Shown here: positions 1 to 64,000 of the stretch, one piece after another
Layout of the letters: the number at the start of each line of letters is the position of its first letter
Numbering within the stretch: position 1 is the first letter of the stretch
Assembly (NCBI RefSeq): GCF_000526495.1
Contig: NZ_JAGE01000001.1
Location: 1,826,501-1,890,500, forward strand
DNA: 64,000 nucleotides
DNA from: Ruminiclostridium josui JCM 17888
GTDB taxonomy: Bacteria; Bacillota; Clostridia; Acetivibrionales; DSM-1351
Direction of reading: 5' to 3'
The notes under the pieces: generated by a model
What the model was told of the DNA's origin: nothing
The model's input: the letters and a program-made list of their open reading frames with translations, nothing else
Database searches by the model: none
Program-made: the position numbers and the translations under genes

Positions 1-267
1 CTTATAGAAGCTCTTAAGAATAAAGATATCAATTTTATAGGCAAAAACTTGTGTAACGTTCTTGAGAGTGTTACTGTGGAGAGATATCCTTTGATAGACA
101 GAATAAAGAAGGATTTGATGTCCAAGGGGGCAATAGGCAGTATTATGAGCGGAAGCGGTCCTACTGTTTTTGGATTGTTTAAAAATGATACTATAGCCAA
201 AAAGGCTTACAGTAAAATAAACAAAAATAGAAATGACTGTATTTTGACATATATTACGAATGATTAG
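1..267 (+). CDS. ispE: 4-diphosphocytidyl-2-C-methyl-D-erythritol kinase, C-terminal part
   Basis: The reading frame is open from base 1 and the gene begins before the window. The visible 88 residues form the C-terminal part of a GHMP kinase. They include a glycine/serine-rich segment with MSGSGPTVFGLF (about window residues 50-61), the conserved third GHMP motif. IspE phosphorylates CDP-methylerythritol in the MEP pathway of isoprenoid synthesis in the cytoplasm. Another GHMP kinase cannot be excluded from this fragment alone, but IspE fits the motif and the GntR-type gene that follows 17 bases later, an arrangement I recall from clostridia. Confidence 0.8.
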   Translation, partial: LIEALKNKDINFIGKNLCNVLESVTVERYPLIDRIKKDLMSKGAIGSIMSGSGPTVFGLFKNDTIAKKAYSKINKNRNDCILTYITND

Positions 268-284
268 TGGGAGGATCATAAATA

Positions 285-971
285 ATGGCAGGCAAATTAT
301 CAAAAATTAATTTGAATGATTATAAACCATTAAGAGAAGTTATTTTTAATTCATTGAGAGAGGCTATTATAATAGGTGAATTGCGCCCAGGAGAGAGACT
401 TATGGAGGTGCAACTGGCAGAAAAAATGGGTGTCAGTAGAACACCTGTTAGAGAAGCCATAAGAAAGCTTGAACTTGAAGGGCTAGTGGATATGATTCCA
501 AGAAAGGGTGCACATGTTGCAGAGCTTTCTATAAAGGATATAATGGATGTTCTTGAGGTAAGAGCCTCACTAGATGGTTTGGCTACTTCGTTAGCTGCAG
601 AGAGAATTACCGATGATGAATTAAGGGAATTAAAGCATATAAACGGACAATTTGCTTCTTACATTGAAAAAGAAAACCTTAACGGTTCCATTAAAAAAGA
701 TGTGGAGTTTCATGACATTATTTACAAAGCATCACGAAACGATAAGCTAATTTCAATAATAAACAATTTGAGAGAGCAGGTTCAAAGGTTCAGGGTCATA
801 TACCTTAAAGAGTATAATAATTCTAAAAACCTTATAAAAGAACATAATGACATATATGAGGCTGTGAGTTCCAGGTCGGTGGAAAATGCCAGAAACATTG
901 CAAAAACTCACATAATAAATCAGGAGTCCACAATTCTTTCTTCTTTAAAAATGACAAAAGGTAATAGTTAA
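285..971 (+). CDS. GntR-family transcriptional regulator, FadR/FCD subfamily
   Basis: The 228-residue protein has an N-terminal winged helix (about residues 14-80) with the typical GntR run LREAIIIGELRPGERLMEVQLAE and recognition helix VSRTPVREAIRKLE. An all-helical FCD ligand-binding domain follows (about 90-215). FCD regulators bind small carboxylates, often through a metal, and usually repress nearby genes as dimers. The ATG has GGGAGG ten bases upstream. It sits 17 bases after ispE and is probably co-transcribed with it. The ligand and targets cannot be read from the sequence. Confidence 0.88.
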   Translation: MAGKLSKINLNDYKPLREVIFNSLREAIIIGELRPGERLMEVQLAEKMGVSRTPVREAIRKLELEGLVDMIPRKGAHVAELSIKDIMDVLEVRASLDGLATSLAAERITDDELRELKHINGQFASYIEKENLNGSIKKDVEFHDIIYKASRNDKLISIINNLREQVQRFRVIYLKEYNNSKNLIKEHNDIYEAVSSRSVENARNIAKTHIINQESTILSSLKMTKGNS

Positions 972-1060
972 ATTATTAGTTAATGAGGTTACCAGACATT
1001 TTAGTATTTTTTGAATATAATAAAGAGTAGGGTTGATTAATTTACAAAGAGGAAAAAAAC

Positions 1061-2671
1061 ATGTGGTTTAATGAATTTTTATCAAAATACAAATCAGGCA
1101 TATCCCATGAGTTTCTGTTTTACTTTAATGTAAAGGATACCATGGACAATACGAGAAATTTTTTCAGATATATAGATGATGAGTTTATTAAGCAGAGGAA
1201 TTTTGGAATTGTTGCTTTTTATGATATATCCAGGGGTCTTACTTTTTTGACCCCTGAAATGGAAAGAGAATTTAACAAAATAACCAACAATGAGGCAACA
1301 AAATTATTTTTTTCATTGCCATCTAAAATTTTTCCATTTATAGATATTGCACTAAAGAGTACAAAGATGGCTCTGTTTATAGACCATGCCGAGAAAATAG
1401 TTCCTTCTGGTGATATTGGAAGTATGACTTTAGAAGAAAGAATGGCTCTTATATGGATGTCGGAATGGTCAGTAAATTCCAAAATTTCATCAGTTGGAAG
1501 CACTATATTTATGCTAGCGGACAACCTTGCTGATATAAGTCGTGAATTTTTAAAATCTTCATACAGGATAGAACCAATTCTAGTAGAACTTCCCGGAGAA
1601 GAGGAAAGAAAAAGCTATATTGAATACTTACTTAATGACAAATCTACTACATCTGAAATATCTATTGACGAATTTGCAAAACTTTCATCAGGTCTAAACA
1701 GGAAAAGCATAAAAGATATAAAACTAAAGGCTGAGGCAGAAGGCGTACCTATCAGTTTTGATTTTATAAAAGAAAAAAAACATGAGGTTTTAAAAAAAGA
1801 ATACGGAGATGTTCTTGACTTTATATACCCAGAGATATCTTTTGAGGACATCGGAGGAATGGAAGCTGCTAAAAGCTATCTTACAAAAAACATTATAGAG
1901 CCAATTAGGAGAGGTGACACCAGAAGAGTCCCAATGGGAATTCTACTATGCGGACCGTCTGGAACCGGAAAAACATTATTGGTGGAAGCATTGGCAAAAT
2001 CAAGTGGGTTTAATTGTGTGAAAATTGATATGTCAAGGATTTTGGGACAATATGTTGGAGAGAGTGAAAAGAATTTTAAAAAGTGTCTGCTAGGGGCTAA
2101 ATCCCAGGAGCCTGTTATAGTATTTGTAGATGAAATCGATACTGCTTTTAGAAGAGGGGAGTCTGGTGATAGCGGAGTAAGTAGAAATATTTTTAGCGAA
2201 TTTTTACAATTCACTAGTAATACAAATAATAGGGGTAGAATTATTTTTATCGCTGCAACCAACAGGCCGGACCTTCTTGATGCTGCTTTAAAAAGAGCTG
2301 GAAGGTTTGATAAAAAGATACCTGTATTGCTTCCGGAAAAAGAGGAACGTGCTGAGATTTTCAGGATAATAATTAAGAAATACGGGTTTAGTACCGATAT
2401 TCAGAACTTTAATCCATATTCTGAGCTATCTGAAAGCTATACTGGAGCCGAAATAGATACAGTCGTTAGGAAAGCATATGAGCTAGCTTGCAACAAGACA
2501 GAGGAGCATCCTGTAATAACAGATGAGATTTTGAGAGAGGCTCTCAAAAAGTGCAGACCAAGTACTCAGGAGATTGAATTTATGACTGAGCTTGCTATTG
2601 ATGAGTGTGATGATATTGATTTACTGCCGGAAAAATATTGGTCTAGATTTGATAAATCATTGGATGATTAA
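1061..2671 (+). CDS. AAA+ ATPase, Vps4/p97/FtsH-like, with degenerate N-terminal AAA half
   Basis: This 536-residue protein has a complete classical AAA module in its C-terminal half. It shows FEDIGGMEAAK, Walker A GPSGTGKT (298-305), a pore-like loop near GQYVGESEKN, Walker B VFVDEID (354-360), sensor AATNRPD and arginine-finger segment KRAGRFD, then a helical lid to about residue 515. Residues 1-250 look like a second AAA-type fold: MALFIDHAEKI resembles a Walker B strand, yet no P-loop is present. AAA proteins of this type remodel or unfold proteins. The gene lies 137 bases upstream of a PspA gene on the same strand, suggesting a shared job at the membrane; that is inference. AAAGAGGA precedes the ATG. 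Confidence 0.85.
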   Translation: MWFNEFLSKYKSGISHEFLFYFNVKDTMDNTRNFFRYIDDEFIKQRNFGIVAFYDISRGLTFLTPEMEREFNKITNNEATKLFFSLPSKIFPFIDIALKSTKMALFIDHAEKIVPSGDIGSMTLEERMALIWMSEWSVNSKISSVGSTIFMLADNLADISREFLKSSYRIEPILVELPGEEERKSYIEYLLNDKSTTSEISIDEFAKLSSGLNRKSIKDIKLKAEAEGVPISFDFIKEKKHEVLKKEYGDVLDFIYPEISFEDIGGMEAAKSYLTKNIIEPIRRGDTRRVPMGILLCGPSGTGKTLLVEALAKSSGFNCVKIDMSRILGQYVGESEKNFKKCLLGAKSQEPVIVFVDEIDTAFRRGESGDSGVSRNIFSEFLQFTSNTNNRGRIIFIAATNRPDLLDAALKRAGRFDKKIPVLLPEKEERAEIFRIIIKKYGFSTDIQNFNPYSELSESYTGAEIDTVVRKAYELACNKTEEHPVITDEILREALKKCRPSTQEIEFMTELAIDECDDIDLLPEKYWSRFDKSLDD

Positions 2672-2808
2672 TATATGATATTTTAGAAATAATTATTTAC
2701 ATTACTGTATTTTTATTATAAATTTAAAGTATCTTATTATAGTTCGTAAATTTTATTAATAACATTGTAAAAAATAGTGTTTATATACTTTTAAGGAGGA
2801 ATAGAATA

Positions 2809-3540
2809 ATGGGTTTATTTAGTAGACTGGGACAAATGTTTAGAGGATTTTTCGGCTTATTTGTTGGAAATCTTGAAGAAAGAAACCCTGAAGCATTGTT
2901 CGAAGATATAAAGAATCAGATAGATAAGGCAAGGCGCGAGGCTGAACAGCAAATTATTGAAATTCAAACAAGTGCTGAAATGATTAAAATAGAGATGAAA
3001 ACAGCCGAAAAAAACCTTAACGCCATAAAAGCAAGAGTTGAGTCTGCACAGAGAATTGGAGACAAGGAGCTTCTAGTTGAGCTTCTGGTTCAGGAAGAAG
3101 AATATCAGACTGTATATGAGACTCATAAAGCAACTTATGATAATGCCATGGAGCAGGTTCAAAAGATACGCGAGGACTACAAGATTTTTGAGTCTGAGAT
3201 GAATGCAAAACTTAATGAGCTGAAAACTCTTAAATCACAGGCAAAAATGGCTAATTTGCGCGAAAATATTAACTCTGTTAATGCACAGTATACTTCAAAG
3301 AATAGCAGGGTTGGAAGTGTTAATGACAGCTTAGACAGAGCACGTGAAATAGTTAATAAAAAGACTGCGAGAGCTAATGCTGTGGAATCACTTAACCAGG
3401 ATAATATTGAAATGAAACTTAAGAAATTGGATATGAATTCCGCAAGAGACAGGGCGAGAGCGAGAGCAGAGGCACTTCTTGGAGGAGATAACGGTGGATT
3501 TGAAGTAAAAGAGAAAACAGATAATAAGATATCTAATTAA
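2809..3540 (+). CDS. pspA: PspA/IM30 (Vipp1) family membrane-stress protein
   Basis: This 243-residue protein starts with the amphipathic helix typical of PspA (GLFSRLGQMFRGFFG). Long, highly charged coiled-coil helices follow (about 25-220), with the family-like segment RNPEALFEDIKNQIDKARREAEQQ. PspA proteins belong to the ESCRT-III superfamily; they assemble into rods or rings on the inner leaflet and protect or remodel the membrane under stress. The C-terminal residues 220-243 are an acidic-basic tail. A strong AAGGAGG lies ahead of the ATG. No PspF, PspB, PspC or LiaRS genes are nearby; the neighbour is an AAA+ ATPase instead. Confidence 0.9.
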   Translation: MGLFSRLGQMFRGFFGLFVGNLEERNPEALFEDIKNQIDKARREAEQQIIEIQTSAEMIKIEMKTAEKNLNAIKARVESAQRIGDKELLVELLVQEEEYQTVYETHKATYDNAMEQVQKIREDYKIFESEMNAKLNELKTLKSQAKMANLRENINSVNAQYTSKNSRVGSVNDSLDRAREIVNKKTARANAVESLNQDNIEMKLKKLDMNSARDRARARAEALLGGDNGGFEVKEKTDNKISN

Positions 3541-3563
3541 TTGATGAATAAGGATATTACAAA

Positions 3564-4058
3564 ATGGATACACATATTAGAGAAGCAATGGAAACAGATT
3601 TACCCCAAATAACGGATATTTACAATTGGGCGGTTATAAATACAACTGCCTCATTTGATATAAACCCGCAAACCATAGAGCAAAGAGCTGTATGGTTTTC
3701 CCATTATAAGGGTAGTCGTTTTCCTTTAATTGTCTATGTAAAAGATGATAAGATTGCAGGTTATGCATGTCTATCTACATTCAGGGCAAAAGAAGGTTAT
3801 AAAAATACTTGCGAGCTATCTGTGTATGTTCATCCTGATTATCAAAAAATGGGTATAGGCAAAAAGCTTATGGATAACGTAATAGAACTTGGGAGAGAAG
3901 CGGGATACCATGTTATTATTTCATGTATTACCACAGATAATAAGATAAGTATTCAAATGCATGAGAAAAAAGGGTTTAAACTTTGTGGTGAAATGAAAGA
4001 GGTCGGGTACAAATTTGGAAGATACCTGGATTGTCTTTTTTATCAGCTTTTTCTATAG
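3564..4058 (+). CDS. GNAT-family N-acetyltransferase, phosphinothricin acetyltransferase-like
   Basis: The 164-residue protein begins IREAMETDLPQITDIYNWAV and continues with NTTASFDINPQT, the pattern of phosphinothricin or methionine-sulfone acetyltransferases. The acetyl-CoA binding motif is YQKMGIGKKLMD (about 94-105), after the strand CELSVYVHPD. A C-terminal GFKLCGEMKEVGYKFGRYLD completes the fold. It should transfer an acetyl group from acetyl-CoA to a small amine or amino-acid analogue; the substrate is unknown. It follows pspA by 23 bases, so it is likely in the same transcript, though it may only be a passenger. Confidence 0.88.
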   Translation: MDTHIREAMETDLPQITDIYNWAVINTTASFDINPQTIEQRAVWFSHYKGSRFPLIVYVKDDKIAGYACLSTFRAKEGYKNTCELSVYVHPDYQKMGIGKKLMDNVIELGREAGYHVIISCITTDNKISIQMHEKKGFKLCGEMKEVGYKFGRYLDCLFYQLFL

Positions 4059-4089
4059 GATTGAATTTTGTATGTAAGAAGAGGGAATT

Positions 4090-4917
4090 ATGAATTCTAA
4101 TTTATTTGTAAGTGCACTTTTAAGATTCAGAAATTTTTCAACTTTGATTATATGGACGGCTTTAGTCAATTTATTAAGTAATAGTAGCCAGGTTCAAGAT
4201 ATGATTACATTGAAGTCAGTAAGTAACTCTTTAGTTTTAACAGGGGCTTACGGAGCGGGTGTTGTAGTATACCTTGCTATGGTTATACAAAGCATGTTCA
4301 GCAACAATTATAGGGAAGAAGTTAAAAGGAAGGAAAAGAAAAAGGAAATCAATGATCTGAATCGGCAGTGCAATAGGCTTTCCGTACAGGCAAGAAACTT
4401 ATGTAACCCGATTCAAAAACAAAAATTAAGAAAGATAATGCAAGACAAGAACGATATTTATAATTCGCAAAAACGCGGAGAAGAATATAGTTATCTTAAG
4501 GAAAAGATTGTAGAACAGAGTTTAAAGCTTGTTATTTCTTATATAAAGCTTATGACAAACTATTCAATTAGAAGTAAGGAAATATCTGAGATTAATATTA
4601 GTGATTTAATGAATAAAATAAACGCTAACAGAAGAAAAATAAGTTTTATGAAAGATGACAGAATGCTTGACGATATTAAGAACATCATTGAAATGGATGA
4701 AAAGGCCATTGAAAGAGTCAAGGAGGAGAGGAACGAATTAGAAAGGATACATGCAAGACTTGATTATATAGAGAGCATGTTGAATATGTTCAAACATCAG
4801 ATAATATCAAGTATAGAATCTGAAGAAATGGTTGAAAAATTAGAGACAGCTGTGAACGAAGCAACTGCGCTGGACAGCGTGTTACAAGAAAGAAGAAGAA
4901 ATCAGATAAGATTGTAA
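4090..4917 (+). CDS. Unrecognised membrane-anchored coiled-coil protein
   Basis: I do not recognise this 275-residue protein. Residues 14-32 and 47-69 are hydrophobic and probably form a membrane hairpin. The remaining 200 residues are almost all helical, highly charged and rich in Lys, Glu, Arg and Asn, with coiled-coil stretches around 75-135 and 180-250. The C-terminal part (ERIHARLDYIESMLNMFKHQ) is the most patterned and could be a binding surface. It is 31 bases after the GNAT gene and downstream of the AAA+ ATPase and pspA, so a role as membrane adaptor for those proteins is possible. GAGGGAATT precedes the ATG. Confidence 0.7.
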   Translation: MNSNLFVSALLRFRNFSTLIIWTALVNLLSNSSQVQDMITLKSVSNSLVLTGAYGAGVVVYLAMVIQSMFSNNYREEVKRKEKKKEINDLNRQCNRLSVQARNLCNPIQKQKLRKIMQDKNDIYNSQKRGEEYSYLKEKIVEQSLKLVISYIKLMTNYSIRSKEISEINISDLMNKINANRRKISFMKDDRMLDDIKNIIEMDEKAIERVKEERNELERIHARLDYIESMLNMFKHQIISSIESEEMVEKLETAVNEATALDSVLQERRRNQIRL

Positions 4918-4990
4918 TACAGACTGGAAGTGGGATAATTTGGACAACCGGCATTTGTAGCGTTTTATATGAAACCAAGGGGGATTTCAA

Positions 4991-6568
4991 ATGTCAGCAA
5001 ATATCACTATCTTTTCTTCTCCGTACATTATTATAACGCAACGGGATGATGGATATTACATAGAATCTTTAAAAAAAGGATTAAGTATTGACGAATTTCA
5101 AAAAATTCTAAATTCGCATCCTGAAATCAAAGTAACAGACTTTGCAGTAATTAAAAATGCACTTGTATTGGCACCGCAAGACCCCAAAAAATTTGCCATT
5201 GCAAAAGAGAGAATAAGTGTAGAAGTATCTGGAGACGAATTGAGGGCTTATGTAACCGTTAATGTGGGACAACAAGAAGTTTTAGGGACTGAAATAATCA
5301 AAGAGGTAGTTCTTGCATTAAACCGTAGAGGAGTTGTCTATGGGATAAAAAAGGACGTGCTCTTAAATTTGACTGCCGGTAAAACGGTACTTATAGCTGA
5401 AGGAGAACTTCCACAAAATGGAACTGATTCTCAAAATAAGTTATACCAGATAAAAGAAGCTAAACCCGAAATTAAAGAAGACGGTACTGCAGATCACTAT
5501 GACTTAAACCTAATAAATATGGTAGCAGAAGGGGAGTGGCTGGGTGAAAAAATTCATGCAACTCCCGGAAAAGAAGGAAAAACAGTATTTGGCAGTCCTA
5601 TAAAACCTATGCCCGGAAAAGATTATCCGATTTTTTTTGACCGCAAAACAGTAAGAGCTGTAGAAGAAAATGGTAAAACAACTCTGTATGCTATGAGGAA
5701 GGGGGCTGTTTATTTCGCAGGAGACAGTATAGGTGTATCTAATCACTTAGAAATAGGTGAAAATGTAGGAGTTAAAACTGGGAATGTAGATTTTGATGGT
5801 TATTTAACCGTTAAGGGGACTATTGAAGATAACTATACAGTTACTACCACAAAGGATATAGAAATACTTGGTGAATATGGTGTTGGTAGTTGTAAAGAAA
5901 TAAACAGCAGTGAAGGAAGTATTTATATAAGAGGAGGTATAGCAGGTAAGGGTAAGACTGTTATAAAATGCAAAAAAAATCTGTATATTAAGTTTGTTGC
6001 TGATGCAGACATAATTTGCGATGGAAGTGTACACGTAGGCTTTTACTGTTTGAATAGCAATATTATTGCTAAGGAGGTAATATTGGAATCATTAAAAGGC
6101 CAGATTATCGGAGGAAATATAACTGCGAATATAAAGGTGTTGGCATCTACATACGGTACTCCAAGTGAGAAAAGAACCAACATATGTGTAAAAGGATTTG
6201 ATAGGATTGCACTTAAAGATTCACTTGATAATCTCATGCAGGAAATAGAACAGCTTAGAGCCAAAATGAACCAGTATAAGCAGCAAATATCTATTTTTAA
6301 CTTATCTGATGCAGGAAAGTCAAGAAAAAATGAGTTTGAGAAGCTTAATGAGATTTACAATAATATAAGAATGGAACTACAGGTAAAGGAGGAAGCTAAA
6401 AAGAATATTGTAGGGTATCTGAAAGCCAAAGGAGAAGGAGAAATTACAATTCTTAAGAAGGCATTTCCAAACACCTTTTTTGAAATTAAAGGAATCCAAA
6501 AGGAAATTCAAAAACCTGTACTTAGAACAAGCTTTTTCTATAGTGAAGGAACAATAAAAGAACTATAA
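4991..6568 (+). CDS. FapA-like DUF342 protein
   Basis: The 525-residue protein shows the FapA (DUF342) layout. There is an N-terminal domain (about 1-170) and a repetitive central beta-helix (about 175-400) with strands such as GVKTGNVDFDGYLTVKGTIEDN. A coiled coil (about 405-470) is followed by a short beta tail. Motifs typical of the family include NMVAEGEWLGEKIHATPG and GKEGKTVFGSPIKP. FapA-type proteins are widespread in clostridia; their biochemical role is poorly known, with links to cell-surface and polar regulation proposed for relatives. GGGGG precedes the ATG. The gene heads the tract that continues with the GAF protein. Confidence 0.85.
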   Translation: MSANITIFSSPYIIITQRDDGYYIESLKKGLSIDEFQKILNSHPEIKVTDFAVIKNALVLAPQDPKKFAIAKERISVEVSGDELRAYVTVNVGQQEVLGTEIIKEVVLALNRRGVVYGIKKDVLLNLTAGKTVLIAEGELPQNGTDSQNKLYQIKEAKPEIKEDGTADHYDLNLINMVAEGEWLGEKIHATPGKEGKTVFGSPIKPMPGKDYPIFFDRKTVRAVEENGKTTLYAMRKGAVYFAGDSIGVSNHLEIGENVGVKTGNVDFDGYLTVKGTIEDNYTVTTTKDIEILGEYGVGSCKEINSSEGSIYIRGGIAGKGKTVIKCKKNLYIKFVADADIICDGSVHVGFYCLNSNIIAKEVILESLKGQIIGGNITANIKVLASTYGTPSEKRTNICVKGFDRIALKDSLDNLMQEIEQLRAKMNQYKQQISIFNLSDAGKSRKNEFEKLNEIYNNIRMELQVKEEAKKNIVGYLKAKGEGEITILKKAFPNTFFEIKGIQKEIQKPVLRTSFFYSEGTIKEL

Positions 6569-6614
6569 ATAGTAATCAATGCAGCAAAGTTAATTGTTGG
6601 GGAGGGAAAGTTAT

Positions 6615-8540
6615 ATGAAATACCAGTCAATACTACAAAGGCTTGAAGATGAGAAAAAAGATGAAATATTATCAGCAAAACTATATAGATATAACGGACT
6701 AATGCAAGCAATAGAGTACTTTTCACAAAAACTTGTGTTTGAACAGATAATAGACGCAGCTTTCGATTTTATAAATGAACTATTACTTATAAACAATGCT
6801 ATAGTATATGTTCTTGAAGAAAGCATATATACTGCAAAGAGGGTTAAGGGATTTAAGGATTATGTAAAAGAAATAGAAAACACAAGTAATTTTGAGAACC
6901 TCGCCACTTTTTATGGAAATATCCTTTATGAAAAAGAGAAAATAGTCAGGTTTTTTGACTCAGAAATGATTACTAACATGGATATAAATGCCGTAGTTCC
7001 ATTAATTATAGAAGGAAAGCTTTATGGTTTTATAATGATTAACGGCAAAGATTTTTCAGATGATGACTATATAATATTAGAATCTCTGATGCGTCTTATA
7101 AATAATGCTCTTGAAAATTATAGCAGGTATGAGAGTCTGGCTAAAGTAAATAAAGTACTTGACGAAAAGATATTCAACCTTTTTGCAATAAATCAATCAT
7201 CCAAAGTGCTCCTAAGCGAATTAAGAATCGATGCATTGTATGACTTAGCTGTTGAATTATTCTCGGAATTAACAAGGAGTACAGTTACAGGCTTTATTTT
7301 ATTTGATGAAAGAAGCCACAGATATATTTTAAAGGGATTTAAGGATGTATTTTACAAAATCAAAGATATTTTTGTAAGTATTGAACTAAATAAAAATTAT
7401 AAAATTGACTCCAACAAAGTTATTATAGATTTGGAAAACCCCAAAGATAGAGATTATTTCTTCAATCTGTTTGAAGATTCAGAAGAGCAGGTAAAAGCAT
7501 TTAATGCTAAGTATATTGTTATAATTATAAAAGAAAGTCAAATTTTAGGTTTTGTAACATTAAGTGATACTGTAACAGGGGACAAATACAGCAGTGGTAT
7601 ATTTGAACTCATAGAAAGTCTTGCATCATCTATGTATATTGCATTAAGCAATGCTGATTTGTTTAAACAGGTAAACGAGCAGAAACAAATTATCCAAAGA
7701 AAGCTGGATAAGCTAGTTTCTTTGAATAAATTAACAAAGAACATTAGCAGTTCTTTACGAATAGAAACCCTTATGGAGGTTACAGCTAAGACACTTGAAA
7801 TTTCTTTTAATATGCAAAAGGGACTGCTTTGTCTGTATGATAAGGAATCAAATGAGTTTAGTGTATCTGAATCAATTGGTTTAGACGGTAACTTGGACAA
7901 ATGCATAATTCCAAACGACAAGTGGAGACGTGTTTTTGAGGGTGATTACATTTATGAAATCGGTCAGGATAAAGTAACCGAATATATGGGATATGAAGCA
8001 GCTGAGAAGGTAGGAGAGTCTCAGGGAATACTTATTGTACCTATATATGTTGATACTCTAGAAGTTGAGCTGCTAGGAGCTATTGTAATATTTAAATATG
8101 ACGGTTTGCAACTTGATAATGAAGAAAATCTTATAACTTTGGAAACAATAGCGGGGCATATAGCTCCGGTGTTAAAGAATCTATTGGTTATTCAGATGCA
8201 GCAAAGGTTTATGCTTCCAAATTATGTTGAGCTTTTTAAGAATGAATTAAAACATGAAGTAAAAGCTGCCATGGATTACAATATCAACTTATCTGTTATT
8301 CAGGTTGAGGATAAAAGAGATTTTATTTTTAAGGGTACTAGTATTATTGATAGCATAAAGGATAATTTCAAAAAAGTATATCCTTTTTCATATAATAATG
8401 TGTTTATTATAGAGAATGACGATGAAAATATTGAAGACAGAATAATAAAATGTACAGGAGTTACTGATTTAAAGATAAGAAAAATGGTTCTGGGTAAAGA
8501 TTTTAAGAATTTTGCAAACTTTTTTGACCTTTTCAGATAA
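6615..8540 (+). CDS. Multi-GAF-domain sensory protein without clear output domain
   Basis: The start chosen is ATG 6615, with GGGGAGGG seven bases upstream; an in-frame TTG at 6594 is not needed. The 641-residue protein contains three GAF-like modules (about 30-165, 190-345 and 375-530), linked by helices such as NEQKQIIQRKLDKLVSLNKLTKN. GAF domains bind small molecules or sense redox state. No histidine kinase, HD or EAL motif is present. The last 100 residues have strands and spacing reminiscent of a GGDEF fold (LSVIQVED, later FSYNNVFIIE) but lack the GGDEF signature. It follows the FapA-like gene by 46 bases and is probably co-transcribed. Confidence 0.78.
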   Translation: MKYQSILQRLEDEKKDEILSAKLYRYNGLMQAIEYFSQKLVFEQIIDAAFDFINELLLINNAIVYVLEESIYTAKRVKGFKDYVKEIENTSNFENLATFYGNILYEKEKIVRFFDSEMITNMDINAVVPLIIEGKLYGFIMINGKDFSDDDYIILESLMRLINNALENYSRYESLAKVNKVLDEKIFNLFAINQSSKVLLSELRIDALYDLAVELFSELTRSTVTGFILFDERSHRYILKGFKDVFYKIKDIFVSIELNKNYKIDSNKVIIDLENPKDRDYFFNLFEDSEEQVKAFNAKYIVIIIKESQILGFVTLSDTVTGDKYSSGIFELIESLASSMYIALSNADLFKQVNEQKQIIQRKLDKLVSLNKLTKNISSSLRIETLMEVTAKTLEISFNMQKGLLCLYDKESNEFSVSESIGLDGNLDKCIIPNDKWRRVFEGDYIYEIGQDKVTEYMGYEAAEKVGESQGILIVPIYVDTLEVELLGAIVIFKYDGLQLDNEENLITLETIAGHIAPVLKNLLVIQMQQRFMLPNYVELFKNELKHEVKAAMDYNINLSVIQVEDKRDFIFKGTSIIDSIKDNFKKVYPFSYNNVFIIENDDENIEDRIIKCTGVTDLKIRKMVLGKDFKNFANFFDLFR

Positions 8541-8644
8541 GGTAAGAATTACTTAAAATTTCAGAACCACGTTTTCAGATTTGCAGCAAAACAAGCTGAG
8601 GAGAAAGCAAAAAATATAATGCTAATGATATTTGGAGGTTTTGT

Positions 8645-9784
8645 GTGAAACAGGTGTCATTTATACATACTGCGGATATACATCTTGATGCGCCTTTTTC
8701 ATCACTTGGAGATAAGGAAAAAGCGGATATCAGGAGACAGGAATTGGAAAACTGTCTTAAAAACATAATTGATAGGGCTAGAATTCAAAATATAAATTTG
8801 CTAATAATTAGTGGTGATTTTTTTGAGGAAAGTTGTGTACGCGGTTCTACTCTAATAGGGGCAAGAAATCTTTTTTCAGAGCTTTATGAAACAGAGGTTG
8901 TAATTATCCCCGGTAATCATGACCCGTTGAAAGAAAACTCCTATTACAATACACTAAGTTGGAGTGATAATGTACATATTCTTACGGATTCAAATCGGGT
9001 ATTGTTCTTGGAAAAGTTCAATACCTGTATTTTTAATATGGGAGCAGTTGGCAGAGTAGTAGACGATTATTCAAGTCTTAAGGAAAAAAGTGTTTCAGAA
9101 AATACATTTAACATACTAGTTTTTCATGGTACCGTTAATATGCCTTTTGAAGAGAGCAACTATAATGCCATAGGTTCTAAAGAAATTTTCGATTTGGGTA
9201 TGGATTATGTTGCCCTTGGACATATGCACAATTATATAAGGTATCAGAACGAAAAATGTACGGTTATAAATCCCGGAAGTCCGGAGCCAATGGGCTTTGA
9301 CGAAGAAGGAGTACATGGTTTTGTTCAAGGGAATATTGTGGTTACAGATAAAAACACAAAATTTGTTGAGGCAAATTTTGTGCCGCTTAACGGCAGAAAG
9401 TACCACAATATAGAACTAGATGTTACTGGATGTAAAAGTAATGAGGAGATTATTCAAAAATTATCTATAGACGATAATATAGATTTTTTTAATAAGGATT
9501 TATATAGCCTTACACTAAAGGGATTTATTCCTAAGAATTTCACACCTGATATAAAATGTCTGATGGAGTTTATAAAAAATAAATGTTTTTATATAAGGAT
9601 AAAGATTGAAACTTCTATTCAGTTCGACTATGAAGAGTATCTTGAGGACCCTGGCATAAAAGGTGAGTTTGTCAGGATGCTTATGGATATGCAGGAGAAT
9701 GAAGACTCACCAGAGAGAAAAGAGATTTTGTACATGGCTATACAGTTGGGGTTGCAGGCTATGGAAAACAACAGGGTAGACTAA
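8645..9784 (+). CDS. yhaO: SbcD-like metallophosphoesterase, YhaO family
   Basis: The 379-residue protein has all the calcineurin-type phosphoesterase motifs: HTADIHLDAPF near the N-terminus, ISGDFFEE, PGNHDPL, FHGTVNM and LGHMHNY. These coordinate two metal ions in Mre11/SbcD-type nucleases. The start is GTG with GGAGG five bases upstream. The next gene, 21 bases on, is a matching ATPase with SMC-like architecture. The pair resembles Bacillus YhaO-YhaN, distant relatives of SbcD-SbcC, and is likely to act on DNA ends. It is separate from the canonical sbcDC pair at 35.8-40.1 kb. Confidence 0.87.
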   Translation: MKQVSFIHTADIHLDAPFSSLGDKEKADIRRQELENCLKNIIDRARIQNINLLIISGDFFEESCVRGSTLIGARNLFSELYETEVVIIPGNHDPLKENSYYNTLSWSDNVHILTDSNRVLFLEKFNTCIFNMGAVGRVVDDYSSLKEKSVSENTFNILVFHGTVNMPFEESNYNAIGSKEIFDLGMDYVALGHMHNYIRYQNEKCTVINPGSPEPMGFDEEGVHGFVQGNIVVTDKNTKFVEANFVPLNGRKYHNIELDVTGCKSNEEIIQKLSIDDNIDFFNKDLYSLTLKGFIPKNFTPDIKCLMEFIKNKCFYIRIKIETSIQFDYEEYLEDPGIKGEFVRMLMDMQENEDSPERKEILYMAIQLGLQAMENNRVD

Positions 9785-9805
9785 CAGGGGGATATTTATT
9801 AGGAT

Positions 9806-11800
9806 ATGAAAATTGATAGACTCCATGTAAGGGGATTTGGTAAACTTCATAATTTTAGTTGTGACTTTTCGGATGCTTTAAATGTTATTTATGGGCATAA
9901 TGAGAGCGGTAAATCCACTCTTATGGCGTATATAAAAGCTATGCTGTATGGAGTAAAGGGTGGAAGAGCTGGAAAAAATGGTATGTTGCCTGAAAGCAAG
10001 AGATATAAGCCATGGAGCAGTAACCAGTACGGTGGGTATATGAATATTAAGCTGGATAATGGTGAATTATATCGCATCGATAGAGACTTTCTTGCTAATA
10101 AAGTAAATTTATATGATTCTTCTTTTAATGATATTTCAGATAATTTTATTGATATAAGAGATATAAATAGTATTGGCGAGAAACTGGTAGGACTTAATGA
10201 GAATCTTTTTGAAAGAACTGTGTTTATTAAGCAAATGGGGACCAGAATTGATACTGCAACGTCAAAAGACCTTGTAGACAGAATCTCAAATATACAGCAG
10301 AGTGGATTTGAGGACATATCGTACGTAAAAGCGCAAAATGCTCTTAAGGAGGCATTAAAGCGTCAGGTTGGAACAGATAGAAGTTATACAAGGCCTCTGG
10401 ATATTATAAACCAACGTTTAACTGAATTACAGGAGAAAAAGGTTAACCTGCTAAATGATAAAAAGAGACTTGAGGATTTAAAAGAAAAACAGAAGGATAT
10501 ATCTTTTAAAATAGACAAATTAAAGTTAAAGAGCAGACTGCTAAACAGGATAATAGATTATTGTAAACTTAAGGAGAAATTAAATTTATTAAATGAAAAA
10601 AAGGAAGAATTACTCTTTCTTGAGGAATCCATCCGTCAAGCCCATGAAAACATAACTAAGCTTGAAGAGGACAAAAAAGCGGCAATATTTCATCTAAATA
10701 ATAATCATTCAAACGAAGACAAAAAGTTAACAGGGATAGATATAGCTTTGATGATATGTGCCACTGCTGTGCTGGCAGTAGGAATAGCATCATTTATTTT
10801 TAACATATTCAGCCCTTTATTTACTTTGATACCTTTTTTATCAGCTCTTATTCTTTTTGCTTTAAGAATGAGGAATATAAAAAGGAAAGGGAAAATGCTG
10901 CAAAAGAGCAGAGAAGATGAATTAAATGGTCAGATAGCACAATTTGACGAAAGAATAGCTCAAAATAAGAGCCAATATCATAAACTTTTAAATAGAATCG
11001 AAGCTCTAAAAGCTAATAATGGAGGGGAATCCTCTGAACTTCTTGAAAGAGAGATATCAAGTATATATATTGAGATTATGAAGAATAAGCAAGAGATGGA
11101 AGATAATCTCTCTCCCTATGAAAAAGAATTTATGGAGCTTATTGCAAGGGGTTATTATAACGGTTTGCTGGCAATGGCTGTTGATTTTAATAAAAATGTT
11201 TTGCTGGATATTCAAAGGTTGGAGACTGAATATAATACAGTTGCTCAAACTATTAAAAATACCGGTACAGACAGCATTTTTGACATTGAAAACGAAATCA
11301 ACCGGTTGAGTCACCAAAAGAAAAGTCTGGACTGTAAAAGAGAGGCTCTGAATATTGCTATAAATACATTAGAGGCCGCAGCTGTGCAGGTTAGAAAAAA
11401 ATATGTACCTGTAATGAATAAAGTATTAAATAATACTTTTTCCGGTCTTACATCTCAAAAATATAACGATGTAAGAACAGGAGACAATCTTAAAATTATG
11501 CTTGATAACCCAGAGACAAAGACATTGGTTCCTGTTTCAATGTTAAGTGATGGGACTATTGATCAGATATATCTGGCACTAAGGGTTGCTATTTCAGAGA
11601 CAGTACTTAAAAATCACGAGTGCATGCCATTTATAATGGATGAACCCTTTGCACAGTATGATGATGAAAGGACATTTAATGCTCTAAAATATATTGTGAA
11701 TATAAGCAAAAAGCAGCAGGTAATCATATTTACCTGTAAAAAGAGGGAAGTAGAACTTATTAGCAGTGAATTCCCTTGTAAAATCTGCTCATTGACATAG
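9806..11800 (+). CDS. yhaN: SMC-like ATPase, YhaN family, with internal membrane hairpin
   Basis: This 664-residue protein begins MKIDRLHVRGFGKL and carries Walker A GHNESGKST (about 31-39). A signature-like segment VSMLSDGTIDQIYLALR and Walker B MPFIMDEPFAQYDDER lie near the end. The ATPase halves are separated by coiled coils (about 195-305 and 370-540). Two hydrophobic helices (about 312-355, IALMICATAVLAVG and LFTLIPFLSALILFAL) interrupt the coils. That is typical of YhaN and suggests membrane association. No CxxC zinc hook is seen, unlike SbcC. It should partner the nuclease encoded just upstream. Confidence 0.87.
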   Translation: MKIDRLHVRGFGKLHNFSCDFSDALNVIYGHNESGKSTLMAYIKAMLYGVKGGRAGKNGMLPESKRYKPWSSNQYGGYMNIKLDNGELYRIDRDFLANKVNLYDSSFNDISDNFIDIRDINSIGEKLVGLNENLFERTVFIKQMGTRIDTATSKDLVDRISNIQQSGFEDISYVKAQNALKEALKRQVGTDRSYTRPLDIINQRLTELQEKKVNLLNDKKRLEDLKEKQKDISFKIDKLKLKSRLLNRIIDYCKLKEKLNLLNEKKEELLFLEESIRQAHENITKLEEDKKAAIFHLNNNHSNEDKKLTGIDIALMICATAVLAVGIASFIFNIFSPLFTLIPFLSALILFALRMRNIKRKGKMLQKSREDELNGQIAQFDERIAQNKSQYHKLLNRIEALKANNGGESSELLEREISSIYIEIMKNKQEMEDNLSPYEKEFMELIARGYYNGLLAMAVDFNKNVLLDIQRLETEYNTVAQTIKNTGTDSIFDIENEINRLSHQKKSLDCKREALNIAINTLEAAAVQVRKKYVPVMNKVLNNTFSGLTSQKYNDVRTGDNLKIMLDNPETKTLVPVSMLSDGTIDQIYLALRVAISETVLKNHECMPFIMDEPFAQYDDERTFNALKYIVNISKKQQVIIFTCKKREVELISSEFPCKICSLT

Positions 11801-11850
11801 AGCCAATAAAAAAATATAGTATTTTTATAAGAATTGATTAAGAGGTAAGT

Positions 11851-12777
11851 ATGAGAAAAAATTTACTTATTTATATATTTGCTATTACAACAACGCTTAT
11901 ATTAATATTATCCGGATGTGGAAGTAGGGAAATCCCTGTTACAAAAAATGAACAGTATTTAAGCGGTATAACTGAAGATAATGCTGCTGTTATTAATGAT
12001 GCCGTCGTTGATGTATTCACCCATAATGACATTTTGAGTAAAAGGCTTACCCAAGCCCTTTTTAATCAAATAGTAAAGGTTGTATCTCAGGAAGGTTCAT
12101 GGACTAAAATTATGATGTTGGATGGAACGACAGGGTGGGTCAAGAGTAAGTACATCAGCAGGGATACCAGTTGTGTTACAGACGGGAGAATTAATAACAA
12201 AATAGTAGTAACAGCAAAAACTGTCTATGTTTATACAGGGACAGGAAATGACATAAAATATAAGCAGGTAGTTCTTGGAACGGAACTTTATTCTATTGGT
12301 AAAACAAAAACGGGATATGATGTTCTCTTGCCAGAAAATAAAAAAGGTTGGGTTGAGGATGGTGGAGTAATAGCAGTACCTTCAACACAGAATAGTATAC
12401 CTAAAACTTCTGCAGAAGGGTTTATTCAAACTGTCAAAAAATTTGAAGGGACCATATATATTATTGGTGGTGTCAGCAGATGGGGAATTGATTCCCCTGG
12501 ACTCTGTTATGTAAGTAGTAGAATTAACGGAGTAGATATACCCCGTGATGTTAAAGAGATAGCAAAGACTGGTATAAGTGTTGCATTAGAGGAAATGAAA
12601 CCTGGAGACCTTCTCATGTTCAGTACTGATAATGTTAAAAAGGACGTCTCTGATGTAGGTATTTATACAGGAAATAACGAATTTATTCATTCAAGCCCTT
12701 CCAGGGGTGTAGTAACCGAGTCCTTGGAGGACAGTTACTACAAAAATCGAATAGTTAGCATTAGAAGAATTTTTTAA
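11851..12777 (+). CDS. SH3-domain lipoprotein with degenerate NlpC/P60 domain
   Basis: The 308-residue protein starts with a lipoprotein signal (LILILSGC, cysteine about residue 23). Bacterial SH3-like segments follow (about 45-180, for example GSWTKIMMLDGTTGWVKSKYIS). The C-terminal 110 residues follow the NlpC/P60 pattern (GGVSRWGIDSPGLCYVS, LEEMKPGDLLMF, DVGIYTGNNEFIHSS). NlpC/P60 peptidases cut gamma-D-Glu-diamino acid bonds in peptidoglycan using Cys, His and a third polar residue. Here the Cys position of the DCSG motif is Ser215 and the His of HVGIY is Asp268; only His280 remains. It is probably a wall-binding pseudoenzyme anchored in the membrane. The frame is intact, so this is not a simple pseudogene. 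Confidence 0.85.
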   Translation: MRKNLLIYIFAITTTLILILSGCGSREIPVTKNEQYLSGITEDNAAVINDAVVDVFTHNDILSKRLTQALFNQIVKVVSQEGSWTKIMMLDGTTGWVKSKYISRDTSCVTDGRINNKIVVTAKTVYVYTGTGNDIKYKQVVLGTELYSIGKTKTGYDVLLPENKKGWVEDGGVIAVPSTQNSIPKTSAEGFIQTVKKFEGTIYIIGGVSRWGIDSPGLCYVSSRINGVDIPRDVKEIAKTGISVALEEMKPGDLLMFSTDNVKKDVSDVGIYTGNNEFIHSSPSRGVVTESLEDSYYKNRIVSIRRIF

Positions 12778-12782
12778 AAGTT

Positions 12783-13895
12783 TCAGCCCGTTACAAGTTT
12801 GCCTAGTAAAGCAGCTATGTCATGGGCTGAATGTGGTTTTCCCAATTCTTTTGAGTTTTCCCTCATTATTTTAAGTGCAGAAGGATCATTAGTTACCTGA
12901 GATAAAATATTTACAAGGTTATTAAAACTATCAATTTTATTGGCAACTCCGCTTCTGATTAAAAAGCTTGCATTACCTTCTTCCTGTCCTGGTATAGGTG
13001 ATATTATAAAAATGGGCAAGCCTTTAACCAAAGCCTCTGATACAGTCATTCCACCTGGCTTTGTTATTAAAAGGTCAGAAATATCCATAAGCTCATTCAC
13101 CCTGTCTGTATAGCTTAAAATCAGTACCTTTTTACTGCTTTGTGAAGCGTATTCTTCAAGCTGGAATTTAAGCTTCTGATTAGTACCTGTAACTGCTATT
13201 ATTTGAATATCAACATTGCAGTTTAACAATGATTCCATTGTTTTTTCAATATTTCCAAAGCCCATTCCGCCGCCCATAACCAGAACGGTGAATTTATTTT
13301 CTAAGCCGTATTTTTTAAGCAGACCCTTTTTGTCCGTAGGTGTCAAAAATTTAGGAGAAACGGGAATGCCATAAGGAAAAATGATATTATCCGGTATTCC
13401 TCGGCTTATCATCTCAGATTTCATATTATCATTAGCCACAATAAATGCATCCATGCCGCTATCCAGCCATAATGAATGAACCACATAGTCTGTGAGTATC
13501 GCCATAGTAGGTATATTCAGTTTATTCTTTCTTTTTAAAGATGACAACATTTGCATGGGAAAAGGATGTGTACATACTATTGCTGATGGTTTGTACTCAT
13601 TTATAAGGGAGTTTAGCTTATATGACAGAAGCTTGTTTACAGCTTTACTCATATCATATATGCCTGTTCCTGTCCCAGAGGCTGTATAAATCATGCTATA
13701 TAGCTTGGGGCTTCTTTTAAGAGCTCCTAAGTAACTGCTTACAACGATTTTATCTACTACCGGGTTTATATATTTTAAAGCATCAAGAACATCAACTTTC
13801 CAATCAGGAGACTGCCTCTCAATTGATTCCTTCAGTGCCTCAGCTGCCTTCATATGACCAGTTCCCACGGAGACGTACAGTATCAATACCCTCAT
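12783..13895 (-). CDS. Processive diacylglycerol glycosyltransferase (UgtP/MGDG synthase-like)
   Basis: ATG at 13895 is chosen because GGAGTG lies eight bases upstream and the family begins at this point (MRVLILYVSVGTGHMKAAEAL). The 370-residue protein has the N-terminal MGDG synthase domain, with the GTGH-x-AA loop and HPFPMQMLSSLK. The C-terminal GT-B half has VLVMGGGMGFGNIEKT and the donor-binding motif ITKPGGMTVSEAL. Relatives transfer glucose or galactose from UDP-sugar to diacylglycerol at the inner membrane face, making glycolipids and lipoteichoic-acid anchors. It is convergent with the preceding lipoprotein, five bases apart, with no visible terminator between them. Confidence 0.87.
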   Translation of the reverse strand: MRVLILYVSVGTGHMKAAEALKESIERQSPDWKVDVLDALKYINPVVDKIVVSSYLGALKRSPKLYSMIYTASGTGTGIYDMSKAVNKLLSYKLNSLINEYKPSAIVCTHPFPMQMLSSLKRKNKLNIPTMAILTDYVVHSLWLDSGMDAFIVANDNMKSEMISRGIPDNIIFPYGIPVSPKFLTPTDKKGLLKKYGLENKFTVLVMGGGMGFGNIEKTMESLLNCNVDIQIIAVTGTNQKLKFQLEEYASQSSKKVLILSYTDRVNELMDISDLLITKPGGMTVSEALVKGLPIFIISPIPGQEEGNASFLIRSGVANKIDSFNNLVNILSQVTNDPSALKIMRENSKELGKPHSAHDIAALLGKLVTG

Positions 13896-14083
13896 AAAAC
13901 ACTCCAGTTCATTTATCTGTTTCATTTATCAGTATCAATTACATTTTTGACATGTTGCATGTTATTAATACATGTTTTTTTACAAAGAAATAACATATTT
14001 AAGCAGATAACGAATATTTTTGAGAAATTAACCAAAAATAACTTTGCATGAAATTTGCGAGATAATCGGAAGGAGGTACAAGT

Positions 14084-14776
14084 TTGAGAAAATATAAAAT
14101 AATTGCTTTATTTTTGCTAATAGTATTGAGTCTTACAATTGCTGATGAAGGTAAGATGTATTTGACAAGCTCTGCACCTTCCCTGAAAATAGGGGACAAC
14201 GGTGAAAAGGTTAAGGATATGCAACAGGAGTTAAAGAACTGGGGTTACTTTGATGGAAAAGTTGACGGAAGATTCGGGTATGACACATTTAGATCAGTTC
14301 TTAACTACCAAAAGGAGTATGGTCTTAAAGCTACAGGAATAGCAGACAGAACTACTCTCCTAACAATGGGTCTAGCAGAGCTTATTGAGTCAGGTGTAGC
14401 AAATGCTGCAACATCCAATATATCAAACGAACAGCTCCTTGCTAGAGCAATAAACGGTGAAGCAAGAGGTGAGCCTTTTGAAGGGCAGGTAGCAGTGGGA
14501 GCTGTAATTTTAAATAGGGTCAACAACTCAAAATTTCCAAAAACAATAGCAGGTGTAATATACCAACCCGGTGCATTTACAGCAGTTTCAGACGGGCAAA
14601 TTAATGTTCCCATTGACCCAAAATCAACGGTCGTGAAAGCTGCAAGGGACGCTTTAGCCGGTTGGGATCCTACTGATGGGTGTTTATATTATTGGAATCC
14701 GGCTACAGCAACCAGTAAATGGATTTGGTCTAGAAAAGTAAAGTACAAGGTCGGTAGGCATTGGTTTGGTATATAA
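14084..14776 (+). CDS. sleB: Spore cortex-lytic enzyme SleB
   Basis: The 230-residue protein starts at TTG with AAGGAGG upstream. A signal sequence (about 1-25) is followed by a peptidoglycan-binding domain (about 33-90, LKIGDNGEKVKDMQQELKNWGYFDGKVDG). The C-terminal SleB/Hydrolase_2 domain (about 115-230) contains LLARAINGEARGEPFEGQVAVGAVILNR, whose glutamate is the expected catalytic residue. The enzyme is a lytic transglycosylase that degrades spore cortex during germination. ypeB follows 15 bases later, the standard pairing in spore formers. Expression in the forespore is expected, but I could not identify a convincing sigma-G promoter. Confidence 0.93.
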   Translation: MRKYKIIALFLLIVLSLTIADEGKMYLTSSAPSLKIGDNGEKVKDMQQELKNWGYFDGKVDGRFGYDTFRSVLNYQKEYGLKATGIADRTTLLTMGLAELIESGVANAATSNISNEQLLARAINGEARGEPFEGQVAVGAVILNRVNNSKFPKTIAGVIYQPGAFTAVSDGQINVPIDPKSTVVKAARDALAGWDPTDGCLYYWNPATATSKWIWSRKVKYKVGRHWFGI

Positions 14777-14791
14777 TACGGAGGTGATAAT

Positions 14792-16186
14792 ATGGCTGAT
14801 AATGGCTTTTACTTAAATGATAAAAGAAGATCATCATGGGCAGTACCCATAGCAGTTATTGCAATACTGGCTTTAGTTGGTGTATCTGTATGGGGATACT
14901 ATCAGAACAAAGAGTTAAAAAAATTACAGGTTTTAATGACAAATCAGTATAACAGGGCTTTTGTTGATTTATCCGATTATGTCGATAATGTTGAGGCTCT
15001 TATGGCAAAATCCCTGGTTACTTCAACACCTGTAAGTACATCAAAAATGCTGGAGGAAGTATGGAGACAGGCAAATCTTGCACAGACGAATATGGGGCAA
15101 CTTCCTGTGGCACCGCCAATTCTTGAAAAGGCATCCAACTTTTTAACGCAAGCAGGGGATATGGCCTATTCTCTTAATACCAAAACAATGAATGGGATTC
15201 CACTGAATGACAAAGAGTACGATGCTCTGAAAAAACTTCACGGATATGCTGTTTCACTACAAAAAAACTTGCAGGGAATAGAGAATCAGGTTATTCAGGG
15301 AAAAATGGCATGGGGAAATTACGCAAGTAAAGGTAACTTCATGAAGACTTCTAAGTCAAAAGATCCTCAGACAAGTCAGTTTGAGAATATTGACAAAACA
15401 TTTCAGGAATATCCAACCCTGATATATGATGGTCCCTACTCAGACCATATGCTTAAATCAAAGCCTCAGGGATTAGGTAATAAAAAAGTTACGGTATCAG
15501 AAGCTAAAAATATTGCTATAAACTTTATAGGCAAAGACAAGGTTAGTGATGTAAAACAGCTTGATAGTAATGAACTTGGTAATATCAAAACATATAGGTT
15601 TAAAGTTTTGTACAAGAATCAAAAGGAAAACGAGTCAGCAGAAATTGAAGTTACCCAGCAAGGCGGACAAGTTTACCTCATGTTGAGGAATAGAGATATC
15701 GGTAAAGATACTATAAATATGGAAAAAGCAAAAAAGTTAGCTAAAGATTTCTTGTCCTCAAAGGGATATAAGAATATGGTTGATACCTACTATCAGAAGG
15801 TTGATGGTACTGCTGTTATTAGTTATGCGTACAAGCAGGGAGGAGTAATTGTTTACCCTGATCTTATCAAGGTAAAAATTGCACTGGATAATGGAGAAAT
15901 AATAGGTATTGAGGCAAAGGGTTATTTATACAACCATAGAACAAGAAATATTCCTAAAACAACTCTTACATTGGAACAAGCCCGTGCAAAGGTTAATAGC
16001 AGGATTAAAATTGACAGACAGGGAGAAGCAGTCATACCGACTAATTTTAAAACTGAAAAATATTGTTATGAGTTTATGGGCAAGGTGGATGGGCGTACTT
16101 TTATTATATACATCAATGCTTTGACAGGAGCAGAAGAGGATGTATTAATGCTTGTATCAACTCCTGAAGGTACTCTTACTATGTAA
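14792..16186 (+). CDS. ypeB: Germination protein YpeB
   Basis: The 464-residue protein has a single N-terminal membrane segment (about 18-36, VPIAVIAILALVGVSVWGY). A helical domain follows (about 40-210), and the C-terminal half carries PepSY-type repeats (about 225-455, for example VSEAKNIAINFIGKD and MEKAKKLAKDFLSSKGY). YpeB is needed for stable incorporation and control of SleB in the spore. The sleB-ypeB order and short spacing support the call. A clear hairpin terminator follows at 16209. The gene looks complete and of usual length (about 450 residues in Bacillus). Confidence 0.93.
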   Translation: MADNGFYLNDKRRSSWAVPIAVIAILALVGVSVWGYYQNKELKKLQVLMTNQYNRAFVDLSDYVDNVEALMAKSLVTSTPVSTSKMLEEVWRQANLAQTNMGQLPVAPPILEKASNFLTQAGDMAYSLNTKTMNGIPLNDKEYDALKKLHGYAVSLQKNLQGIENQVIQGKMAWGNYASKGNFMKTSKSKDPQTSQFENIDKTFQEYPTLIYDGPYSDHMLKSKPQGLGNKKVTVSEAKNIAINFIGKDKVSDVKQLDSNELGNIKTYRFKVLYKNQKENESAEIEVTQQGGQVYLMLRNRDIGKDTINMEKAKKLAKDFLSSKGYKNMVDTYYQKVDGTAVISYAYKQGGVIVYPDLIKVKIALDNGEIIGIEAKGYLYNHRTRNIPKTTLTLEQARAKVNSRIKIDRQGEAVIPTNFKTEKYCYEFMGKVDGRTFIIYINALTGAEEDVLMLVSTPEGTLTM

Positions 16187-16208
16187 ATAGGATAAATATA
16201 TTTTTTAT

Positions 16209-16253
16209 AAAAAAGATTTGATAGGTGCAAATGGGCCTATTCAAGTCTTTTTT
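16209..16253 (+). terminator. Rho-independent terminator after sleB-ypeB
   Basis: A 17-base left arm (A-run plus GATTTGATAGG) pairs with CCTATTCAAGTC followed by six T. Only one or two positions are imperfect. Confidence 0.85.
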
Positions 16254-16630
16254 GCGTACAGTAGTTTATAGATGGAAAATATATATTTTTAAGGATTTAC
16301 TGAGAGTGAAAAACTTGAGGTAAAAGACTATATGACAAGGATTAATAATATGTTAGACTCTGAGAGGACTAAATAAATATCAAATTCATTGCTAATACAT
16401 ATGGTAAAATATATAATTTATGTTAAAGAATACATTTTTTAAGGAGATAAAAATGAATAGAATAGTGAAACAGTGCATCTTTAACATAATAGGTTTTTTC
16501 ATACTTGCAGTGGGAATAGTTGATACTTGTTACCACAGATAAGAGTCACAATGATAACATTTGATATATAATATTATTTATGGCATACTCAATGCAGAAG
16601 CAAACGTTGTATTATGGAGGATATATTTTT
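16254..16630. other. Intergenic stretch between ypeB and def
   Basis: Apart from the small reading frame at 16453 this AT-rich stretch holds little. A short open frame at 16293-16376 (ending NNMLDSERTK) has no ribosome binding site and may be a gene remnant. A-T-rich promoter-like sequence lies around 16400-16430 ahead of the small frame. Confidence 0.4.
16453..16542 (+). CDS. Possible 29-residue membrane microprotein or truncated gene start
   Basis: An ATG with a strong AAGGAGAT eight bases upstream opens a 29-codon frame ending TAA. Its protein has one hydrophobic helix (IFNIIGFFILAVGIV, about residues 9-23) with a basic N-terminus (MNRIVKQ). It could be a genuine small membrane protein. 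It could also be the first transmembrane helix of a larger transporter-like gene whose remainder has been lost. Nothing downstream continues the frame before def. Only the ribosome binding site and hydrophobic pattern support it. Confidence 0.35.
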   Translation: MNRIVKQCIFNIIGFFILAVGIVDTCYHR

Positions 16631-17086
16631 ATGGCATTAAGAAATATTCGTACAGTTGAGGATGAGGTTTTACGTAAAAAATGCAGACCAGTTGAAGAAG
16701 TTAATGATAAGATACGAGAGTTGCTTAAAGATATGGCGGATACTATGTACAATACAGGGTATGGAGCAGGTCTAGCAGCACCTCAGGTAGGTATTTTAAA
16801 AAGGGCTATTGTAATAGATATGGGTGACGGTCTGATAAATCTTGTGAATCCTGAAATTATTGAGCAAAAAGGTTCACAAAAGGTAATTGAGGGATGTCTG
16901 AGTATCCCCGGTAAATGGGGAAAGGTCATAAGACCTGCCGAAGTCAAAGTTAAAGCATTAAATGAAAAAGGTGAAGAGGTTATAATAACTGGTAAAAAAG
17001 AAATGGCAAAATGCTTATGTCATGAGATAGACCATCTTGACGGTATTCTTTTTACGGACAAAGTAGTAGAATACATTGAGGAATAG
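16631..17086 (+). CDS. def: Peptide deformylase
   Basis: ATG 16631 is chosen: it has a TGGAGG about ten bases upstream and begins at the family's usual [14 protein letters not shown]. An in-frame ATG at 16580 would add an unconserved tail. The 151-residue enzyme shows all three motifs: [18 protein letters not shown] and HEIDHLDG (HExxH). The cysteine and two histidines bind the catalytic metal. It removes the formyl group from nascent proteins at the ribosome. It is not next to fmt or priA here, but sits upstream of a methyltransferase. Confidence 0.95.
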
Positions 17087-17094
17087 GAATTTAT

Positions 17095-17763
17095 ATGGAA
17101 AACTATGATGTAGTAAAAAAGGATTTTAATGAAATATCAGACATAGTTGAAGATAGATGGAATCATAATAACTGCTATTTCAAAAATATTGTGAAATATC
17201 TAAGTGAGGATAATGAAGTTATACTTGAAATAGGTTGTGGAAAAGGTGAACTCTCAAATCTGTTGGCTAAAAAAAGCGACCATGTTATTGCAGTTGACTT
17301 GGCAGACAGGATGATAGAGAAGGCTATTTCTCAATATGGGTACAAAAATATAGATTTTGTTAGTAAAAACATACTTGATATGGAATTTGAGGAAAATAGT
17401 CTGGATGCTATAGTTACTACTGCTACCGCACATCATTTACCCTATGAGTGGTTACTTTTGTTTGCGCTCAGAACCTTGAAACCGAGAGGTAAGCTTATAA
17501 TACTTGACCTTTACAAAGTAAATACCTTTACGGATATGCTTTTAAATTTACTGGCAGTTATACCGAATATGTTTATGAACATAGTGCATAATAAAAAAAT
17601 TAAATCAGGTGATGAGCATAGCAGAGAGGTATGGAAAAGACATGGTGAACATGATACATATATGACATTAGAAGAGATGCATATGCTTGTCCAAAAGTAT
17701 CTGCCCGGAGCAGTGATAAGAAGAAAATTATTTTGGAGATATCTTATGATTTGGGAAAAATAA
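17095..17763 (+). CDS. Class I SAM-dependent methyltransferase
   Basis: The 222-residue protein has a SAM-binding motif I VILEIGCGKGELSNLL (about 42-57) and motif II acidic residue in HVIAVDLADRMIEKA. DAIVTTATAHHLP follows near 105, with LRTLKPRGKLIILDLYKV after it, the order of UbiE-like class I methyltransferases. The C-terminal region HSREVWKRHGEHDTYMTLEEM may bind substrate. The substrate is unknown. It begins eight bases after def and its ribosome binding site lies in the end of def, so the two are probably co-transcribed. Confidence 0.85.
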   Translation: MENYDVVKKDFNEISDIVEDRWNHNNCYFKNIVKYLSEDNEVILEIGCGKGELSNLLAKKSDHVIAVDLADRMIEKAISQYGYKNIDFVSKNILDMEFEENSLDAIVTTATAHHLPYEWLLLFALRTLKPRGKLIILDLYKVNTFTDMLLNLLAVIPNMFMNIVHNKKIKSGDEHSREVWKRHGEHDTYMTLEEMHMLVQKYLPGAVIRRKLFWRYLMIWEK

Positions 17764-17851
17764 TTTTTGTGGAACATTTTTCATATAGTCTAGTCTAATA
17801 CTATATAGCCGGCAAATAAATACTATAAATTACGTATAGGAGATGATTAAT

Positions 17852-18865
17852 ATGAAGAGAAATGTTTCTGCATTAATACTTACGGGCGCTATTGCTTTAT
17901 CAAGTACATTTACTTTTGCCCAGTCAGCCGATAATAAAGATAATAAATTCAATGATATATCAGGACACTGGTGCAATTCAGCGGTTCAAATGCTTATGGA
18001 GAAAAATGTTATGCCATTTACAGGTGAGAAGTTTAGTCCAGCAAAAGCAATAACCAGAGGTGAATTCGTATCCCTGCTGCATGATGCTTTAGGAATACAG
18101 ATAGAATACTTTGCAGCACCTCAGATAAAGGATTATTTTGAAGATGTAGAGCAAAATGCTTCTTACACTTCTGATTTGATTGATCTTGTAACAGCTAATA
18201 TTATAGAAAAGGGAGGGAAATTCAATCCCGATTCTTTCATTTCAAGAGAGGAAATGGTGCATTATATAATGAATGCATACAAGTATCATATGGGTGACAA
18301 ATACGCTCTTATAAATATTAAGCCTCCTTTCTTTAGTGATGACAGCGAAGTAGCACCGGAGTTCGGGGGAGATGTAGGTAGGGCAGCATATTATAAACTC
18401 ATTTCAGGCTCAAAGGGAATGTTCCGCCCAAAAGACAATACAACAAGGGGAGAGGCTGCTTCAGTGGTAAGCAAGCTGGTTAGCCTCCTTGAAAAACAGA
18501 ACCCTGTTGTGACAGTTACACCTGAGGCTGAAATTAAAGATGATTCTATAATTATGAAAGTAACTCTTACAAATAACTCAAAGAAGACAGTCAACTTTAA
18601 TCATTCATCCGGACAAAAATATGATTTTAAACTCTTGGATTCAGACAAAAACATACTTTACACATGGTCTGCCGATAAAATGTTTACAATGGCTTTAACA
18701 TATTCAAAGATAGAAGCAGGTGAATCAGTTGTTTATACTGAAACTCTGAGTGGCGATCAATATAAGGCAATAAAAGATAAAATAGCATATATGAAAGCCT
18801 ATGTCATTGGCACTTCAGATGAATTTACTTTAGATACTCAGGGATACGAGGTTGTACTTAAATAA
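17852..18865 (+). CDS. S-layer-homology protein with BsuPI-like domain
   Basis: ATG 17852 is preferred over 17843, since TAGGAG ends one base before 17843 and is well spaced for 17852. The 337-residue protein has a signal peptide ending near TFTFAQSA. About three SLH repeats follow (about 30-205, for example FNDISGHWCNSAVQMLMEKNV), which bind secondary wall polymers. The C-terminal 110 residues (SIIMKVTLTNNSKKTVNFNHSSGQ, IEAGESVVYTETLSG) resemble the BsuPI proteinase-inhibitor fold. It should be displayed on the cell surface. A terminator follows. Confidence 0.85.
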   Translation: MKRNVSALILTGAIALSSTFTFAQSADNKDNKFNDISGHWCNSAVQMLMEKNVMPFTGEKFSPAKAITRGEFVSLLHDALGIQIEYFAAPQIKDYFEDVEQNASYTSDLIDLVTANIIEKGGKFNPDSFISREEMVHYIMNAYKYHMGDKYALINIKPPFFSDDSEVAPEFGGDVGRAAYYKLISGSKGMFRPKDNTTRGEAASVVSKLVSLLEKQNPVVTVTPEAEIKDDSIIMKVTLTNNSKKTVNFNHSSGQKYDFKLLDSDKNILYTWSADKMFTMALTYSKIEAGESVVYTETLSGDQYKAIKDKIAYMKAYVIGTSDEFTLDTQGYEVVLK

Positions 18866-18893
18866 TACATGAAAATTTAATTGGTAAATTATT

Positions 18894-18921
18894 AAGGGGG
18901 ACGTAAAATGTCTCCCTTTTT
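18894..18921 (+). terminator. Terminator after the SLH protein gene
   Basis: AAGGGGGAC pairs with GTCTCCCTT (one G-U) around a seven-base loop and is followed by T residues. Confidence 0.85.
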
Positions 18922-19029
18922 CATATACTAAATTAAACATATAAGAAAAAAATTGAAAAGCAAATAAGATAATAGTAATATTATAGTGAATCTATAATAT
19001 TACATATATGAATCAATAGGAGGAACCAA

Positions 19030-20046
19030 GTGGAAAATAACATTGATGAACAGTTTTCTTCAATTACAGCTGACGAAAGCAAAAAAAGACTGCCGGGGCC
19101 TGTAGCTTCTGGAATCCTTTTTTCTATAGTAACCATTTTACTCACTTTTGGAGGGTCTATCCTGACTTTTAAAAATGGTTTTCTAAATAGTGGATTAGGG
19201 GAACTAATTTTTATTCTACTGCCGGTAATAATCTTTTTTGCCATAGGAAGATATGATATAAAAAGTACGTTAAATTTAAGAGGGACCAGACCCATAAATT
19301 ATTTGCTTGTGGTTTTCTTAACATTGTTTGGAATGCCTGTAGTAGGAGCTCTCAATGCAATAACCTTTGCATTAATAAGAGAAATGTTTGGGAAAAATTT
19401 GCCTATACCAAAGGTAATTGTCAATGATGTACCTACTCTTTTTATAGCTTTACTGGTTATAGGGGTTTCCGCTGCAGTTTGCGAAGAGGTTATGTTTCGT
19501 GGACTTATACAGAATGGTTACCGTAAATATGGAGTGGCCGTTTCTATTGGAGTAACATCTGTATTATTTGGTCTTCTGCACCGTGATATTCAAAAGACTG
19601 TAAGTACTATCCTACTTGGTGCATTAATAGGTTTTATTGTATATAGAACAGGAAGTATATTTACAGGAATGATTGCCCATTTTACAAATAATGCTTCGGC
19701 GGTACTATTATCTTTTATGGCATCCAAAATGTCGTGGTACTTGAATGAAGAAGGTATACAGCAATCACAAAATTTTGATTTTTCGAATTTGCCTACGGCT
19801 TCCATTATAATCGCCTTATTGTTCTATGCCATAATTTATATGGGCTTAGTTTCAGGTTTTGTAGCTTTGCTGTACGCATTTTATAGAAGTACAAAGAAGG
19901 ATGTAAAAGCAATGGAGGAGGAAGCAGGTAGACGCGAATTTAAACATGAAAAAATCGGTTTATCAGCGGTTTTAAGTATGCTGCCGGGACTTGTAATTAT
20001 TTTATTTACATTCTTGTATCAGATAATGAAATTAAAATGGGGCTAA
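19030..20046 (+). CDS. CPBP-family intramembrane metalloprotease
   Basis: The start is GTG with AGGAGG six bases upstream. The 338-residue protein has about eight hydrophobic segments. It carries the CPBP (Abi/CAAX protease) motifs: VCEEVMFRGLIQ (EExxxR, about 155-166), FGLLHRD (about 180-186) and AHFTNNASA (about 217-225). The glutamates and histidines should bind a metal within the membrane. Relatives process CAAX-like proteins, mature bacteriocins or give immunity to them; here no peptide gene is seen nearby, so the substrate is unknown. It is monocistronic and convergent with the primosome genes. Confidence 0.88.
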   Translation: MENNIDEQFSSITADESKKRLPGPVASGILFSIVTILLTFGGSILTFKNGFLNSGLGELIFILLPVIIFFAIGRYDIKSTLNLRGTRPINYLLVVFLTLFGMPVVGALNAITFALIREMFGKNLPIPKVIVNDVPTLFIALLVIGVSAAVCEEVMFRGLIQNGYRKYGVAVSIGVTSVLFGLLHRDIQKTVSTILLGALIGFIVYRTGSIFTGMIAHFTNNASAVLLSFMASKMSWYLNEEGIQQSQNFDFSNLPTASIIIALLFYAIIYMGLVSGFVALLYAFYRSTKKDVKAMEEEAGRREFKHEKIGLSAVLSMLPGLVIILFTFLYQIMKLKWG

Positions 20047-20050
20047 ATCA

Positions 20051-20077
20051 AAAAAATGGGCTTTAGCCCATTTTTTT
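20051..20077. terminator. Bidirectional terminator between CPBP protease and dnaI/dnaC-like gene
   Basis: A-run plus TGGGC, small loop, GCCCA plus T-run; it works on both strands. Its right arm overlaps the stop codon of the minus-strand gene at 20076. Confidence 0.85.
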
Positions 20078-21089
20078 ATTTAAGAAGTCTTATATCATTA
20101 CCTGCTAGAACCAACCTGTCAAAATAGCCTACAATCCTTGATGTAATACGTTCTGTATATAACTCAAAGAGTTTTTTAGGACCTATATTCGTAGAAATAA
20201 TAGTTTTACATGTACGACTTGTGTTTTGAGATTGTCTGCTGTTAAGTATATTTAATAACTCTGCATATCTCGCATCACTTAATGGTTCAGTACCAAGATC
20301 ATCTATTATCAGCAGTTCTACCGAAAAAATACTCTGATATTTATCATCGGCGTATTCGTCTTCTTTGTAGTTTCTCATTTTATGTTCTGTGATAATATCA
20401 AACAGAGCAGGAGCTGTGAGGTACAGCACAGTTCTACCCTGATTTATGAGTTCTCTTGCAATACAGAATGATAAAAATGTTTTTCCCACTCCGGTTCTCC
20501 CGTTGAAAAAAATGTTTTTTTGGTTTGGATCATCTATATTTTTAATGAACTCAATACAACTTTTCTTTATATTGATTATATTTTCCCTTGGAGATATCCC
20601 GATACCATACTTAGCTTCATTTATTTCGTCAGGGTAAAGCATTTCATTAAAGTTATCAAAACATTCATTGCCATTAACATTTATATTTGACTGGGCAAAT
20701 AAATGGGTTATAATTTGCTGTTTGTAACAGGAACACCGCTGTGAACCTGTAGTATCAGTTATATATCCCGTATCCTTGCACTTTTCACACTGGTATGGTG
20801 TGAAAAGGTAGTTAGAGCTTATATTGTGTTCAGCCAGCAATTTATTTTTTGATGACGTAAGCTCCTCTATTTTCTCAGTAAGTTCATTTAAAATAGCTGA
20901 CTTGTCCCCGATTGATGATAATATAAGCCTATTGTATTTAATTCCCAGACTATTAATCATGCTTTCAATTTCACGAAGCTGGGGGATTTTTTCATATAGC
21001 TGTTGTTTTCTTTGTTCCACAATATCTGCGGCAAGTTTTTGTCGTCTTTCGTACTCTCTCGCAATAATATTATGTATATCCCTATTCAT
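20076..21089 (-). CDS. Primosomal helicase-loader ATPase, DnaI/DnaC-like
   Basis: The 337-residue protein has an N-terminal helical region. A cysteine cluster CEKCKDTGYITDTTGSQRCSC (about 114-134) probably binds zinc, as in DnaI. The AAA+ domain has Walker A GRTGVGKTFLS, Walker B LLIIDDLGTEP and a sensor segment ISTNIGPK. It should load the replicative helicase DnaB (encoded here at 52.8 kb) in concert with a DnaD-type protein. The dnaD-like gene lies 28 bases upstream, so the two form an operon. AGAGGT precedes the ATG. Confidence 0.9.
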   Translation of the reverse strand: MNRDIHNIIAREYERRQKLAADIVEQRKQQLYEKIPQLREIESMINSLGIKYNRLILSSIGDKSAILNELTEKIEELTSSKNKLLAEHNISSNYLFTPYQCEKCKDTGYITDTTGSQRCSCYKQQIITHLFAQSNINVNGNECFDNFNEMLYPDEINEAKYGIGISPRENIINIKKSCIEFIKNIDDPNQKNIFFNGRTGVGKTFLSFCIARELINQGRTVLYLTAPALFDIITEHKMRNYKEDEYADDKYQSIFSVELLIIDDLGTEPLSDARYAELLNILNSRQSQNTSRTCKTIISTNIGPKKLFELYTERITSRIVGYFDRLVLAGNDIRLLK

Positions 21090-21117
21090 AAACTACCTCT
21101 TTCATCCTTTTATATGG

Positions 21118-22107
21118 TTACCTATTTGAGGTGTTTGTAAAAAAGTTTTCAAAATATTCATCGTCATACTCTCTTTGCTCAAAGTTATCTCTTTGAGACT
21201 GTTTAGGCTTAGCCTTTTGTGTACCATGGCTGGCTTGTGGCTGGGACTTGATACTGTTTTCATATCCAAGTATTTCTTCAGCAGTTACCAGTCCTAGATC
21301 ATGCCAGCGGGTTAATACATTGTTAAGAAACTTAAAGTCAGGATTTGTCTTTCCTACAGTTTTTTTCAAGGCAAGTTCAATAACATCAAACCCGTACTTG
21401 TAATCAATAACCCATTTTTCTACATACTCACTTTCGTATTCTGTCAGGGCCCTTCTAAGACGAAGCTTCTTGATAATGGTACCTTTTATGCCACGAACTT
21501 GTGCCATGTCCTCGAAGTACTTTTCAAGGTCAAAAAAGTTTTGAATACCCCTTCTGTGCCAGTTTGTTGCAACTGCCTCTATATAACTTTTGTGGAAAGT
21601 GTTATTGTCATGACAGTACTTAAAAAGGGTGTACATGACATCCTCATCAAACTTGTATATAGTAAACCAGTTATCTATAGTCAGATACCAGCTTGGGGCC
21701 ATAAGACCCTGAAAGAACTTTGAATTAATTGCAGCAAGTGTATTGTTTCTGCTTTTGTTCTTCTCAAAGTTCTCATTTGCCTGCTCAGGAGATGATATGG
21801 ACTTTAACCGATACATTCTCTTTATTTCAGCTTCTTTTAAGTCATTTAGCTGTATTTTGTCTTCTACCCAGTTGATAACTTCCAGATTATCAAGGCTGGT
21901 CAGGGCAGACTTAACCTCATCCAGAGACAGATTAAGAGTCTTTGCAAGTTCGTCTGTGGTTACCTTCTTATTATGTTTGCAAAGGAACAGCATATATATA
22001 TATACCTTTACACATGTGCTGTCCATAGAAGGCACATACTGGCTGATAAAAATATCTGACACCAGTGTGTCAGAGTAAAGTAATGACTTGAAATCCTCAA
22101 AATACAT
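21118..22107 (-). CDS. DnaD/DnaB-domain primosomal protein
   Basis: The 329-residue protein has an N-terminal winged helix-like region (about 30-90, VTTDELAKTLNLSLDEVKSALTSLDNLEVINW). Two DnaD/DnaB_2 domains follow (about 145-215 and 215-290), the second with LRRALTEYESEYVEKWVIDYKYGFDVIELALKKTVGKTNPDFKFLNNVLTRW-type helices shared by DnaD proteins. The C-terminal tail is polar and Gln-rich. DnaD-type proteins remodel DNA and help helicase loading at origin and restart sites. It is first in an operon with the DnaI/DnaC-like loader. Confidence 0.87.
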   Translation of the reverse strand: MYFEDFKSLLYSDTLVSDIFISQYVPSMDSTCVKVYIYMLFLCKHNKKVTTDELAKTLNLSLDEVKSALTSLDNLEVINWVEDKIQLNDLKEAEIKRMYRLKSISSPEQANENFEKNKSRNNTLAAINSKFFQGLMAPSWYLTIDNWFTIYKFDEDVMYTLFKYCHDNNTFHKSYIEAVATNWHRRGIQNFFDLEKYFEDMAQVRGIKGTIIKKLRLRRALTEYESEYVEKWVIDYKYGFDVIELALKKTVGKTNPDFKFLNNVLTRWHDLGLVTAEEILGYENSIKSQPQASHGTQKAKPKQSQRDNFEQREYDDEYFENFFTNTSNR

Positions 22108-22368
22108 TTTGACTCCCGTAAACTTTATTATATTATAATTTTATACTAATAATATTAATATAATTATAGCATATAAAAGACTAATAATTTATTAGTAATA
22201 ATTATATAATATAAAACAATTGGGAAATAAAATTTATTACTATTGGTTAAACGCTTAAAAGTGACAGATGCTTATATTAAAATTTCACTTTTAGTATAAA
22301 TCCTTATTGAATTTCATTAAAAATTCACAAAATTTGAAATTAATACAAAAATAAATTTCAAAAAGTAT
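22108..22368. other. AT-rich divergent spacer, upstream part
   Basis: This stretch separates the dnaD-like gene (minus) from the ammonium transporter (plus). It is very AT-rich. An inverted repeat AAAAGTGA...TTCACTTTT lies at about 22257-22292 and could be a protein site or a weak hairpin. No gene is supported. Confidence 0.4.
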
Positions 22369-22398
22369 TGACTTACAGGTTGTTTTAGTGGTAACATA
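22369..22398 (+). promoter_or_regulatory. Candidate sigma-A promoter of the amt-PII gene
   Basis: TTGACT (22369-22374) and TAACAT (22393-22398) are separated by 18 bases. Transcription from here would give a leader of about 208 bases before the transporter ATG. Confidence 0.55.
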
Positions 22399-22414
22399 CT
22401 AATTAATAAAAGCA

Positions 22415-22448
22415 AAGGCGCTGCAGATATGTTTCTGTAGTGCCTTTA
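22415..22448 (+). promoter_or_regulatory. Terminator-like hairpin in the amt leader
   Basis: A 14-base-pair stem (AAAGGCGCTGCAGA with TCTGTAGTGCCTTT, two G-U pairs) closes a six-base loop TATGTT and is followed by ATTTTATTTT. It begins about ten bases after the predicted transcription start, so it may be an attenuator of the transporter gene. It could alternatively end a short leader RNA. Confidence 0.6.
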
Positions 22449-22612
22449 TTTTATTTTCAAATTTTAAAAATGAATAGTAGCCATTGTATGGACTGATAAA
22501 TTTATATTTATTTTGTACATATAGGTGTGCTATCCACGATGACGTGTTTTTGCAAATTTAATTTGTAATAATGCGTTTTTTTATTTTCAAATTAAGATAA
22601 GGAGTTGATTTA

Positions 22613-24289
22613 ATGTTTAATTCAGTTGATGTAATTTGGACTTTGATAGCAGCAGCCCTTGTGTTTTTTATGCAGGCGGGATTTGCAATGGTAGAAACAG
22701 GGTTTACACGAGCAAAAAATGCAGGAAATATAATTATGAAAAATCTTATGGATTTTGCATTGGGTTCATTAGTTTTTTGGTTTATAGGTTTTGGTATTAT
22801 GTTTGGAACTAGTAAGTTTGGAATTATTGGATTACCAAGTTTTTTTGCCACTGGGGATGGAGTTAATGAAGCATTACCGGGTTCAGTCTTTCTTATATTT
22901 CAGACTGTGTTTTGCGCAACCGCGGCAACAATTGTTTCAGGTGCTATGGCTGAACGAACAAAGTTTATATCATACTGTATCTACAGTGTAATAATAAGTG
23001 TGTTTGTTTATCCTGTATCAGGTCATTGGATATGGGGCGGCGGTTGGTTGTCAGAATTGGGTTTCCATGATTTTGCAGGGTCTACAGCAGTTCACATGGT
23101 AGGTGGACTTGCCGCTTTGATTGGTGCTAAAATTCTTGGACCTCGTATAGGAAAGTATGACAAAAACGGAAAACCAAAGGCTATACCGGGACATAGCCTT
23201 ACATTGGGTGCTCTTGGTGTATTTATACTATGGTTTGGATGGTTTGGATTCAACCCAGGTTCAACAGTTTCAGCTACTGGGGATGGTACTCTAACATCTA
23301 TGGGAAATATATTTATTACTACAAACTTGGCAGCGGCTTCAGCTGCAACAGTTGCAATGATAATTACATGGCTCAGATATAAAAAACCTGATGTGTCCAT
23401 GACTTTGAATGCTGCATTAGGTGGTCTTGTAGCAATAACTGCAGGCTGTGATGCAGTAAGTGCCAAGGGAGCTGTTGTAATTGGTATTATAGCAGCATTT
23501 GTACTTGTATTTGGAATAGAGTTTATTGACAAAGTAGCTAAAATTGATGACCCAGTTGGAGCAATAGGTGTACACGGGTTATGCGGTGCAACAGGAACTC
23601 TTTTGGTTGGTATATTTGCTACAGATGGAGGACTTTTGTATGGAGGCGGATTTAATTATTTAGGAATACAGTTACTTGGGGTAGTATCAGTTGCAGCATG
23701 GGTTACTGTAACTATGGTTATATTCTTTACAATAATCAATAAGACTGTAGGGCTTAGGGTATCCCGTGAAGAGGAAATCGCAGGTCTTGATATTGAAGAA
23801 CATGGACTTGTTAGTTCATATGCAGATTTTATGCCAATACTAAGTATTTCAGAAAATACCGATGAAGCAGCAGTAACCATTGATAAAGCAGTACCGGTTA
23901 TTCATAAGAAATCAGATTCACCAGTAGGCTCTGATGTAAAAATCACTAAAATAGAAATTGTGACTAAGCAAACTAAGTTTGAAGCTTTAAAAGAAGCTAT
24001 GAATAGTATTGGAGTAACAGGAATGACAGTATCAAATGTTTTAGGATGCGGTATGCAAAAGGGAGGTACCGAATACTACCGTGGAGTCGAAATGGAAATA
24101 AAACTTCTGCCAAAAATAAGAGTAGAAATTGTTGTATGCAAAATTCCTGTTTTAACTGTAATAAATACAGCAAAAAAAGTACTTTATACAGGTAATATAG
24201 GTGATGGAAAAATATTTGTTTACGATGTGGAGAATGTGTTAAAAGTACGTACGGGTGAAGAAGGATATGATGCATTACAAGATGATTAA
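22613..24289 (+). CDS. amtB: Ammonium transporter fused to a C-terminal PII (GlnK-like) domain
   Basis: The 558-residue protein has an Amt/Mep/Rh transporter domain (about 1-405, eleven membrane helices). It shows motifs such as GFAMVETGFTRAKNAGN, GHWIWGGGWL, AGSTAVHMVGG and GAIGVHGLCGATGT, which include the paired pore histidines. A linker (about 405-440) leads to a complete PII domain (442-558) with T-loop GGTEYYRGVEMEIKLLPK and nucleotide-binding TGNIGDGKIFV. PII proteins plug Amt channels when 2-oxoglutarate is low. Here the T-loop tyrosine that is uridylylated in E. coli is Met, so control must be by ligands alone. No separate glnK is seen. Confidence 0.93.
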   Translation: MFNSVDVIWTLIAAALVFFMQAGFAMVETGFTRAKNAGNIIMKNLMDFALGSLVFWFIGFGIMFGTSKFGIIGLPSFFATGDGVNEALPGSVFLIFQTVFCATAATIVSGAMAERTKFISYCIYSVIISVFVYPVSGHWIWGGGWLSELGFHDFAGSTAVHMVGGLAALIGAKILGPRIGKYDKNGKPKAIPGHSLTLGALGVFILWFGWFGFNPGSTVSATGDGTLTSMGNIFITTNLAAASAATVAMIITWLRYKKPDVSMTLNAALGGLVAITAGCDAVSAKGAVVIGIIAAFVLVFGIEFIDKVAKIDDPVGAIGVHGLCGATGTLLVGIFATDGGLLYGGGFNYLGIQLLGVVSVAAWVTVTMVIFFTIINKTVGLRVSREEEIAGLDIEEHGLVSSYADFMPILSISENTDEAAVTIDKAVPVIHKKSDSPVGSDVKITKIEIVTKQTKFEALKEAMNSIGVTGMTVSNVLGCGMQKGGTEYYRGVEMEIKLLPKIRVEIVVCKIPVLTVINTAKKVLYTGNIGDGKIFVYDVENVLKVRTGEEGYDALQDD

Positions 24290-24322
24290 TTATTTTAGAT
24301 AAGTGTAGTTTCCCCATATTTT

Positions 24323-24374
24323 CAAGCCAAACCTTTTAAGATTTAGTTTTTTAATGGGTTTGGCTTGTTTTTTG
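24323..24374 (+). terminator. Terminator after amt-PII
   Basis: CAAGCCAAACC and GGTTTGGCTTG form an 11-base-pair perfect stem with a 23-base loop, followed by seven T. Confidence 0.85.
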
Positions 24375-24495
24375 ATGATTTTTTATAAAATGTTAATGTT
24401 TAACAGTACACACTATGGGTATAATAAAAGTATCGTAATTAGACTAAATGTACGAAATAATATGATTGCATTATGGTATTAATAGGAGGATTACT

Positions 24496-25011
24496 ATGAT
24501 TAGTGAAAAAATGAATGATTTATTAAACAGACAGGTTCAGAAGGAATTTTACTCTGCTTACTTATATCTTGGGTTTGAAGCATATTTTCAACACCAGAAT
24601 CTTGACGGATTTGCAAATTTCTTTCATGTACAGGTTCAGGAAGAACGAGATCATGCAATGAAGTTTTTCAATTACATTACTCAAGCTGGTGGAAAGGTAA
24701 AACTATATCAGGTTGATGAGCCAGAAGATAAATTCAATACTCCCGAGGAGATATTTGCTTATACATTGAAACATGAACAAGAGGTCACAAAATCCATATA
24801 TAATTTGGTGGATAACGCACTTGCAGAAAAGGATCACGGAACCAACTCTTTTCTCCAATGGTTTGTAACTGAGCAGGTTGAAGAGGAAGCAACGGTTGAC
24901 AAGGTGCTGAAAAAACTTCAGTTAATAAAAAATGACCCTCATGCTTTGCTTATGCTGGATGCGGAACTTGCTACTAGAGTATACACAGCTCCTGCAGCAG
25001 AAACAGTTTGA
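24496..25011 (+). CDS. ftnA: Non-heme ferritin
   Basis: ATG 24496 is chosen, with TAGGAGG seven bases upstream and the family start MISEKMNDLLNRQVQKEFYSAYLYLGFEAYF. The 171-residue protein keeps the ferroxidase residues: Glu in QKEFYSAYLY, Glu and His in EERDHAMKF, and EQVEEEATVDKVL. It oxidises and stores iron as a 24-subunit cage in the cytoplasm. It is monocistronic; a TATAAT-like box lies about 75 bases upstream, but no clear Fur or PerR site was seen beside it. A bidirectional terminator follows. Confidence 0.95.
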   Translation: MISEKMNDLLNRQVQKEFYSAYLYLGFEAYFQHQNLDGFANFFHVQVQEERDHAMKFFNYITQAGGKVKLYQVDEPEDKFNTPEEIFAYTLKHEQEVTKSIYNLVDNALAEKDHGTNSFLQWFVTEQVEEEATVDKVLKKLQLIKNDPHALLMLDAELATRVYTAPAAETV

Positions 25012-25030
25012 TAATTTTTTTTATATAATA

Positions 25031-25068
25031 AAAAACCCGCCGGTTCATTGTGAACCTTGCGGGTTTTT
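25031..25068. terminator. Bidirectional terminator between ferritin and oppA
   Basis: AAAAACCCGC-CGGTTCA pairs with TGAACC-TT-GCGGGTTTTT; the stem has A- and T-runs on both sides, serving both converging genes. Confidence 0.9.
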
Positions 25069-25083
25069 CACTACCTAAGTTTC

Positions 25084-26700
25084 TTATTTGAATGATGCCC
25101 AGTTTAAATATACAAATCCGAGCTTTGTTACTACATAACCTTGCAAGTTCTTATCTACAATGATTGGATCAGTATAGAAGAATAGTGGTACAACGCCTGT
25201 CTCATCCATGAGGAACTTTTCTGCGTCATGGTACAATTGTACACGTTTTGCAGAGTCAGTTTCTTTTTTTGCATCAGCGATTGCTTTATCGTATGCAGCA
25301 TTCTTATATTTTGAGTTATTCTGAGGGTTATTTGAAGTTAGCAAATCCATGAATGTTGAAGGATCCATGTAGTCTCCAACCCAACCGTCACGAGCGATAT
25401 CAAATAAACCATTCTTTCTGGACTCTTGGAATACATTCCATTCCTGAGCCTGAATTTCAACTTCGATTCCCAGATTTGTCTTCAACTGCTGTTGAATTGC
25501 TTCAGCAACTGCTTCATGTCCGGAACCTGTATTTAAACCAAAGGTTACTTTAGGGAAACCTTTGCCATCAGGATATCCTGCTTCAGCTAAAAGTTTCTTT
25601 GCTTCAGCAACATTCTTCTCATAATCTTCAGGTTTAACTGAGTAGAAATCTCCGCCTTTTGTACGGAAATCAGGGTCTTGGCTTACATCAGCTATACCGT
25701 AAGGTATAAAGCCTGATGCAGGAGTTTCACCTGCTTTTCTAACCTTCTCAGTAATATAGTTACGGTCAATTGCAAGAGATACTGCTTTTCTTACCTTTGG
25801 GTTATCAAATGGTGCTTTGGTATTAAGCAAATCCAAGTAGTAAGTTCCAAGCTGTGGGAAAAGATGAAGATTTCCGGCTTCTTTCTCCGCAGGAATTTCA
25901 TCGTGTGGTATATTTCTTGCAAAAGATAATTGTTTGTTTTTGAAAGCACCAAGAATAGCATTTGGATCATTCATCAACAACCATTCAATCTTTGGTGCAA
26001 CGATATTGTTTTTATCCCAGTAGTTGTCATTCTTTTCAAATACCAACTTTGATGAGTGTTTCCACTCTTTCAAAACATATGGACCGTTTCCAATGTAAGT
26101 TTTTGGATCAAGAGTCCATTTGTCAGGATTTTTTGATACAATATCTTCTCTTAATGGAACAAGAGTTGGGAAAGCTACGATTTCAGTAAAGAATGGGCAA
26201 ACATTTTCCAGAGTTACTTCAAGTGTAGTATCATCAATAGCTTTAACTCCTAATGTATTTATGTCAGCACCATTAGTATTAATAGCTTCGCCATTCTTAA
26301 CAAAATACAGATAATAAGCATAGTCAGAAGCTGTTTTTGGGTCAACTGCTCTCTTCCATGAATAAACAAAATCATTTGCAGTTACAGCTTTACCGTCAGA
26401 CCATTTTGCATCCTTACGGATATGGAATGTATAAACTTTGTTATCTGCACTTATATCCCATTTTTCAGCAGTTCCGGGAACAATTTTACCCTCTTTGTCA
26501 TAAGTAGTTAAACCTTCAAAAGCACAGTTAATATAAGTACCACCATCTAGAGACTTATTAAGAGAAGGATCTATAGATGCTGGCTCTGATGCAATACTTG
26601 CACTAATGCCTTTAGTACCGCTAGAAGTAGAGCTTCCACAACCGGCAAATACAGTTAGTATAGCCGCCAGTGAAAGTACAATAGCTAATATTCTTTTCAT
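25084..26700 (-). CDS. oppA: Oligopeptide ABC transporter substrate-binding lipoprotein
   Basis: ATG 26700 is preferred over 26709: the AGGGGG sequence lies one base from the first ATG and about ten from this one. The 538-residue protein has a lipobox (ILTVFAGC) and the SBP family 5 fold, with ISASIASEPASIDPSLNKS, GTAEKWDISADNKVYTFHIRKDAKWSDGK and KVRKAVSLAIDRNYI. It should capture peptides outside the membrane for the OppBCDF transporter encoded upstream. A 177-base gap separates it from oppF, so it may also have its own promoter for higher expression. The terminator at 25031 follows. Confidence 0.93.
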   Translation of the reverse strand: MKRILAIVLSLAAILTVFAGCGSSTSSGTKGISASIASEPASIDPSLNKSLDGGTYINCAFEGLTTYDKEGKIVPGTAEKWDISADNKVYTFHIRKDAKWSDGKAVTANDFVYSWKRAVDPKTASDYAYYLYFVKNGEAINTNGADINTLGVKAIDDTTLEVTLENVCPFFTEIVAFPTLVPLREDIVSKNPDKWTLDPKTYIGNGPYVLKEWKHSSKLVFEKNDNYWDKNNIVAPKIEWLLMNDPNAILGAFKNKQLSFARNIPHDEIPAEKEAGNLHLFPQLGTYYLDLLNTKAPFDNPKVRKAVSLAIDRNYITEKVRKAGETPASGFIPYGIADVSQDPDFRTKGGDFYSVKPEDYEKNVAEAKKLLAEAGYPDGKGFPKVTFGLNTGSGHEAVAEAIQQQLKTNLGIEVEIQAQEWNVFQESRKNGLFDIARDGWVGDYMDPSTFMDLLTSNNPQNNSKYKNAAYDKAIADAKKETDSAKRVQLYHDAEKFLMDETGVVPLFFYTDPIIVDKNLQGYVVTKLGFVYLNWASFK

Positions 26701-26877
26701 TTTTGTCATACCCCCTATTATTTTATTTAGTTAAAAATCCATTTTTGCAACATGTATATTTTCTCGTAAATAAAAAGATTTTATACAGAACTTTTTCTTT
26801 TGCTCCAAATGTCGACCTCACCGAAGCATACGAGTTTTTATATATTACTTTCTTGCAATATGGAAAAATTTAATCAA

Positions 26878-27876
26878 TTATATTTCTCCTGCAAAATGGC
26901 ATGATACATAATGTCCGTTACCACGGTCTACTAATTCTGGTGTTTTTTGAGAGCAAATATCTTTTGCATATGGACATCTTGTCCTGAATTTGCAGCCTGA
27001 CGGCGGATTAACAGGAGAAGGTATTTCCCCTTTAAGAATTATACGATTACGCTTCTTTGCAGTATCAGGATTAGGCTCAGGAATAGCCGTCAGTAGCGCT
27101 CTGGTATAAGGATGCATTGGATTTTTATACAATTCCTCTGACTCAACCAATTCAACTATATGACCAAGATACATAACACCAACCCTGTCACATGTATGCC
27201 TAACTACTCCCAAATCATGGGATATAAACAGGTATGTGAGATTTAGCCTGTCCTGCATTTCCTCAAGTGTATTGATTATCTGTGCTCTTATAGAAACGTC
27301 CAATGCTGAAACAGGTTCATCACAAACTATAAAGTCCGGTTGTACTGCGATTGCTCTGGCAATTCCTATTCTTTGACGTTGTCCTCCTGAAAATTCATGA
27401 GGATAACGGGATGAATGTTCTGTATTAAGACCTACAAGTGTTAAAAGCTCCCTTATCTTATCTGCTCTGTCACTTTTAGAGCTTGCCAAACCATGTATAT
27501 CCAAAGCTTCTCCCACAATATCGGATACAGTCATACGTGGATCCAGTGATGCATACGGATCCTGAAAGATATACTGCATTTTTTTTCTATATGGAAGTAA
27601 TTTCTTCCCTTGGAATTTAGTAATATCTACTCCGTCAATTTTTACAGTTCCGCTGGTAGGATTATAGATTCGCAGAATAGAACGTCCTAAGGTAGTTTTT
27701 CCTGAACCTGATTCTCCCACTAAGCCTAGCGTTTCACCTTTATATATGTCAAAAGTTACATCATCTACTGCTTTAACATATGCCTTCTTTCCGGCACTGT
27801 TTTTAATTGTGAAATATTGCTTCAGATTTTTTACTTCAACTAAAGGTGATTTATTTTTATTTGAGTTATTTTCCAT
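26878..27876 (-). CDS. oppF: Oligopeptide ABC transporter ATP-binding protein OppF
   Basis: ATG 27876 has GGAGGAG seven bases upstream and overlaps the end of oppD by 11 bases. The 332-residue ATPase has Walker [14 protein letters not shown]-loop [14 protein letters not shown], signature [14 protein letters not shown] and Walker [13 protein letters not shown]. The C-terminal extension of this family carries the [14 protein letters not shown] cysteine pattern (an iron-sulfur or zinc site in relatives). It pairs with OppD to power peptide import. Confidence 0.94.
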
Positions 27877-28876
27877 TTTTCTGCTCCTCCATGCTTTCTT
27901 TTGCCCGCTCATCCATTAACCAGCAAGAAGTAGTATGACCATCAGCTTCTACATAAGCTTCCGGCATGTTGTTAATACAGACTTTAAGACATTCCTCGCA
28001 TCTTGGGGCAAAGGCACATCCGGAGGGGAGATGAAGCAAATCAATGGGGTTTCCCTTAATAGGAATAAGCTTCGAACCCTTAGTGTTCAAGTCGGGTAAT
28101 GAACGTAAAAGCCCCTTGGTATAAGGATGACGTGGGTTTTTAAATATGCTGTAAACTGATCCCTGTTCAACTATTTTCCCGCCGTACATAACAATAATAT
28201 CGTCAGCCATATCTGCTACTATTCCTAAATCATGAGTAATAAGAACAATGGCCATGCCGGTCTTTTTCTGTATATCTTTTAAGAGCTCAAGAATCTGTGC
28301 CTGTATGGTAACGTCAAGTGCTGTTGTGGGTTCATCAGCAATCAGCAGTTTTGGCTCGCCTGCAAGTGACATAGCTATCATAGCCCTTTGTCTCATACCA
28401 CCTGAGAATTCATGGGGGTATTGAGAAAGTCTTTTTTCAGGCTCATTTATACCTACAAGTGACAGTAGTTCTATAGACCTTTTCTTAACTTCTTCCTTAG
28501 AGATTTTTCCATACTTGTGATATAGGGACTCTGCTATCTGATTCCCTATAGTAAAAACAGGATTAAGACAAGTCATAGGGTCTTGAAATATCATTGCTAC
28601 TTCATTTCCCGCAATCTGAAGTCTTTCCTGTTTAGTCATTTTGGAAACATCTTTACCGTCAAATATAATGCTTCCGCCTACAATTTTTCCTGGTTTATCA
28701 ATAAGTCCGATAACAGAATAAGATGAAACACTTTTTCCTGAACCTGACTCTCCTACAATACCAAGAACTTTACCGGGTTCAAGTGAATAGCTTATTCCGT
28801 TGACGGCTTTAACTTCACCTGCCGGAGTAAAAAATGAAACTTCTAAATCTTTTATTTCAAGTAGTTTTTTATTCAT
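27866..28876 (-). CDS. oppD: Oligopeptide ABC transporter ATP-binding protein OppD
   Basis: The 336-residue ATPase shows Walker [15 protein letters not shown]-loop [17 protein letters not shown], signature [14 protein letters not shown] and Walker [13 protein letters not shown]. The C-terminal oligopeptide-binding region has [12 protein letters not shown]. It forms the heterodimeric motor with OppF. The start ATG has a GGTGAGG ribosome binding site. A gap of 132 bases separates it from oppC upstream; I saw no terminator in it, so the operon probably reads through. Confidence 0.94.
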
Positions 28877-29013
28877 AGCAATTACCTCACCTGCCCCTTA
28901 AGAGGCATTTAATAATTATCTAAAAGTGTATATCCTGTATTATTTAAGGTATACCCGTATCTTTCAAAATTAACCTTCTAATTATTACAAAATACAACAT
29001 AAAATTACAAATG

Positions 29014-30009
29014 CTACTTTTTCATTCTTGGGTCTAAAGCATCTCTCAGTCCATCTCCAAAAAGGTTGAAGGACAGAATAATAATACTTATAGCTGATGC
29101 TGGAAATATAAGCATATAAGGATATGAATATATTCCCTTTAAAGCTATTTGAGAAAGAGAGCCCAGAGAAGCCATAGGTGATGATACACCAAGACCTATG
29201 AAGCTTAAAAATGATTCTGTAAATATTGCTTCAGGTATTTTAAGAGTAGTTACAACTATTATCTGTCCTATACAGTTTGGAATCAGATGTTTAAATATAA
29301 TAGATCTGTTGCTTGCACCAAGTACTTTAGCAGCCAGAACAAATTCCTGCTCTTTAAGAGCCAAAATCTGGCCACGAACTATTCTAGCCATATCTACCCA
29401 GTATAAAAGAGCCATAACCAGAAATATACTTATAAGACCAACACCCATGCTATTGAGAAAAGCAGGTGCGTGGCCTGACTGAATATAAATATCAATAGGT
29501 TTCTTCAATACAACCTGCAATAGAATTACTATAAGAATTGTGGGAACCGAGTATACTATGTCAACAATTCTCATCATGATATTATCAACCCAACCTCCAA
29601 AAAATCCAGAAATTGCACCGTAGATAATACCGATAATTGATATCATTATTGCTGCTACTACACCAACTGCAAGAGAAATTCTTGCACCTATCATTGTTCT
29701 TGTGAACAGGTCTCTACCTAGACTATCAGTACCGAATATATGCTGCATGCTTGGCTTTAAGTTTTCTTGGCCTTTTAGTATCTGCTCATATGAGTATGGA
29801 GAAACTATTGGTCCTATGATAGCAGCCAGTATAATCAAAATAATAACGACTAGAGCTCCAGTAGCCACTTTATTAGCTCTTAATCTGTTCCATGCATCCC
29901 TCCAATAACTAACAGATGGACGCATAACCTCAGCTGTTGCCTTTTCCTCGTCTGTGGCAGGCAAAAATAAATTTTTTTCCAAAACTTTTGAATTATTCAT
30001 AGTATTCAT
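29014..30009 (-). CDS. oppC: Oligopeptide ABC transporter permease OppC
   Basis: ATG 30009 is chosen, with AAGGGGCGGG upstream; the longer frame to 30054 would overlap oppB. The 331-residue protein has an N-terminal cytoplasmic segment with WRDAWNRLRANKVA, six membrane helices, and the family loop GTDSLGRDLFTRTMIGARISL. The EAA-type coupling motif reads ALKEQEFVLAAKVLGASNRSIIFKHLIPN. It forms the translocation path with OppB. It starts 16 bases after oppB. Confidence 0.93.
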   Translation of the reverse strand: MNTMNNSKVLEKNLFLPATDEEKATAEVMRPSVSYWRDAWNRLRANKVATGALVVIILIILAAIIGPIVSPYSYEQILKGQENLKPSMQHIFGTDSLGRDLFTRTMIGARISLAVGVVAAIMISIIGIIYGAISGFFGGWVDNIMMRIVDIVYSVPTILIVILLQVVLKKPIDIYIQSGHAPAFLNSMGVGLISIFLVMALLYWVDMARIVRGQILALKEQEFVLAAKVLGASNRSIIFKHLIPNCIGQIIVVTTLKIPEAIFTESFLSFIGLGVSSPMASLGSLSQIALKGIYSYPYMLIFPASAISIIILSFNLFGDGLRDALDPRMKK

Positions 30010-30025
30010 TAATGTCACCCGCCCC

Positions 30026-30949
30026 TTAATTGATAATGTTGATTCTAGGATCAACGAATCTGTATACTACATCAACAATGAAATTCATTAAAATTAGGAT
30101 TGCTCCGAAGAAAATCGTTACTCCCATTACAGTAGTGTAATCTCTTCCAGTTATACTGGTAACAAAAGTGCTTCCCAAACCCGGAATGGAAAATATTGAT
30201 TCAATTACGAATGAACCTGTAAGAACAGACGCAACCATTGGTCCGGCATAAGTTACTACAGGAAGAATTCCGTTTCTTAAAGCGTGTTTAAATATAACAG
30301 TCTTGTCTGAAAGACCTTTTGCCCGAGCTGTTCTGATATAATCTTGATTTATAACATCAAGCATGGATGAACGCATGAGCCTCGTTATAAAACTCAAAGG
30401 GAAGAACGATAGTGCAAAGCCTGGTAAAATGTAGCTGGAAACAGTGCTTAAATCGCTAATTGTAGGTAATATTTTTAGTTGTACGCCAAAAATAATCATA
30501 CTAATTGTGGCAACTACAAAGCTTGGAACTGCAATTCCAAAGGTCACAATCAACATAATGAGCCTGTCTACAACAGTATTTTTTTTAAGTGCGCTCAATA
30601 CCCCAAGAATAGTTCCAATTATCATTGCCAATGCGCTGGCGAAAATACCAAGCCTAAGTGAATAAGGGAACTTTTGAGCTATTATGTCTTTTACATCCTG
30701 ACCAATCAGTTGTATTGACTGCCCAAAATCACCATGAAGCACATTCTTTGCATAATTGAGATACTGAACCCCTAAAGGTTTGTCCAGACCATATTTTGCA
30801 TTTAGATTGGCTAACATTTCAGCAGTCATCTTCTTTTCACCTATAAAAGGATTACCTGGTACAAAATGCATCAAAAAGAATGTAAGTGTAAACATAATCC
30901 ATAAAGTCAAAAGTGAGACCAATAACCTTTTGATTATATATTTTGCCAT
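30026..30949 (-). CDS. oppB: Oligopeptide ABC transporter permease OppB
   Basis: The 307-residue protein has six membrane helices, the N-terminal MAKYIIKRLLVSLLTLWIMFTLTFFLMHFVPGNPF pattern of OppB/DppB, and the coupling loop INQDYIRTARAKGLSDKTVIFKHALRN. It is the first gene of the opp operon. AGGAGGTC precedes its ATG. A small perfect hairpin sits just upstream of that ribosome binding site (30964-30982). Confidence 0.93.
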   Translation of the reverse strand: MAKYIIKRLLVSLLTLWIMFTLTFFLMHFVPGNPFIGEKKMTAEMLANLNAKYGLDKPLGVQYLNYAKNVLHGDFGQSIQLIGQDVKDIIAQKFPYSLRLGIFASALAMIIGTILGVLSALKKNTVVDRLIMLIVTFGIAVPSFVVATISMIIFGVQLKILPTISDLSTVSSYILPGFALSFFPLSFITRLMRSSMLDVINQDYIRTARAKGLSDKTVIFKHALRNGILPVVTYAGPMVASVLTGSFVIESIFSIPGLGSTFVTSITGRDYTTVMGVTIFFGAILILMNFIVDVVYRFVDPRINIIN

Positions 30950-31450
30950 TTAAAGACCTCCTAACCGCATTTATATAATGCGGCATATTAAGAATAATTA
31001 TTAAAGTAAATACCAATAACAAAAATAATCGTTACTGGACATAATTACAGACCCATTTGGACACAAAAAAAACAATCAATCTGAATATTTGTTTATGACA
31101 ACATTGTCATTTTGGGAAACAAATTGATGTGTAACTTGCAAAAGGTATCAAAAAATGTCTTCGTATTGTCGAATTATACACCAAAATGAAGGAAAGTTCA
31201 ATAATTTATTCACTTATTGACTCTTGTAAAATATTGTATTTAAGCGGGTTTCAAGGTTTTGGTCATTCTAACTAATCCAAATGATAAAAGTTTGGTAAAA
31301 ATACCCATTAATTCATTAATCTAATAATATGTTAACATAATAAAGCGGTGAATGGTTAGAGTTTTAAATTATATTATTAATGTAAAGTTATAATACGTTA
31401 ACATAATAAAGCAAAATAGTATAAAGATATACATGAATTAATGAAAAATA
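30950..31450. other. Upstream region of the opp operon
   Basis: About 500 bases without a gene. It holds a hairpin CCGCATT-TATAT-AATGCGG (30964-30982) next to the oppB ribosome binding site. Two copies of a 22-base sequence, differing at one base (TAATATGTTAACATAATAAAG and TAATACGTTAACATAATAAAG, each plus C), lie at 31325-31346 and 31391-31412, about 66 bases apart. Nothing else was recognised. Confidence 0.5.
31323..31412. repeat. Pair of 22-base direct repeats in the opp/chemoreceptor spacer
   Basis: Both copies centre on GTTAACATAATAAAGC and differ by a single T/C change near the left end. The GTTAAC core is itself palindromic. They may be binding sites for a regulator of oppB, but lie nearly 400 bases from it. 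Confidence 0.5.
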
Positions 31451-31485
31451 AAAAGTGGTCGGCTGATTTAGCGACCACTTTTTTG
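31451..31485 (-). terminator. Terminator of the chemoreceptor gene
   Basis: AAAGTGGTCG and CGACCACTTT form a stem around a ten-base loop. On the minus strand it is followed by CTTTTTATTTTT. It lies eight bases after the chemoreceptor stop. Confidence 0.9.
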
Positions 31486-31493
31486 ATATAAAT

Positions 31494-33221
31494 TTACAGT
31501 CTGAATTTATTGATTTCACTATCCAATTGTTGAGCCATAATAGCCAAGTCACTTGAAGCCTTTGCTATTATCTCCATTGCAGAAAGTTGCTGCTGACTTG
31601 AAGCTGAAATTTCTTCGGAACTGGCTGCGGATTCTTCCGCTAAAGTTGTCAGATCATGTGTATGGCTTGAAATTTCTTTGGAGGCTTTGTCAATTGTGGC
31701 TAGCATTTCAGATACTTTCTTAGTTTTATCTGCGATAGCTTCTACAGATGTTTTTATTTTATCAAAAGCATGTTTTGTAATATTAACAGCAGAAGACTGT
31801 TCAGCCTCTATTTCTTTTGCTCTTTCTATTTTATTGGCTGTTATAGTGTTCTTTGCTATTATTGCTTGAATTATGGCAGTAATTTCTTTAGCAGCAGAGG
31901 ATGATTCTTCAGCTAGCTTGCGTATTTCATCTGCAACCACCGCAAAGCCTTTACCGGCTGCTCCGGCTCTGGCAGCCTCTATAGCGGCATTTAATGACAA
32001 TAAATTTGTCTGAGATGCTAAAGAATTTATTACATCTGATATACTTCCTACCTTAATAATAGACTTGCTTAAGTCTTCCAATGACTTGTTTACATCTTCA
32101 GAAACAGAAATATTTTCCTGTACCTTTTGGGATGCTAATATTACGGCCTCATAGCCTTCTGAAACAGCTTCTAGTGACAGTATTACCGCTTTCTCATTTT
32201 CGATGGTAGCGTCATTGGCTTGGGATATGTGTTCTGCAATTTCTGTAATATGCCCACTGGTTTTGCTTACAACTTCTGCCTGGTTGGCATTTCCCTTTGC
32301 AATTTCGTCAAGTGATTGGGTTACACGGGTAATACTCTTTGTACTCTCGGCAGTAGAAGCTGTCAGCTCTTCAGAATTAGCAGCCATGGTACCTGATATA
32401 TTGTGTAGCTTGGTAATAGTATTATGTAAGGAGTGTCTCATATCTGATATGGAATTAATTATTATGCCAATTTCATCCCTGCGCTTAATCATTGAATTGT
32501 ATGATTCATCAAAAACTAAATCAAAACCCGCTGTTTTTCTTATAATGGAAACAATAGTTGAAATGGGACATGTTATTGATCTGACAATTATAGCTCCTAT
32601 CAATATACAGATTAGAGAAACGGCTATTATCAAAATAATCAGAAAAAGGGATGCTTGTCTTGCAGATTCCAGACTTTTCTTATACACATCCGAAGCTTCT
32701 TTTATGTTGGCGTTTATAAGACTAGTTACACTTGATTCAAGTTTGCGAAATACAGTATCACCTTTATCACTGTATAGGGTGGAGGCTTCTGGGGTGTTGC
32801 CCGATGTGGATAATTCAATAATCTTATTCTTGATTTCTTTCCATGCTGTTAGGTTCTCTTTTATTGATGCATATATCATTGCTCCTTCAGAACCTAAATT
32901 TGAAGTAGAAATTTTTTTAATGCCATCGTCGAGATTTTTTTCTTTTCCTATAATATCGCTTAGAACAGCCATTTGATAACTTGTGTCATCAGACGCAATA
33001 AGCCTTAAGATATTTGTAAAATCGGTCATTAAATCAGTTCCGGCGTTACTTAGATTTGCAACTTGATTAAGATTATTATTATACATGGTGTTAAGAGCTT
33101 CCTGGGCCTTCCTAGTCTGAAGCCAGCCCATACTCCCAACAAGAACCATTCCAATAATCATTGCAAATATTAATAACACAAGCTTTACTCTTATCTTAGC
33201 ATTATCCATTAGTTTAAACAT
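31494..33221 (-). CDS. Methyl-accepting chemotaxis protein
   Basis: The 575-residue protein has an N-terminal membrane helix (about 12-32). A periplasm-side four-helix-bundle sensor (about 33-188, 4HB_MCP-like, [16 protein letters not shown]) leads to a second membrane helix (about 190-212). HAMP follows (about 213-270), then a long signalling domain. The conserved hairpin tip is [35 protein letters not shown]. It should relay extracellular signals to CheA/CheW. No chemotaxis genes are near. GGGGGATAT precedes the ATG and a terminator follows. Confidence 0.94.
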
Positions 33222-33429
33222 GGTACATATCCCCCTTATAATTTTATGAAATTAACCATTAGGAAAGTACATTATAAGAAAACTAAAATGCCAAAAGTAA
33301 AACTTTAGAATAACTTAAGTTGCCCGAACCATTAGTTTACTCAATGGCCATTAAAACTTAAATTACAAATAAAAATAGATATTAATTTTATCATTAATAT
33401 ATTATTAGTATACTATTAAATATGGAATA
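33222..33429. other. AT-rich upstream region of the chemoreceptor gene
   Basis: Promoter region of the minus-strand chemoreceptor gene. It is A-T rich and I see no gene or clear operator until the palindrome at 33430. Confidence 0.4.
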
Positions 33430-33469
33430 ATGTCAAATATTTGACATAATACTTATTTTTTTCTAATTA
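33430..33469 (+). promoter_or_regulatory. 18-base palindrome overlapping a candidate promoter
   Basis: ATGTCAAATATTTGACAT (33430-33447) is a perfect inverted repeat. Its right half contains TTGACA (33441-33446), followed after 17 bases by TAATTA (33464-33469). The layout is that of an operator covering a -35 box. The transcript would run rightwards into the terminator at 33556. Confidence 0.5.
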
Positions 33470-33512
33470 TGTGTCAAGAAATTACAAATTGTGTAGTTTT
33501 GGGAGGGTTTTG

Positions 33513-33557
33513 GTGGATGTGCAAAAAACTATTTATATCATTTATTCATATGAATAA
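33513..33557 (+). CDS. Possible 14-residue peptide ahead of a terminator
   Basis: GTG 33513 is preceded by GGGAGGG at a spacing of six bases and opens a frame VDVQKTIYIIYSYE ending in TAA at the foot of the terminator. Such a short frame could be chance. The promoter, ribosome binding site, stop and terminator in the right order make a tiny transcription unit plausible. Confidence 0.25.
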   Translation: MDVQKTIYIIYSYE

Positions 33558-33594
33558 AAACCGCAACTTTTGTTTTGAAAAGTTGCGGTTTTTT
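33556..33594. terminator. Strong bidirectional terminator
   Basis: AAAAACCGCAACTTTT and AAAAGTTGCGGTTTTT form a perfect 16-base-pair stem with a six-base loop. It can end the minus-strand SH3 gene and the short plus-strand unit from 33475. Confidence 0.9.
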
Positions 33595-33684
33595 ATATAG
33601 TTTATTTGAGCCTACGTTATTGTGTTATATAACATCAAGAAATTTTTACGTGTTAAGCAAATTAATTATCTATGCTCTAGCGAA

Positions 33685-34248
33685 CTATTTAAAATAATCT
33701 AAAGCAACCCATGCATATGCACCTATATAATATCCACTTGAACCTAGGCTTATATTACTATTAGCACCGTCTGTTGCAACCCAAGTATAACCATTCGCAT
33801 GCACTTTATGAGCATACCATAACCGTTGGTCTGCACCTTTAGGAATAGTTGTTATTATACCATAAGATGTACCAGGACCTTTTCGTATATTTACATTATC
33901 AGTTGCTGTATAAAACCTATTAGTAGTAGTTGTCTTTAGATATGAACTATTAATATATCCTGTTGTTTCTGTTTTACTATTAAAAATTCTTATTTTAATC
34001 CAGGATCCAGATGTTCCTTGATATTGACCAGTCCAAAGTACAGTATTTGCAGGGATTATCCCATATGAAGCATAGGATGTACCAGGACCTTTTCGTACAT
34101 TAACATTATCAGTTGTATAATATGTAGAAAATGTTGCTCCGGTTGTATATGCATTAACAGTGGTGGGTTGTAATACATTAACTCCTGTAATAACAACCGC
34201 TAGAATCATAAAAAATGTTTTTTTAATGAAATTCTCAATATTTTTCAT
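33685..34248 (-). CDS. Secreted protein with two bacterial SH3 domains
   Basis: The 187-residue protein has a signal peptide (about 1-32, FFMILAVVITGVNVLQPTTVNA). Two SH3b repeats follow (about 45-105 and 112-180), both with the segment TDNVNxRKGPGTSY. The DNA of the repeats is nearly identical over this stretch, pointing to recent duplication. SH3b domains bind peptidoglycan or other wall components. There is no catalytic domain, so it may be a wall ligand, inhibitor or bacteriocin-like factor; function unknown. TAGGAGG precedes the ATG. Confidence 0.82.
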   Translation of the reverse strand: MKNIENFIKKTFFMILAVVITGVNVLQPTTVNAYTTGATFSTYYTTDNVNVRKGPGTSYASYGIIPANTVLWTGQYQGTSGSWIKIRIFNSKTETTGYINSSYLKTTTTNRFYTATDNVNIRKGPGTSYGIITTIPKGADQRLWYAHKVHANGYTWVATDGANSNISLGSSGYYIGAYAWVALDYFK

Positions 34249-34547
34249 AAAATCCTCCTAAATCTACAATTTGCAACAAATTATACCTTAATTATACATA
34301 AATGTAAAGTACGTTTTGATTTGAGCTGTAAAATAATAATGCTGAATAAGTTATAAATGTGAGCAAATAAAGTATTTATAAGGATATTTTATTATATAAA
34401 TAGTGAATAAAAATCCTTAATAAGGGTGAAAGAATGGTAGAGAAACTGAAATTAGTATCAGTAAATAAAAATACTACAATAGACTATTTAAACAAGATGA
34501 AGTCAAAACGGTGTCAAATATTCTAAAATGTAAATGGAAAATAAAAT
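34249..34547. other. Intergenic stretch with a weak small reading frame
   Basis: A 30-codon frame (34434-34526, MVEKLKLVSVNKNTTIDYLNKM...) has only AAGGGTGAAAG upstream and may be the start of a lost gene. Nothing else was recognised in this AT-rich stretch. Confidence 0.3.
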
Positions 34548-34582
34548 AACAAAACCCTCTAAGCTAATTACTTAGAGGGTTT
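34548..34582 (-). terminator. Terminator of the tRNA-Arg gene
   Basis: AAACCCTCTAAG and CTTAGAGGGTTT form a perfect 12-base-pair stem. Read on the minus strand it is followed by TGTTATTTT. Confidence 0.85.
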
Positions 34583-34587
34583 CAATT

Positions 34588-34664
34588 TGGCGCGCCCGGC
34601 AGAGATCGAATCCACAACCTTCTGGTCCGTAGCCAGACGCTCTATCCAGTTGAGCTACGGGCGC
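34588..34664 (-). tRNA. tRNA-Arg(ACG)
   Basis: The reverse complement folds as a 77-base tRNA. The acceptor is GCGCCCG with CGGGCGC, and the D arm is GCTC...GAGC. The anticodon stem is TCTGG/CCAGA with loop CTACGGA (anticodon ACG, read as ICG after deamination). The T loop is TTCGATC. CCA is encoded. The T stem has two G-U pairs, but all arms form. Confidence 0.95.
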
Positions 34665-34880
34665 ATTTATTTTGCGTATAAATCATGACGCACATAATAT
34701 GATAATACATATTAATGCAAAAAGCAACCATTTACTAAAAATAATTTTTTCCAATTAGTGAAAGCTCATAATTGGAAACTTCTATATTTTAATAAGCTTC
34801 TTATATTATGTTAAAATAGAATTACTATAAAGAAATTGAGAACTTTTATTCAGAATAAACCCCATATGGGAGGTAGAAAT

Positions 34881-35798
34881 TTGAGACACGTCTTTATAAT
34901 AAATCCCGCTGCCGGGAAGGGAAGGGCTTTGGAGCTTATACCGGTAATTGAGAACTATTTCAAGGGGACACACCATAAGTATGTATTAAAAATAACTGAG
35001 TATCCGGGACATGCAACAAAAATTGCCCGTGAATACGCAGAGAGTGAAATATGCAGGATATACTCCATTGGTGGGGATGGGACTGTAAATGAAATAGTAA
35101 ACGGGATAGCAGGAACAAGAGCTTCCTTGGGGGTTATACCAGCAGGCTCTGGAAATGATTTTATAAGAAGCATACATGGAGAATATAAGGCTAAGGAAAT
35201 AGTATCTGAAACCATAAGCGGAGAGGAAAGAAGTTTAGATTTGGCAAGGGCAAACGGGAAATACTTTATAAATATTTCTTCCATAGGGTTTGATGCCGAT
35301 ATTGTTTATAATGCCCGGAAATTTAAAAGACTGCCGTATATACCAGGAAGAATGGCATACCTGTTTTCATTAATATATACAACTTTCAAAAATAAAATAA
35401 ATGAGGTAAAAGTCACTATAGACGATAATGAGGAGTTTGATTTAAAAATACTTCTTGCCGCAGTTGCCAACGGAAGGTTTTATGGCGGGGGAATGCTGCC
35501 TGTCCCAGATGCAGTTCTGGATGACGGATTCCTTGATGTATGTCTAGTTAGAGAAGTTAGTAGGTTCAAGATTTTAACATTATTTCCAAAGTATATAAAA
35601 GGTGAACACGGACAATTAGAATATGTTAGCTTTAAAAGAGCAAAGAAAATAAAAATTGAAAGTAAAGACACAATCGCACTTAATATAGACGGAGAAATTC
35701 TTACAGGAAAGGAAATTGAGTTTGAAATACTAAAAGGGGCTATTAATGTAATTTATCCTGTAGGTATGACAACTAACGAAAGTGTAGTTAATATTTAA
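34881..35798 (+). CDS. Diacylglycerol/lipid kinase, YegS/DagK family
   Basis: TTG 34881 is chosen: GGGAGG lies seven bases upstream and the fold begins at LRHVFIINPAAGKG. The 305-residue protein has the glycine-rich loop SIGGDGTVNEIVNGI, the phosphate-binding IPAGSGNDFIRSI, and the C-terminal motif ANGRFYGGGMLPVPDAVLDDGFLDVCLV. These are the hallmarks of DAGK catalytic-domain proteins such as DgkB, which phosphorylate diacylglycerol at the membrane surface to recycle it into phospholipid. It is followed by sbcD after 16 bases. Confidence 0.9.
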   Translation: MRHVFIINPAAGKGRALELIPVIENYFKGTHHKYVLKITEYPGHATKIAREYAESEICRIYSIGGDGTVNEIVNGIAGTRASLGVIPAGSGNDFIRSIHGEYKAKEIVSETISGEERSLDLARANGKYFINISSIGFDADIVYNARKFKRLPYIPGRMAYLFSLIYTTFKNKINEVKVTIDDNEEFDLKILLAAVANGRFYGGGMLPVPDAVLDDGFLDVCLVREVSRFKILTLFPKYIKGEHGQLEYVSFKRAKKIKIESKDTIALNIDGEILTGKEIEFEILKGAINVIYPVGMTTNESVVNI

Positions 35799-35814
35799 TC
35801 GAGGGAGGGACAAA

Positions 35815-36981
35815 ATGAAAATAATTCACACAGGAGACTGGCATATTGGAAAAATGGTAAATGAGTTCAGTATGCTGGAGGATCAGGAATATATACTTAA
35901 TCAACTTATATCCGTGATATCAGATGAAAAACCTGATGCTTTAGTAATCGCAGGAGATATATTTGACAGGAGCATACCCCCTGTAGATGCCATTGAACTG
36001 GTGGACAGAGTTTTCAATACTGTCCTTCTTGAACTCAAAGTTCCTATTCTTGCTATTGCAGGAAACCATGACAGTGCTGAGCGTTTATCATTTGCCAGTA
36101 AAATATTAACAAATAACGGGCTGCATATCGTGGGGCGCTTTGACGGTAATGTTCGAAAAGTGGTATTACAAGATAATTTTGGTTCGGTTAACTTCTATCT
36201 TTTGCCCTACTCAGACCCACGTAATATAAGGCATATATTGCAGGATAACGAAATATCTACCCATGACGATGCCATGAAAAAGCTTATTGAAAAAGTGGGG
36301 CAAGAAATGCATGAAAATGAAAGAAATGTAATGATTACCCATGGGTACATAACATATCTTGGAGGACATGCGGAAATTACCAGTGAATCAGAGAGACCCC
36401 TTAGTATCGGAGGTACGGATATGGTTAATTCATGTTATTTTAACTCCTTTACCTATACTGCCCTTGGACATCTACATGCGCCTCAACGGGCAGGTGCAGA
36501 TAATATAAGGTATTCTGGCTCTTTGCTGAAATACTCCTTTTCGGAGGTTAACCAGAAGAAGGGGATAAATGTAGTTGAAATTGACGGTAATGGTAATTCA
36601 CATGTAAATTTGATAGAACTTAAACCTAAGAGGGATATGCGAATTATAAAAGGCCCTATAGGGGAGCTTTTAAAGCCTGAAGTGTACGCAGCTTCAAATA
36701 CTGATGATTATATATATGCAATATTAACAGACAAAGGCGAGCTTATTGACCCTATATCAAAGCTAAGAAGCGTTTATCCTAATGTAATGGGACTTACAAA
36801 GGAAAGTGTAATGATTCGGGATGATAATAAAACTTCCGCCTCCGAGGGCTATAAATCCAAGGCAAAAATAGAGCTGTTTCAGGAATTCTATAGCTCAATA
36901 CAGGGGGAACCTTTGACACAGGAAGAACTAAAAATTGTGGAGAGGGTAATAGGTGAGGTAGAAACAGGAGGGAGTAAATGA
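35815..36981 (+). CDS. sbcD: Nuclease SbcCD subunit D
   Basis: The 388-residue protein carries the phosphoesterase motifs HTGDWHIGKMV, IAGDIFDRSIPP, IAGNHDSAERL, MITHGYITY and ALGHLHAPQR, which bind the two manganese ions of Mre11/SbcD. Its C-terminal part has the capping and SbcC-binding region. SbcCD cleaves hairpins and processes blocked double-strand ends. The stop overlaps the sbcC start by four bases (ATGA), showing translational coupling. GAGGGAGG precedes the ATG. Confidence 0.95.
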   Translation: MKIIHTGDWHIGKMVNEFSMLEDQEYILNQLISVISDEKPDALVIAGDIFDRSIPPVDAIELVDRVFNTVLLELKVPILAIAGNHDSAERLSFASKILTNNGLHIVGRFDGNVRKVVLQDNFGSVNFYLLPYSDPRNIRHILQDNEISTHDDAMKKLIEKVGQEMHENERNVMITHGYITYLGGHAEITSESERPLSIGGTDMVNSCYFNSFTYTALGHLHAPQRAGADNIRYSGSLLKYSFSEVNQKKGINVVEIDGNGNSHVNLIELKPKRDMRIIKGPIGELLKPEVYAASNTDDYIYAILTDKGELIDPISKLRSVYPNVMGLTKESVMIRDDNKTSASEGYKSKAKIELFQEFYSSIQGEPLTQEELKIVERVIGEVETGGSK

Positions 36982-39900
36982 AACCGTTAAAACTTACAAT
37001 TAGTGCCTTCGGGCCGTATGCACAAAAACAGGTTATTGATTTTACTACCCTTACCGAACAGATATTCGTAATATCGGGGCCAACAGGGGCAGGAAAGACT
37101 ACAATTTTTGACGCTATTAGCTTTGCACTTTTCGGTGAAGCTTCAGGAAGCAGCAGGGACAGGGATAGTCTGCGAAGCGATTTTGCAGAACCGGGGATAG
37201 AGACATTTGTTGAAATGGAGTTTGAGCTCAAAGGTAAAATATACAGAATAAGAAGATCCCCTCAGCAGGAGCAAAAGAAGCTAAGGGGAGAAGGGTACAC
37301 CATAAGGAATGCCGATGCAGAGCTTCTGATGCCGGACGGAACTTTGATTACAAAAATAATAAATGTAGATGAGCGTATAAATCAGCTTCTTGGTATTAAT
37401 AAATCACAATTTAAGCAAATTGTAATGCTTCCTCAGGGAGAATTCAGAAAACTTCTGGAATCTGACAGTAGCGATAGGGAAATTATTTTCAGAAAGATAT
37501 TTGGAACTGAGGATTTTGCAGAAATACAAAAAAGACTTGATGAAGATAGAGCCTGTCTGGAAAAATCCGTTCATGACCTTAAAACGGAGATAGCTACCCA
37601 TATAAATCATTTTGATGTAGGGGAGGACCTAGCACTGGATGAAATCAGGACTGCTCAAAATGTTAATTTTACGCAGTTTATTGATAGAGTCCAACTGCTG
37701 ATGCAACAGGACAAGTCTATAATAGATGAAATCAAGGCTGAATTAAATACTACGGCAAAAGAACAGGCCTTGCTTCAGAAAGAGATTACAAAATGTACAG
37801 AAGTAAACAAAAAGCTTTCAGACACAGCGCAATCAAAACAACAGTACGAAGGTCTTAAAGCCAGAGAGAATGAGTTCCGTGAAAAGGAGAAAATTCTTGA
37901 ATATGCAAGAAAAACTTTGCCTATAAGTGAAGTAGATGAGCAGTGCAGGAAAGTAGAGAAAGCACTGGAAGTAAAGACCGAAGAATTGGAGCTGGCAAAG
38001 CAGGAACTTGAGAAACGGAAGTTGGAGTTCAGAAATACAGAGGAGAGCTTAAATACTCATATAGGATTGGAACCTGAAATAAAAAAACATGAGACTGAAC
38101 TTGCATTATTGGAAAAGATGCTTCCAAAGGTCATCCAATATGATAAGGGATTAAAACAGTTAGAGAATGTCAGAGAAGAGTATACCAAAGCAACAGGAGA
38201 ACTTGAAAAGGCTCAGAAGGATATTGAAACAAGCAAAGAACTGGAAAGCCGGCAGGCAGAAAATCTGAAACTGCTTTATACAACCGAGGCTGAATGTATA
38301 AATCTTGAAAAACAAATATCAGAAAACACAAAGCTGCTGAAGGAACTCGATGGAATTAGGAAGCTTATAGGTGTATGTCAGGAAGAGATAGGCAGTCTCC
38401 AAAAGAAGAGGGCTGAGTTTGCTATCTTTGAAAAGGATTTTTATGAATTCAGAAGCAGGTTGGAGTTAATGGAAGATACTTACATACAAGGTCAAGCAGG
38501 AATACTTGCTAAAACCCTGAGTGATAATTCTCCTTGCCCTGTGTGCGGAGCTCTTGACCATCCAAAGCCTGCTGAAATGCCATCTTCTATTCCAACGGAA
38601 GAACAGATTAGGAATAAAAAATCGGAATTTTCCAAGTTAACTGAGCAAAGGACAGAAAAATCCAAGGAAATTTCAGAATTAAGCGGAAGTGTAGAAAGCA
38701 AACGTCAAGAGATACTCAGCAGACTTAATGCTCTGGATGATAATGTATTGATTTATGACAATATGGCATTAGTGGAAAGAGGTCAATTTGAAATAGTTCT
38801 TGGACATATAAATACAACAGGGGTTCAACTTAAAGAAAAAACTATTGAATTAAAAGCTCAGTATAAATCAAAAAAAGACTTTGCAGACAAAAAAAGCATA
38901 TTAGAAAAGAAGCATACTGAAAATCGCCAAAGATTGAAAGCACTGGAAAGGTCTGTTCAGAGCCTGACTACACGAAAAACCGGTATACTTGAGAATATTA
39001 CAAGACTGCAAACCGAAGTGCAAACTATTGAGAATGAGATTTCAGAAGATATACGTTCCACATCGAAACTAAAAGCAAAAATTGAAGAACAAAGGTCTAA
39101 AATTAATAAATTTTGTGAACAGTATGAAGAGCTTAAAAAGCTTCATGAATCCTCTAGAGAGGCTGTAAGCAATGCAGAAAGGGAAGTTGCTATAAGAGTT
39201 TCCTCCATAGAGGAAGGCACAAAAGAAATTGCTAGGCTGCAAAAACTTTTAAAGGAAAAACTTGAGTCTTCTAATTTTGCAGATTACCAGCAATTTTTGA
39301 GTATGAAAAAAACTCAGGAGGAAATTGACATACTCCAGCAGGAAATAAACGACTACTATCAAAACTTGAAATCAATTTATGATTTGTATAGGCGTCTTGA
39401 GGAGGAAACAAAAGGACTGGAAATACAAGATATTGCACTGCTAAATGAACGCCTTGGGGAGTTAGAGAAAAAACAGCAGTTGCTTCAGGAGCGACATAAC
39501 ATAGTGTTTTCCAGATTCAACAATAATTCGAAAACAATAAAACAGCTTACTGGAAGCATTGAAAAATTGAATCAGCTTGAGGAAAAATACAAAATAATCG
39601 GAAAACTTGCCAGAGTTGCTAAAGGGGATAATCCTCAAAGGATAACATTTGAGAGATATGTATTGGCAGCTTACTTTGACGAAATAATTATTGCGGCAAA
39701 TCATAGACTAACTAGAATGACAGGTTCAAGATACTATTTAAAGAGAAAAGAGGAAAAAGGAAAGGGTCGGGCTCAACAGGGTTTGGAGCTGGAGGTTTTC
39801 GACAATTATACAGGAAAGGCTCGTCATGTTAAGACTCTTTCGGGAGGAGAGGGTTTTAAAGCTTCCCTTGCTCTCGCTTTGGGTTTAGCTGATATTGTAC

Positions 39901-40127
39901 AGTCCTATTCCGGAGGGATTAGCCTTGATACCCTGTTTGTTGATGAGGGCTTTGGCTCCCTTGACCCTGAATCTCTGGATAGTGCTATAGAATGTCTCAC
40001 TGAAATTCAAAAAACAGGACGATTAGTAGGGGTAATTTCACATGTAACTGAAATAAAAGAGAGAATACAATCAGTGCTTGAAGTAATTTCAAACAAAGAA
40101 GGAAGCTTTATAAATTTCAATATATAA
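36978..40127 (+). CDS. sbcC: Nuclease SbcCD subunit C
   Basis: The 1049-residue protein is a Rad50-type ATPase. It has Walker A GPTGAGKTTIF near residue 36, Q-loop MLPQGEFRKLL, and two long coiled coils around a zinc hook CPVC (Cys520 and Cys523). The C-terminal signature VKTLSGGEGFKASLALALGLA and Walker B LDTLFVDEGFGSLD complete the site. Size and layout match full-length SbcC. It dimerises through the hook and drives the SbcD nuclease. A very long terminator hairpin follows directly. Confidence 0.95.
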   Translation: MKPLKLTISAFGPYAQKQVIDFTTLTEQIFVISGPTGAGKTTIFDAISFALFGEASGSSRDRDSLRSDFAEPGIETFVEMEFELKGKIYRIRRSPQQEQKKLRGEGYTIRNADAELLMPDGTLITKIINVDERINQLLGINKSQFKQIVMLPQGEFRKLLESDSSDREIIFRKIFGTEDFAEIQKRLDEDRACLEKSVHDLKTEIATHINHFDVGEDLALDEIRTAQNVNFTQFIDRVQLLMQQDKSIIDEIKAELNTTAKEQALLQKEITKCTEVNKKLSDTAQSKQQYEGLKARENEFREKEKILEYARKTLPISEVDEQCRKVEKALEVKTEELELAKQELEKRKLEFRNTEESLNTHIGLEPEIKKHETELALLEKMLPKVIQYDKGLKQLENVREEYTKATGELEKAQKDIETSKELESRQAENLKLLYTTEAECINLEKQISENTKLLKELDGIRKLIGVCQEEIGSLQKKRAEFAIFEKDFYEFRSRLELMEDTYIQGQAGILAKTLSDNSPCPVCGALDHPKPAEMPSSIPTEEQIRNKKSEFSKLTEQRTEKSKEISELSGSVESKRQEILSRLNALDDNVLIYDNMALVERGQFEIVLGHINTTGVQLKEKTIELKAQYKSKKDFADKKSILEKKHTENRQRLKALERSVQSLTTRKTGILENITRLQTEVQTIENEISEDIRSTSKLKAKIEEQRSKINKFCEQYEELKKLHESSREAVSNAEREVAIRVSSIEEGTKEIARLQKLLKEKLESSNFADYQQFLSMKKTQEEIDILQQEINDYYQNLKSIYDLYRRLEEETKGLEIQDIALLNERLGELEKKQQLLQERHNIVFSRFNNNSKTIKQLTGSIEKLNQLEEKYKIIGKLARVAKGDNPQRITFERYVLAAYFDEIIIAANHRLTRMTGSRYYLKRKEEKGKGRAQQGLELEVFDNYTGKARHVKTLSGGEGFKASLALALGLADIVQSYSGGISLDTLFVDEGFGSLDPESLDSAIECLTEIQKTGRLVGVISHVTEIKERIQSVLEVISNKEGSFINFNI

Positions 40128-40175
40128 CAATATTCAAAGGCTCCTGAGAAAGTACTCAGGAGTCTTTGAATATTG
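40128..40175. terminator. 21-base-pair convergent terminator overlapping the end of glgB
   Basis: The arms (40128-40148 and 40155-40175) pair over 21 positions with one G-U or A-C mismatch, around loop AAAGTA. The right arm encodes the last residues and stop codon of glgB on the minus strand. Confidence 0.8.
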
Positions 40176-42384
40176 GTCTAAAAACAAGTACACCAAAGGA
40201 TGGTATTGTAAGACAAAGTTTAAATGGTCTTCCATGGAGAGGTTCCTTAATCACCGAATATATTTTATTTGAATCATCCGAGTCATACCCGCCATATTTT
40301 TCATAGTTACTGTTCATAACAAGCTCATACTCCAAGTCAAAAGGTACGCCAATGCAATAATTATAATTGACCGCAGGTGTAAAATTGCAAACAAAAATCA
40401 GCATGTCGTGGTAATCCTTGCCCTTTCTTATAAAGGAAACCACACTATGGTCATTATCATTGCAGTCTATCCATTCAAAGCCGTCATAGCTTAAATCCAC
40501 TTCATATAAAGCTTTGCTTTCCCTGTACAAAGTATTTAAATCCCTAACATAGGTTTGCATCTTTTTATGCATTTCATAGTCCAGAAGATGCCAATCCAAG
40601 CCTTTTTTGTCGTTCCACTCAATGAATTGTCCGTACTCGCCTCCCATAAACAGAAGCTTTTTACCCGGATGCCCATAGGTGTAACCATAAGTGGCTCGAA
40701 GCCCTGCAAACTTCTGCCAGTAATCTCCCGGCTGTTTGCTTAACATTGAGCATTTGCCATGTACAACTTCGTCGTGAGAAAGAACGAGAATATAGTTTTC
40801 ACTAAAAGCGTACATAAGAGAAAATGTAATAAGATTGTGATGGTATTTTCTGTAAATAGGGTCCATTTTTATATATTTCAGAAAATCGTTCATCCAGCCC
40901 ATATTCCATTTGAAGGTAAACCCAAGACCGCCCATATAAGGTGGTTTTGTAATCATAGGCCATGAAGAGGACTCCTCAGCCACCATGATTACACCTTTAA
41001 AATAATTGAAGACCGTTGTATTAAGCTGCTTTAAAAAATCAGCAGCCTCAAGGTTTAAGTTTCCACCGTATTTGTTTGGAATCCACTGACCTGGCTTTTT
41101 CGCATAGTCCAGATAAATCATAGATGCAACAGCATCTACCCTCAAACCATCTATATGATACTTTTCAAACCAGAATACAGCGTTTGATATAAGAAAATTC
41201 CGCACCTCATTGCGTCCATGATTAAAAACAAGAGTACCCCATTCAGGATGTTCACCCTGACGTGGGTCTGAATGTTCGTATAAGGCTGATCCATCAAATC
41301 GTGCCAATCCATGTGCATCTTTAGGAAAATGAGCAGGAACCCAGTCTAACAAGACACCGATATCATTCTGATGGCACATGTCAACAAAATACATAAAATC
41401 TTCAGGTTTTCCATACCGGCTTGTGACAGCATAATAGCCAGTGACCTGATATCCCCAGGAACCATCATAGGGATGCTCGGCAACAGGTAATAATTCAATG
41501 TGAGTATATCCCATATATTTTATATACGGAATTAGTCTATCAGCAATAATTCTGTAATTTATATATATGTCTCCATTTTCATCAGGTTCTGCGGCAGTTG
41601 ACCAAGTTCCCAGATGAAGTTCATATATTGACAGAGGGTTATTGAATACATCTTTTTCTTCCCTTGAGCTTATCCATTGGTCATCACACCAAGTGTAATT
41701 ATCTATGTCCATGACAATTGAGGCTGTGTTAGGCCTCTTTTCAGCGTAAAAAGCGTAAGGATCGGCTTTTAAAATCAGATTATTATCAATGGTCTTAATC
41801 TCAAATTTATATAAATCTCCGCTTGATACAAGAGGTATAAATAATTCCCAAACGCCTGACGAACCCAGTTCACGCATTTGGTGTCTGCGCCCATCCCATT
41901 GGTTGAAATCTCCCACCACACTTACACGCTTAGCACAAGGGGCCCAAACTGCAAAAAGGGTTCCTTTTACATTATTATGGGTCATGACATGTGCACCCAG
42001 CTTTTCGTAAATCCTGTGGTGATTGCCTTGATTAAAAAGATGTGTGTCATATTCTGATATAACAGGCCAGAAACTGTAAGGGTCATGTGTTGAGAAACTG
42101 TTTCCTGTGCTGTCTGTTATTTTGAGCTTATATTCAAAAATATCACTTCTGTCTGGAAATATTATTTCATAAATTCCCTCATTACAAAGTTTTTTCATTG
42201 GAAATGAGTTGCCCGCGGAAATATCCAGAAGCTCAACCATTTTAGCAGTAGGTTGATATACTCTGACAACGGTTTGAAGATTCTTACCTTCCGCACCCAC
42301 CAGGTGCATTCCCAGGTAAGAATGAGGATCTTTACATTCACCATTTATAATACTTGTAGCTGCTTCAACCAAATTTTTTCTCAT
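40156..42384 (-). CDS. glgB: 1,4-alpha-glucan branching enzyme
   Basis: The 742-residue protein has two N-terminal carbohydrate-binding/Early-set domains (about 1-225). A GH13 catalytic barrel follows with YTHIELLPVAEHP, DWVPAHFPKD, GLRVDAVASM (nucleophile Asp), MVAEESSSWP (acid Glu) and LSHDEVVHGK (Asp). A C-terminal beta domain ends the protein. It makes alpha-1,6 branches in glycogen. The usual glgC, glgD, glgA and glgP genes are not in this window. GAGGTG precedes the ATG. Its final codons form one arm of the terminator shared with sbcC. Confidence 0.95.
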   Translation of the reverse strand: MRKNLVEAATSIINGECKDPHSYLGMHLVGAEGKNLQTVVRVYQPTAKMVELLDISAGNSFPMKKLCNEGIYEIIFPDRSDIFEYKLKITDSTGNSFSTHDPYSFWPVISEYDTHLFNQGNHHRIYEKLGAHVMTHNNVKGTLFAVWAPCAKRVSVVGDFNQWDGRRHQMRELGSSGVWELFIPLVSSGDLYKFEIKTIDNNLILKADPYAFYAEKRPNTASIVMDIDNYTWCDDQWISSREEKDVFNNPLSIYELHLGTWSTAAEPDENGDIYINYRIIADRLIPYIKYMGYTHIELLPVAEHPYDGSWGYQVTGYYAVTSRYGKPEDFMYFVDMCHQNDIGVLLDWVPAHFPKDAHGLARFDGSALYEHSDPRQGEHPEWGTLVFNHGRNEVRNFLISNAVFWFEKYHIDGLRVDAVASMIYLDYAKKPGQWIPNKYGGNLNLEAADFLKQLNTTVFNYFKGVIMVAEESSSWPMITKPPYMGGLGFTFKWNMGWMNDFLKYIKMDPIYRKYHHNLITFSLMYAFSENYILVLSHDEVVHGKCSMLSKQPGDYWQKFAGLRATYGYTYGHPGKKLLFMGGEYGQFIEWNDKKGLDWHLLDYEMHKKMQTYVRDLNTLYRESKALYEVDLSYDGFEWIDCNDNDHSVVSFIRKGKDYHDMLIFVCNFTPAVNYNYCIGVPFDLEYELVMNSNYEKYGGYDSDDSNKIYSVIKEPLHGRPFKLCLTIPSFGVLVFRPIFKDS

Positions 42385-42495
42385 GTAACACCTCTGAATT
42401 AAAACGTTGGGGCAAATTCATACTACCAATATTATAACATAATAAGGAAATCAATAATGCCGGTAAGTTTATGATAAGTGTCACTTACATAAGTA

Positions 42496-43554
42496 CTAAC
42501 CTTTAATTGGCCATTTATCTCGCGGAACATGCTTGTATACATCTTCCAGCTTATGAAATCCTGAATTTATAACAGTATCAATAAGTGAATCCTTTGTGAC
42601 TGCCACAGGTTCTACTACCTCATAAGGGATATCATATTCACCGTCATTAATAACTTTATTACAGGCGTAATAGTCATTTTTTAAAAGGCCCATAGCAACG
42701 TCAATAGCCTTTGCTGCTAATTGGTCTATAGGCTTGTAAACAGTCAATAGCTGAGTTCCTTCGGCTACTCTTTGACAGCCGGATATATCTGCATCATGCC
42801 CGGCAACAGGAACCTTCCCTTCCAAGTGCTTTTTGGAAAGGGCTTCTATTGCTGAGCCGGCAAGGCCGTCATTAGCCGCAATAACTGCATCAATCTTTTT
42901 ACCTGCGCGAAGAGCCTTGTCCACACACCTATAGGCATCTTCTGGATTCCAGTCATTTGCCCAGACTTCATCAACTATTTTTATAGAGCCTTCATAAATA
43001 TATTTACCCAATATATTTTTATAGCCTTTGTTATACATAAAGCTATTATTATCGGTTCTAGCTCCATTTATTATTATGTAATTTCCTTTGGGAACTTTTG
43101 ATACCATCAGTGATGCCATATATTCTCCAACTTTTATATTATCAAAAGAGACATAAAAATCAGTATTTGCATTTCTAATGAGTCTGTCATAACAAATTAC
43201 CCTTATTCCTTTATTTCTGGCTAATTGGACAGCTTGTTGAGATCTTTCGTAGTCTTGGGCGACAATTATAAGAATGTCTATACCTTTTGACAGTAAATTT
43301 TCAACCTGGGAAATCTGAGTATCTATGTTGTTGTTTGCACTACGAAAAAGAATTTCAGCTCCTTCAGCTTTAGCTTTTGCCTTTAGGGCATCCACATCTC
43401 TTTGCCAACGCTCTTCGTGGAGAGTAGCCATAGAAAGTCCAATGATTAATTTGTCAGAGTTTTTCGCTTGGTTTTTGTAAGAACAACCGGATGAAAAAAC
43501 TATAATAATCAGACTTGTAAGTGAAAGGAGTATTATTAGTTGCTTAATCCTCAT
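42496..43554 (-). CDS. Sugar ABC transporter substrate-binding lipoprotein, XylF-like
   Basis: The 352-residue protein has a lipobox (IVFSSGC) and the periplasmic-binding-protein type I fold. It has xylose-type motifs IGLSMATLHEERWQRDVDALKAKAKAEGAE, VENLLSKGIDILIIVAQD, ICYDRLIRNANTDFYVSFDN and AVIAANDGLAGSAIEAL. The aromatic and arginine residues in these segments match D-xylose binders. No permease or ATPase gene lies next to it, so it either works with a transporter elsewhere or as a sensor for a two-component system. It is monocistronic. Confidence 0.87.
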   Translation of the reverse strand: MRIKQLIILLSLTSLIIIVFSSGCSYKNQAKNSDKLIIGLSMATLHEERWQRDVDALKAKAKAEGAEILFRSANNNIDTQISQVENLLSKGIDILIIVAQDYERSQQAVQLARNKGIRVICYDRLIRNANTDFYVSFDNIKVGEYMASLMVSKVPKGNYIIINGARTDNNSFMYNKGYKNILGKYIYEGSIKIVDEVWANDWNPEDAYRCVDKALRAGKKIDAVIAANDGLAGSAIEALSKKHLEGKVPVAGHDADISGCQRVAEGTQLLTVYKPIDQLAAKAIDVAMGLLKNDYYACNKVINDGEYDIPYEVVEPVAVTKDSLIDTVINSGFHKLEDVYKHVPRDKWPIKG

Positions 43555-43868
43555 CTAAACTAAACACCGCCTTTGTTAAAGTATGAAAGTTACTCTATAT
43601 TAAGTAGGAAGCCGTCAAAGTATTTATCTATATTTTTTTCCGATTAAAAAGCGTTAATTATTGGTCTAGATTATAAATACTATTTAAGACTATCAAAAAA
43701 AACCAAAAAAGACAATATTTATTTGTGAAAATTAACTAAAAATTTCCTTATCCCAATTATTTTATGAGAATGATAATTGTTATCATAGCACTAGAGATAT
43801 AAATTTCCATAATTCAGTCAATAACAAAGTTAGCAATTATTAAATTAAAAGAGAAGAAAAAATAAGAC
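43555..43868. other. Divergent spacer with a Fur-like box
   Basis: This AT-rich spacer separates the XylF-like gene (minus) from rpsF (plus). Besides the Fur-like site at 43766-43786 I see no gene or terminator. Confidence 0.45.
43766..43786. promoter_or_regulatory. Fur-like operator
   Basis: GAGAATGATAATTGTTATC matches 16 of the 19 bases of the classical Fur box, and it contains the inverted repeat ATGATAA-TTG-TTATCAT. It lies about 210 bases from both flanking genes, neither of which is an iron gene. Confidence 0.5.
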
Positions 43869-43897
43869 TTGCCTATTCCTACAAACTGTGATAAAAT
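43869..43897 (+). promoter_or_regulatory. Promoter of the rpsF-ssb-rpsR operon
   Basis: TTGCCT (43869-43874), 17-base spacer, and TAAAAT (43892-43897) with an extended TGA just before the -10 box. The expected start near 43904 gives a leader of about 85 bases. Confidence 0.65.
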
Positions 43898-43930
43898 ACA
43901 AAATTGTATGTTACAAATAAATTAAGATAA

Positions 43931-43986
43931 CATCCTTGCTCTGTACTCATGAAACAGGGCCGCTAAAGTCCGAGGGGAGGTGACCA
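43931..43986 (+). promoter_or_regulatory. S6:S18-binding leader motif upstream of rpsF
   Basis: CTCTGT and ACAGGG form a stem, and an outer CCTT pairs with the GAGG/GGGG that contains the ribosome binding site. Between the arms are unpaired CCG elements (CCGCTAAAGTCCGA). This is the architecture of the known S6:S18 autoregulatory leader, in which the protein complex binds CCG and blocks rpsF translation. I made the assignment from pattern, not from a covariance model. Confidence 0.65.
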
Positions 43987-43989
43987 ATA

Positions 43990-44274
43990 ATGTTGAAGAA
44001 GTATGAAACTATCTTTATTATCAATTCAGAAGTTGGCGAGGAAGCTACAAAGGCTCTCGTAGAAAAGTTCAAAACTTTACTCGAAACTTCAGCTCAGCTA
44101 GAAAGCATCGACGAATGGGGAAAGAGAAAGTTGGCGTACGAAATCGATGACAAGACTGAAGGTTATTATGTACTTGCAAACTTTTCATCAAGCCCAGAAT
44201 TTCCTGCTGAATTAGAAAGAATCTACAAAATCACTGAAGGAATTCTCAAGTATATCATAATAAAGAAGGATTAG
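43990..44274 (+). CDS. rpsF: 30S ribosomal protein S6
   Basis: The 94-residue protein has the S6 pattern MLKKYETIFIINSEVGEEATKALVEKF, EWGKRKLAYEIDDKTEGYYVLANF and the C-terminal ILKYIIIKKD. It binds S18 in the small subunit platform. GGGGAGGTG precedes its ATG and lies within the predicted autoregulatory leader. It is first in the rpsF-ssb-rpsR operon. Confidence 0.97.
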   Translation: MLKKYETIFIINSEVGEEATKALVEKFKTLLETSAQLESIDEWGKRKLAYEIDDKTEGYYVLANFSSSPEFPAELERIYKITEGILKYIIIKKD

Positions 44275-44285
44275 TAGGTGGGAAT

Positions 44286-44714
44286 ATGAACAAAGTTGTA
44301 TTAATGGGTAGACTTACAAAAGATCCAGACCTAAGATACACCAGTGGAAACAATACGGCAGTTGCGAGTTTCACACTTGCAGTAAACAGACGTTTTGCCA
44401 GAGAAGGACAGCAACAGGCTGATTTCATTAATATTGTTGCATGGGACAAGAGTGCAGAGTTTTGTGGAAAGTATTTCACAAAAGGAATGCAGGTTGTTGT
44501 TGTTGGTAGGATTCAGACCAGAACATGGGACGATAATGAGGGAAAACGACATTACGTTACAGAAGTTGTCGCTGAGGAAACTTACTTTGCTGACAGCAAA
44601 CGTAGCGGTGAGACTGGTAACGGTGGTTCCACACAGAAAACTTATTCTGAAACACCTGCCGCATCCGGTGATGGATTCTATCCTATGGATGAGGATGACG
44701 AACTACCTTTTTAG
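44286..44714 (+). CDS. ssb: Single-stranded DNA-binding protein
   Basis: The 142-residue protein has the OB fold typical of SSB: MNKVVLMGRLTKDPDLRYTSGNNTAVASFTLAVNR, DFINIVAWDKSAEFCGKYFTKGMQVVVVGRIQTR. A flexible linker leads to the acidic tail DEDDELPF, the docking site for replication and repair partners. It protects single-stranded DNA. It lies 11 bases after rpsF with a GTGGG-type ribosome binding site, in the conserved order between rpsF and rpsR. Confidence 0.97.
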   Translation: MNKVVLMGRLTKDPDLRYTSGNNTAVASFTLAVNRRFAREGQQQADFINIVAWDKSAEFCGKYFTKGMQVVVVGRIQTRTWDDNEGKRHYVTEVVAEETYFADSKRSGETGNGGSTQKTYSETPAASGDGFYPMDEDDELPF

Positions 44715-44799
44715 TATGGAATTTTAATACAGAAATTTAACGGGATTTTTATAAATCAAAATAAGTACCACTAAGGGTACTTGAAAGGAGGAGTTAGAC

Positions 44800-45093
44800 A
44801 TGTCAGGAGCAAAGAAAGATAATAAAAGAAACGATAGAGATTCTTATGACAAGGGTGAAGGTAAAGGCGGCATGAGAATGAGAAGAGTAAAGAAAAAAGT
44901 TTGCTCATTCTGTGTTGATAAAGCTACAGAAATAGATTACAAGGATGTTGCTAAAATCAGAAAGTATGTTTCTGAAAGAGGTAAGATTCTTCCTAGAAGA
45001 ATATCAGGAAACTGTGCTAAGCACCAACGTCAGTTAACAGTTGCGGTTAAGAGAGCAAGACATATTGCTTTACTTCCATATACTGCTGAATAA
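44800..45093 (+). CDS. rpsR: 30S ribosomal protein S18
   Basis: The 97-residue protein has a basic, disordered N-terminal extension of about 25 residues. The S18 core follows: [65 protein letters not shown] and CAKH give the zinc-binding (C+) form. S18 pairs with S6. A small hairpin (AAGTACC/GGTACTT, 44763-44782) lies just before its AAGGAGGAG ribosome binding site. A terminator follows at 45136. Confidence 0.97.
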
Positions 45094-45135
45094 AGATAAA
45101 TAGATAATAAAAGAGAGAAAAATATAATTTAATCC

Positions 45136-45171
45136 CAAAAAGCACTGTGGACATTTGCCTGCAGTGCTTTT
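45136..45171 (+). terminator. Terminator of the rpsF operon
   Basis: AAAAAGCACTGTGG pairs with CCTGCAGTGCTTTT with a small bulge and a seven-base loop. Confidence 0.8.
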
Positions 45172-45204
45172 AACCTAATAAGGAAAATTTAAATAAGCTT
45201 ATTA

Positions 45205-45885
45205 TTACTTTGATTTTATATCTAGTCGGTAACCTAATCTACGAAAAGTACTTATAAGTACTTTGGAATTTAAAGATTTCAATTTTTTTCTTATAAAAGA
45301 TATGTAAACTTCTACGTTGTTTTCATGTGCATCAGAGTCGAACCCCCATATTTTTTCTATTATTTGGTCTTTTGAAGTAATCATATATTTTCTAATAATT
45401 AAAAATTCTAATATTTTACACTCCTGACAGGTTAATTTGATTTTTGATTTTTCTGTTGATACTGTTAAGCTGTTGGTATCAAGGGTGATGTCACCATAGC
45501 ATAAATTGCTGCTTAAAAGTATTGAGTTTTTACGCCTGCCTAAAGCTCTGATTCTCGCTAATAATTCTTCCGTAGAAAATGGCTTGACTAGGTAATCATC
45601 TGCACCGCTGTCAAGTCCAGTTACTTTATATGGTATGTCACCTAGAGCAGAAAGAAAAAGAATAGGTAATGTTAGGCCGCTTTTCCTTATATCCTTTAGC
45701 AGAGCAATTCCGTCTGATATATGAGTCAAAGTATCTAATACGATAATATCGTATGCACCTGTCAGAGCAAGATGAAAAGCAACTCCGGTGCTGGCGGCAA
45801 GGTCGACTGTGTATTTGTTATCCTTAAATATGTGTAGCAGAGAATCATCGGAAGGAATTCTGTCTTCAATAAGAAGAATATTCAT
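45205..45885 (-). CDS. OmpR-family response regulator without a neighbouring kinase
   Basis: The 226-residue protein has a receiver domain (about 1-118), with acidic pair ED at 7-8, the phosphoacceptor in DIIVLDTLTH (about 51) and lysine in LVKPFS. A C-terminal winged helix (about 130-222, LTCQECKILEFLIIRKYMITSKDQIIEKIWG) binds DNA. No histidine kinase gene is adjacent. The gene is divergent from the dockerin protein gene; the 163-base spacer contains TTTAAG repeats with an 11-base period, a spacing typical for OmpR/PhoB-type sites. It may therefore control itself and that gene. Confidence 0.9.
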   Translation of the reverse strand: MNILLIEDRIPSDDSLLHIFKDNKYTVDLAASTGVAFHLALTGAYDIIVLDTLTHISDGIALLKDIRKSGLTLPILFLSALGDIPYKVTGLDSGADDYLVKPFSTEELLARIRALGRRKNSILLSSNLCYGDITLDTNSLTVSTEKSKIKLTCQECKILEFLIIRKYMITSKDQIIEKIWGFDSDAHENNVEVYISFIRKKLKSLNSKVLISTFRRLGYRLDIKSK

Positions 45886-45971
45886 AACAAAATCCTCATT
45901 TCTAATGATTTAATATATATAATGTTATAAATTGATAAAAATGTCAATAAATACTCAAAAGTAATGGAGTT

Positions 45972-45994
45972 TTTAAGGTTGATTTAAGTTTAAA
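45972..45994. promoter_or_regulatory. Direct repeats, candidate response-regulator site
   Basis: TTTAAG occurs at 45972 and 45983 (11-base period) and is followed at once by TTTAAA. The site lies between the divergent response regulator and dockerin-protein genes, about 55 bases upstream of the latter's start. Confidence 0.4.
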
Positions 45995-46048
45995 ATTGTA
46001 GAATAAACCTATATATGGTATACAAAAAGTACAGAAAGGGAGGGTTTT

Positions 46049-47578
46049 ATGAAAAATAAGTGGTTTTTGGGATTGCTTATGGCAAGTACTGTTGCTTTAA
46101 GTAGTAGTCTAGCAAATGCAGCTGTTGTAACCGGAGATATAAATTCTGATGGAGGGATAGATGCGTTAGATATTGTTGCAATGAAGAGCAGTCTTTTAGG
46201 TATTTCTACGATTGGCGATACTAAAGTTGCTGATTTAAATGGCGACGGCGCAGTGGATGCTATTGATTTTGCATTACTAAAAAGTTATCTGTTGGGAAAC
46301 ATAACTAAATTTCCCGTTGATAATGTTACTCCAGAAGAACCAGTTGATCCTGAAGATGCATGGAAACAGAACGTTGGGAAAATCAGCTTAGGTAATACAA
46401 TAACCTGCACAGGAAAGGGTGTATCTGTAAATGGTACAACTGTTAATATTACTGCCGGAGGTGACTTTGAGGTAGTAGGTACTTTAGCAAATGGTATGAT
46501 TTATGTTAGTACTACGGAAAGGGTTAAATTGCGACTTAATGGATGTAGTATAACCAATTCAAGCGGACCTGCCATATTTTTTCAAAACGTTGACAAGGGA
46601 TTTATTACTATTGAAAAAGGCACCACTAACTACTTAACTGATGCAAAAAGTTACTCTGCGGCTAACTCCGAAGCTAAAGCAGTTATATCCAGCAACGATG
46701 ATTTGGAAATAAAGGGTGCCGGAACTTTATATATTACTGGTAATTACAAGCACGGTATTGCTGGAGATGACGATATTAAAATAGAAAATGGAAATATTAT
46801 TATTAAATCTGCTCCTAAGGATGGAATACATTGCAACGATACAATAAAAATTACCGGAGGAACGCTGAATATCACTGCTGCTTCAGATTGTATTGATACC
46901 GATGGTGATATAATTATTGAGGATGGTACCCTTACGCTAAGTGCAGGTGACGATGGAATACATTCTGAATTAGCAATGACACTGAACGGTGGCACAATTA
47001 CAGTAACTAAATCATATGAAGGTATTGAAGGTAAGGATGTTGTTACTGTTAATAATGGTACTATTAATATTACAGCAAATGAAGATGGTTTATGTGCAGG
47101 GAAAAAGCTAATTATTAATGGAGGAGACATTGGTATATTGGCAGGAACAGACGCGTATGACTCAAATGGAACTATAACTATGACTGGCGGTAATGCTATT
47201 ATTTATGGCGGTAGAAATCCTGATGGCTGTGCCGATTGTGATACTAACAATTTTACTATCACTGGAGGCACTCTTGCAGCAGTGGGAGGATGTACTTCTT
47301 CTCCTACAGCCAACACTTCTACACAGTGTTCAGCTGTACTATCCGGTCCAACATCTGTTAATGCGGTAGTAAGTATAAAGAATTCATCCGGAACAGAAAT
47401 ATTCAACTTTACAGCTAAGAAAACAGGTTCAACATTACTGTTTACTTCTCCGGCTTTGTTAAAAGGACAAACTTACACAATGTACATAAATGGAAATTCC
47501 ACGAGAACATTTACAACCAATAGTATGGTAACAGTTGCTGGCGGCTCAATCTTTGGCGGAGGCTGGTTCCCTTGGTAA
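46049..47578 (+). CDS. Secreted dockerin protein with Cthe_2159-like carbohydrate-binding beta-helix
   Basis: The 509-residue protein has a signal peptide ending SSSLANA (about residue 24). A type I dockerin follows immediately (about 29-84) with two calcium-binding repeats, GDINSDGGIDALDIVAMKSSLLG and ADLNGDGAVDAIDFALLKSYLLG. After a Pro/Glu linker, residues 110-509 form a repetitive beta-helix (NGTINITANEDGLCAGKKLIINGG and similar turns). It resembles the cellulose- and polygalacturonate-binding family known from Cthe_2159. Dockerins attach proteins to scaffoldin cohesins in the cellulosome. Placement at the N-terminus is unusual, as most are C-terminal. GGGAGGG precedes the ATG. Confidence 0.88.
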   Translation: MKNKWFLGLLMASTVALSSSLANAAVVTGDINSDGGIDALDIVAMKSSLLGISTIGDTKVADLNGDGAVDAIDFALLKSYLLGNITKFPVDNVTPEEPVDPEDAWKQNVGKISLGNTITCTGKGVSVNGTTVNITAGGDFEVVGTLANGMIYVSTTERVKLRLNGCSITNSSGPAIFFQNVDKGFITIEKGTTNYLTDAKSYSAANSEAKAVISSNDDLEIKGAGTLYITGNYKHGIAGDDDIKIENGNIIIKSAPKDGIHCNDTIKITGGTLNITAASDCIDTDGDIIIEDGTLTLSAGDDGIHSELAMTLNGGTITVTKSYEGIEGKDVVTVNNGTINITANEDGLCAGKKLIINGGDIGILAGTDAYDSNGTITMTGGNAIIYGGRNPDGCADCDTNNFTITGGTLAAVGGCTSSPTANTSTQCSAVLSGPTSVNAVVSIKNSSGTEIFNFTAKKTGSTLLFTSPALLKGQTYTMYINGNSTRTFTTNSMVTVAGGSIFGGGWFPW

Positions 47579-47613
47579 TTACACAACATAATTACTTGGA
47601 AAAGGCGGCAAGG

Positions 47614-47677
47614 TTATAAAGTTAAGCGAACCATCCGGGTATGTAAATATCCGGATAGTTCGCTATTTAACTTATAA
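47614..47677. terminator. Long convergent terminator hairpin
   Basis: TTATAAAGTTAAG-CGAAC-ATCCGG pairs with CCGGAT-AGTTCG-CTATTTAACTTATAA with small bulges. It lies between the dockerin gene (plus) and the DUF2461 gene (minus). T-runs are weak. Confidence 0.65.
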
Positions 47678-47680
47678 GGC

Positions 47681-48358
47681 CTATCCTCCGTAAGCTTCAA
47701 CCATACATAAGAAATCATATATTGGCTTTAGCTGCAGAAAACCCTGCTTTAATACTTCTGGTAATTCTTTTGAAAATGCAAGTTGAAAGTTATTCTGCAC
47801 ACTTTCAAAGTAAATATTTTTTCTGTCCAGCCATAGTTTTAGATTTTCAGGTTGATCTTGGAATTTGCTTCTTTTATACATATCGCCACCGATAACAAAC
47901 TGATTTTGGGACTCATAGCAAGCAAGTGCATTCAGAAACAGAGGATGTCTGTTAATTATCATTTCTCGCATGTTAGCCATTGACTTAGTTTCGGCACCGT
48001 AGAATCCCACTCCATAGCTTGAGCCCTTTTGGTTTAACTCAAACCAAAAACAAGGTGAGGTTGACATGGCGCTCTTATCCCTGAGAAAAACAATCCAAAC
48101 ATTATCTCTATAAAGTGTTTTATCTTTGGTAAATCGTGTGTCTCTGCGGATTCTGGAAATCAATTTATAGGGTATAGTTATAATTTGGTTATCTATTTCT
48201 ATTATAGCAGGGATTAACTCTTTAATTAATTCCATAAACGGATTATACACATATTTTTTATAGTCGGGCTTATGACTATCGTACCATTCCTTACTGTTGT
48301 TCATTCTATTCTCAAATAAAAACCTGAGGGCTTCACCGGTAAATCCACTAAAACTCAT
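47681..48358 (-). CDS. DUF2461 (TIGR02453) family protein
   Basis: The 225-residue protein starts FSGFTGEALRFLFENRMNNSKEWYDSHKPDYKKY, and has ISRIRRDTRFTKDKTLYRDNVWIVF, both features of the DUF2461 family. No enzymatic function is established for the family. It is a soluble protein, alone between terminators. GGAGTTG precedes the ATG. The gene looks complete and full-length. Confidence 0.85.
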   Translation of the reverse strand: MSFSGFTGEALRFLFENRMNNSKEWYDSHKPDYKKYVYNPFMELIKELIPAIIEIDNQIITIPYKLISRIRRDTRFTKDKTLYRDNVWIVFLRDKSAMSTSPCFWFELNQKGSSYGVGFYGAETKSMANMREMIINRHPLFLNALACYESQNQFVIGGDMYKRSKFQDQPENLKLWLDRKNIYFESVQNNFQLAFSKELPEVLKQGFLQLKPIYDFLCMVEAYGG

Positions 48359-48565
48359 TATAATGTCAACTCCTGTTAAATATTATCTTTTTTTATTCTG
48401 ACAGATAGTAGGAGTAAAATCAACGGAAGCTTATAGAAAAATTTATTATCAATATGGTTGTAAATTTGCTAACAAAATTATCTTACTTAATAGTATAATA
48501 TATAAAAAAGGTGGAATCAGAAAACATATATGGTAATATTATGGCAGGTTGATTGGAGGGTATAT

Positions 48566-48880
48566 ATGGATAACCAACGAGATCAGAATAATTGGAGGTA
48601 CCTTAAAACTGCAGATAATGAGTTTGAGTTTAATATAATTAAAGGAAAGCTTAAGGAAAGTGGAATAGTATGTGTTGGGAAAGGTAAGGATTTGGGCCTC
48701 ATTGACAGTACTTTGCTAAATGTTATACTAGGGCCTTGCAATCCAATAGATATAAAAGTACCAGAGGATAGATACCAAGAGGCACTTGATATAATTAATA
48801 CCCAAGTCAGTGATGAGGAATTGGAAAAGCAGGCACTGGATTTAGGGGAAACTGATAATAGTGAAAACGAAAATGACTAA
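48566..48880 (+). CDS. DUF2007-like small protein
   Basis: ATG 48566 is chosen, with GGAGGG five bases upstream. The 104-residue protein has the pattern WRYLKTADNEFEFNIIKGKLKESGIVCVGKGKDLG, then a central IDIKVPEDRYQEALDIINTQ, typical of DUF2007 putative signal-transducing proteins. The C-terminal 20 residues are acidic. The family occurs widely in bacteria with no settled role. Confidence 0.75.
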   Translation: MDNQRDQNNWRYLKTADNEFEFNIIKGKLKESGIVCVGKGKDLGLIDSTLLNVILGPCNPIDIKVPEDRYQEALDIINTQVSDEELEKQALDLGETDNSENEND

Positions 48881-48992
48881 TAGCCAAGGTTCTACCCTTT
48901 TTTTATTATTCGGTTGGAAATATGGGTAATAAATGTTATTATATATTATTGTCAGAAAAAGAATTTATATATAAAACGGGTAGGTAATATTA

Positions 48993-49829
48993 ATGGTTAA
49001 GAGTATTGGTTATCTTGGGCCATGCGGAACATTTTCACATGAAGCGGCCGGAATATATGCAGAAGGACAGTCATGCACGCTAAAGGAGTTTGTGTCTATT
49101 CAGGATGTTCTTTATGCAGTTAAAGACAATGTTATAAGTGAAGCAATAGTTCCTATTGAGAACTCCCTTGAAGGTGCTGTTAACGTTACCCTTGATGTGT
49201 TGGCCAAAGAAGAAGGTTTGTATATTAAAGGAGAACTTGTACTTCCCGTTAGCTTAAACCTGGTAGTAAAGAAGGGGACTTCACCTAATGATATTACCAC
49301 AATAATGTCACATCCTCAGCCATTGGGACAGGCAAGAGAATTTTTGAACAAATTTTATCCTAAGGTTCTTCAGGTTGAAGAAAATAGTACTGCCCAAGCA
49401 GCTAAAAGAGTTTCTGAAGGTGACGGTACCTATGCGGCAATTACAAGTCGTACAGCTGCTAAAATAAATGGCCTTGAAGTATTGGCAGCAAATATACAGG
49501 ATGTTGCAAATAACCATACTAGGTTTGTAATAGTATCAAAGGAATACTCCAAAATGACGGGTTGTGATAAGACTTCCATTGTATTTTCAACGGATAACAA
49601 ACCCGGAAGTTTGTACAGAGTATTGGATATATTCAGCCTGTGGGATATCAATATGACAAGAATTGAGTCGAGGCCATCTAAAAATGCACTTGGACAATAT
49701 ATTTTTTTCGTAGATATTGACGGACATATAGAGAACCAAGATGTTTACGACGCTTTGACAATGATAAAAAGAAAAACTTCTTTTTACAAGTTTATTGGTT
49801 CTTATCCCATGATTAAGGGAAAAATATAG
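48993..49829 (+). CDS. pheA: Prephenate dehydratase
   Basis: The 278-residue enzyme has the dehydratase domain (about 3-180) with IGYLGPCGTFSHEAAGIYAEG, AIVPIENSLEGAVNVTLD, MSHPQPLGQAREFL and the TRF motif in NNHTRFVIVSKE. A C-terminal ACT domain (about 193-270) has KPGSLYRVLDIFSLWDINMTRIESRPSK, the phenylalanine-binding site. It converts prephenate to phenylpyruvate for phenylalanine synthesis and is feedback-inhibited. It is monofunctional, without a chorismate mutase domain. GGGTAGG precedes the ATG. Confidence 0.95.
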   Translation: MVKSIGYLGPCGTFSHEAAGIYAEGQSCTLKEFVSIQDVLYAVKDNVISEAIVPIENSLEGAVNVTLDVLAKEEGLYIKGELVLPVSLNLVVKKGTSPNDITTIMSHPQPLGQAREFLNKFYPKVLQVEENSTAQAAKRVSEGDGTYAAITSRTAAKINGLEVLAANIQDVANNHTRFVIVSKEYSKMTGCDKTSIVFSTDNKPGSLYRVLDIFSLWDINMTRIESRPSKNALGQYIFFVDIDGHIENQDVYDALTMIKRKTSFYKFIGSYPMIKGKI

Positions 49830-49928
49830 AATATACACCGAAAATAACGGGAAATGAAAGGCCATAACCCCATAATAGTGGTATAATTTACATTACAAAA
49901 AATGGTAGACTATATGTGGGGGGAAGCT

Positions 49929-50273
49929 ATGGCTCACTTTGACAATCAAATTGATATAACAAGAAATGTTAAGATTATTGAATGGCTAAAAAGCGAACTG
50001 CTTACTGATGTAGCAAATTTGTTTAAAGCGCTGGTAAACGGTTTTAGGGACGAGGTTTCGGAAACACTTGCAGACACGCTTGCAAATATTATTTTAATTT
50101 GTTATCTTCTTGGAAAGCGGTTTGGCATTAATTATAAAACAATAGAAATGAAAATAGATAGTAAGATTAGGCTCGGCCTTGTGGAAAATCATGATGTTGA
50201 GAAGTATTATGGGGATTTGTCAGATTTGTCAAAACACCTTAATGTATCAAGAACCGGAAGGCATGGGACTTAA
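49929..50273 (+). CDS. MazG-like family protein
   Basis: ATG 49929 follows TGGGGGGAAGC. The 114-residue protein is all-helical with NVKIIEWLKSELLTDVANLFKALVNG and DEVSETLADTLANIILICYLLGKRFGI, the MazG-like pattern of acidic residues EvxxxxAD expected to bind magnesium. MazG relatives hydrolyse nucleoside triphosphates. It sits 15 bases before gdpP and is probably co-transcribed. The substrate cannot be stated. Confidence 0.82.
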   Translation: MAHFDNQIDITRNVKIIEWLKSELLTDVANLFKALVNGFRDEVSETLADTLANIILICYLLGKRFGINYKTIEMKIDSKIRLGLVENHDVEKYYGDLSDLSKHLNVSRTGRHGT

Positions 50274-50288
50274 TTCAGGAGAATTCAG

Positions 50289-52292
50289 ATGGATAGCAGA
50301 AAACTATCACGGATATTTATTCCAAAGGCAGGTTTTTACCTTTGGGTAATTTTCTTTCTCATAATTGTAATAACGATTATAAACCCTTTGGTTTCCATAC
50401 CGGGGTATGTTTTGTTTGTGTTTCTGGTGATTTATAACTATAAGTCTACCCATATCAGAAACCGGGAAATAACCAAGTACATAGAGACACTCACCTTTAA
50501 TATAGATTGTGCTACAAAGGATACCTTGTTAAACTTTCCTATGCCTTTGGTACTTGCAGAATTAGATGGAACAACCGTATGGTATAATTCCTCTTTTAAA
50601 GGAATATTCCAAAATGATACTTTACAGGATGAAACAGTAGAGAAACTTGTTTCTGATTTGAAACCTCAAATGCTGGAAGGGGACAGCATAAACATTTCTT
50701 CTGAAATAACTATAAATAATAGACATTATTCAGTTCTGGGCAATTTGGTAAAGCTTGACGACAGTAATAGCGAGGAAAGCGTTATTGTTATGCTTTATCT
50801 GGTTGATAATACTGAATTAATAGAGGAAAAAAAGAAGTTTGAGGACAATAAAAATACTGTAGGACTTATCGTAATTGATAATTATGATGACCTGATGCAA
50901 GGTATGGAAGATGCAGTAAGACAGCAATTACTGGCGGAAATAGATAAAAAGGTTACTGGTTGGATAAGTCATACTGGAGGAGTTCTAAAGAAATTTGAAA
51001 GGGACAAATATCTGTGCATATTTGCATTCAAGTATCTGTATGAACTGGAAGAAAAACGATTTGAAATACTGGAAACAGTTAAGGAAATAAATCTCGGAAA
51101 CAAGATTCCTGTTACACTCAGTATAGGCTTGGGTATAAATGCGCCCACAATTGTGGAAAATCTGCAAAATGCATATGCGTGTATTGATATAGCTCTAGGC
51201 AGAGGCGGAGACCATGTTGTAATAAAAGATGGCGACAATTTCCGTTTCTTTGGTGGTCGTACAAGAGAGCTTGAGAAGAGGACAAGGGTTAAAGCCAGGG
51301 TTATTGCATATGCTCTGAGAGGTTTGATAGATCAGGCACCCTCTGTACTTATTATGGGCCATGAGAATGCAGACATAGACTGTCTTGGTGCAGCACTTGG
51401 CATTTATCGTATTGTAAAAAACAGGGATAAAAGAGTGAATATTGTACTTAATCATTCTAATGCTAATATAGATGCAATACTAAACAAGATGGCAAAGGAA
51501 CCCGAGTATACCAATGTTTTCGTGGGTACAAATGAGGCATTGGACCTTATAACTAAGAAAACACTGCTTATAGTAGTTGATACACATAAACCGGGATTTA
51601 CTGAAGCTCCGGAACTGTTGAAAATGACAGAACAGGTAGTAATTATAGACCATCACAGGAGAGGGGCCGACTTTATTCAGGATGCAGTACTCTCCTATCA
51701 GGAGACCTACGCATCTTCAACTTGTGAGTTGGTAACAGAGCTTCTGCAATACGTAGAAGATAGGATAAGGCTTACAAATATCGAAACTGAAGCTTTATAT
51801 GCAGGAATAGTTGTGGATACAAAGAACTTTATATTTAAAACAGGGGTAAGAACCTTTGAGGCGGCATCGTACCTGAGAAGACAGGGTGCTGATACTGTGT
51901 CAGTTAAGCAGTTATTCCAGAATGACTTGAAAACTTACATTGCTATTTCAAATATAGTAAAAGATGCAGAAGTAGTGTATGATAATATTGCAATATCCAT
52001 TTGTCCAAATAATATCAAAGGTGCACAACTTATAGCAGCGCAGGCTGCGGATCAACTGTTGAGTCTTTCGGGACTTGTAGCGGCATTTGTTTTGAGTTAC
52101 CATAATGGAGAGGTTGTAATCAGCGGAAGGTCCCTTGGGGATATAAATGTGCAGATGATTTTGGAGAAGCTTGGTGGAGGCGGACATCTGACAGTAGCAG
52201 GTGCCCAGATTGAAGACGTATCCATACAGGATGCAAAGAAAATGCTTAAAGATGCTATTTACGAATATATCGACAGCCTTGCAAAGGAATAA
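50289..52292 (+). CDS. gdpP: Cyclic-di-AMP phosphodiesterase GdpP
   Basis: The 667-residue protein has two N-terminal membrane helices (about 16-55). A PAS-like domain (about 75-170) and a degenerate GGDEF domain (about 185-315) come next. The DHH/DHHA1 phosphodiesterase (about 345-660) shows MGHENADIDCLGAALG, VVDTHKPG, VIIDHHRRG and the glycine-rich GGGGHLTVAGAQ. It degrades c-di-AMP to pApA and so affects potassium balance and wall stability. The gene order gdpP-rplI-dnaB is typical of Firmicutes. It is full-length. Confidence 0.94.
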   Translation: MDSRKLSRIFIPKAGFYLWVIFFLIIVITIINPLVSIPGYVLFVFLVIYNYKSTHIRNREITKYIETLTFNIDCATKDTLLNFPMPLVLAELDGTTVWYNSSFKGIFQNDTLQDETVEKLVSDLKPQMLEGDSINISSEITINNRHYSVLGNLVKLDDSNSEESVIVMLYLVDNTELIEEKKKFEDNKNTVGLIVIDNYDDLMQGMEDAVRQQLLAEIDKKVTGWISHTGGVLKKFERDKYLCIFAFKYLYELEEKRFEILETVKEINLGNKIPVTLSIGLGINAPTIVENLQNAYACIDIALGRGGDHVVIKDGDNFRFFGGRTRELEKRTRVKARVIAYALRGLIDQAPSVLIMGHENADIDCLGAALGIYRIVKNRDKRVNIVLNHSNANIDAILNKMAKEPEYTNVFVGTNEALDLITKKTLLIVVDTHKPGFTEAPELLKMTEQVVIIDHHRRGADFIQDAVLSYQETYASSTCELVTELLQYVEDRIRLTNIETEALYAGIVVDTKNFIFKTGVRTFEAASYLRRQGADTVSVKQLFQNDLKTYIAISNIVKDAEVVYDNIAISICPNNIKGAQLIAAQAADQLLSLSGLVAAFVLSYHNGEVVISGRSLGDINVQMILEKLGGGGHLTVAGAQIEDVSIQDAKKMLKDAIYEYIDSLAKE

Positions 52293-52322
52293 ATTAAAAA
52301 CCGCAAACAGGAGGGTTAATTT

Positions 52323-52769
52323 ATGAAGGTTATATTAAAACAGGACGTTAAAGGTTTGGGGAAAAAGGAACAGATGGTTGAGGCCAGTGACGGATACGCA
52401 AGAAATTTTCTTCTTCCAAGAGGACTTGCAGTTGAGGCTACTTCATCGAATATAAACATAATGAAAACAAAAAAAGAGGCAGAAGCTCAGAAGAAAGAGC
52501 GTGAGATTGCACAGGCCAAGGAACTTGCAAAGAAGATAAAGGATATAACAGTTACATTAAAAGTAAAAGCAGGAGAGAACGGAAAGCTTTTTGGCTCTAT
52601 AACAAGTAAGGATGTTGCGGAAGCATTAAAATCTCAGCAAAAGATTGATATAGACAAAAAGAAACTGGTTATGCCAGATTCACTTAAATCTGTAGGAACT
52701 TTTGAAGTTGAAGTTAAGCTGTACCCGGAAATCAACTCAAAGTTTACAGTAAAGATAGAAAGTTTATAA
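52323..52769 (+). CDS. rplI: 50S ribosomal protein L9
   Basis: The 148-residue protein has the signature MKVILKQDVKGLGKKEQMVEASDGYARNFLLPRGLAVEA. A long connecting helix rich in Lys and Glu (about 48-75) leads to the C-terminal RNA-binding domain with GKLFGSITSKDVAEAL. It binds 23S rRNA. AGGAGGG precedes its ATG, between gdpP and dnaB. Confidence 0.97.
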   Translation: MKVILKQDVKGLGKKEQMVEASDGYARNFLLPRGLAVEATSSNINIMKTKKEAEAQKKEREIAQAKELAKKIKDITVTLKVKAGENGKLFGSITSKDVAEALKSQQKIDIDKKKLVMPDSLKSVGTFEVEVKLYPEINSKFTVKIESL

Positions 52770-52811
52770 GATTTATATGGAATAACAACTAAAAACAAGG
52801 TGGAATATATA

Positions 52812-54152
52812 ATGGATATAGGAACTCTTGGACGAATTCCTCCTCAAAGCCTGGAAGCGGAACAATCGGTACTTGGCTCTATGCTCATAGACAAGGAAGT
52901 TGTTCCTGTTGTTATGGAGATATTGAAATCGGAGGATTTCTACAGGCCGGATCATAAAGAAATATATGACGTAATCATTGAACTATTTGACAGAGCCCAG
53001 CCCATCGACTTGATTACTGTATCCGAACGACTGAAACTTCACGGAAAGCTTGACCTTGTGGGCGGACTTGAATATTTGACTAATATTGCAACTGAAGTGC
53101 CTACAACGGCAAATGTAAAACATTATGCAAAAATAGTTGAAGAGAAGGCGCTTTTGAGGAAGTTAATAAAGGCTTCTTCAGATATAGTTGATTTAGGATA
53201 TAATGCTTCGGAAGAAGTATCATTTATACTGGACAAGGCAGAGCAGAATATATTTGATATACTCCAGAAGCGGAGTTCACAAGGGTTTGTGCCCATAAAG
53301 GATGTTCTGGTAGATACATTCAATAAATTAGAGGAATTATATAATAATAGTGGAAATGTAACCGGAATACCTACAGGATTTATTGATTTGGATTTTAAAA
53401 CATCGGGGTTGCATAATTCGGACCTTATTTTAATAGCTGCTCGTCCTGCAATGGGTAAAACTGCTTTCGCGTTAAATCTTGCACAAAATGCAGCTGTACA
53501 CAGTAATGTACCTGTTGCAATCTTTAGTCTGGAAATGTCCAGAGAGCAGCTTGTAAACAGAATGCTTTGCAGTGAAGCTATGGTTGACAGTAATAGAATG
53601 AAAACGGGAAAACTTGAGGACAACGACTGGCAAAAGGTTGCCAAGGCATTAGGACCGCTGTCTGAGGCACCTATATTTATAGATGATACACCTGGTGTAT
53701 CTATTACCGAAATAAGGGCGAAATGCAGAAGGCTGAAGCTTGAACATAATCTTGGACTTGTAATAATAGATTACCTGCAGTTAATGCAGGGAAGTAGGTC
53801 GAAAAGTGAAAACAGACAGCAGGAAATCTCGGAAATATCCCGTTCTCTAAAGATTCTTGCAAAGGAAATAAATGTACCGGTAATTACATTGTCACAGCTT
53901 AGCCGTGCCCCGGAAACAAGAACTGATCACAGACCTATACTCAGCGACTTGAGAGAATCGGGAGCAATAGAGCAGGATGCTGACATTGTAATGTTTCTTT
54001 ACAGAGATGATTATTATAATCCTGAAACAGAGAAGAAGAACATAGCAGAGGTAATACTTGCAAAACACAGAAATGGATCTACGGGAATAGTAGAGCTTGT
54101 GTGGCTAGGACAGTACACGAAATTTGCCAATCTGGAAAAGTTCAGGCAATAA
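52812..54152 (+). CDS. dnaB: Replicative DNA helicase DnaB
   Basis: ATG 52812 is chosen: AAGGTGG lies at about nine bases and the family starts near GRIPPQSLEAEQSVLGSMLID. The 446-residue helicase has the N-terminal helical domain (about 8-110), a linker, and the RecA-like motor. The motor carries Walker A ARPAMGKTAFALN, MSREQLVNRML, Walker B LVIIDYLQLMQG, and SDLRESGAIEQDADIVMFLYRDDYY. It unwinds DNA at the fork and is loaded by the DnaD and DnaI/DnaC-like proteins encoded at 20-22 kb. No intein is present. Confidence 0.97.
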   Translation: MDIGTLGRIPPQSLEAEQSVLGSMLIDKEVVPVVMEILKSEDFYRPDHKEIYDVIIELFDRAQPIDLITVSERLKLHGKLDLVGGLEYLTNIATEVPTTANVKHYAKIVEEKALLRKLIKASSDIVDLGYNASEEVSFILDKAEQNIFDILQKRSSQGFVPIKDVLVDTFNKLEELYNNSGNVTGIPTGFIDLDFKTSGLHNSDLILIAARPAMGKTAFALNLAQNAAVHSNVPVAIFSLEMSREQLVNRMLCSEAMVDSNRMKTGKLEDNDWQKVAKALGPLSEAPIFIDDTPGVSITEIRAKCRRLKLEHNLGLVIIDYLQLMQGSRSKSENRQQEISEISRSLKILAKEINVPVITLSQLSRAPETRTDHRPILSDLRESGAIEQDADIVMFLYRDDYYNPETEKKNIAEVILAKHRNGSTGIVELVWLGQYTKFANLEKFRQ

Positions 54153-54173
54153 AAACAAGTAAAGGAAATTGTC

Positions 54174-55595
54174 ATGCTCAAACAATTGGTTTTAGAAACC
54201 ATTAAAAATAAGGGGCTCATTAATTATGGAGAAGGCGTAATTGTGGGCATATCCGGAGGATATGACTCAGTATGCCTGCTCCATGTCTTGTATTCTATCT
54301 CCAAGGAATTGGGAATAAAAATATATCCTGTACACATAAACCATATGTTAAGGGGGGAAGAAGCTCTCAGGGATGAGAATTTTGTAAGAAGCTTTTGCTC
54401 CTCTTTAGGCCTTGAAGTTTACGTAAAACATATAGATGTTGCCAAAAAAGCCAAGAGTGAAAAAACGTCTCTGGAGGAAGCCGGCAGAAATGCCAGATAC
54501 GAAACATTTAGCATTGTTGCGGAAGAACAAGGTGCCTCAAAAATTGCTGTTGCCCATTCCAGAAATGATCAGGCTGAAACCATTTTAATGAGAATTTGCA
54601 GAGGTACAGGTTTGGAAGGGCTTAGAGGAATGGAGTATAAAAGAGATAACATAATACGCCCTCTGTTGGATGTGGACAGGTATCAGATAGAAGAGTATGT
54701 AAAGGGAATGGGGATAGAAGCGGTTACAGACAGCTCAAATCTTCATACGGATTATTTCAGAAACAGAATAAGGCTTAATGTAATTCCGGCAATTAATGAG
54801 GCATCTGGGGCGGATGTTACAGAAAATTTACTAAGATTATCTAAAATAGTTGTAGCAGAGGATGATTATTTAAGATATAATTCTGAATTATACTATCAAA
54901 AATCAGTTCTTTCGGAAAAGAGAATGTATACAGAACTTGATTTGAAGATATTAATGGAAGTTCATCAAGCTGTCAGATTACGCATGTTAAGGATAGCAGT
55001 AGGGAAAACCTGTGGAACCCTTAACGGGTTTGAATACATTCATATGGATAAGCTCAACAACCTTATTGAAAACGGAAGAACAGGTGCTCAGATTGATTTA
55101 CCTCATTCGATGACAGCGGTTAGGACTTATAACTCTTTGATTTTAAAAGAACAGGGGAAAGTAATCCGAAAGCAGTTTGAAGAAATTCTTCAAATTCCGG
55201 GAGAAACTGAAATACAAAATGAAGGTATAGTTGTTAAAACTGAAATTATAAAAATAGAATCAATTAAAAACTTTGGGGAATTTATAAATTGTAATGAAAA
55301 AGTTCATACTAAATTTATTGATTTGGATAAATTGATTTCATCTGGGAAAAGTATTCTTCTTAGAAACAGAAGAGACGGAGATATTTTTAAGCCATTAAAG
55401 TCAAATGGTACTAAGAAGTTAAAGGAGTACTTTATAGATAATAAGGTTCCCAGAGAGATTAGAGATATTATTCCGCTTATAGCATTGGGAAAAGAAATAG
55501 TTTGGATAGTAGGAAACAAAATAAGTGATAATTATAAAGTAACTGACAATACTAAAAACGTATTGAAGATTTCTTGTATTTTAGAGAAAAAATAA
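54174..55595 (+). CDS. tilS: tRNA(Ile)-lysidine synthase
   Basis: The 473-residue protein has the PP-loop SGGYDSVCLLHVL (about 25-37; the usual SGGxDS). It then has HINHMLRGEEALRDENFVRSFC, RNARYETF, VAHSRNDQAETILMRICRGTGLEGLRGM and the C-terminal TilS domain with LRNRRDGDIFKPL and KKLKEYFIDNKVPREIRD. It attaches lysine to C34 of tRNA-Ile(CAU), changing its codon from AUG to AUA. It precedes hpt and ftsH, a standard order in Firmicutes. The AAAGGAAA binding site is modest. Confidence 0.95.
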   Translation: MLKQLVLETIKNKGLINYGEGVIVGISGGYDSVCLLHVLYSISKELGIKIYPVHINHMLRGEEALRDENFVRSFCSSLGLEVYVKHIDVAKKAKSEKTSLEEAGRNARYETFSIVAEEQGASKIAVAHSRNDQAETILMRICRGTGLEGLRGMEYKRDNIIRPLLDVDRYQIEEYVKGMGIEAVTDSSNLHTDYFRNRIRLNVIPAINEASGADVTENLLRLSKIVVAEDDYLRYNSELYYQKSVLSEKRMYTELDLKILMEVHQAVRLRMLRIAVGKTCGTLNGFEYIHMDKLNNLIENGRTGAQIDLPHSMTAVRTYNSLILKEQGKVIRKQFEEILQIPGETEIQNEGIVVKTEIIKIESIKNFGEFINCNEKVHTKFIDLDKLISSGKSILLRNRRDGDIFKPLKSNGTKKLKEYFIDNKVPREIRDIIPLIALGKEIVWIVGNKISDNYKVTDNTKNVLKISCILEKK

Positions 55596-55631
55596 AAAAG
55601 ATTTGCTTATATTAAGGGGGATTAGCGTTAA

Positions 55632-56171
55632 ATGGATGTAGTAGAGAGAGTATTGGTTTCAAAGGAACAGTTGGAGAAACAGGTTGAAGAACTTGGGGCT
55701 AGAATTTCAAAAGACTATGCGGGACAGGAGTTAGTTATTATTGGTGTTCTGAAAGGAGGATTTATTTTTCTTGCAGACTTAGCCAGAAAGATAACCATTC
55801 CTGTTGACTTGGACTTTATGTCTGTATCAAGTTATGGTAACTCATCAAAATCATCAGGAGTTGTTAAAATAATAAAGGACGTTGATGCTAATATTACCGG
55901 AAAACATGTATTGATAGTTGAGGATATTATAGACACAGGTCTAACCCTCAACCATTTGGTAGAACTCCTCAAAACAAGGGGACCGCTCAGTGTTAAGATA
56001 TGTGCGGCACTTGATAAACCATCAAGAAGAAAGGTTGACCTCAAAGTTGACTATAAAGGAATTGAGATACCTGATGAGTTTGTAATCGGTTACGGACTTG
56101 ACTATGCGGGCAAATACAGAAATATACCTGAAGTGTGCGTGCTAAAAAGAGAAGTGTACACAAAAGAATAA
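55632..56171 (+). CDS. hpt: Hypoxanthine phosphoribosyltransferase
   Basis: The 179-residue enzyme has the PRPP-binding motif VLIVEDIIDTGLTLNHLVELL (about 95-115). Other HPRT features are LVIIGVLKGGFIFLADLAR, DFMSVSSYGNSSKSSG and DEFVIGYGLDYAGKYRNIPEV. It salvages hypoxanthine and guanine to IMP and GMP in the cytoplasm. It lies 36 bases after tilS and is preceded by AAGGGGG. Confidence 0.96.
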   Translation: MDVVERVLVSKEQLEKQVEELGARISKDYAGQELVIIGVLKGGFIFLADLARKITIPVDLDFMSVSSYGNSSKSSGVVKIIKDVDANITGKHVLIVEDIIDTGLTLNHLVELLKTRGPLSVKICAALDKPSRRKVDLKVDYKGIEIPDEFVIGYGLDYAGKYRNIPEVCVLKREVYTKE

Positions 56172-56415
56172 AATTTATTACTGATTATGGTGTTTATTGT
56201 GTTTTATATGTGTATATGCTAATATAATATATACTGTACAAATTGGAATAATCAGCTAATAAAGTAATAGAGTTGTTTCTGCAATATATCCAGGAATGAC
56301 AGCCGCATTTTTCGGGTGTTTGGGTAAAAATTTAAATAATAACTCAGTGTGCAAAATGGAGTAAAAGGCCTTTGAGTTATATTTGATACCTGGGTCTAAT
56401 TAAGGAGGGAGATAT
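56172..56415 (+). other. Spacer between hpt and ftsH
   Basis: A 244-base spacer. AACTCAG and TTGAGTT at about 56341 and 56372 could form a weak hairpin. There is no T-box signature, no clear terminator and no reading frame with a ribosome binding site; a promoter for ftsH is likely here but I could not fix it. Confidence 0.35.
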
Positions 56416-58275
56416 TTGAAATATTTTAAGGGTATCAGTTTTTATATAATTATTTTTATACTTATTTTGGTTGTAATAACATTCTTTACACAAGGTGATA
56501 ATCCGCCTAAAATGAGTTATTCTCAATTATTAACGGAAATAAAGGCCGGAAATGTAAAGAGTATAGGTTTACAAACAGATACAGCTACAATTGAATTGAA
56601 AAAGCCAAAGGAAAATAACAGGACCAAATTTGTAGTTATTGTCCCTCCGGATGTAACATCTGCATCTGATAGGTTTACAGCTGCTTTGGATAGTAACCTT
56701 ATTGAAGATTTTCATGTAACACAGCCGCCTCAACCACCATGGTGGGTTTCAATGCTTCCTACTGTTGGTCTTGTAATAATATTAATTCTTATATGGTTCT
56801 TTTTTATCCAGCAGTCTCAAGGCGGAGGCGGGGGCAACAGGGTTATGTCCTTTGGGAAAAGCCGTGCAAAAATGACTGTGGACGATAAAAAGAAGGTCAC
56901 ATTTGAGAATGTAGCAGGTGCAGATGAAGAAAAAGAAGAACTAGCAGAAATTGTTGAGTTTTTGAAAGCACCAAAGAAGTTTGTTGAGTTGGGCGCCAGA
57001 ATACCAAAGGGTGTACTCCTTGTAGGACCTCCCGGAACTGGTAAAACACTCTTGGCAAAAGCGGTATCAGGTGAAGCTGGAGTACCGTTCTTCAGTATCA
57101 GTGGTTCTGACTTTGTTGAAATGTTTGTGGGTGTCGGTGCGTCCCGTGTTCGTGATCTATTTGAACAGGCAAAAAAGAATTCACCATGTATTGTATTCAT
57201 AGATGAAATAGACGCCGTAGGACGTCACAGAGGTGCCGGATTAGGCGGTGGCCATGATGAAAGAGAACAGACTCTTAACCAGTTGATGGTTGAAATGGAT
57301 GGCTTTGGTATAAATGAGGGAGTTATTATACTGGCTGCAACAAACAGGCCTGATATATTAGACCCTGCTCTGCTAAGACCAGGTCGTTTTGACAGACGTG
57401 TTGTTGTTGGTTTGCCAGATATAAAGGGTAGAGAGCAGATATTAAAAGTTCATTCAAGAGGAAAGCCGTTGGCAGATGATGTAAAACTGGATGATCTTGC
57501 GAGAATAACTCCAGGATTTACTGGAGCAGACATTGAAAACCTTTTGAACGAAGCTGCTCTGCTTACTGCCAGAGCCAATAAGAAAAAAATAGGAAATGAA
57601 GAGATAAAAGAAGCTGCATTTAAAGTAATGATGGGACCTGAAAAGAAGAGCCGTGTTATGAGTGAACATGATAAGAAGGTTACAGCATACCACGAAGCAG
57701 GTCACGCAATAGCAATAAGACTTGTATCCTCAAGCCAGAAGGTAGACAGAGTATCAATTATACCTGCAGGAATGGCAGGGGGATATACTGCAAGCAGACC
57801 TCAGGAGGACAAGAGCTATCATACTAAGTCCCAGCTGATGGAAGAAATAATTATTGCGCTTGGCGGAAGAGCGGCTGAGGACATCATAATGGATGAAGTC
57901 AGCACCGGAGCATCAAGTGACCTTAAAAAGGTTAATCAGATTGCAAGAAACATGGTTACAAAGTATGGTATGAGTGAAAAACTTGGCAATATGATTTTCG
58001 GAAATGAGAATGATGAAGTCTTCATAGGAAGAGATCTTGCTCAGGCCAGAAACTACAGTGATGAGGTTGCAGCAATAATTGATAATGAAGTAAAAAGTAT
58101 TATTGACAGCGCCTATGAAAAAACTGTGTCCTTGTTAAAAGAAAATATCGGAAGACTTAATAAGCTTGCAGAAGTACTTCTTGAAAAGGAAAAAGTAGAA
58201 GGTGCAGAGTTTGAAGAAATTTTTGAAAGTGCAGCATTGGAAAGTTCTTCAGAAACACCTCAGTTGGAAGGTTAA
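56416..58275 (+). CDS. ftsH: ATP-dependent zinc metalloprotease FtsH
   Basis: The start is TTG with AAGGAGGG upstream. The 619-residue protein has two N-terminal membrane helices (about 6-26 and 112-132) flanking an extracytoplasmic domain. The AAA module has Walker A GPPGTGKT, pore motif [11 protein letters not shown], Walker [11 protein letters not shown] and the SRH region [18 protein letters not shown]. The M41 protease site is HEAGH (about 427). It degrades misfolded membrane proteins and regulators. The length is usual for the family. Confidence 0.97.
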
Positions 58276-58298
58276 ACTTTAATAGATTTTAAATTTTT

Positions 58299-58330
58299 AG
58301 GGGTTTGCTTTTACAATGGGCAAGCCCCTT
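58299..58330 (+). terminator. Hairpin after ftsH, probable terminator
   Basis: AGGGGTTTGC pairs with GCAAGCCCCT (one G-U) around an 11-base loop, followed by TTAATTAT. The T-run is weak, so readthrough into the thioesterase gene is likely. Confidence 0.55.
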
Positions 58331-58366
58331 AATTATACATATCTTTAAATGGAGGATATAATTTAC

Positions 58367-58759
58367 ATGGATTTAAAAGTTGGAATAATAGGAAGTGCAG
58401 ATATACTTGTTTCAGAGGAAAATACTGCAAAAACTATGGGCAGTGGAAGTCTTGATGTCTTTGCAACACCAGCCATGATTGCATTGATGGAAAAGGCCGC
58501 TTCCATAGCAGTACAGAATTATATTGATGAAGACAGCTCAACAGTGGGAACCATGATAAATGTGAAGCACATGGCAGCGACACCTATTGGATTAAACGTA
58601 ACTGCTCGGGCAGAGCTTGTTGAAGTAGACGGGAAAAGACTGGTATTTAATGTTGAGGCTTTTGATGAAAAGGGTAAAATAGGAGAGGGACAGCATGAGA
58701 GATTTATTATAAATGCTCAAAGATTTATATCAAAAGCAAAAAGTAAATTAAATGAATAA
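58367..58759 (+). CDS. Hotdog-fold thioesterase, FlK-like
   Basis: ATG 58367 has GGAGG eleven bases upstream. The 130-residue protein has a single hotdog domain with MGSGSLDVFATPAMIALMEKAAS, STVGTMINVKHMAATPIGLNVTARAELVEVDGKRLVFNVEAFDEKGKIGEGQHERFII. This is the pattern of FlK-type thioesterases, where Thr, Glu and His act on acyl-CoA. The glutamate in LMEKAA and His in VKHMAATP are retained. The true substrate is unknown, and fluoroacetyl-CoA is unlikely in this setting. Confidence 0.85.
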   Translation: MDLKVGIIGSADILVSEENTAKTMGSGSLDVFATPAMIALMEKAASIAVQNYIDEDSSTVGTMINVKHMAATPIGLNVTARAELVEVDGKRLVFNVEAFDEKGKIGEGQHERFIINAQRFISKAKSKLNE

Positions 58760-58775
58760 TAGTCATTAACTTCTA

Positions 58776-58804
58776 TTGACTAGCAGACCAATTTATGGTT
58801 AAAT
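58776..58804 (+). promoter_or_regulatory. Promoter of the SAM-riboswitch/metK unit
   Basis: TTGACT (58776-58781), 17-base spacer, TTAAAT (58799-58804). The expected start is about 15 bases before the riboswitch P1 stem. Confidence 0.6.
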
Positions 58805-58827
58805 GAATTTAAAAGTAAATATTTAAT

Positions 58828-58928
58828 CCTTATCAAGAGAGGTGGAGGGAATGGGCCCGATGAAACCCGGCAACCAGCATAATTTTGCATGGTGCCAATT
58901 CCTTCAGGTTTTACCTGGAAGATGAGGG
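58828..58928 (+). promoter_or_regulatory. SAM-I (S-box) riboswitch
   Basis: P1 is formed by CCTTATC with GATGAGG. The conserved core has AGAGAGGTGGAGGGA, GGCCCGATGAAACCCGGCAACC split across the junction, and GGTGCCAATTCC, followed by CAGGTTTTACCTG for P4 and GAAGATGAGG. SAM binding should favour the terminator at 58952 and shut off metK. Confidence 0.97.
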
Positions 58929-58951
58929 GTGTTATTGATATAAAACATGAC

Positions 58952-58977
58952 AAACCTCGGAAGAGGTTTTTTTATTT
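58952..58977 (+). terminator. Riboswitch-controlled terminator
   Basis: AAACCTC and GAGGTTT form a stem with a GGAA loop and a long T-run. It is the expression platform between the SAM-I aptamer and metK. Confidence 0.9.
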
Positions 58978-59031
58978 TATAAAAAAATCTCTAACTAATA
59001 ATTTTTATTTAAATAGGGGAGGTAGTTTTGT

Positions 59032-60222
59032 ATGACAAAAAGGCTTTTTACTTCTGAATCAGTAACAGAAGGACATCCTGACAAAATCTGTGATCAGATA
59101 TCTGATGCAGTATTGGATGCAATTTATGAAAAGGATCCTCAAGCGAGAGTTGCATGTGAAACAACAGTTACAACTGGTATGGTAATGGTAATGGGAGAAA
59201 TAACAACTAACTGTTATGTTGATATTCCTAAAGTAGTAAGAAATACTATAAGAGAAATAGGTTATGATAGGGCAAAGTATGGTTTTGATTGTGATACATG
59301 TGCGGTGATAACTTCTATAGATGAACAATCATCAGACATTGCTATGGGTGTTGATAAGGCACTTGAAGCAAAAGTAGGTGAAATGAGTGAAGAACAGATT
59401 CAGGCCATAGGAGCAGGAGACCAGGGAATGATGTTTGGCTTTGCATGTGATGAAACACCTGAGTTGATGCCTATGCCTATAATGTTGGCTCATAAGCTTA
59501 CTTTAAAGTTAAGTGAAGTAAGAAAGAACGGATTAGTAAAATATTTAAGACCTGATGGTAAATCACAGGTTACTATTGAGTATGATGGGGACAAGCCTGT
59601 TAGAGTTGATACTGTAGTTATATCCACTCAGCATGGAGCAGACGTAGACCATGATACTATAGAAAAGGATATAATGGAGCATGTAATCATTCCTGTAATT
59701 CCTAAAGAGTTGCTGGATGAGAAAACAAAGTACTTCATTAATCCTACAGGAAGATTTGTAGTAGGAGGACCTCAAGGAGATTCCGGACTTACAGGAAGAA
59801 AAATCATAGTTGATACTTATGGTGGATACGCTAGACACGGAGGCGGTGCTTTCTCAGGGAAAGACCCTACAAAGGTTGACCGTTCTGCTGCTTATGCTGC
59901 AAGATATGTTGCTAAAAACATCGTAGCAGCTGGAATTGCTCGCAAATGTGAGGTTCAACTGGCATATGCAATTGGTGTTGCAAAGCCTGTATCAATACTT
60001 GTAGATACATTTGGAACAGCTGTTATTCCTGAGGAGAAGATTTCAGAGTTAGTAAATAAGCACTTTGATTTAAGACCGGCTGCTATCATAAGCAAACTGG
60101 ATTTAAGAAGGCCGATTTACAGAAAAACAGCAGCATACGGTCATTTTGGACGAGAAGATGCAGATTTTTCTTGGGAGAAGACGGATGTAGCTGATATATT
60201 AAGAAAAGAAGCAGGATTATAA
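59032..60222 (+). CDS. metK: S-adenosylmethionine synthase
   Basis: The 396-residue enzyme has all MetK motifs: [65 protein letters not shown], and [19 protein letters not shown]. It makes SAM from methionine and ATP, the methyl donor for methylases such as the one at 17.1 kb. GGGGAGG precedes the ATG. It is controlled by the SAM-I riboswitch and terminated at 60245. Confidence 0.98.
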
Positions 60223-60244
60223 GATTTATATTTTAAATAACATA

Positions 60245-60301
60245 AGAAGGGGTACAATTTTACTGCTGTAATGCAAGCAGCTTTGAATTATACCTCTTTT
60301 T
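60245..60301 (+). terminator. Terminator after metK
   Basis: AGAAGGGGTACAATTTTACTGCT pairs with AGCAGCTTTGAATTATACCTCTTTTT with a few mismatches around a short loop, ending in T residues. Confidence 0.8.
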
Positions 60302-60374
60302 AAATTGCCTTATTGTAACAAAACATACCTGTAATTCATAAAATAAGGTACGAGGAATATTACAGGAGAAGTTT

Positions 60375-60713
60375 ATGACGGATATCGGCTACATAATTTT
60401 AATACTATTTTCTATTTATGGTATTTTCAGCCTGTTTAATAGTCTATTTAGATTATTGGAAAACAAAAAGTATTATGTTGAAAAAGCAAACCTTGTTCTC
60501 TTGGTCAATGATCAGGAAGAAAATATCGAAAGAATAATCCGTGAAGCTATGATGAGCAGATTTGTAAGAAATATAGCCATAAACGGAAGTTTCATTGTTA
60601 TAGATATGAAATCAAAAGACCAAACATATAAAATTCTAAAAAGACTTGAAAAACAGTATCCATTGATTGAGGTATGCAGTTTTGATGAGAGAGAAAGCAT
60701 TTTCTATAAATAA
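60375..60713 (+). CDS. Small membrane-anchored protein of unknown function
   Basis: The 112-residue protein has one N-terminal membrane helix (about 5-27, IGYIILILFSIYGIFSLFNSLF). A cytoplasmic alpha/beta region follows (LVLLVNDQEENIERIIREAMMSRFVRNIAINGSFIVIDMKSKDQTYKILKRLEKQYP) with alternating strands and helices, possibly a small ferredoxin-like fold. I do not recognise it. ACAGGAG precedes the ATG. It lies after the metK terminator and 115 bases before the RecD2 gene. Confidence 0.7.
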   Translation: MTDIGYIILILFSIYGIFSLFNSLFRLLENKKYYVEKANLVLLVNDQEENIERIIREAMMSRFVRNIAINGSFIVIDMKSKDQTYKILKRLEKQYPLIEVCSFDERESIFYK

Positions 60714-60828
60714 ATACATACACCCACTCAAAGTATCCTTCTTGTAGCAGTATATAAAATAAGATAAGATATATATTACAAATGAAATTAATATGGACAA
60801 GCACTTATTTTACAGTTTGGAGGTTACC

Positions 60829-63228
60829 GTGGCAACAGGACAATTTCAACAGCAAAGATGGTCGTTTGACAGTTACCCTGTGGGGACAAAGTTAAGTATT
60901 ATTGGCCGCTTTGACTATAAAATATATGAAAATGCGGATAATGGATACAAAATTTATACTTTTGATATAGAAAGAATTGTTGATGAGGATGGGTTTGAGC
61001 ATGAAACCCAAGATCTTATAAGTGTAACAGGATATTATGAGGTGAATGACCATTGTGCAGTTCTGCCCTGTAAAATTGTTGGTACTGTAGGAGTTTACAA
61101 AGGTGAAAAACAGCTTAAAGCTGATACTGTAGAATTTATTGAACCTGCTACAAATGAAGGAATAATAACCTTTCTATCATGTGGAATTATTAAAGGTGTG
61201 GGAGAAAAAACAGCACGAAATATAGTAATTGGTTATAAAACTTCCTCAGGTTTTGTAGAAGGTTTTGGTAGCAACACATTGGAGGTTATAAAGAATGAAC
61301 CGCTGTCTCTGGTGAAAATCAAAGGCATTTCTGCTGATAAAGCGAGGCTTATCCACGATTCATATATGGAAAATATGGAATATCAGAATGTAATGATTTT
61401 CTTTCAAAAATTCGGAGTGTCGTCAGCCAAGGCAATGAAGATTTACAATACTTTTAAAGGAACATCCATAGCTATTGCCGAGCAGAACCCATACATGTTT
61501 ACAAATATAAAAGGATTTGGTTTTAAAACCTGTGATGAGATAGCAAAAAAACTTGGAATAGATTCTCATTCCATATTCAGAATGGAAGCCGCCCTAAAGA
61601 GCGTGTTGGAAACAGCTGAAACCGAAGGACACTGTTACTTGTACAGACAACAGCTTTTACAGGCAACTTCAAAAGCTTTAAGCGATAATGTTGATAAAAT
61701 CAGTGAGGATGAACTGGATGAAGCATATAAGAGAATGATAAAATCAGGACTCCTTGTGAATGTAACATATACAGAAGAGGATGCCAGGTATGAAGCGGTT
61801 TATACCAGGGAAATGCACAAGATGGAATATGAGACTGCACTTGCTATTAAAAATATAGTCAGGTGTCAGCCGGACATTAGTGTTGCAAATGTGGACAGGC
61901 TGATAGAAGAGTTTGAAGAACTTAAAGGTTTTGAACTGGAAGAAATGCAAAAGGAGTCTGTCAGAGCTGTTTTTGAAACCAATATGCTAATACTCACCGG
62001 TTCTGCCGGAAGCGGAAAAACTACTACTGTAGAATGTATGATATATGTGCTGCAAAGAGTTTTTGAAAACCGTGAGGAAATGAGTTTTATGTTGGCGGCG
62101 CCTACGGGAAAGGCAGCTAAAAGGCTTACAGAAATAACAGGTTTTGAAGCAATGACCATACACCGACTTCTTCAATTTTCATATGAGAATAAAGGCTTTT
62201 TTTATAGACAGGGCAATGAACTTCCTTATGATTTAATAGTAATTGACGAAAGCAGCATGCTTAGCATAGATTTGGCTCATGCATTGTTTACTGCAATTTC
62301 ACCTGGGACAACCGTAGTCATGATTGGTGATACTCAACAGCTTCCTTCTGTAGGTGCGGGAAACGTTCTTGATGATATGATAAAAAGTGGAGTTATACCT
62401 ACAGTAAAGTTGAATGTCATAAAGCGTCAGGCAGACGGCTCCGGTATTATTTCAAATGCCAACAGGATTATAAATGGCGAAATGCCTGAAATAATCAATC
62501 AAAACAAGGACTTCTTTGTAATTGAAGAAGATGACAAATACAGAGTTATAAAGAAAACTCAGGAAGCATTAAATAGGCTTATGACAGCCTATAATTATTC
62601 AATAGATGATATTCAAATTATTTGCCCCCAAAAATCTTCTGAAATCGGTACTTATGAATTAAATAAAGCTATACAGGAGATGGTTAATCCTCCGGCAGCA
62701 AACAAACAGGAAATTAAAAGGGGAAATAGTGTTTTCAGAGAAGGAGACAAGGTTATTCATTTAAGCAATAATTACGAGACCCCTCATTATCAGAGAGACC
62801 CTGAAACGGGAAGATATTTTGCTGAAGAAAATTGTGGAATTTTTAACGGTGATATTGGAAGAATTATTGAAATATCAAATATTAAGGAATTTGAATCTGA
62901 AAATGAGGACTCAGAGACATCCGAAAAGAAAGTTGCAGTTCAGTATGATGACTTTATAATAATATATCATATTAGTGACCTTGAGGAGATAGATCTTGCA
63001 TATTGCCTGACAGTTCATAAAATGCAGGGTTCCCAGTGTGAAGCAGCAATTATACTCTGTCATATGAGAAACTATGTTATGTTGAACAGAAATCTTGGAT
63101 ATACAGCTGTTACGAGAGCTAAAAAGATGGCATGTATTATAGGCCAAAAAAAGGCAATAAAATTAATGGTTTCAAATGTTAAAATAAATGAAAGAAATTC
63201 AATGCTTTGCGACCTTTTAAAGTTATGA
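60829..63228 (+). CDS. recD2: RecD2-type DNA helicase
   Basis: GTG 60829 is preferred, with GGAGG five bases upstream; ATG 60793 has no ribosome binding site but would also be in frame. The 799-residue protein has an N-terminal OB-like region, then helix-hairpin-helix repeats (GIIKGVGEKTARNIV, LVKIKGISADKARLI, FTNIKGFGFKTCDEI). The superfamily 1 helicase has Walker A GSAGSGKTTTVE, LAAPTGKAAKRLTE, VIDESSMLS and the C-terminal LAYCLTVHKMQGSQ. It unwinds DNA 5' to 3' in repair without RecBC. comFC follows. Confidence 0.92.
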   Translation: MATGQFQQQRWSFDSYPVGTKLSIIGRFDYKIYENADNGYKIYTFDIERIVDEDGFEHETQDLISVTGYYEVNDHCAVLPCKIVGTVGVYKGEKQLKADTVEFIEPATNEGIITFLSCGIIKGVGEKTARNIVIGYKTSSGFVEGFGSNTLEVIKNEPLSLVKIKGISADKARLIHDSYMENMEYQNVMIFFQKFGVSSAKAMKIYNTFKGTSIAIAEQNPYMFTNIKGFGFKTCDEIAKKLGIDSHSIFRMEAALKSVLETAETEGHCYLYRQQLLQATSKALSDNVDKISEDELDEAYKRMIKSGLLVNVTYTEEDARYEAVYTREMHKMEYETALAIKNIVRCQPDISVANVDRLIEEFEELKGFELEEMQKESVRAVFETNMLILTGSAGSGKTTTVECMIYVLQRVFENREEMSFMLAAPTGKAAKRLTEITGFEAMTIHRLLQFSYENKGFFYRQGNELPYDLIVIDESSMLSIDLAHALFTAISPGTTVVMIGDTQQLPSVGAGNVLDDMIKSGVIPTVKLNVIKRQADGSGIISNANRIINGEMPEIINQNKDFFVIEEDDKYRVIKKTQEALNRLMTAYNYSIDDIQIICPQKSSEIGTYELNKAIQEMVNPPAANKQEIKRGNSVFREGDKVIHLSNNYETPHYQRDPETGRYFAEENCGIFNGDIGRIIEISNIKEFESENEDSETSEKKVAVQYDDFIIIYHISDLEEIDLAYCLTVHKMQGSQCEAAIILCHMRNYVMLNRNLGYTAVTRAKKMACIIGQKKAIKLMVSNVKINERNSMLCDLLKL

Positions 63229-63333
63229 TGGTTTGTAGTGTATAATGAACTGGTTTGTTGCACAAAAATGAAAAATGATGTAATATTAAAATATACTGTA
63301 ATTCTCAATTAACGATAAGGGGAGGAAAGTAAT

Positions 63334-64000
63334 ATAGCATTTATTGAATACATTTTTCCTCCTAGGTGTGTACTTTGCAACAGCGTTTTGAAGGCAGGAG
63401 TGCCAATATATATTTGTGAGAAATGTGTCGGGGAGATAGATTATTATAAAAATTCAATCCTATCATTAAATCTTCCCGTTGAAATACAAAACTATTGTGA
63501 TGGCATACTCTGTGTGGGAAGATATTCAGATTCCTTGAAAGAGGCTTTGAGAAGGTTCAAGTTCAGCAATAAGCCGTCATATTATAGAGCGTTTGGAAAA
63601 CTATTGGCTTTAAAGATAGAAAGTACAGGTCAAAAGGCCAATTTTGACATGATTGTTCCCGTTCCATTATATAAGAGCAGACACAAGCAGAGAGGCTACA
63701 ATCAGGCAGAACTAATGGCAGAGCAGATTTCAAAAACATTAAAGGTGCCTTGTGAGAAAAATCTTTTAATCAAGACTTCTCCTACAAAGAGCCAAAGTGC
63801 TCTAAAAAGGACCGACCGTTTATTAAATCTCGAAGATGCATTTATGGTTGTTAGTGATGGAGTAGCAGCTAACAAAAACATATTATTAATTGATGATATC
63901 GTGACAACAGGAAGTACGCTTAATCAATGTTGTAAGGCATTAAAGCAGGCTGGTGCCAAAAGGATTATAGCGGGGGTTATTGCAACTACAAGAAATTATT
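63334..64000 (+). CDS. comFC: ComF-family phosphoribosyltransferase-like protein (partial, 3' end outside the window)
   Basis: The frame runs to the window end. It encodes the ComF zinc motif (PPRCVLCN, later CEKCV), followed by GRYSDSLKEALRRFKFSNK, PVPLYKSRHKQRGYNQAELMA and the PRPP-like loop NILLIDDIVTTGSTLNQCCKAL. ComF proteins assist DNA uptake during transformation. No ATG, GTG or TTG starts the conserved N-terminus. The best-placed codon is ATA 63334, eight bases after GGGGAGG, giving (M)AFIEYIFPPRC. A start at ATT a few codons later is also possible. The start is therefore uncertain, the product call is firm. Confidence 0.85.
   Translation, partial: MAFIEYIFPPRCVLCNSVLKAGVPIYICEKCVGEIDYYKNSILSLNLPVEIQNYCDGILCVGRYSDSLKEALRRFKFSNKPSYYRAFGKLLALKIESTGQKANFDMIVPVPLYKSRHKQRGYNQAELMAEQISKTLKVPCEKNLLIKTSPTKSQSALKRTDRLLNLEDAFMVVSDGVAANKNILLIDDIVTTGSTLNQCCKALKQAGAKRIIAGVIATTRNY

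Follow-up and report, generated by a model that had tools for sequence, protein, structure and literature searches.

Gene content of the locus

The window, i.e., the whole 64,000-nucleotide stretch of Ruminiclostridium josui JCM 17888 DNA that was analysed, carries an AAA ATPase gene followed by genes for a divergent PspA/IM30 protein, a GNAT acetyltransferase and a membrane-anchored coiled-coil protein (hereafter CC), with a FapA gene behind them (Table 1). As the original prediction had stated, the first four all lie on one strand, and the last of these is indeed unrecognised, having no match above any Pfam cut-off.

Table 1 Coordinates of the genes, domains and motifs of the block within the window
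Feature	Position	Strand	Size or residues	Basis or content
AAA ATPase	1061-2671	+	536 aa	ORF, Pfam
D1, first, degenerate AAA module	1061..1822	+	about aa 1-254	No Walker A; profile match to AAA proteins
D2, second AAA module	1832..2560	+	about aa 258-500	Walker A (aa 298-305), pore loop QYVG, Walker B, sensor 1, arginine fingers
Promoter-like element TTTAC-N11-TTT[A/G]TTATAAATT	2696..2724	+		Exact copy in the window, upstream of pspA
PspA/IM30 protein, divergent clade	2809..3540	+	243 aa	ORF, PF04012 match above cut-off
GFEVKEK, conserved C-terminal PspA motif	3496..3516	+	aa 230-236	Candidate ATPase docking site
GNAT acetyltransferase, optional passenger	3564..4058	+	164 aa	Matches to Pfam GNAT families
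CC, membrane-anchored coiled-coil protein, conserved third gene of the order	4090..4917	+	275 aa	
FapA (beta-solenoid) gene, frequent non-constant follower	4991..6568	+		PF03961, E=9.6e-62

The PspA of the window scores 42.5 bits with PF04012 (PspA_IM30; cut-off 33.9), and some relatives' copies fall under that cut-off (e.g., 30.5 bits in genome G630). The usual psp partners had been predicted to be absent, and this agrees with our searches: PspC had no match anywhere in the window genome, yet is present somewhere in 33 of the 47 genomes of the order, and PspB, PspF and LiaRS were missing among the neighbours scanned by Pfam (AAA, GNAT, CC and FapA), a result that applies to the locus only. 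The locus thus does not encode PspF, PspB or PspC together with PspA, as a classical Psp operon does.

The GNAT protein scores under the ArsN1 family cut-off, and its gene sits between PspA and CC in only 11/44 loci holding ATPase, PspA and CC. It is an optional passenger outside the core, a point on which the prediction needs correcting. FapA is found closely downstream of CC in 19/41 loci, and both FapA and GAF genes are kept in line in this chromosome region in some relatives.

CC has a hydrophobic stretch at aa 46-71 and a predicted model that is all-helical (mean pLDDT 82.3), for which designed helical proteins and BAR domains were among the best rows of the fold search, none of them at E<=0.001. 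Two possible identities were rejected: that of a second PspA/Snf7, because the profile comparison with PspA gave a probability of 0.3% (E=0.24), and that of a LapA-domain protein, whose match (E=0.0066, under the cut-off) occurred in 2/19 members.

A tandem AAA ATPase with one P-loop

The ATPase matches PF00004 (AAA) at aa 294-422 (E=3.6e-38), and the best structural matches of its model are the tandem AAA proteins Rix7, p97 and NVL, with alignments spanning 486-581 columns, gaps included, for its 536 residues. Over its N-terminal 250 residues the protein matches AAA modules, and the D1 profile matches the AAA proteins Cdc48, NVL, p97, FtsH and Rix7 (best E=3.2e-5). A motif scan found no GxxxxGK[S/T] upstream of aa 298, and from this missing P-loop D1 is probably inactive. 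The motifs of D2 and its aromatic pore loop, in contrast, are present in 19/19 aligned relatives.

Like p97/Cdc48/VAT, Rix7 and NVL, the protein has two AAA modules. It departs from them in the P-loop-less first module, in the absence of any Pfam match to a separate Cdc48 N-domain and in its length of about 535 residues; the sole Walker A lies in D2, whereas Cdc48/p97 combines an N-domain with two ATP-binding modules. It scores 162 bits with the CDC48 model TIGR01243 (cut-off 802.65) and 139 bits with the CdvC model NF041006 (cut-off 650), the latter, on the D2 region, ranking fourth among its NCBIfam matches. In the ESCRT-III plus Vps4 systems of eukaryotes and archaea (CdvB/CdvC), an ESCRT-III superfamily gene likewise adjoins the gene of an AAA ATPase with an intact AAA module and an aromatic pore loop, an adjacency that the window locus shares. 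Unlike Vps4, however, the window ATPase has two AAA modules and no Pfam match to either the MIT domain or the Vps4 C-terminal oligomerisation domain, and its polymer protein belongs to the PspA branch. Membership in the Vps4 family, as opposed to resemblance, is therefore not supported. From the predicted p97/Vps4/FtsH type we retain a p97/Cdc48-like tandem AAA protein with a P-loop-less first module, and drop Vps4 as well as FtsH, an FtsH-type protease being rejected because Pfam shows no protease domain.

An anti-phage system was also rejected. In PADLOC, the ATPase matches IetA, TRIP13 and DolB, mostly through its generic AAA region, and PspA has weak matches such as LmuB and DndD on its coiled coil; neither set is therefore taken as a sign of defence.

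Conservation of the block, the PspA tail and the pspA upstream element

In the host order (Acetivibrionales), the block runs AAA ATPase, PspA, CC. We found the ATPase in 44/47 genomes, with PspA adjoining on the same strand in all 44; CC is next in line in 43/43 CC-bearing genomes, so that 43 of the 44 ATPase genomes hold the trio. The other three genomes lack the block, but one of them has a PspA of the ordinary kind instead. A second lineage of the phylum also has the ATPase-PspA pair, separated by 24 bases and with no CC found beside it; identity there is 41% for the ATPase and 34% for PspA. Altogether, the pair's range in our searches comprises one order, two more genomes among the 293 drawn from the class (a sample that includes the order) and a single small lineage in another part of the phylum. 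Conservation beyond close relatives, a check set beforehand, is thus borne out, the pair being invariable within the order and occurring in a further Bacillota lineage, and the ATPase-PspA-CC arrangement is far from chance. Across the same 18 relatives, identity to the window copy is 62-86% for the ATPase, 60-93% for PspA and 31-73% for CC, the least conserved of the three. No PspA was found adjoining the ATPase on two MAG contigs (L067 and L071), or adjoining its relatives on three plasmids (34-37% identity) and in genomes G625 and G376.

The PspA C-terminus carries the conserved GFEVKEK motif, in which G230, F231, E232, V233 and E235 are invariant in 19/19 aligned PspAs and K234 is kept in at least 90%. 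A loose form, V[KR]E[KR], occurs within the last 40 residues of 53/53 distinct ATPase-linked PspAs (counted after dropping 7 truncated pieces, and not independent, since they include close relatives) and in 0/32 ordinary PspAs, the tails being scanned over equal lengths. The loose pattern also fits 2/2 PspAs of another family, f110, in whose genomes the D1 profile finds no match; a stricter pattern excludes both, but was drawn up only after the sequences had been inspected. The motif is kept in the PspAs of the distant lineage. Short recognition motifs can occur as tandem copies, and one PspA (L063) carries three in a row.

Cross-genome alignment of the ATPase-PspA gaps revealed a promoter-like element, found in 41/55 distinct gaps compared with 40/1100 shuffled gaps (<=3 mismatches); it showed only in this alignment, the promoter count of a simple scan being at shuffle level. 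Among 45 element places, 21 were flagged by the start signature as lying before pspA, and on reading 21 of the 24 unflagged ones also precede the pspA start, indicating that the signature was too strict. A simple scan found no terminator between ATPase and pspA. As pspA has a promoter-like element of its own, production of the two proteins need not be coupled.

A possible PspA remodelling module

The pairing of PspA with a two-domain AAA+ ATPase is described in a 2024 paper in mSystems that we take to be by Ravi et al. The protein AEY64321.1 is presumably from Clostridium sp. BNL1100, which we assume to be of the same genus as the window organism. The parts of the mSystems paper covered here (PMC11237479) describe an ATPase whose N-terminal domain copy is inactive, with AEY64321.1 as an example, and propose for the pair an ATP-dependent membrane remodelling comparable to that by Snf7 and VPS4. 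Neither the pairing nor the idea of a Vps4-like role is therefore new, both having been published. The window locus has the same gene pair, PspA adjoining a two-AAA protein with a first module that appears inactive, and the same proposed function; among the papers we consulted, this was the only one to describe the pair. In those parts there is no word of CC, of a PspA tail motif, of an element upstream of pspA or of constancy across the order. PspA itself is an accepted member of the ESCRT-III superfamily, and in vitro ATP alters the diameter of its rods even when no AAA protein is present, according to the parts covered of a second study (PMC11746142).

Given that the adjacency does not vary within the order and recurs in a further lineage of the phylum, a mode of working like that of ESCRT-III plus an AAA ATPase is the leading functional reading. 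We lean, by a modest degree of confidence, towards a locus that provides a PspA-type membrane polymer, a dedicated remodelling ring ATPase and a coiled-coil partner bound to the membrane. In this picture the ATPase would assemble as a hexamer resembling p97, its D1 ring being inactive and its D2 ring active. The GFEVKEK motif, on a presumably flexible PspA tail, would be held either by D1 or by the pore of D2, and D2, with ATP, would pull PspA subunits from the polymer, so that the membrane coat could be reshaped or recycled, while CC may position the pair at the membrane. More speculatively, the dead D1 ring might be the receptor for GFEVKEK, standing in for the MIT domain and MIM motif of Vps4 and ESCRT-III as a bacterial hand-off on a p97-type chassis, with the motif multiplied in L063 to raise avidity; we put this forward tentatively and consider it rather doubtful.

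PspA could instead be an adaptor or cargo collector that recruits the ATPase to damaged membrane, the main clients being other membrane proteins such as CC. The membrane coiled-coil gene is equally constant in the order (43/43), and the ATPase relatives without an adjoining PspA indicate that this ATPase fold is not tied to a PspA partner. CC is nevertheless the less constant partner, given that the distant lineage keeps the pair with no CC found adjoining, and it has diverged further than the ATPase and PspA, which makes this reading unlikely in our view. Control might also run in reverse. In E. coli, PspA inhibits the AAA+ protein PspF, so that there, too, PspA works with an AAA+ partner, and a PspA that inhibits or activates the ATPase would be consistent with a conserved motif at the PspA C-terminal end. 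The window ATPase, however, belongs to a different AAA group from PspF (best models Cdc48, PAN, CdvC and FtsH; Sigma54_activat no better than E=0.071), and neither Pfam nor NCBIfam showed a DNA-binding domain in it; such control seems distinctly improbable. The window locus also differs from the E. coli Psp system in that PspC, PspF and PspB were not found at the scopes given above.

The genes could, finally, be neighbours without contact, sharing a stress programme or merely a genome position, as pspA's own conserved promoter-like element and the FapA and GAF genes kept in line in some relatives would allow. Yet FapA follows closely in just 19/41 loci, whereas the trio hardly varies across the order, and the pair has been retained in the distant lineage at 34-41% identity across its 24-base gap, leaving this explanation with little probability.

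The locus bears on how bacterial PspA polymers are disassembled. In the parts covered here, one paper states that the way in which PspA homologues lacking an associated AAA ATPase regulate their assembly is unknown (PMC11237479), and the rod study puts forward chaperones or PspF, "in analogy to Vps4" (PMC11746142). In the clade examined here, a candidate ATPase is genetically linked to PspA across an order, and one short PspA motif is available to mutate. To the published pairing, our analysis adds its constancy, a partner protein at the membrane and a tail that may serve for docking, all of which make it easier to test. If true, a bacterial Cdc48-like tandem ATPase acting on a PspA polymer would be a living parallel to the supposed ancestral state.

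Conservation and reach of the ATPase-PspA-CC locus

The original prediction of four genes on one strand, encoding an AAA ATPase, PspA, a GNAT protein and a membrane coiled-coil protein (CC), was confirmed, all ORFs lying on the plus strand. By subtraction, 137, 23, 31 and 73 bases separate these genes in turn from each other and from the following FapA gene. The R. josui genome comprises 4.47 Mb in 2 contigs, and the nearest relatives of the ATPase among named genomes belong to Ruminiclostridium (R. papyrosolvens, 96%). The GNAT protein, present within the block in some relatives only, resembles ArsN1-type (arsinothricin) acetyltransferases, at 119 bits against an NCBIfam cut-off of 210.

Features of the locus and its surroundings (window positions)
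Feature	Position	Strand or place	Basis
AAA ATPase	1061-2671	+	ORF, Pfam
Element TTTAC-N11-TTT[A/G]TTATAAATT	2696-2724	ATPase-pspA gap	exact match in window
PspA	2809-3540	+	ORF, Pfam
GNAT	3564-4058	+	ORF, Pfam/NCBIfam
CC, membrane coiled-coil protein	4090-4917	+	ORF
FapA	4991-6568	after CC	ORF, Pfam
GAF-domain protein	6594-8540	after FapA	ORF, Pfam

We show that the ATPase-PspA-CC locus is a real, highly conserved module. Among 47 Acetivibrionales genomes, each at least 90% complete, a PspA-family match was present in 45, the ATPase (E ≤ 1e-40) in 44 and CC in 43. PspA shared contig and strand with the ATPase in all 44 ATPase genomes, at a distance of 92-457 bases (median 157, between match ends), and CC was next in line at 43/43 counted copies; the ordinary PspAs of G045 and G004 (i.e., those outside the clade of ATPase-adjacent, or linked, PspAs) and extra CC paralogues elsewhere had been excluded beforehand. 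Genome G013 is without CC because its contig seems to stop inside PspA (positions match locus L075; contig, 9473 bases). The three ATPase-less genomes all lacked CC; two had no PspA match, and G045 only an ordinary PspA (182.7 bits).

A second set held 46 ATPase loci plus three more, a 47th (L077) having been set aside as archaeal with a generic AAA match only. Among loci with at least 3.5 kb downstream, PspA came next in 45/46, followed by CC in 44/46. PspA was not found beside the ATPase at L067, nor CC beside the ATPase-PspA pair at L109, a locus of the distant lineage discussed below; the L041 PspA is split over two frames, and at L071 (1.7 kb downstream) an ORF reading like an ATP-binding protein occupies the place expected for PspA. 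The counts of the two sets are not independent, since the sets share members and the pairs L061/L114 and L070/L115 appear to be identical loci.

Of 293 genomes drawn evenly from the class Clostridia, 18 contained the ATPase (E ≤ 1e-45); two of the 18 lie outside the order, and in both PspA and CC adjoin it. Across 398 Bacillota genomes, a profile of the first AAA module (D1, about residues 1-254) matched in 8 (E ≤ 1e-4) and a profile of the linked PspA clade in 4, the window genome included each time; PF04012, the PspA family, matched in 73 of 249 genomes. ATPase and PspA are also adjacent in G630, a phylum member outside the class. Among 61 genomes taken as its relatives, the ATPase occurs in 4 including G630 (80-100% identity to the G630 copy), with PspA following in 4/4, one copy being cut to 87 residues by the stretch end. 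The ATPase was not found in a fifth genome of that family, which is 77% complete, nor was CC beside the pair in this lineage. Adjacency, on which the original prediction hung, is thus kept beyond close relatives, and its retention at 41% (ATPase) and 34% (PspA) identity between G630 and the window suggests that the pair is old, or else moved as a unit.

CC had been called unrecognised, and that description stands: no accepted family was found in Pfam, NCBIfam or a family check of relatives. Its model is all-helical, and within the first 90 residues the window protein has one hydrophobic stretch above threshold, several relatives two and others one long merged stretch. Profile comparison gave no detectable relation to PspA. 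Second CC copies lie outside the locus in several order genomes (e.g., G012:C1:132403-133098).

A p97-like ATPase

The ATPase, initially described as p97/Vps4/FtsH-type, is read here as a tandem ATPase of the p97-like type whose first module is dead, not as Vps4. The sole Walker A found, at residue 298, lies in the second module (D2, about residues 258-500), and 19/19 aligned relatives have Walker B, sensor 1, the arginine fingers and a GQYVG pore loop. A profile of the first 254 residues matches the AAA structures Cdc48, NVL, p97, FtsH, Rix7 and a Vps4 (best E = 3.2e-5). The AlphaFold2 model is middling in confidence, with a mean pLDDT of 78.6 at best (62-66 for the other four models; pTM 0.60), and the 50 best structural matches listed were all tandem AAA proteins (p97/Cdc48, Rix7, NVL), over alignments of 486-581 columns including gaps and at query TM-scores of 0.47 to 0.67. 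The Vps4 part of the description was not supported: the Pfam search recovered neither a MIT domain nor the Vps4 C-terminal domain. NCBIfam models for CDC48, PAN and CdvC matched the D2 region far under their cut-offs.

Large plasmids from three genera of Paenibacillaceae (Aneurinibacillus, Paenibacillus and Brevibacillus) carry near full-length ATPase relatives (L105, L106 and L107; 34-37% identity, match at about 10001-11572). These relatives retain Walker A and the arginine fingers but do not match the patterns used for Walker B, sensor 1 and the pore loop, and no PspA was found beside them. Two further relatives (L110, 5589-8685; L111, 1312-7704) lie in regions resembling mobile elements. 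One of them directly adjoins a DUF3150 match; some 3 kb separate the other from a protein judged DUF3150-like by eye, without a DUF3150 hit. A DUF3150-type protein is a possible second partner for this ATPase.

PspA tail motif and promoter-like element

The window PspA scores 42.5 bits to PF04012, versus up to 183 for ordinary PspAs, and belongs to a divergent clade. A DELAALK-like end string occurs in 29/32 ordinary PspAs; linked PspAs instead carry GFEVKEK near the end, G230, F231, E232, V233 and E235 being invariant in 19/19 aligned sequences and K234 nearly so. With equal scan lengths and seven truncated pieces dropped, V[KR]E[KR], a loose form of the motif, was found in the last 40 residues of 53/53 distinct linked PspAs and anywhere in 0/32 ordinary ones. 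The distant-lineage tail reads GRVVKE[RK], with much of the protein middle changed, while the L063 PspA has three tandem motif copies and that of L060 a second, degenerate one. Both PspAs of another family (f110, 2 genomes) also have VKER close to the end, in genomes without a D1-profile match, which counts against an ATPase link of the loose motif. A stricter pattern, [GFE][FR][EV]V[KR]E[KR], written only after the sequences had been seen, matched 53/53 linked, 0/32 ordinary and 0/2 f110 PspAs. The PspAs of G350 and G389 (L154, L155) are intermediate between the ordinary and linked clades (65-81 bits to linked); they carry VKER near the end, and their genomes gave no match to the D1 profile.

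The promoter-like element before pspA is strongly conserved. At up to 3 mismatches it occurs in 41/55 distinct ATPase-pspA gaps versus 40/1100 mononucleotide shuffles. At up to 2 mismatches, the loci plus window (1.50 Mb, partly overlapping) held 45 distinct places, of which 42 precede pspA (21 flagged by script and 21 more by reading rows, many from close relatives). At 3 mismatches the window would contain 1.16 matches by chance, and the strength of the element therefore rests on its conservation rather than on this one site. The element could be a pspA promoter (TTTACA, 17 bases, TAAATT), a combination also among the sites of a simple promoter scan; the 24-base distant-lineage gap is too short for it.

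Relation to the described pairing and proposed function

We take PMC11237479 to be Ravi et al. 2024, and the AEY accessions in the range of its example presumably belong to Clostridium sp. BNL1100, of the same genus as the window organism. That paper, in the portion of its text available, already states the idea that bacterial PspA (example AEY64321.1) is paired with a two-domain AAA+ ATPase, inactive in its N-terminal copy, for ATP-dependent membrane remodelling like that by Snf7 and VPS4; this is the idea of the original prediction. The pairing is thus already described, its function being a proposed one in the literature found. That portion does not mention that the trio is constant across the order or that CC is its fixed third gene, nor does it describe the tail motif or the promoter-like element. 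A bolder reading, that the inactive first ring (D1) recognises the PspA tail motif, is conceivable and rather doubtful; that the ATPase may remodel PspA in an ATP-driven manner is the function towards which we lean slightly.
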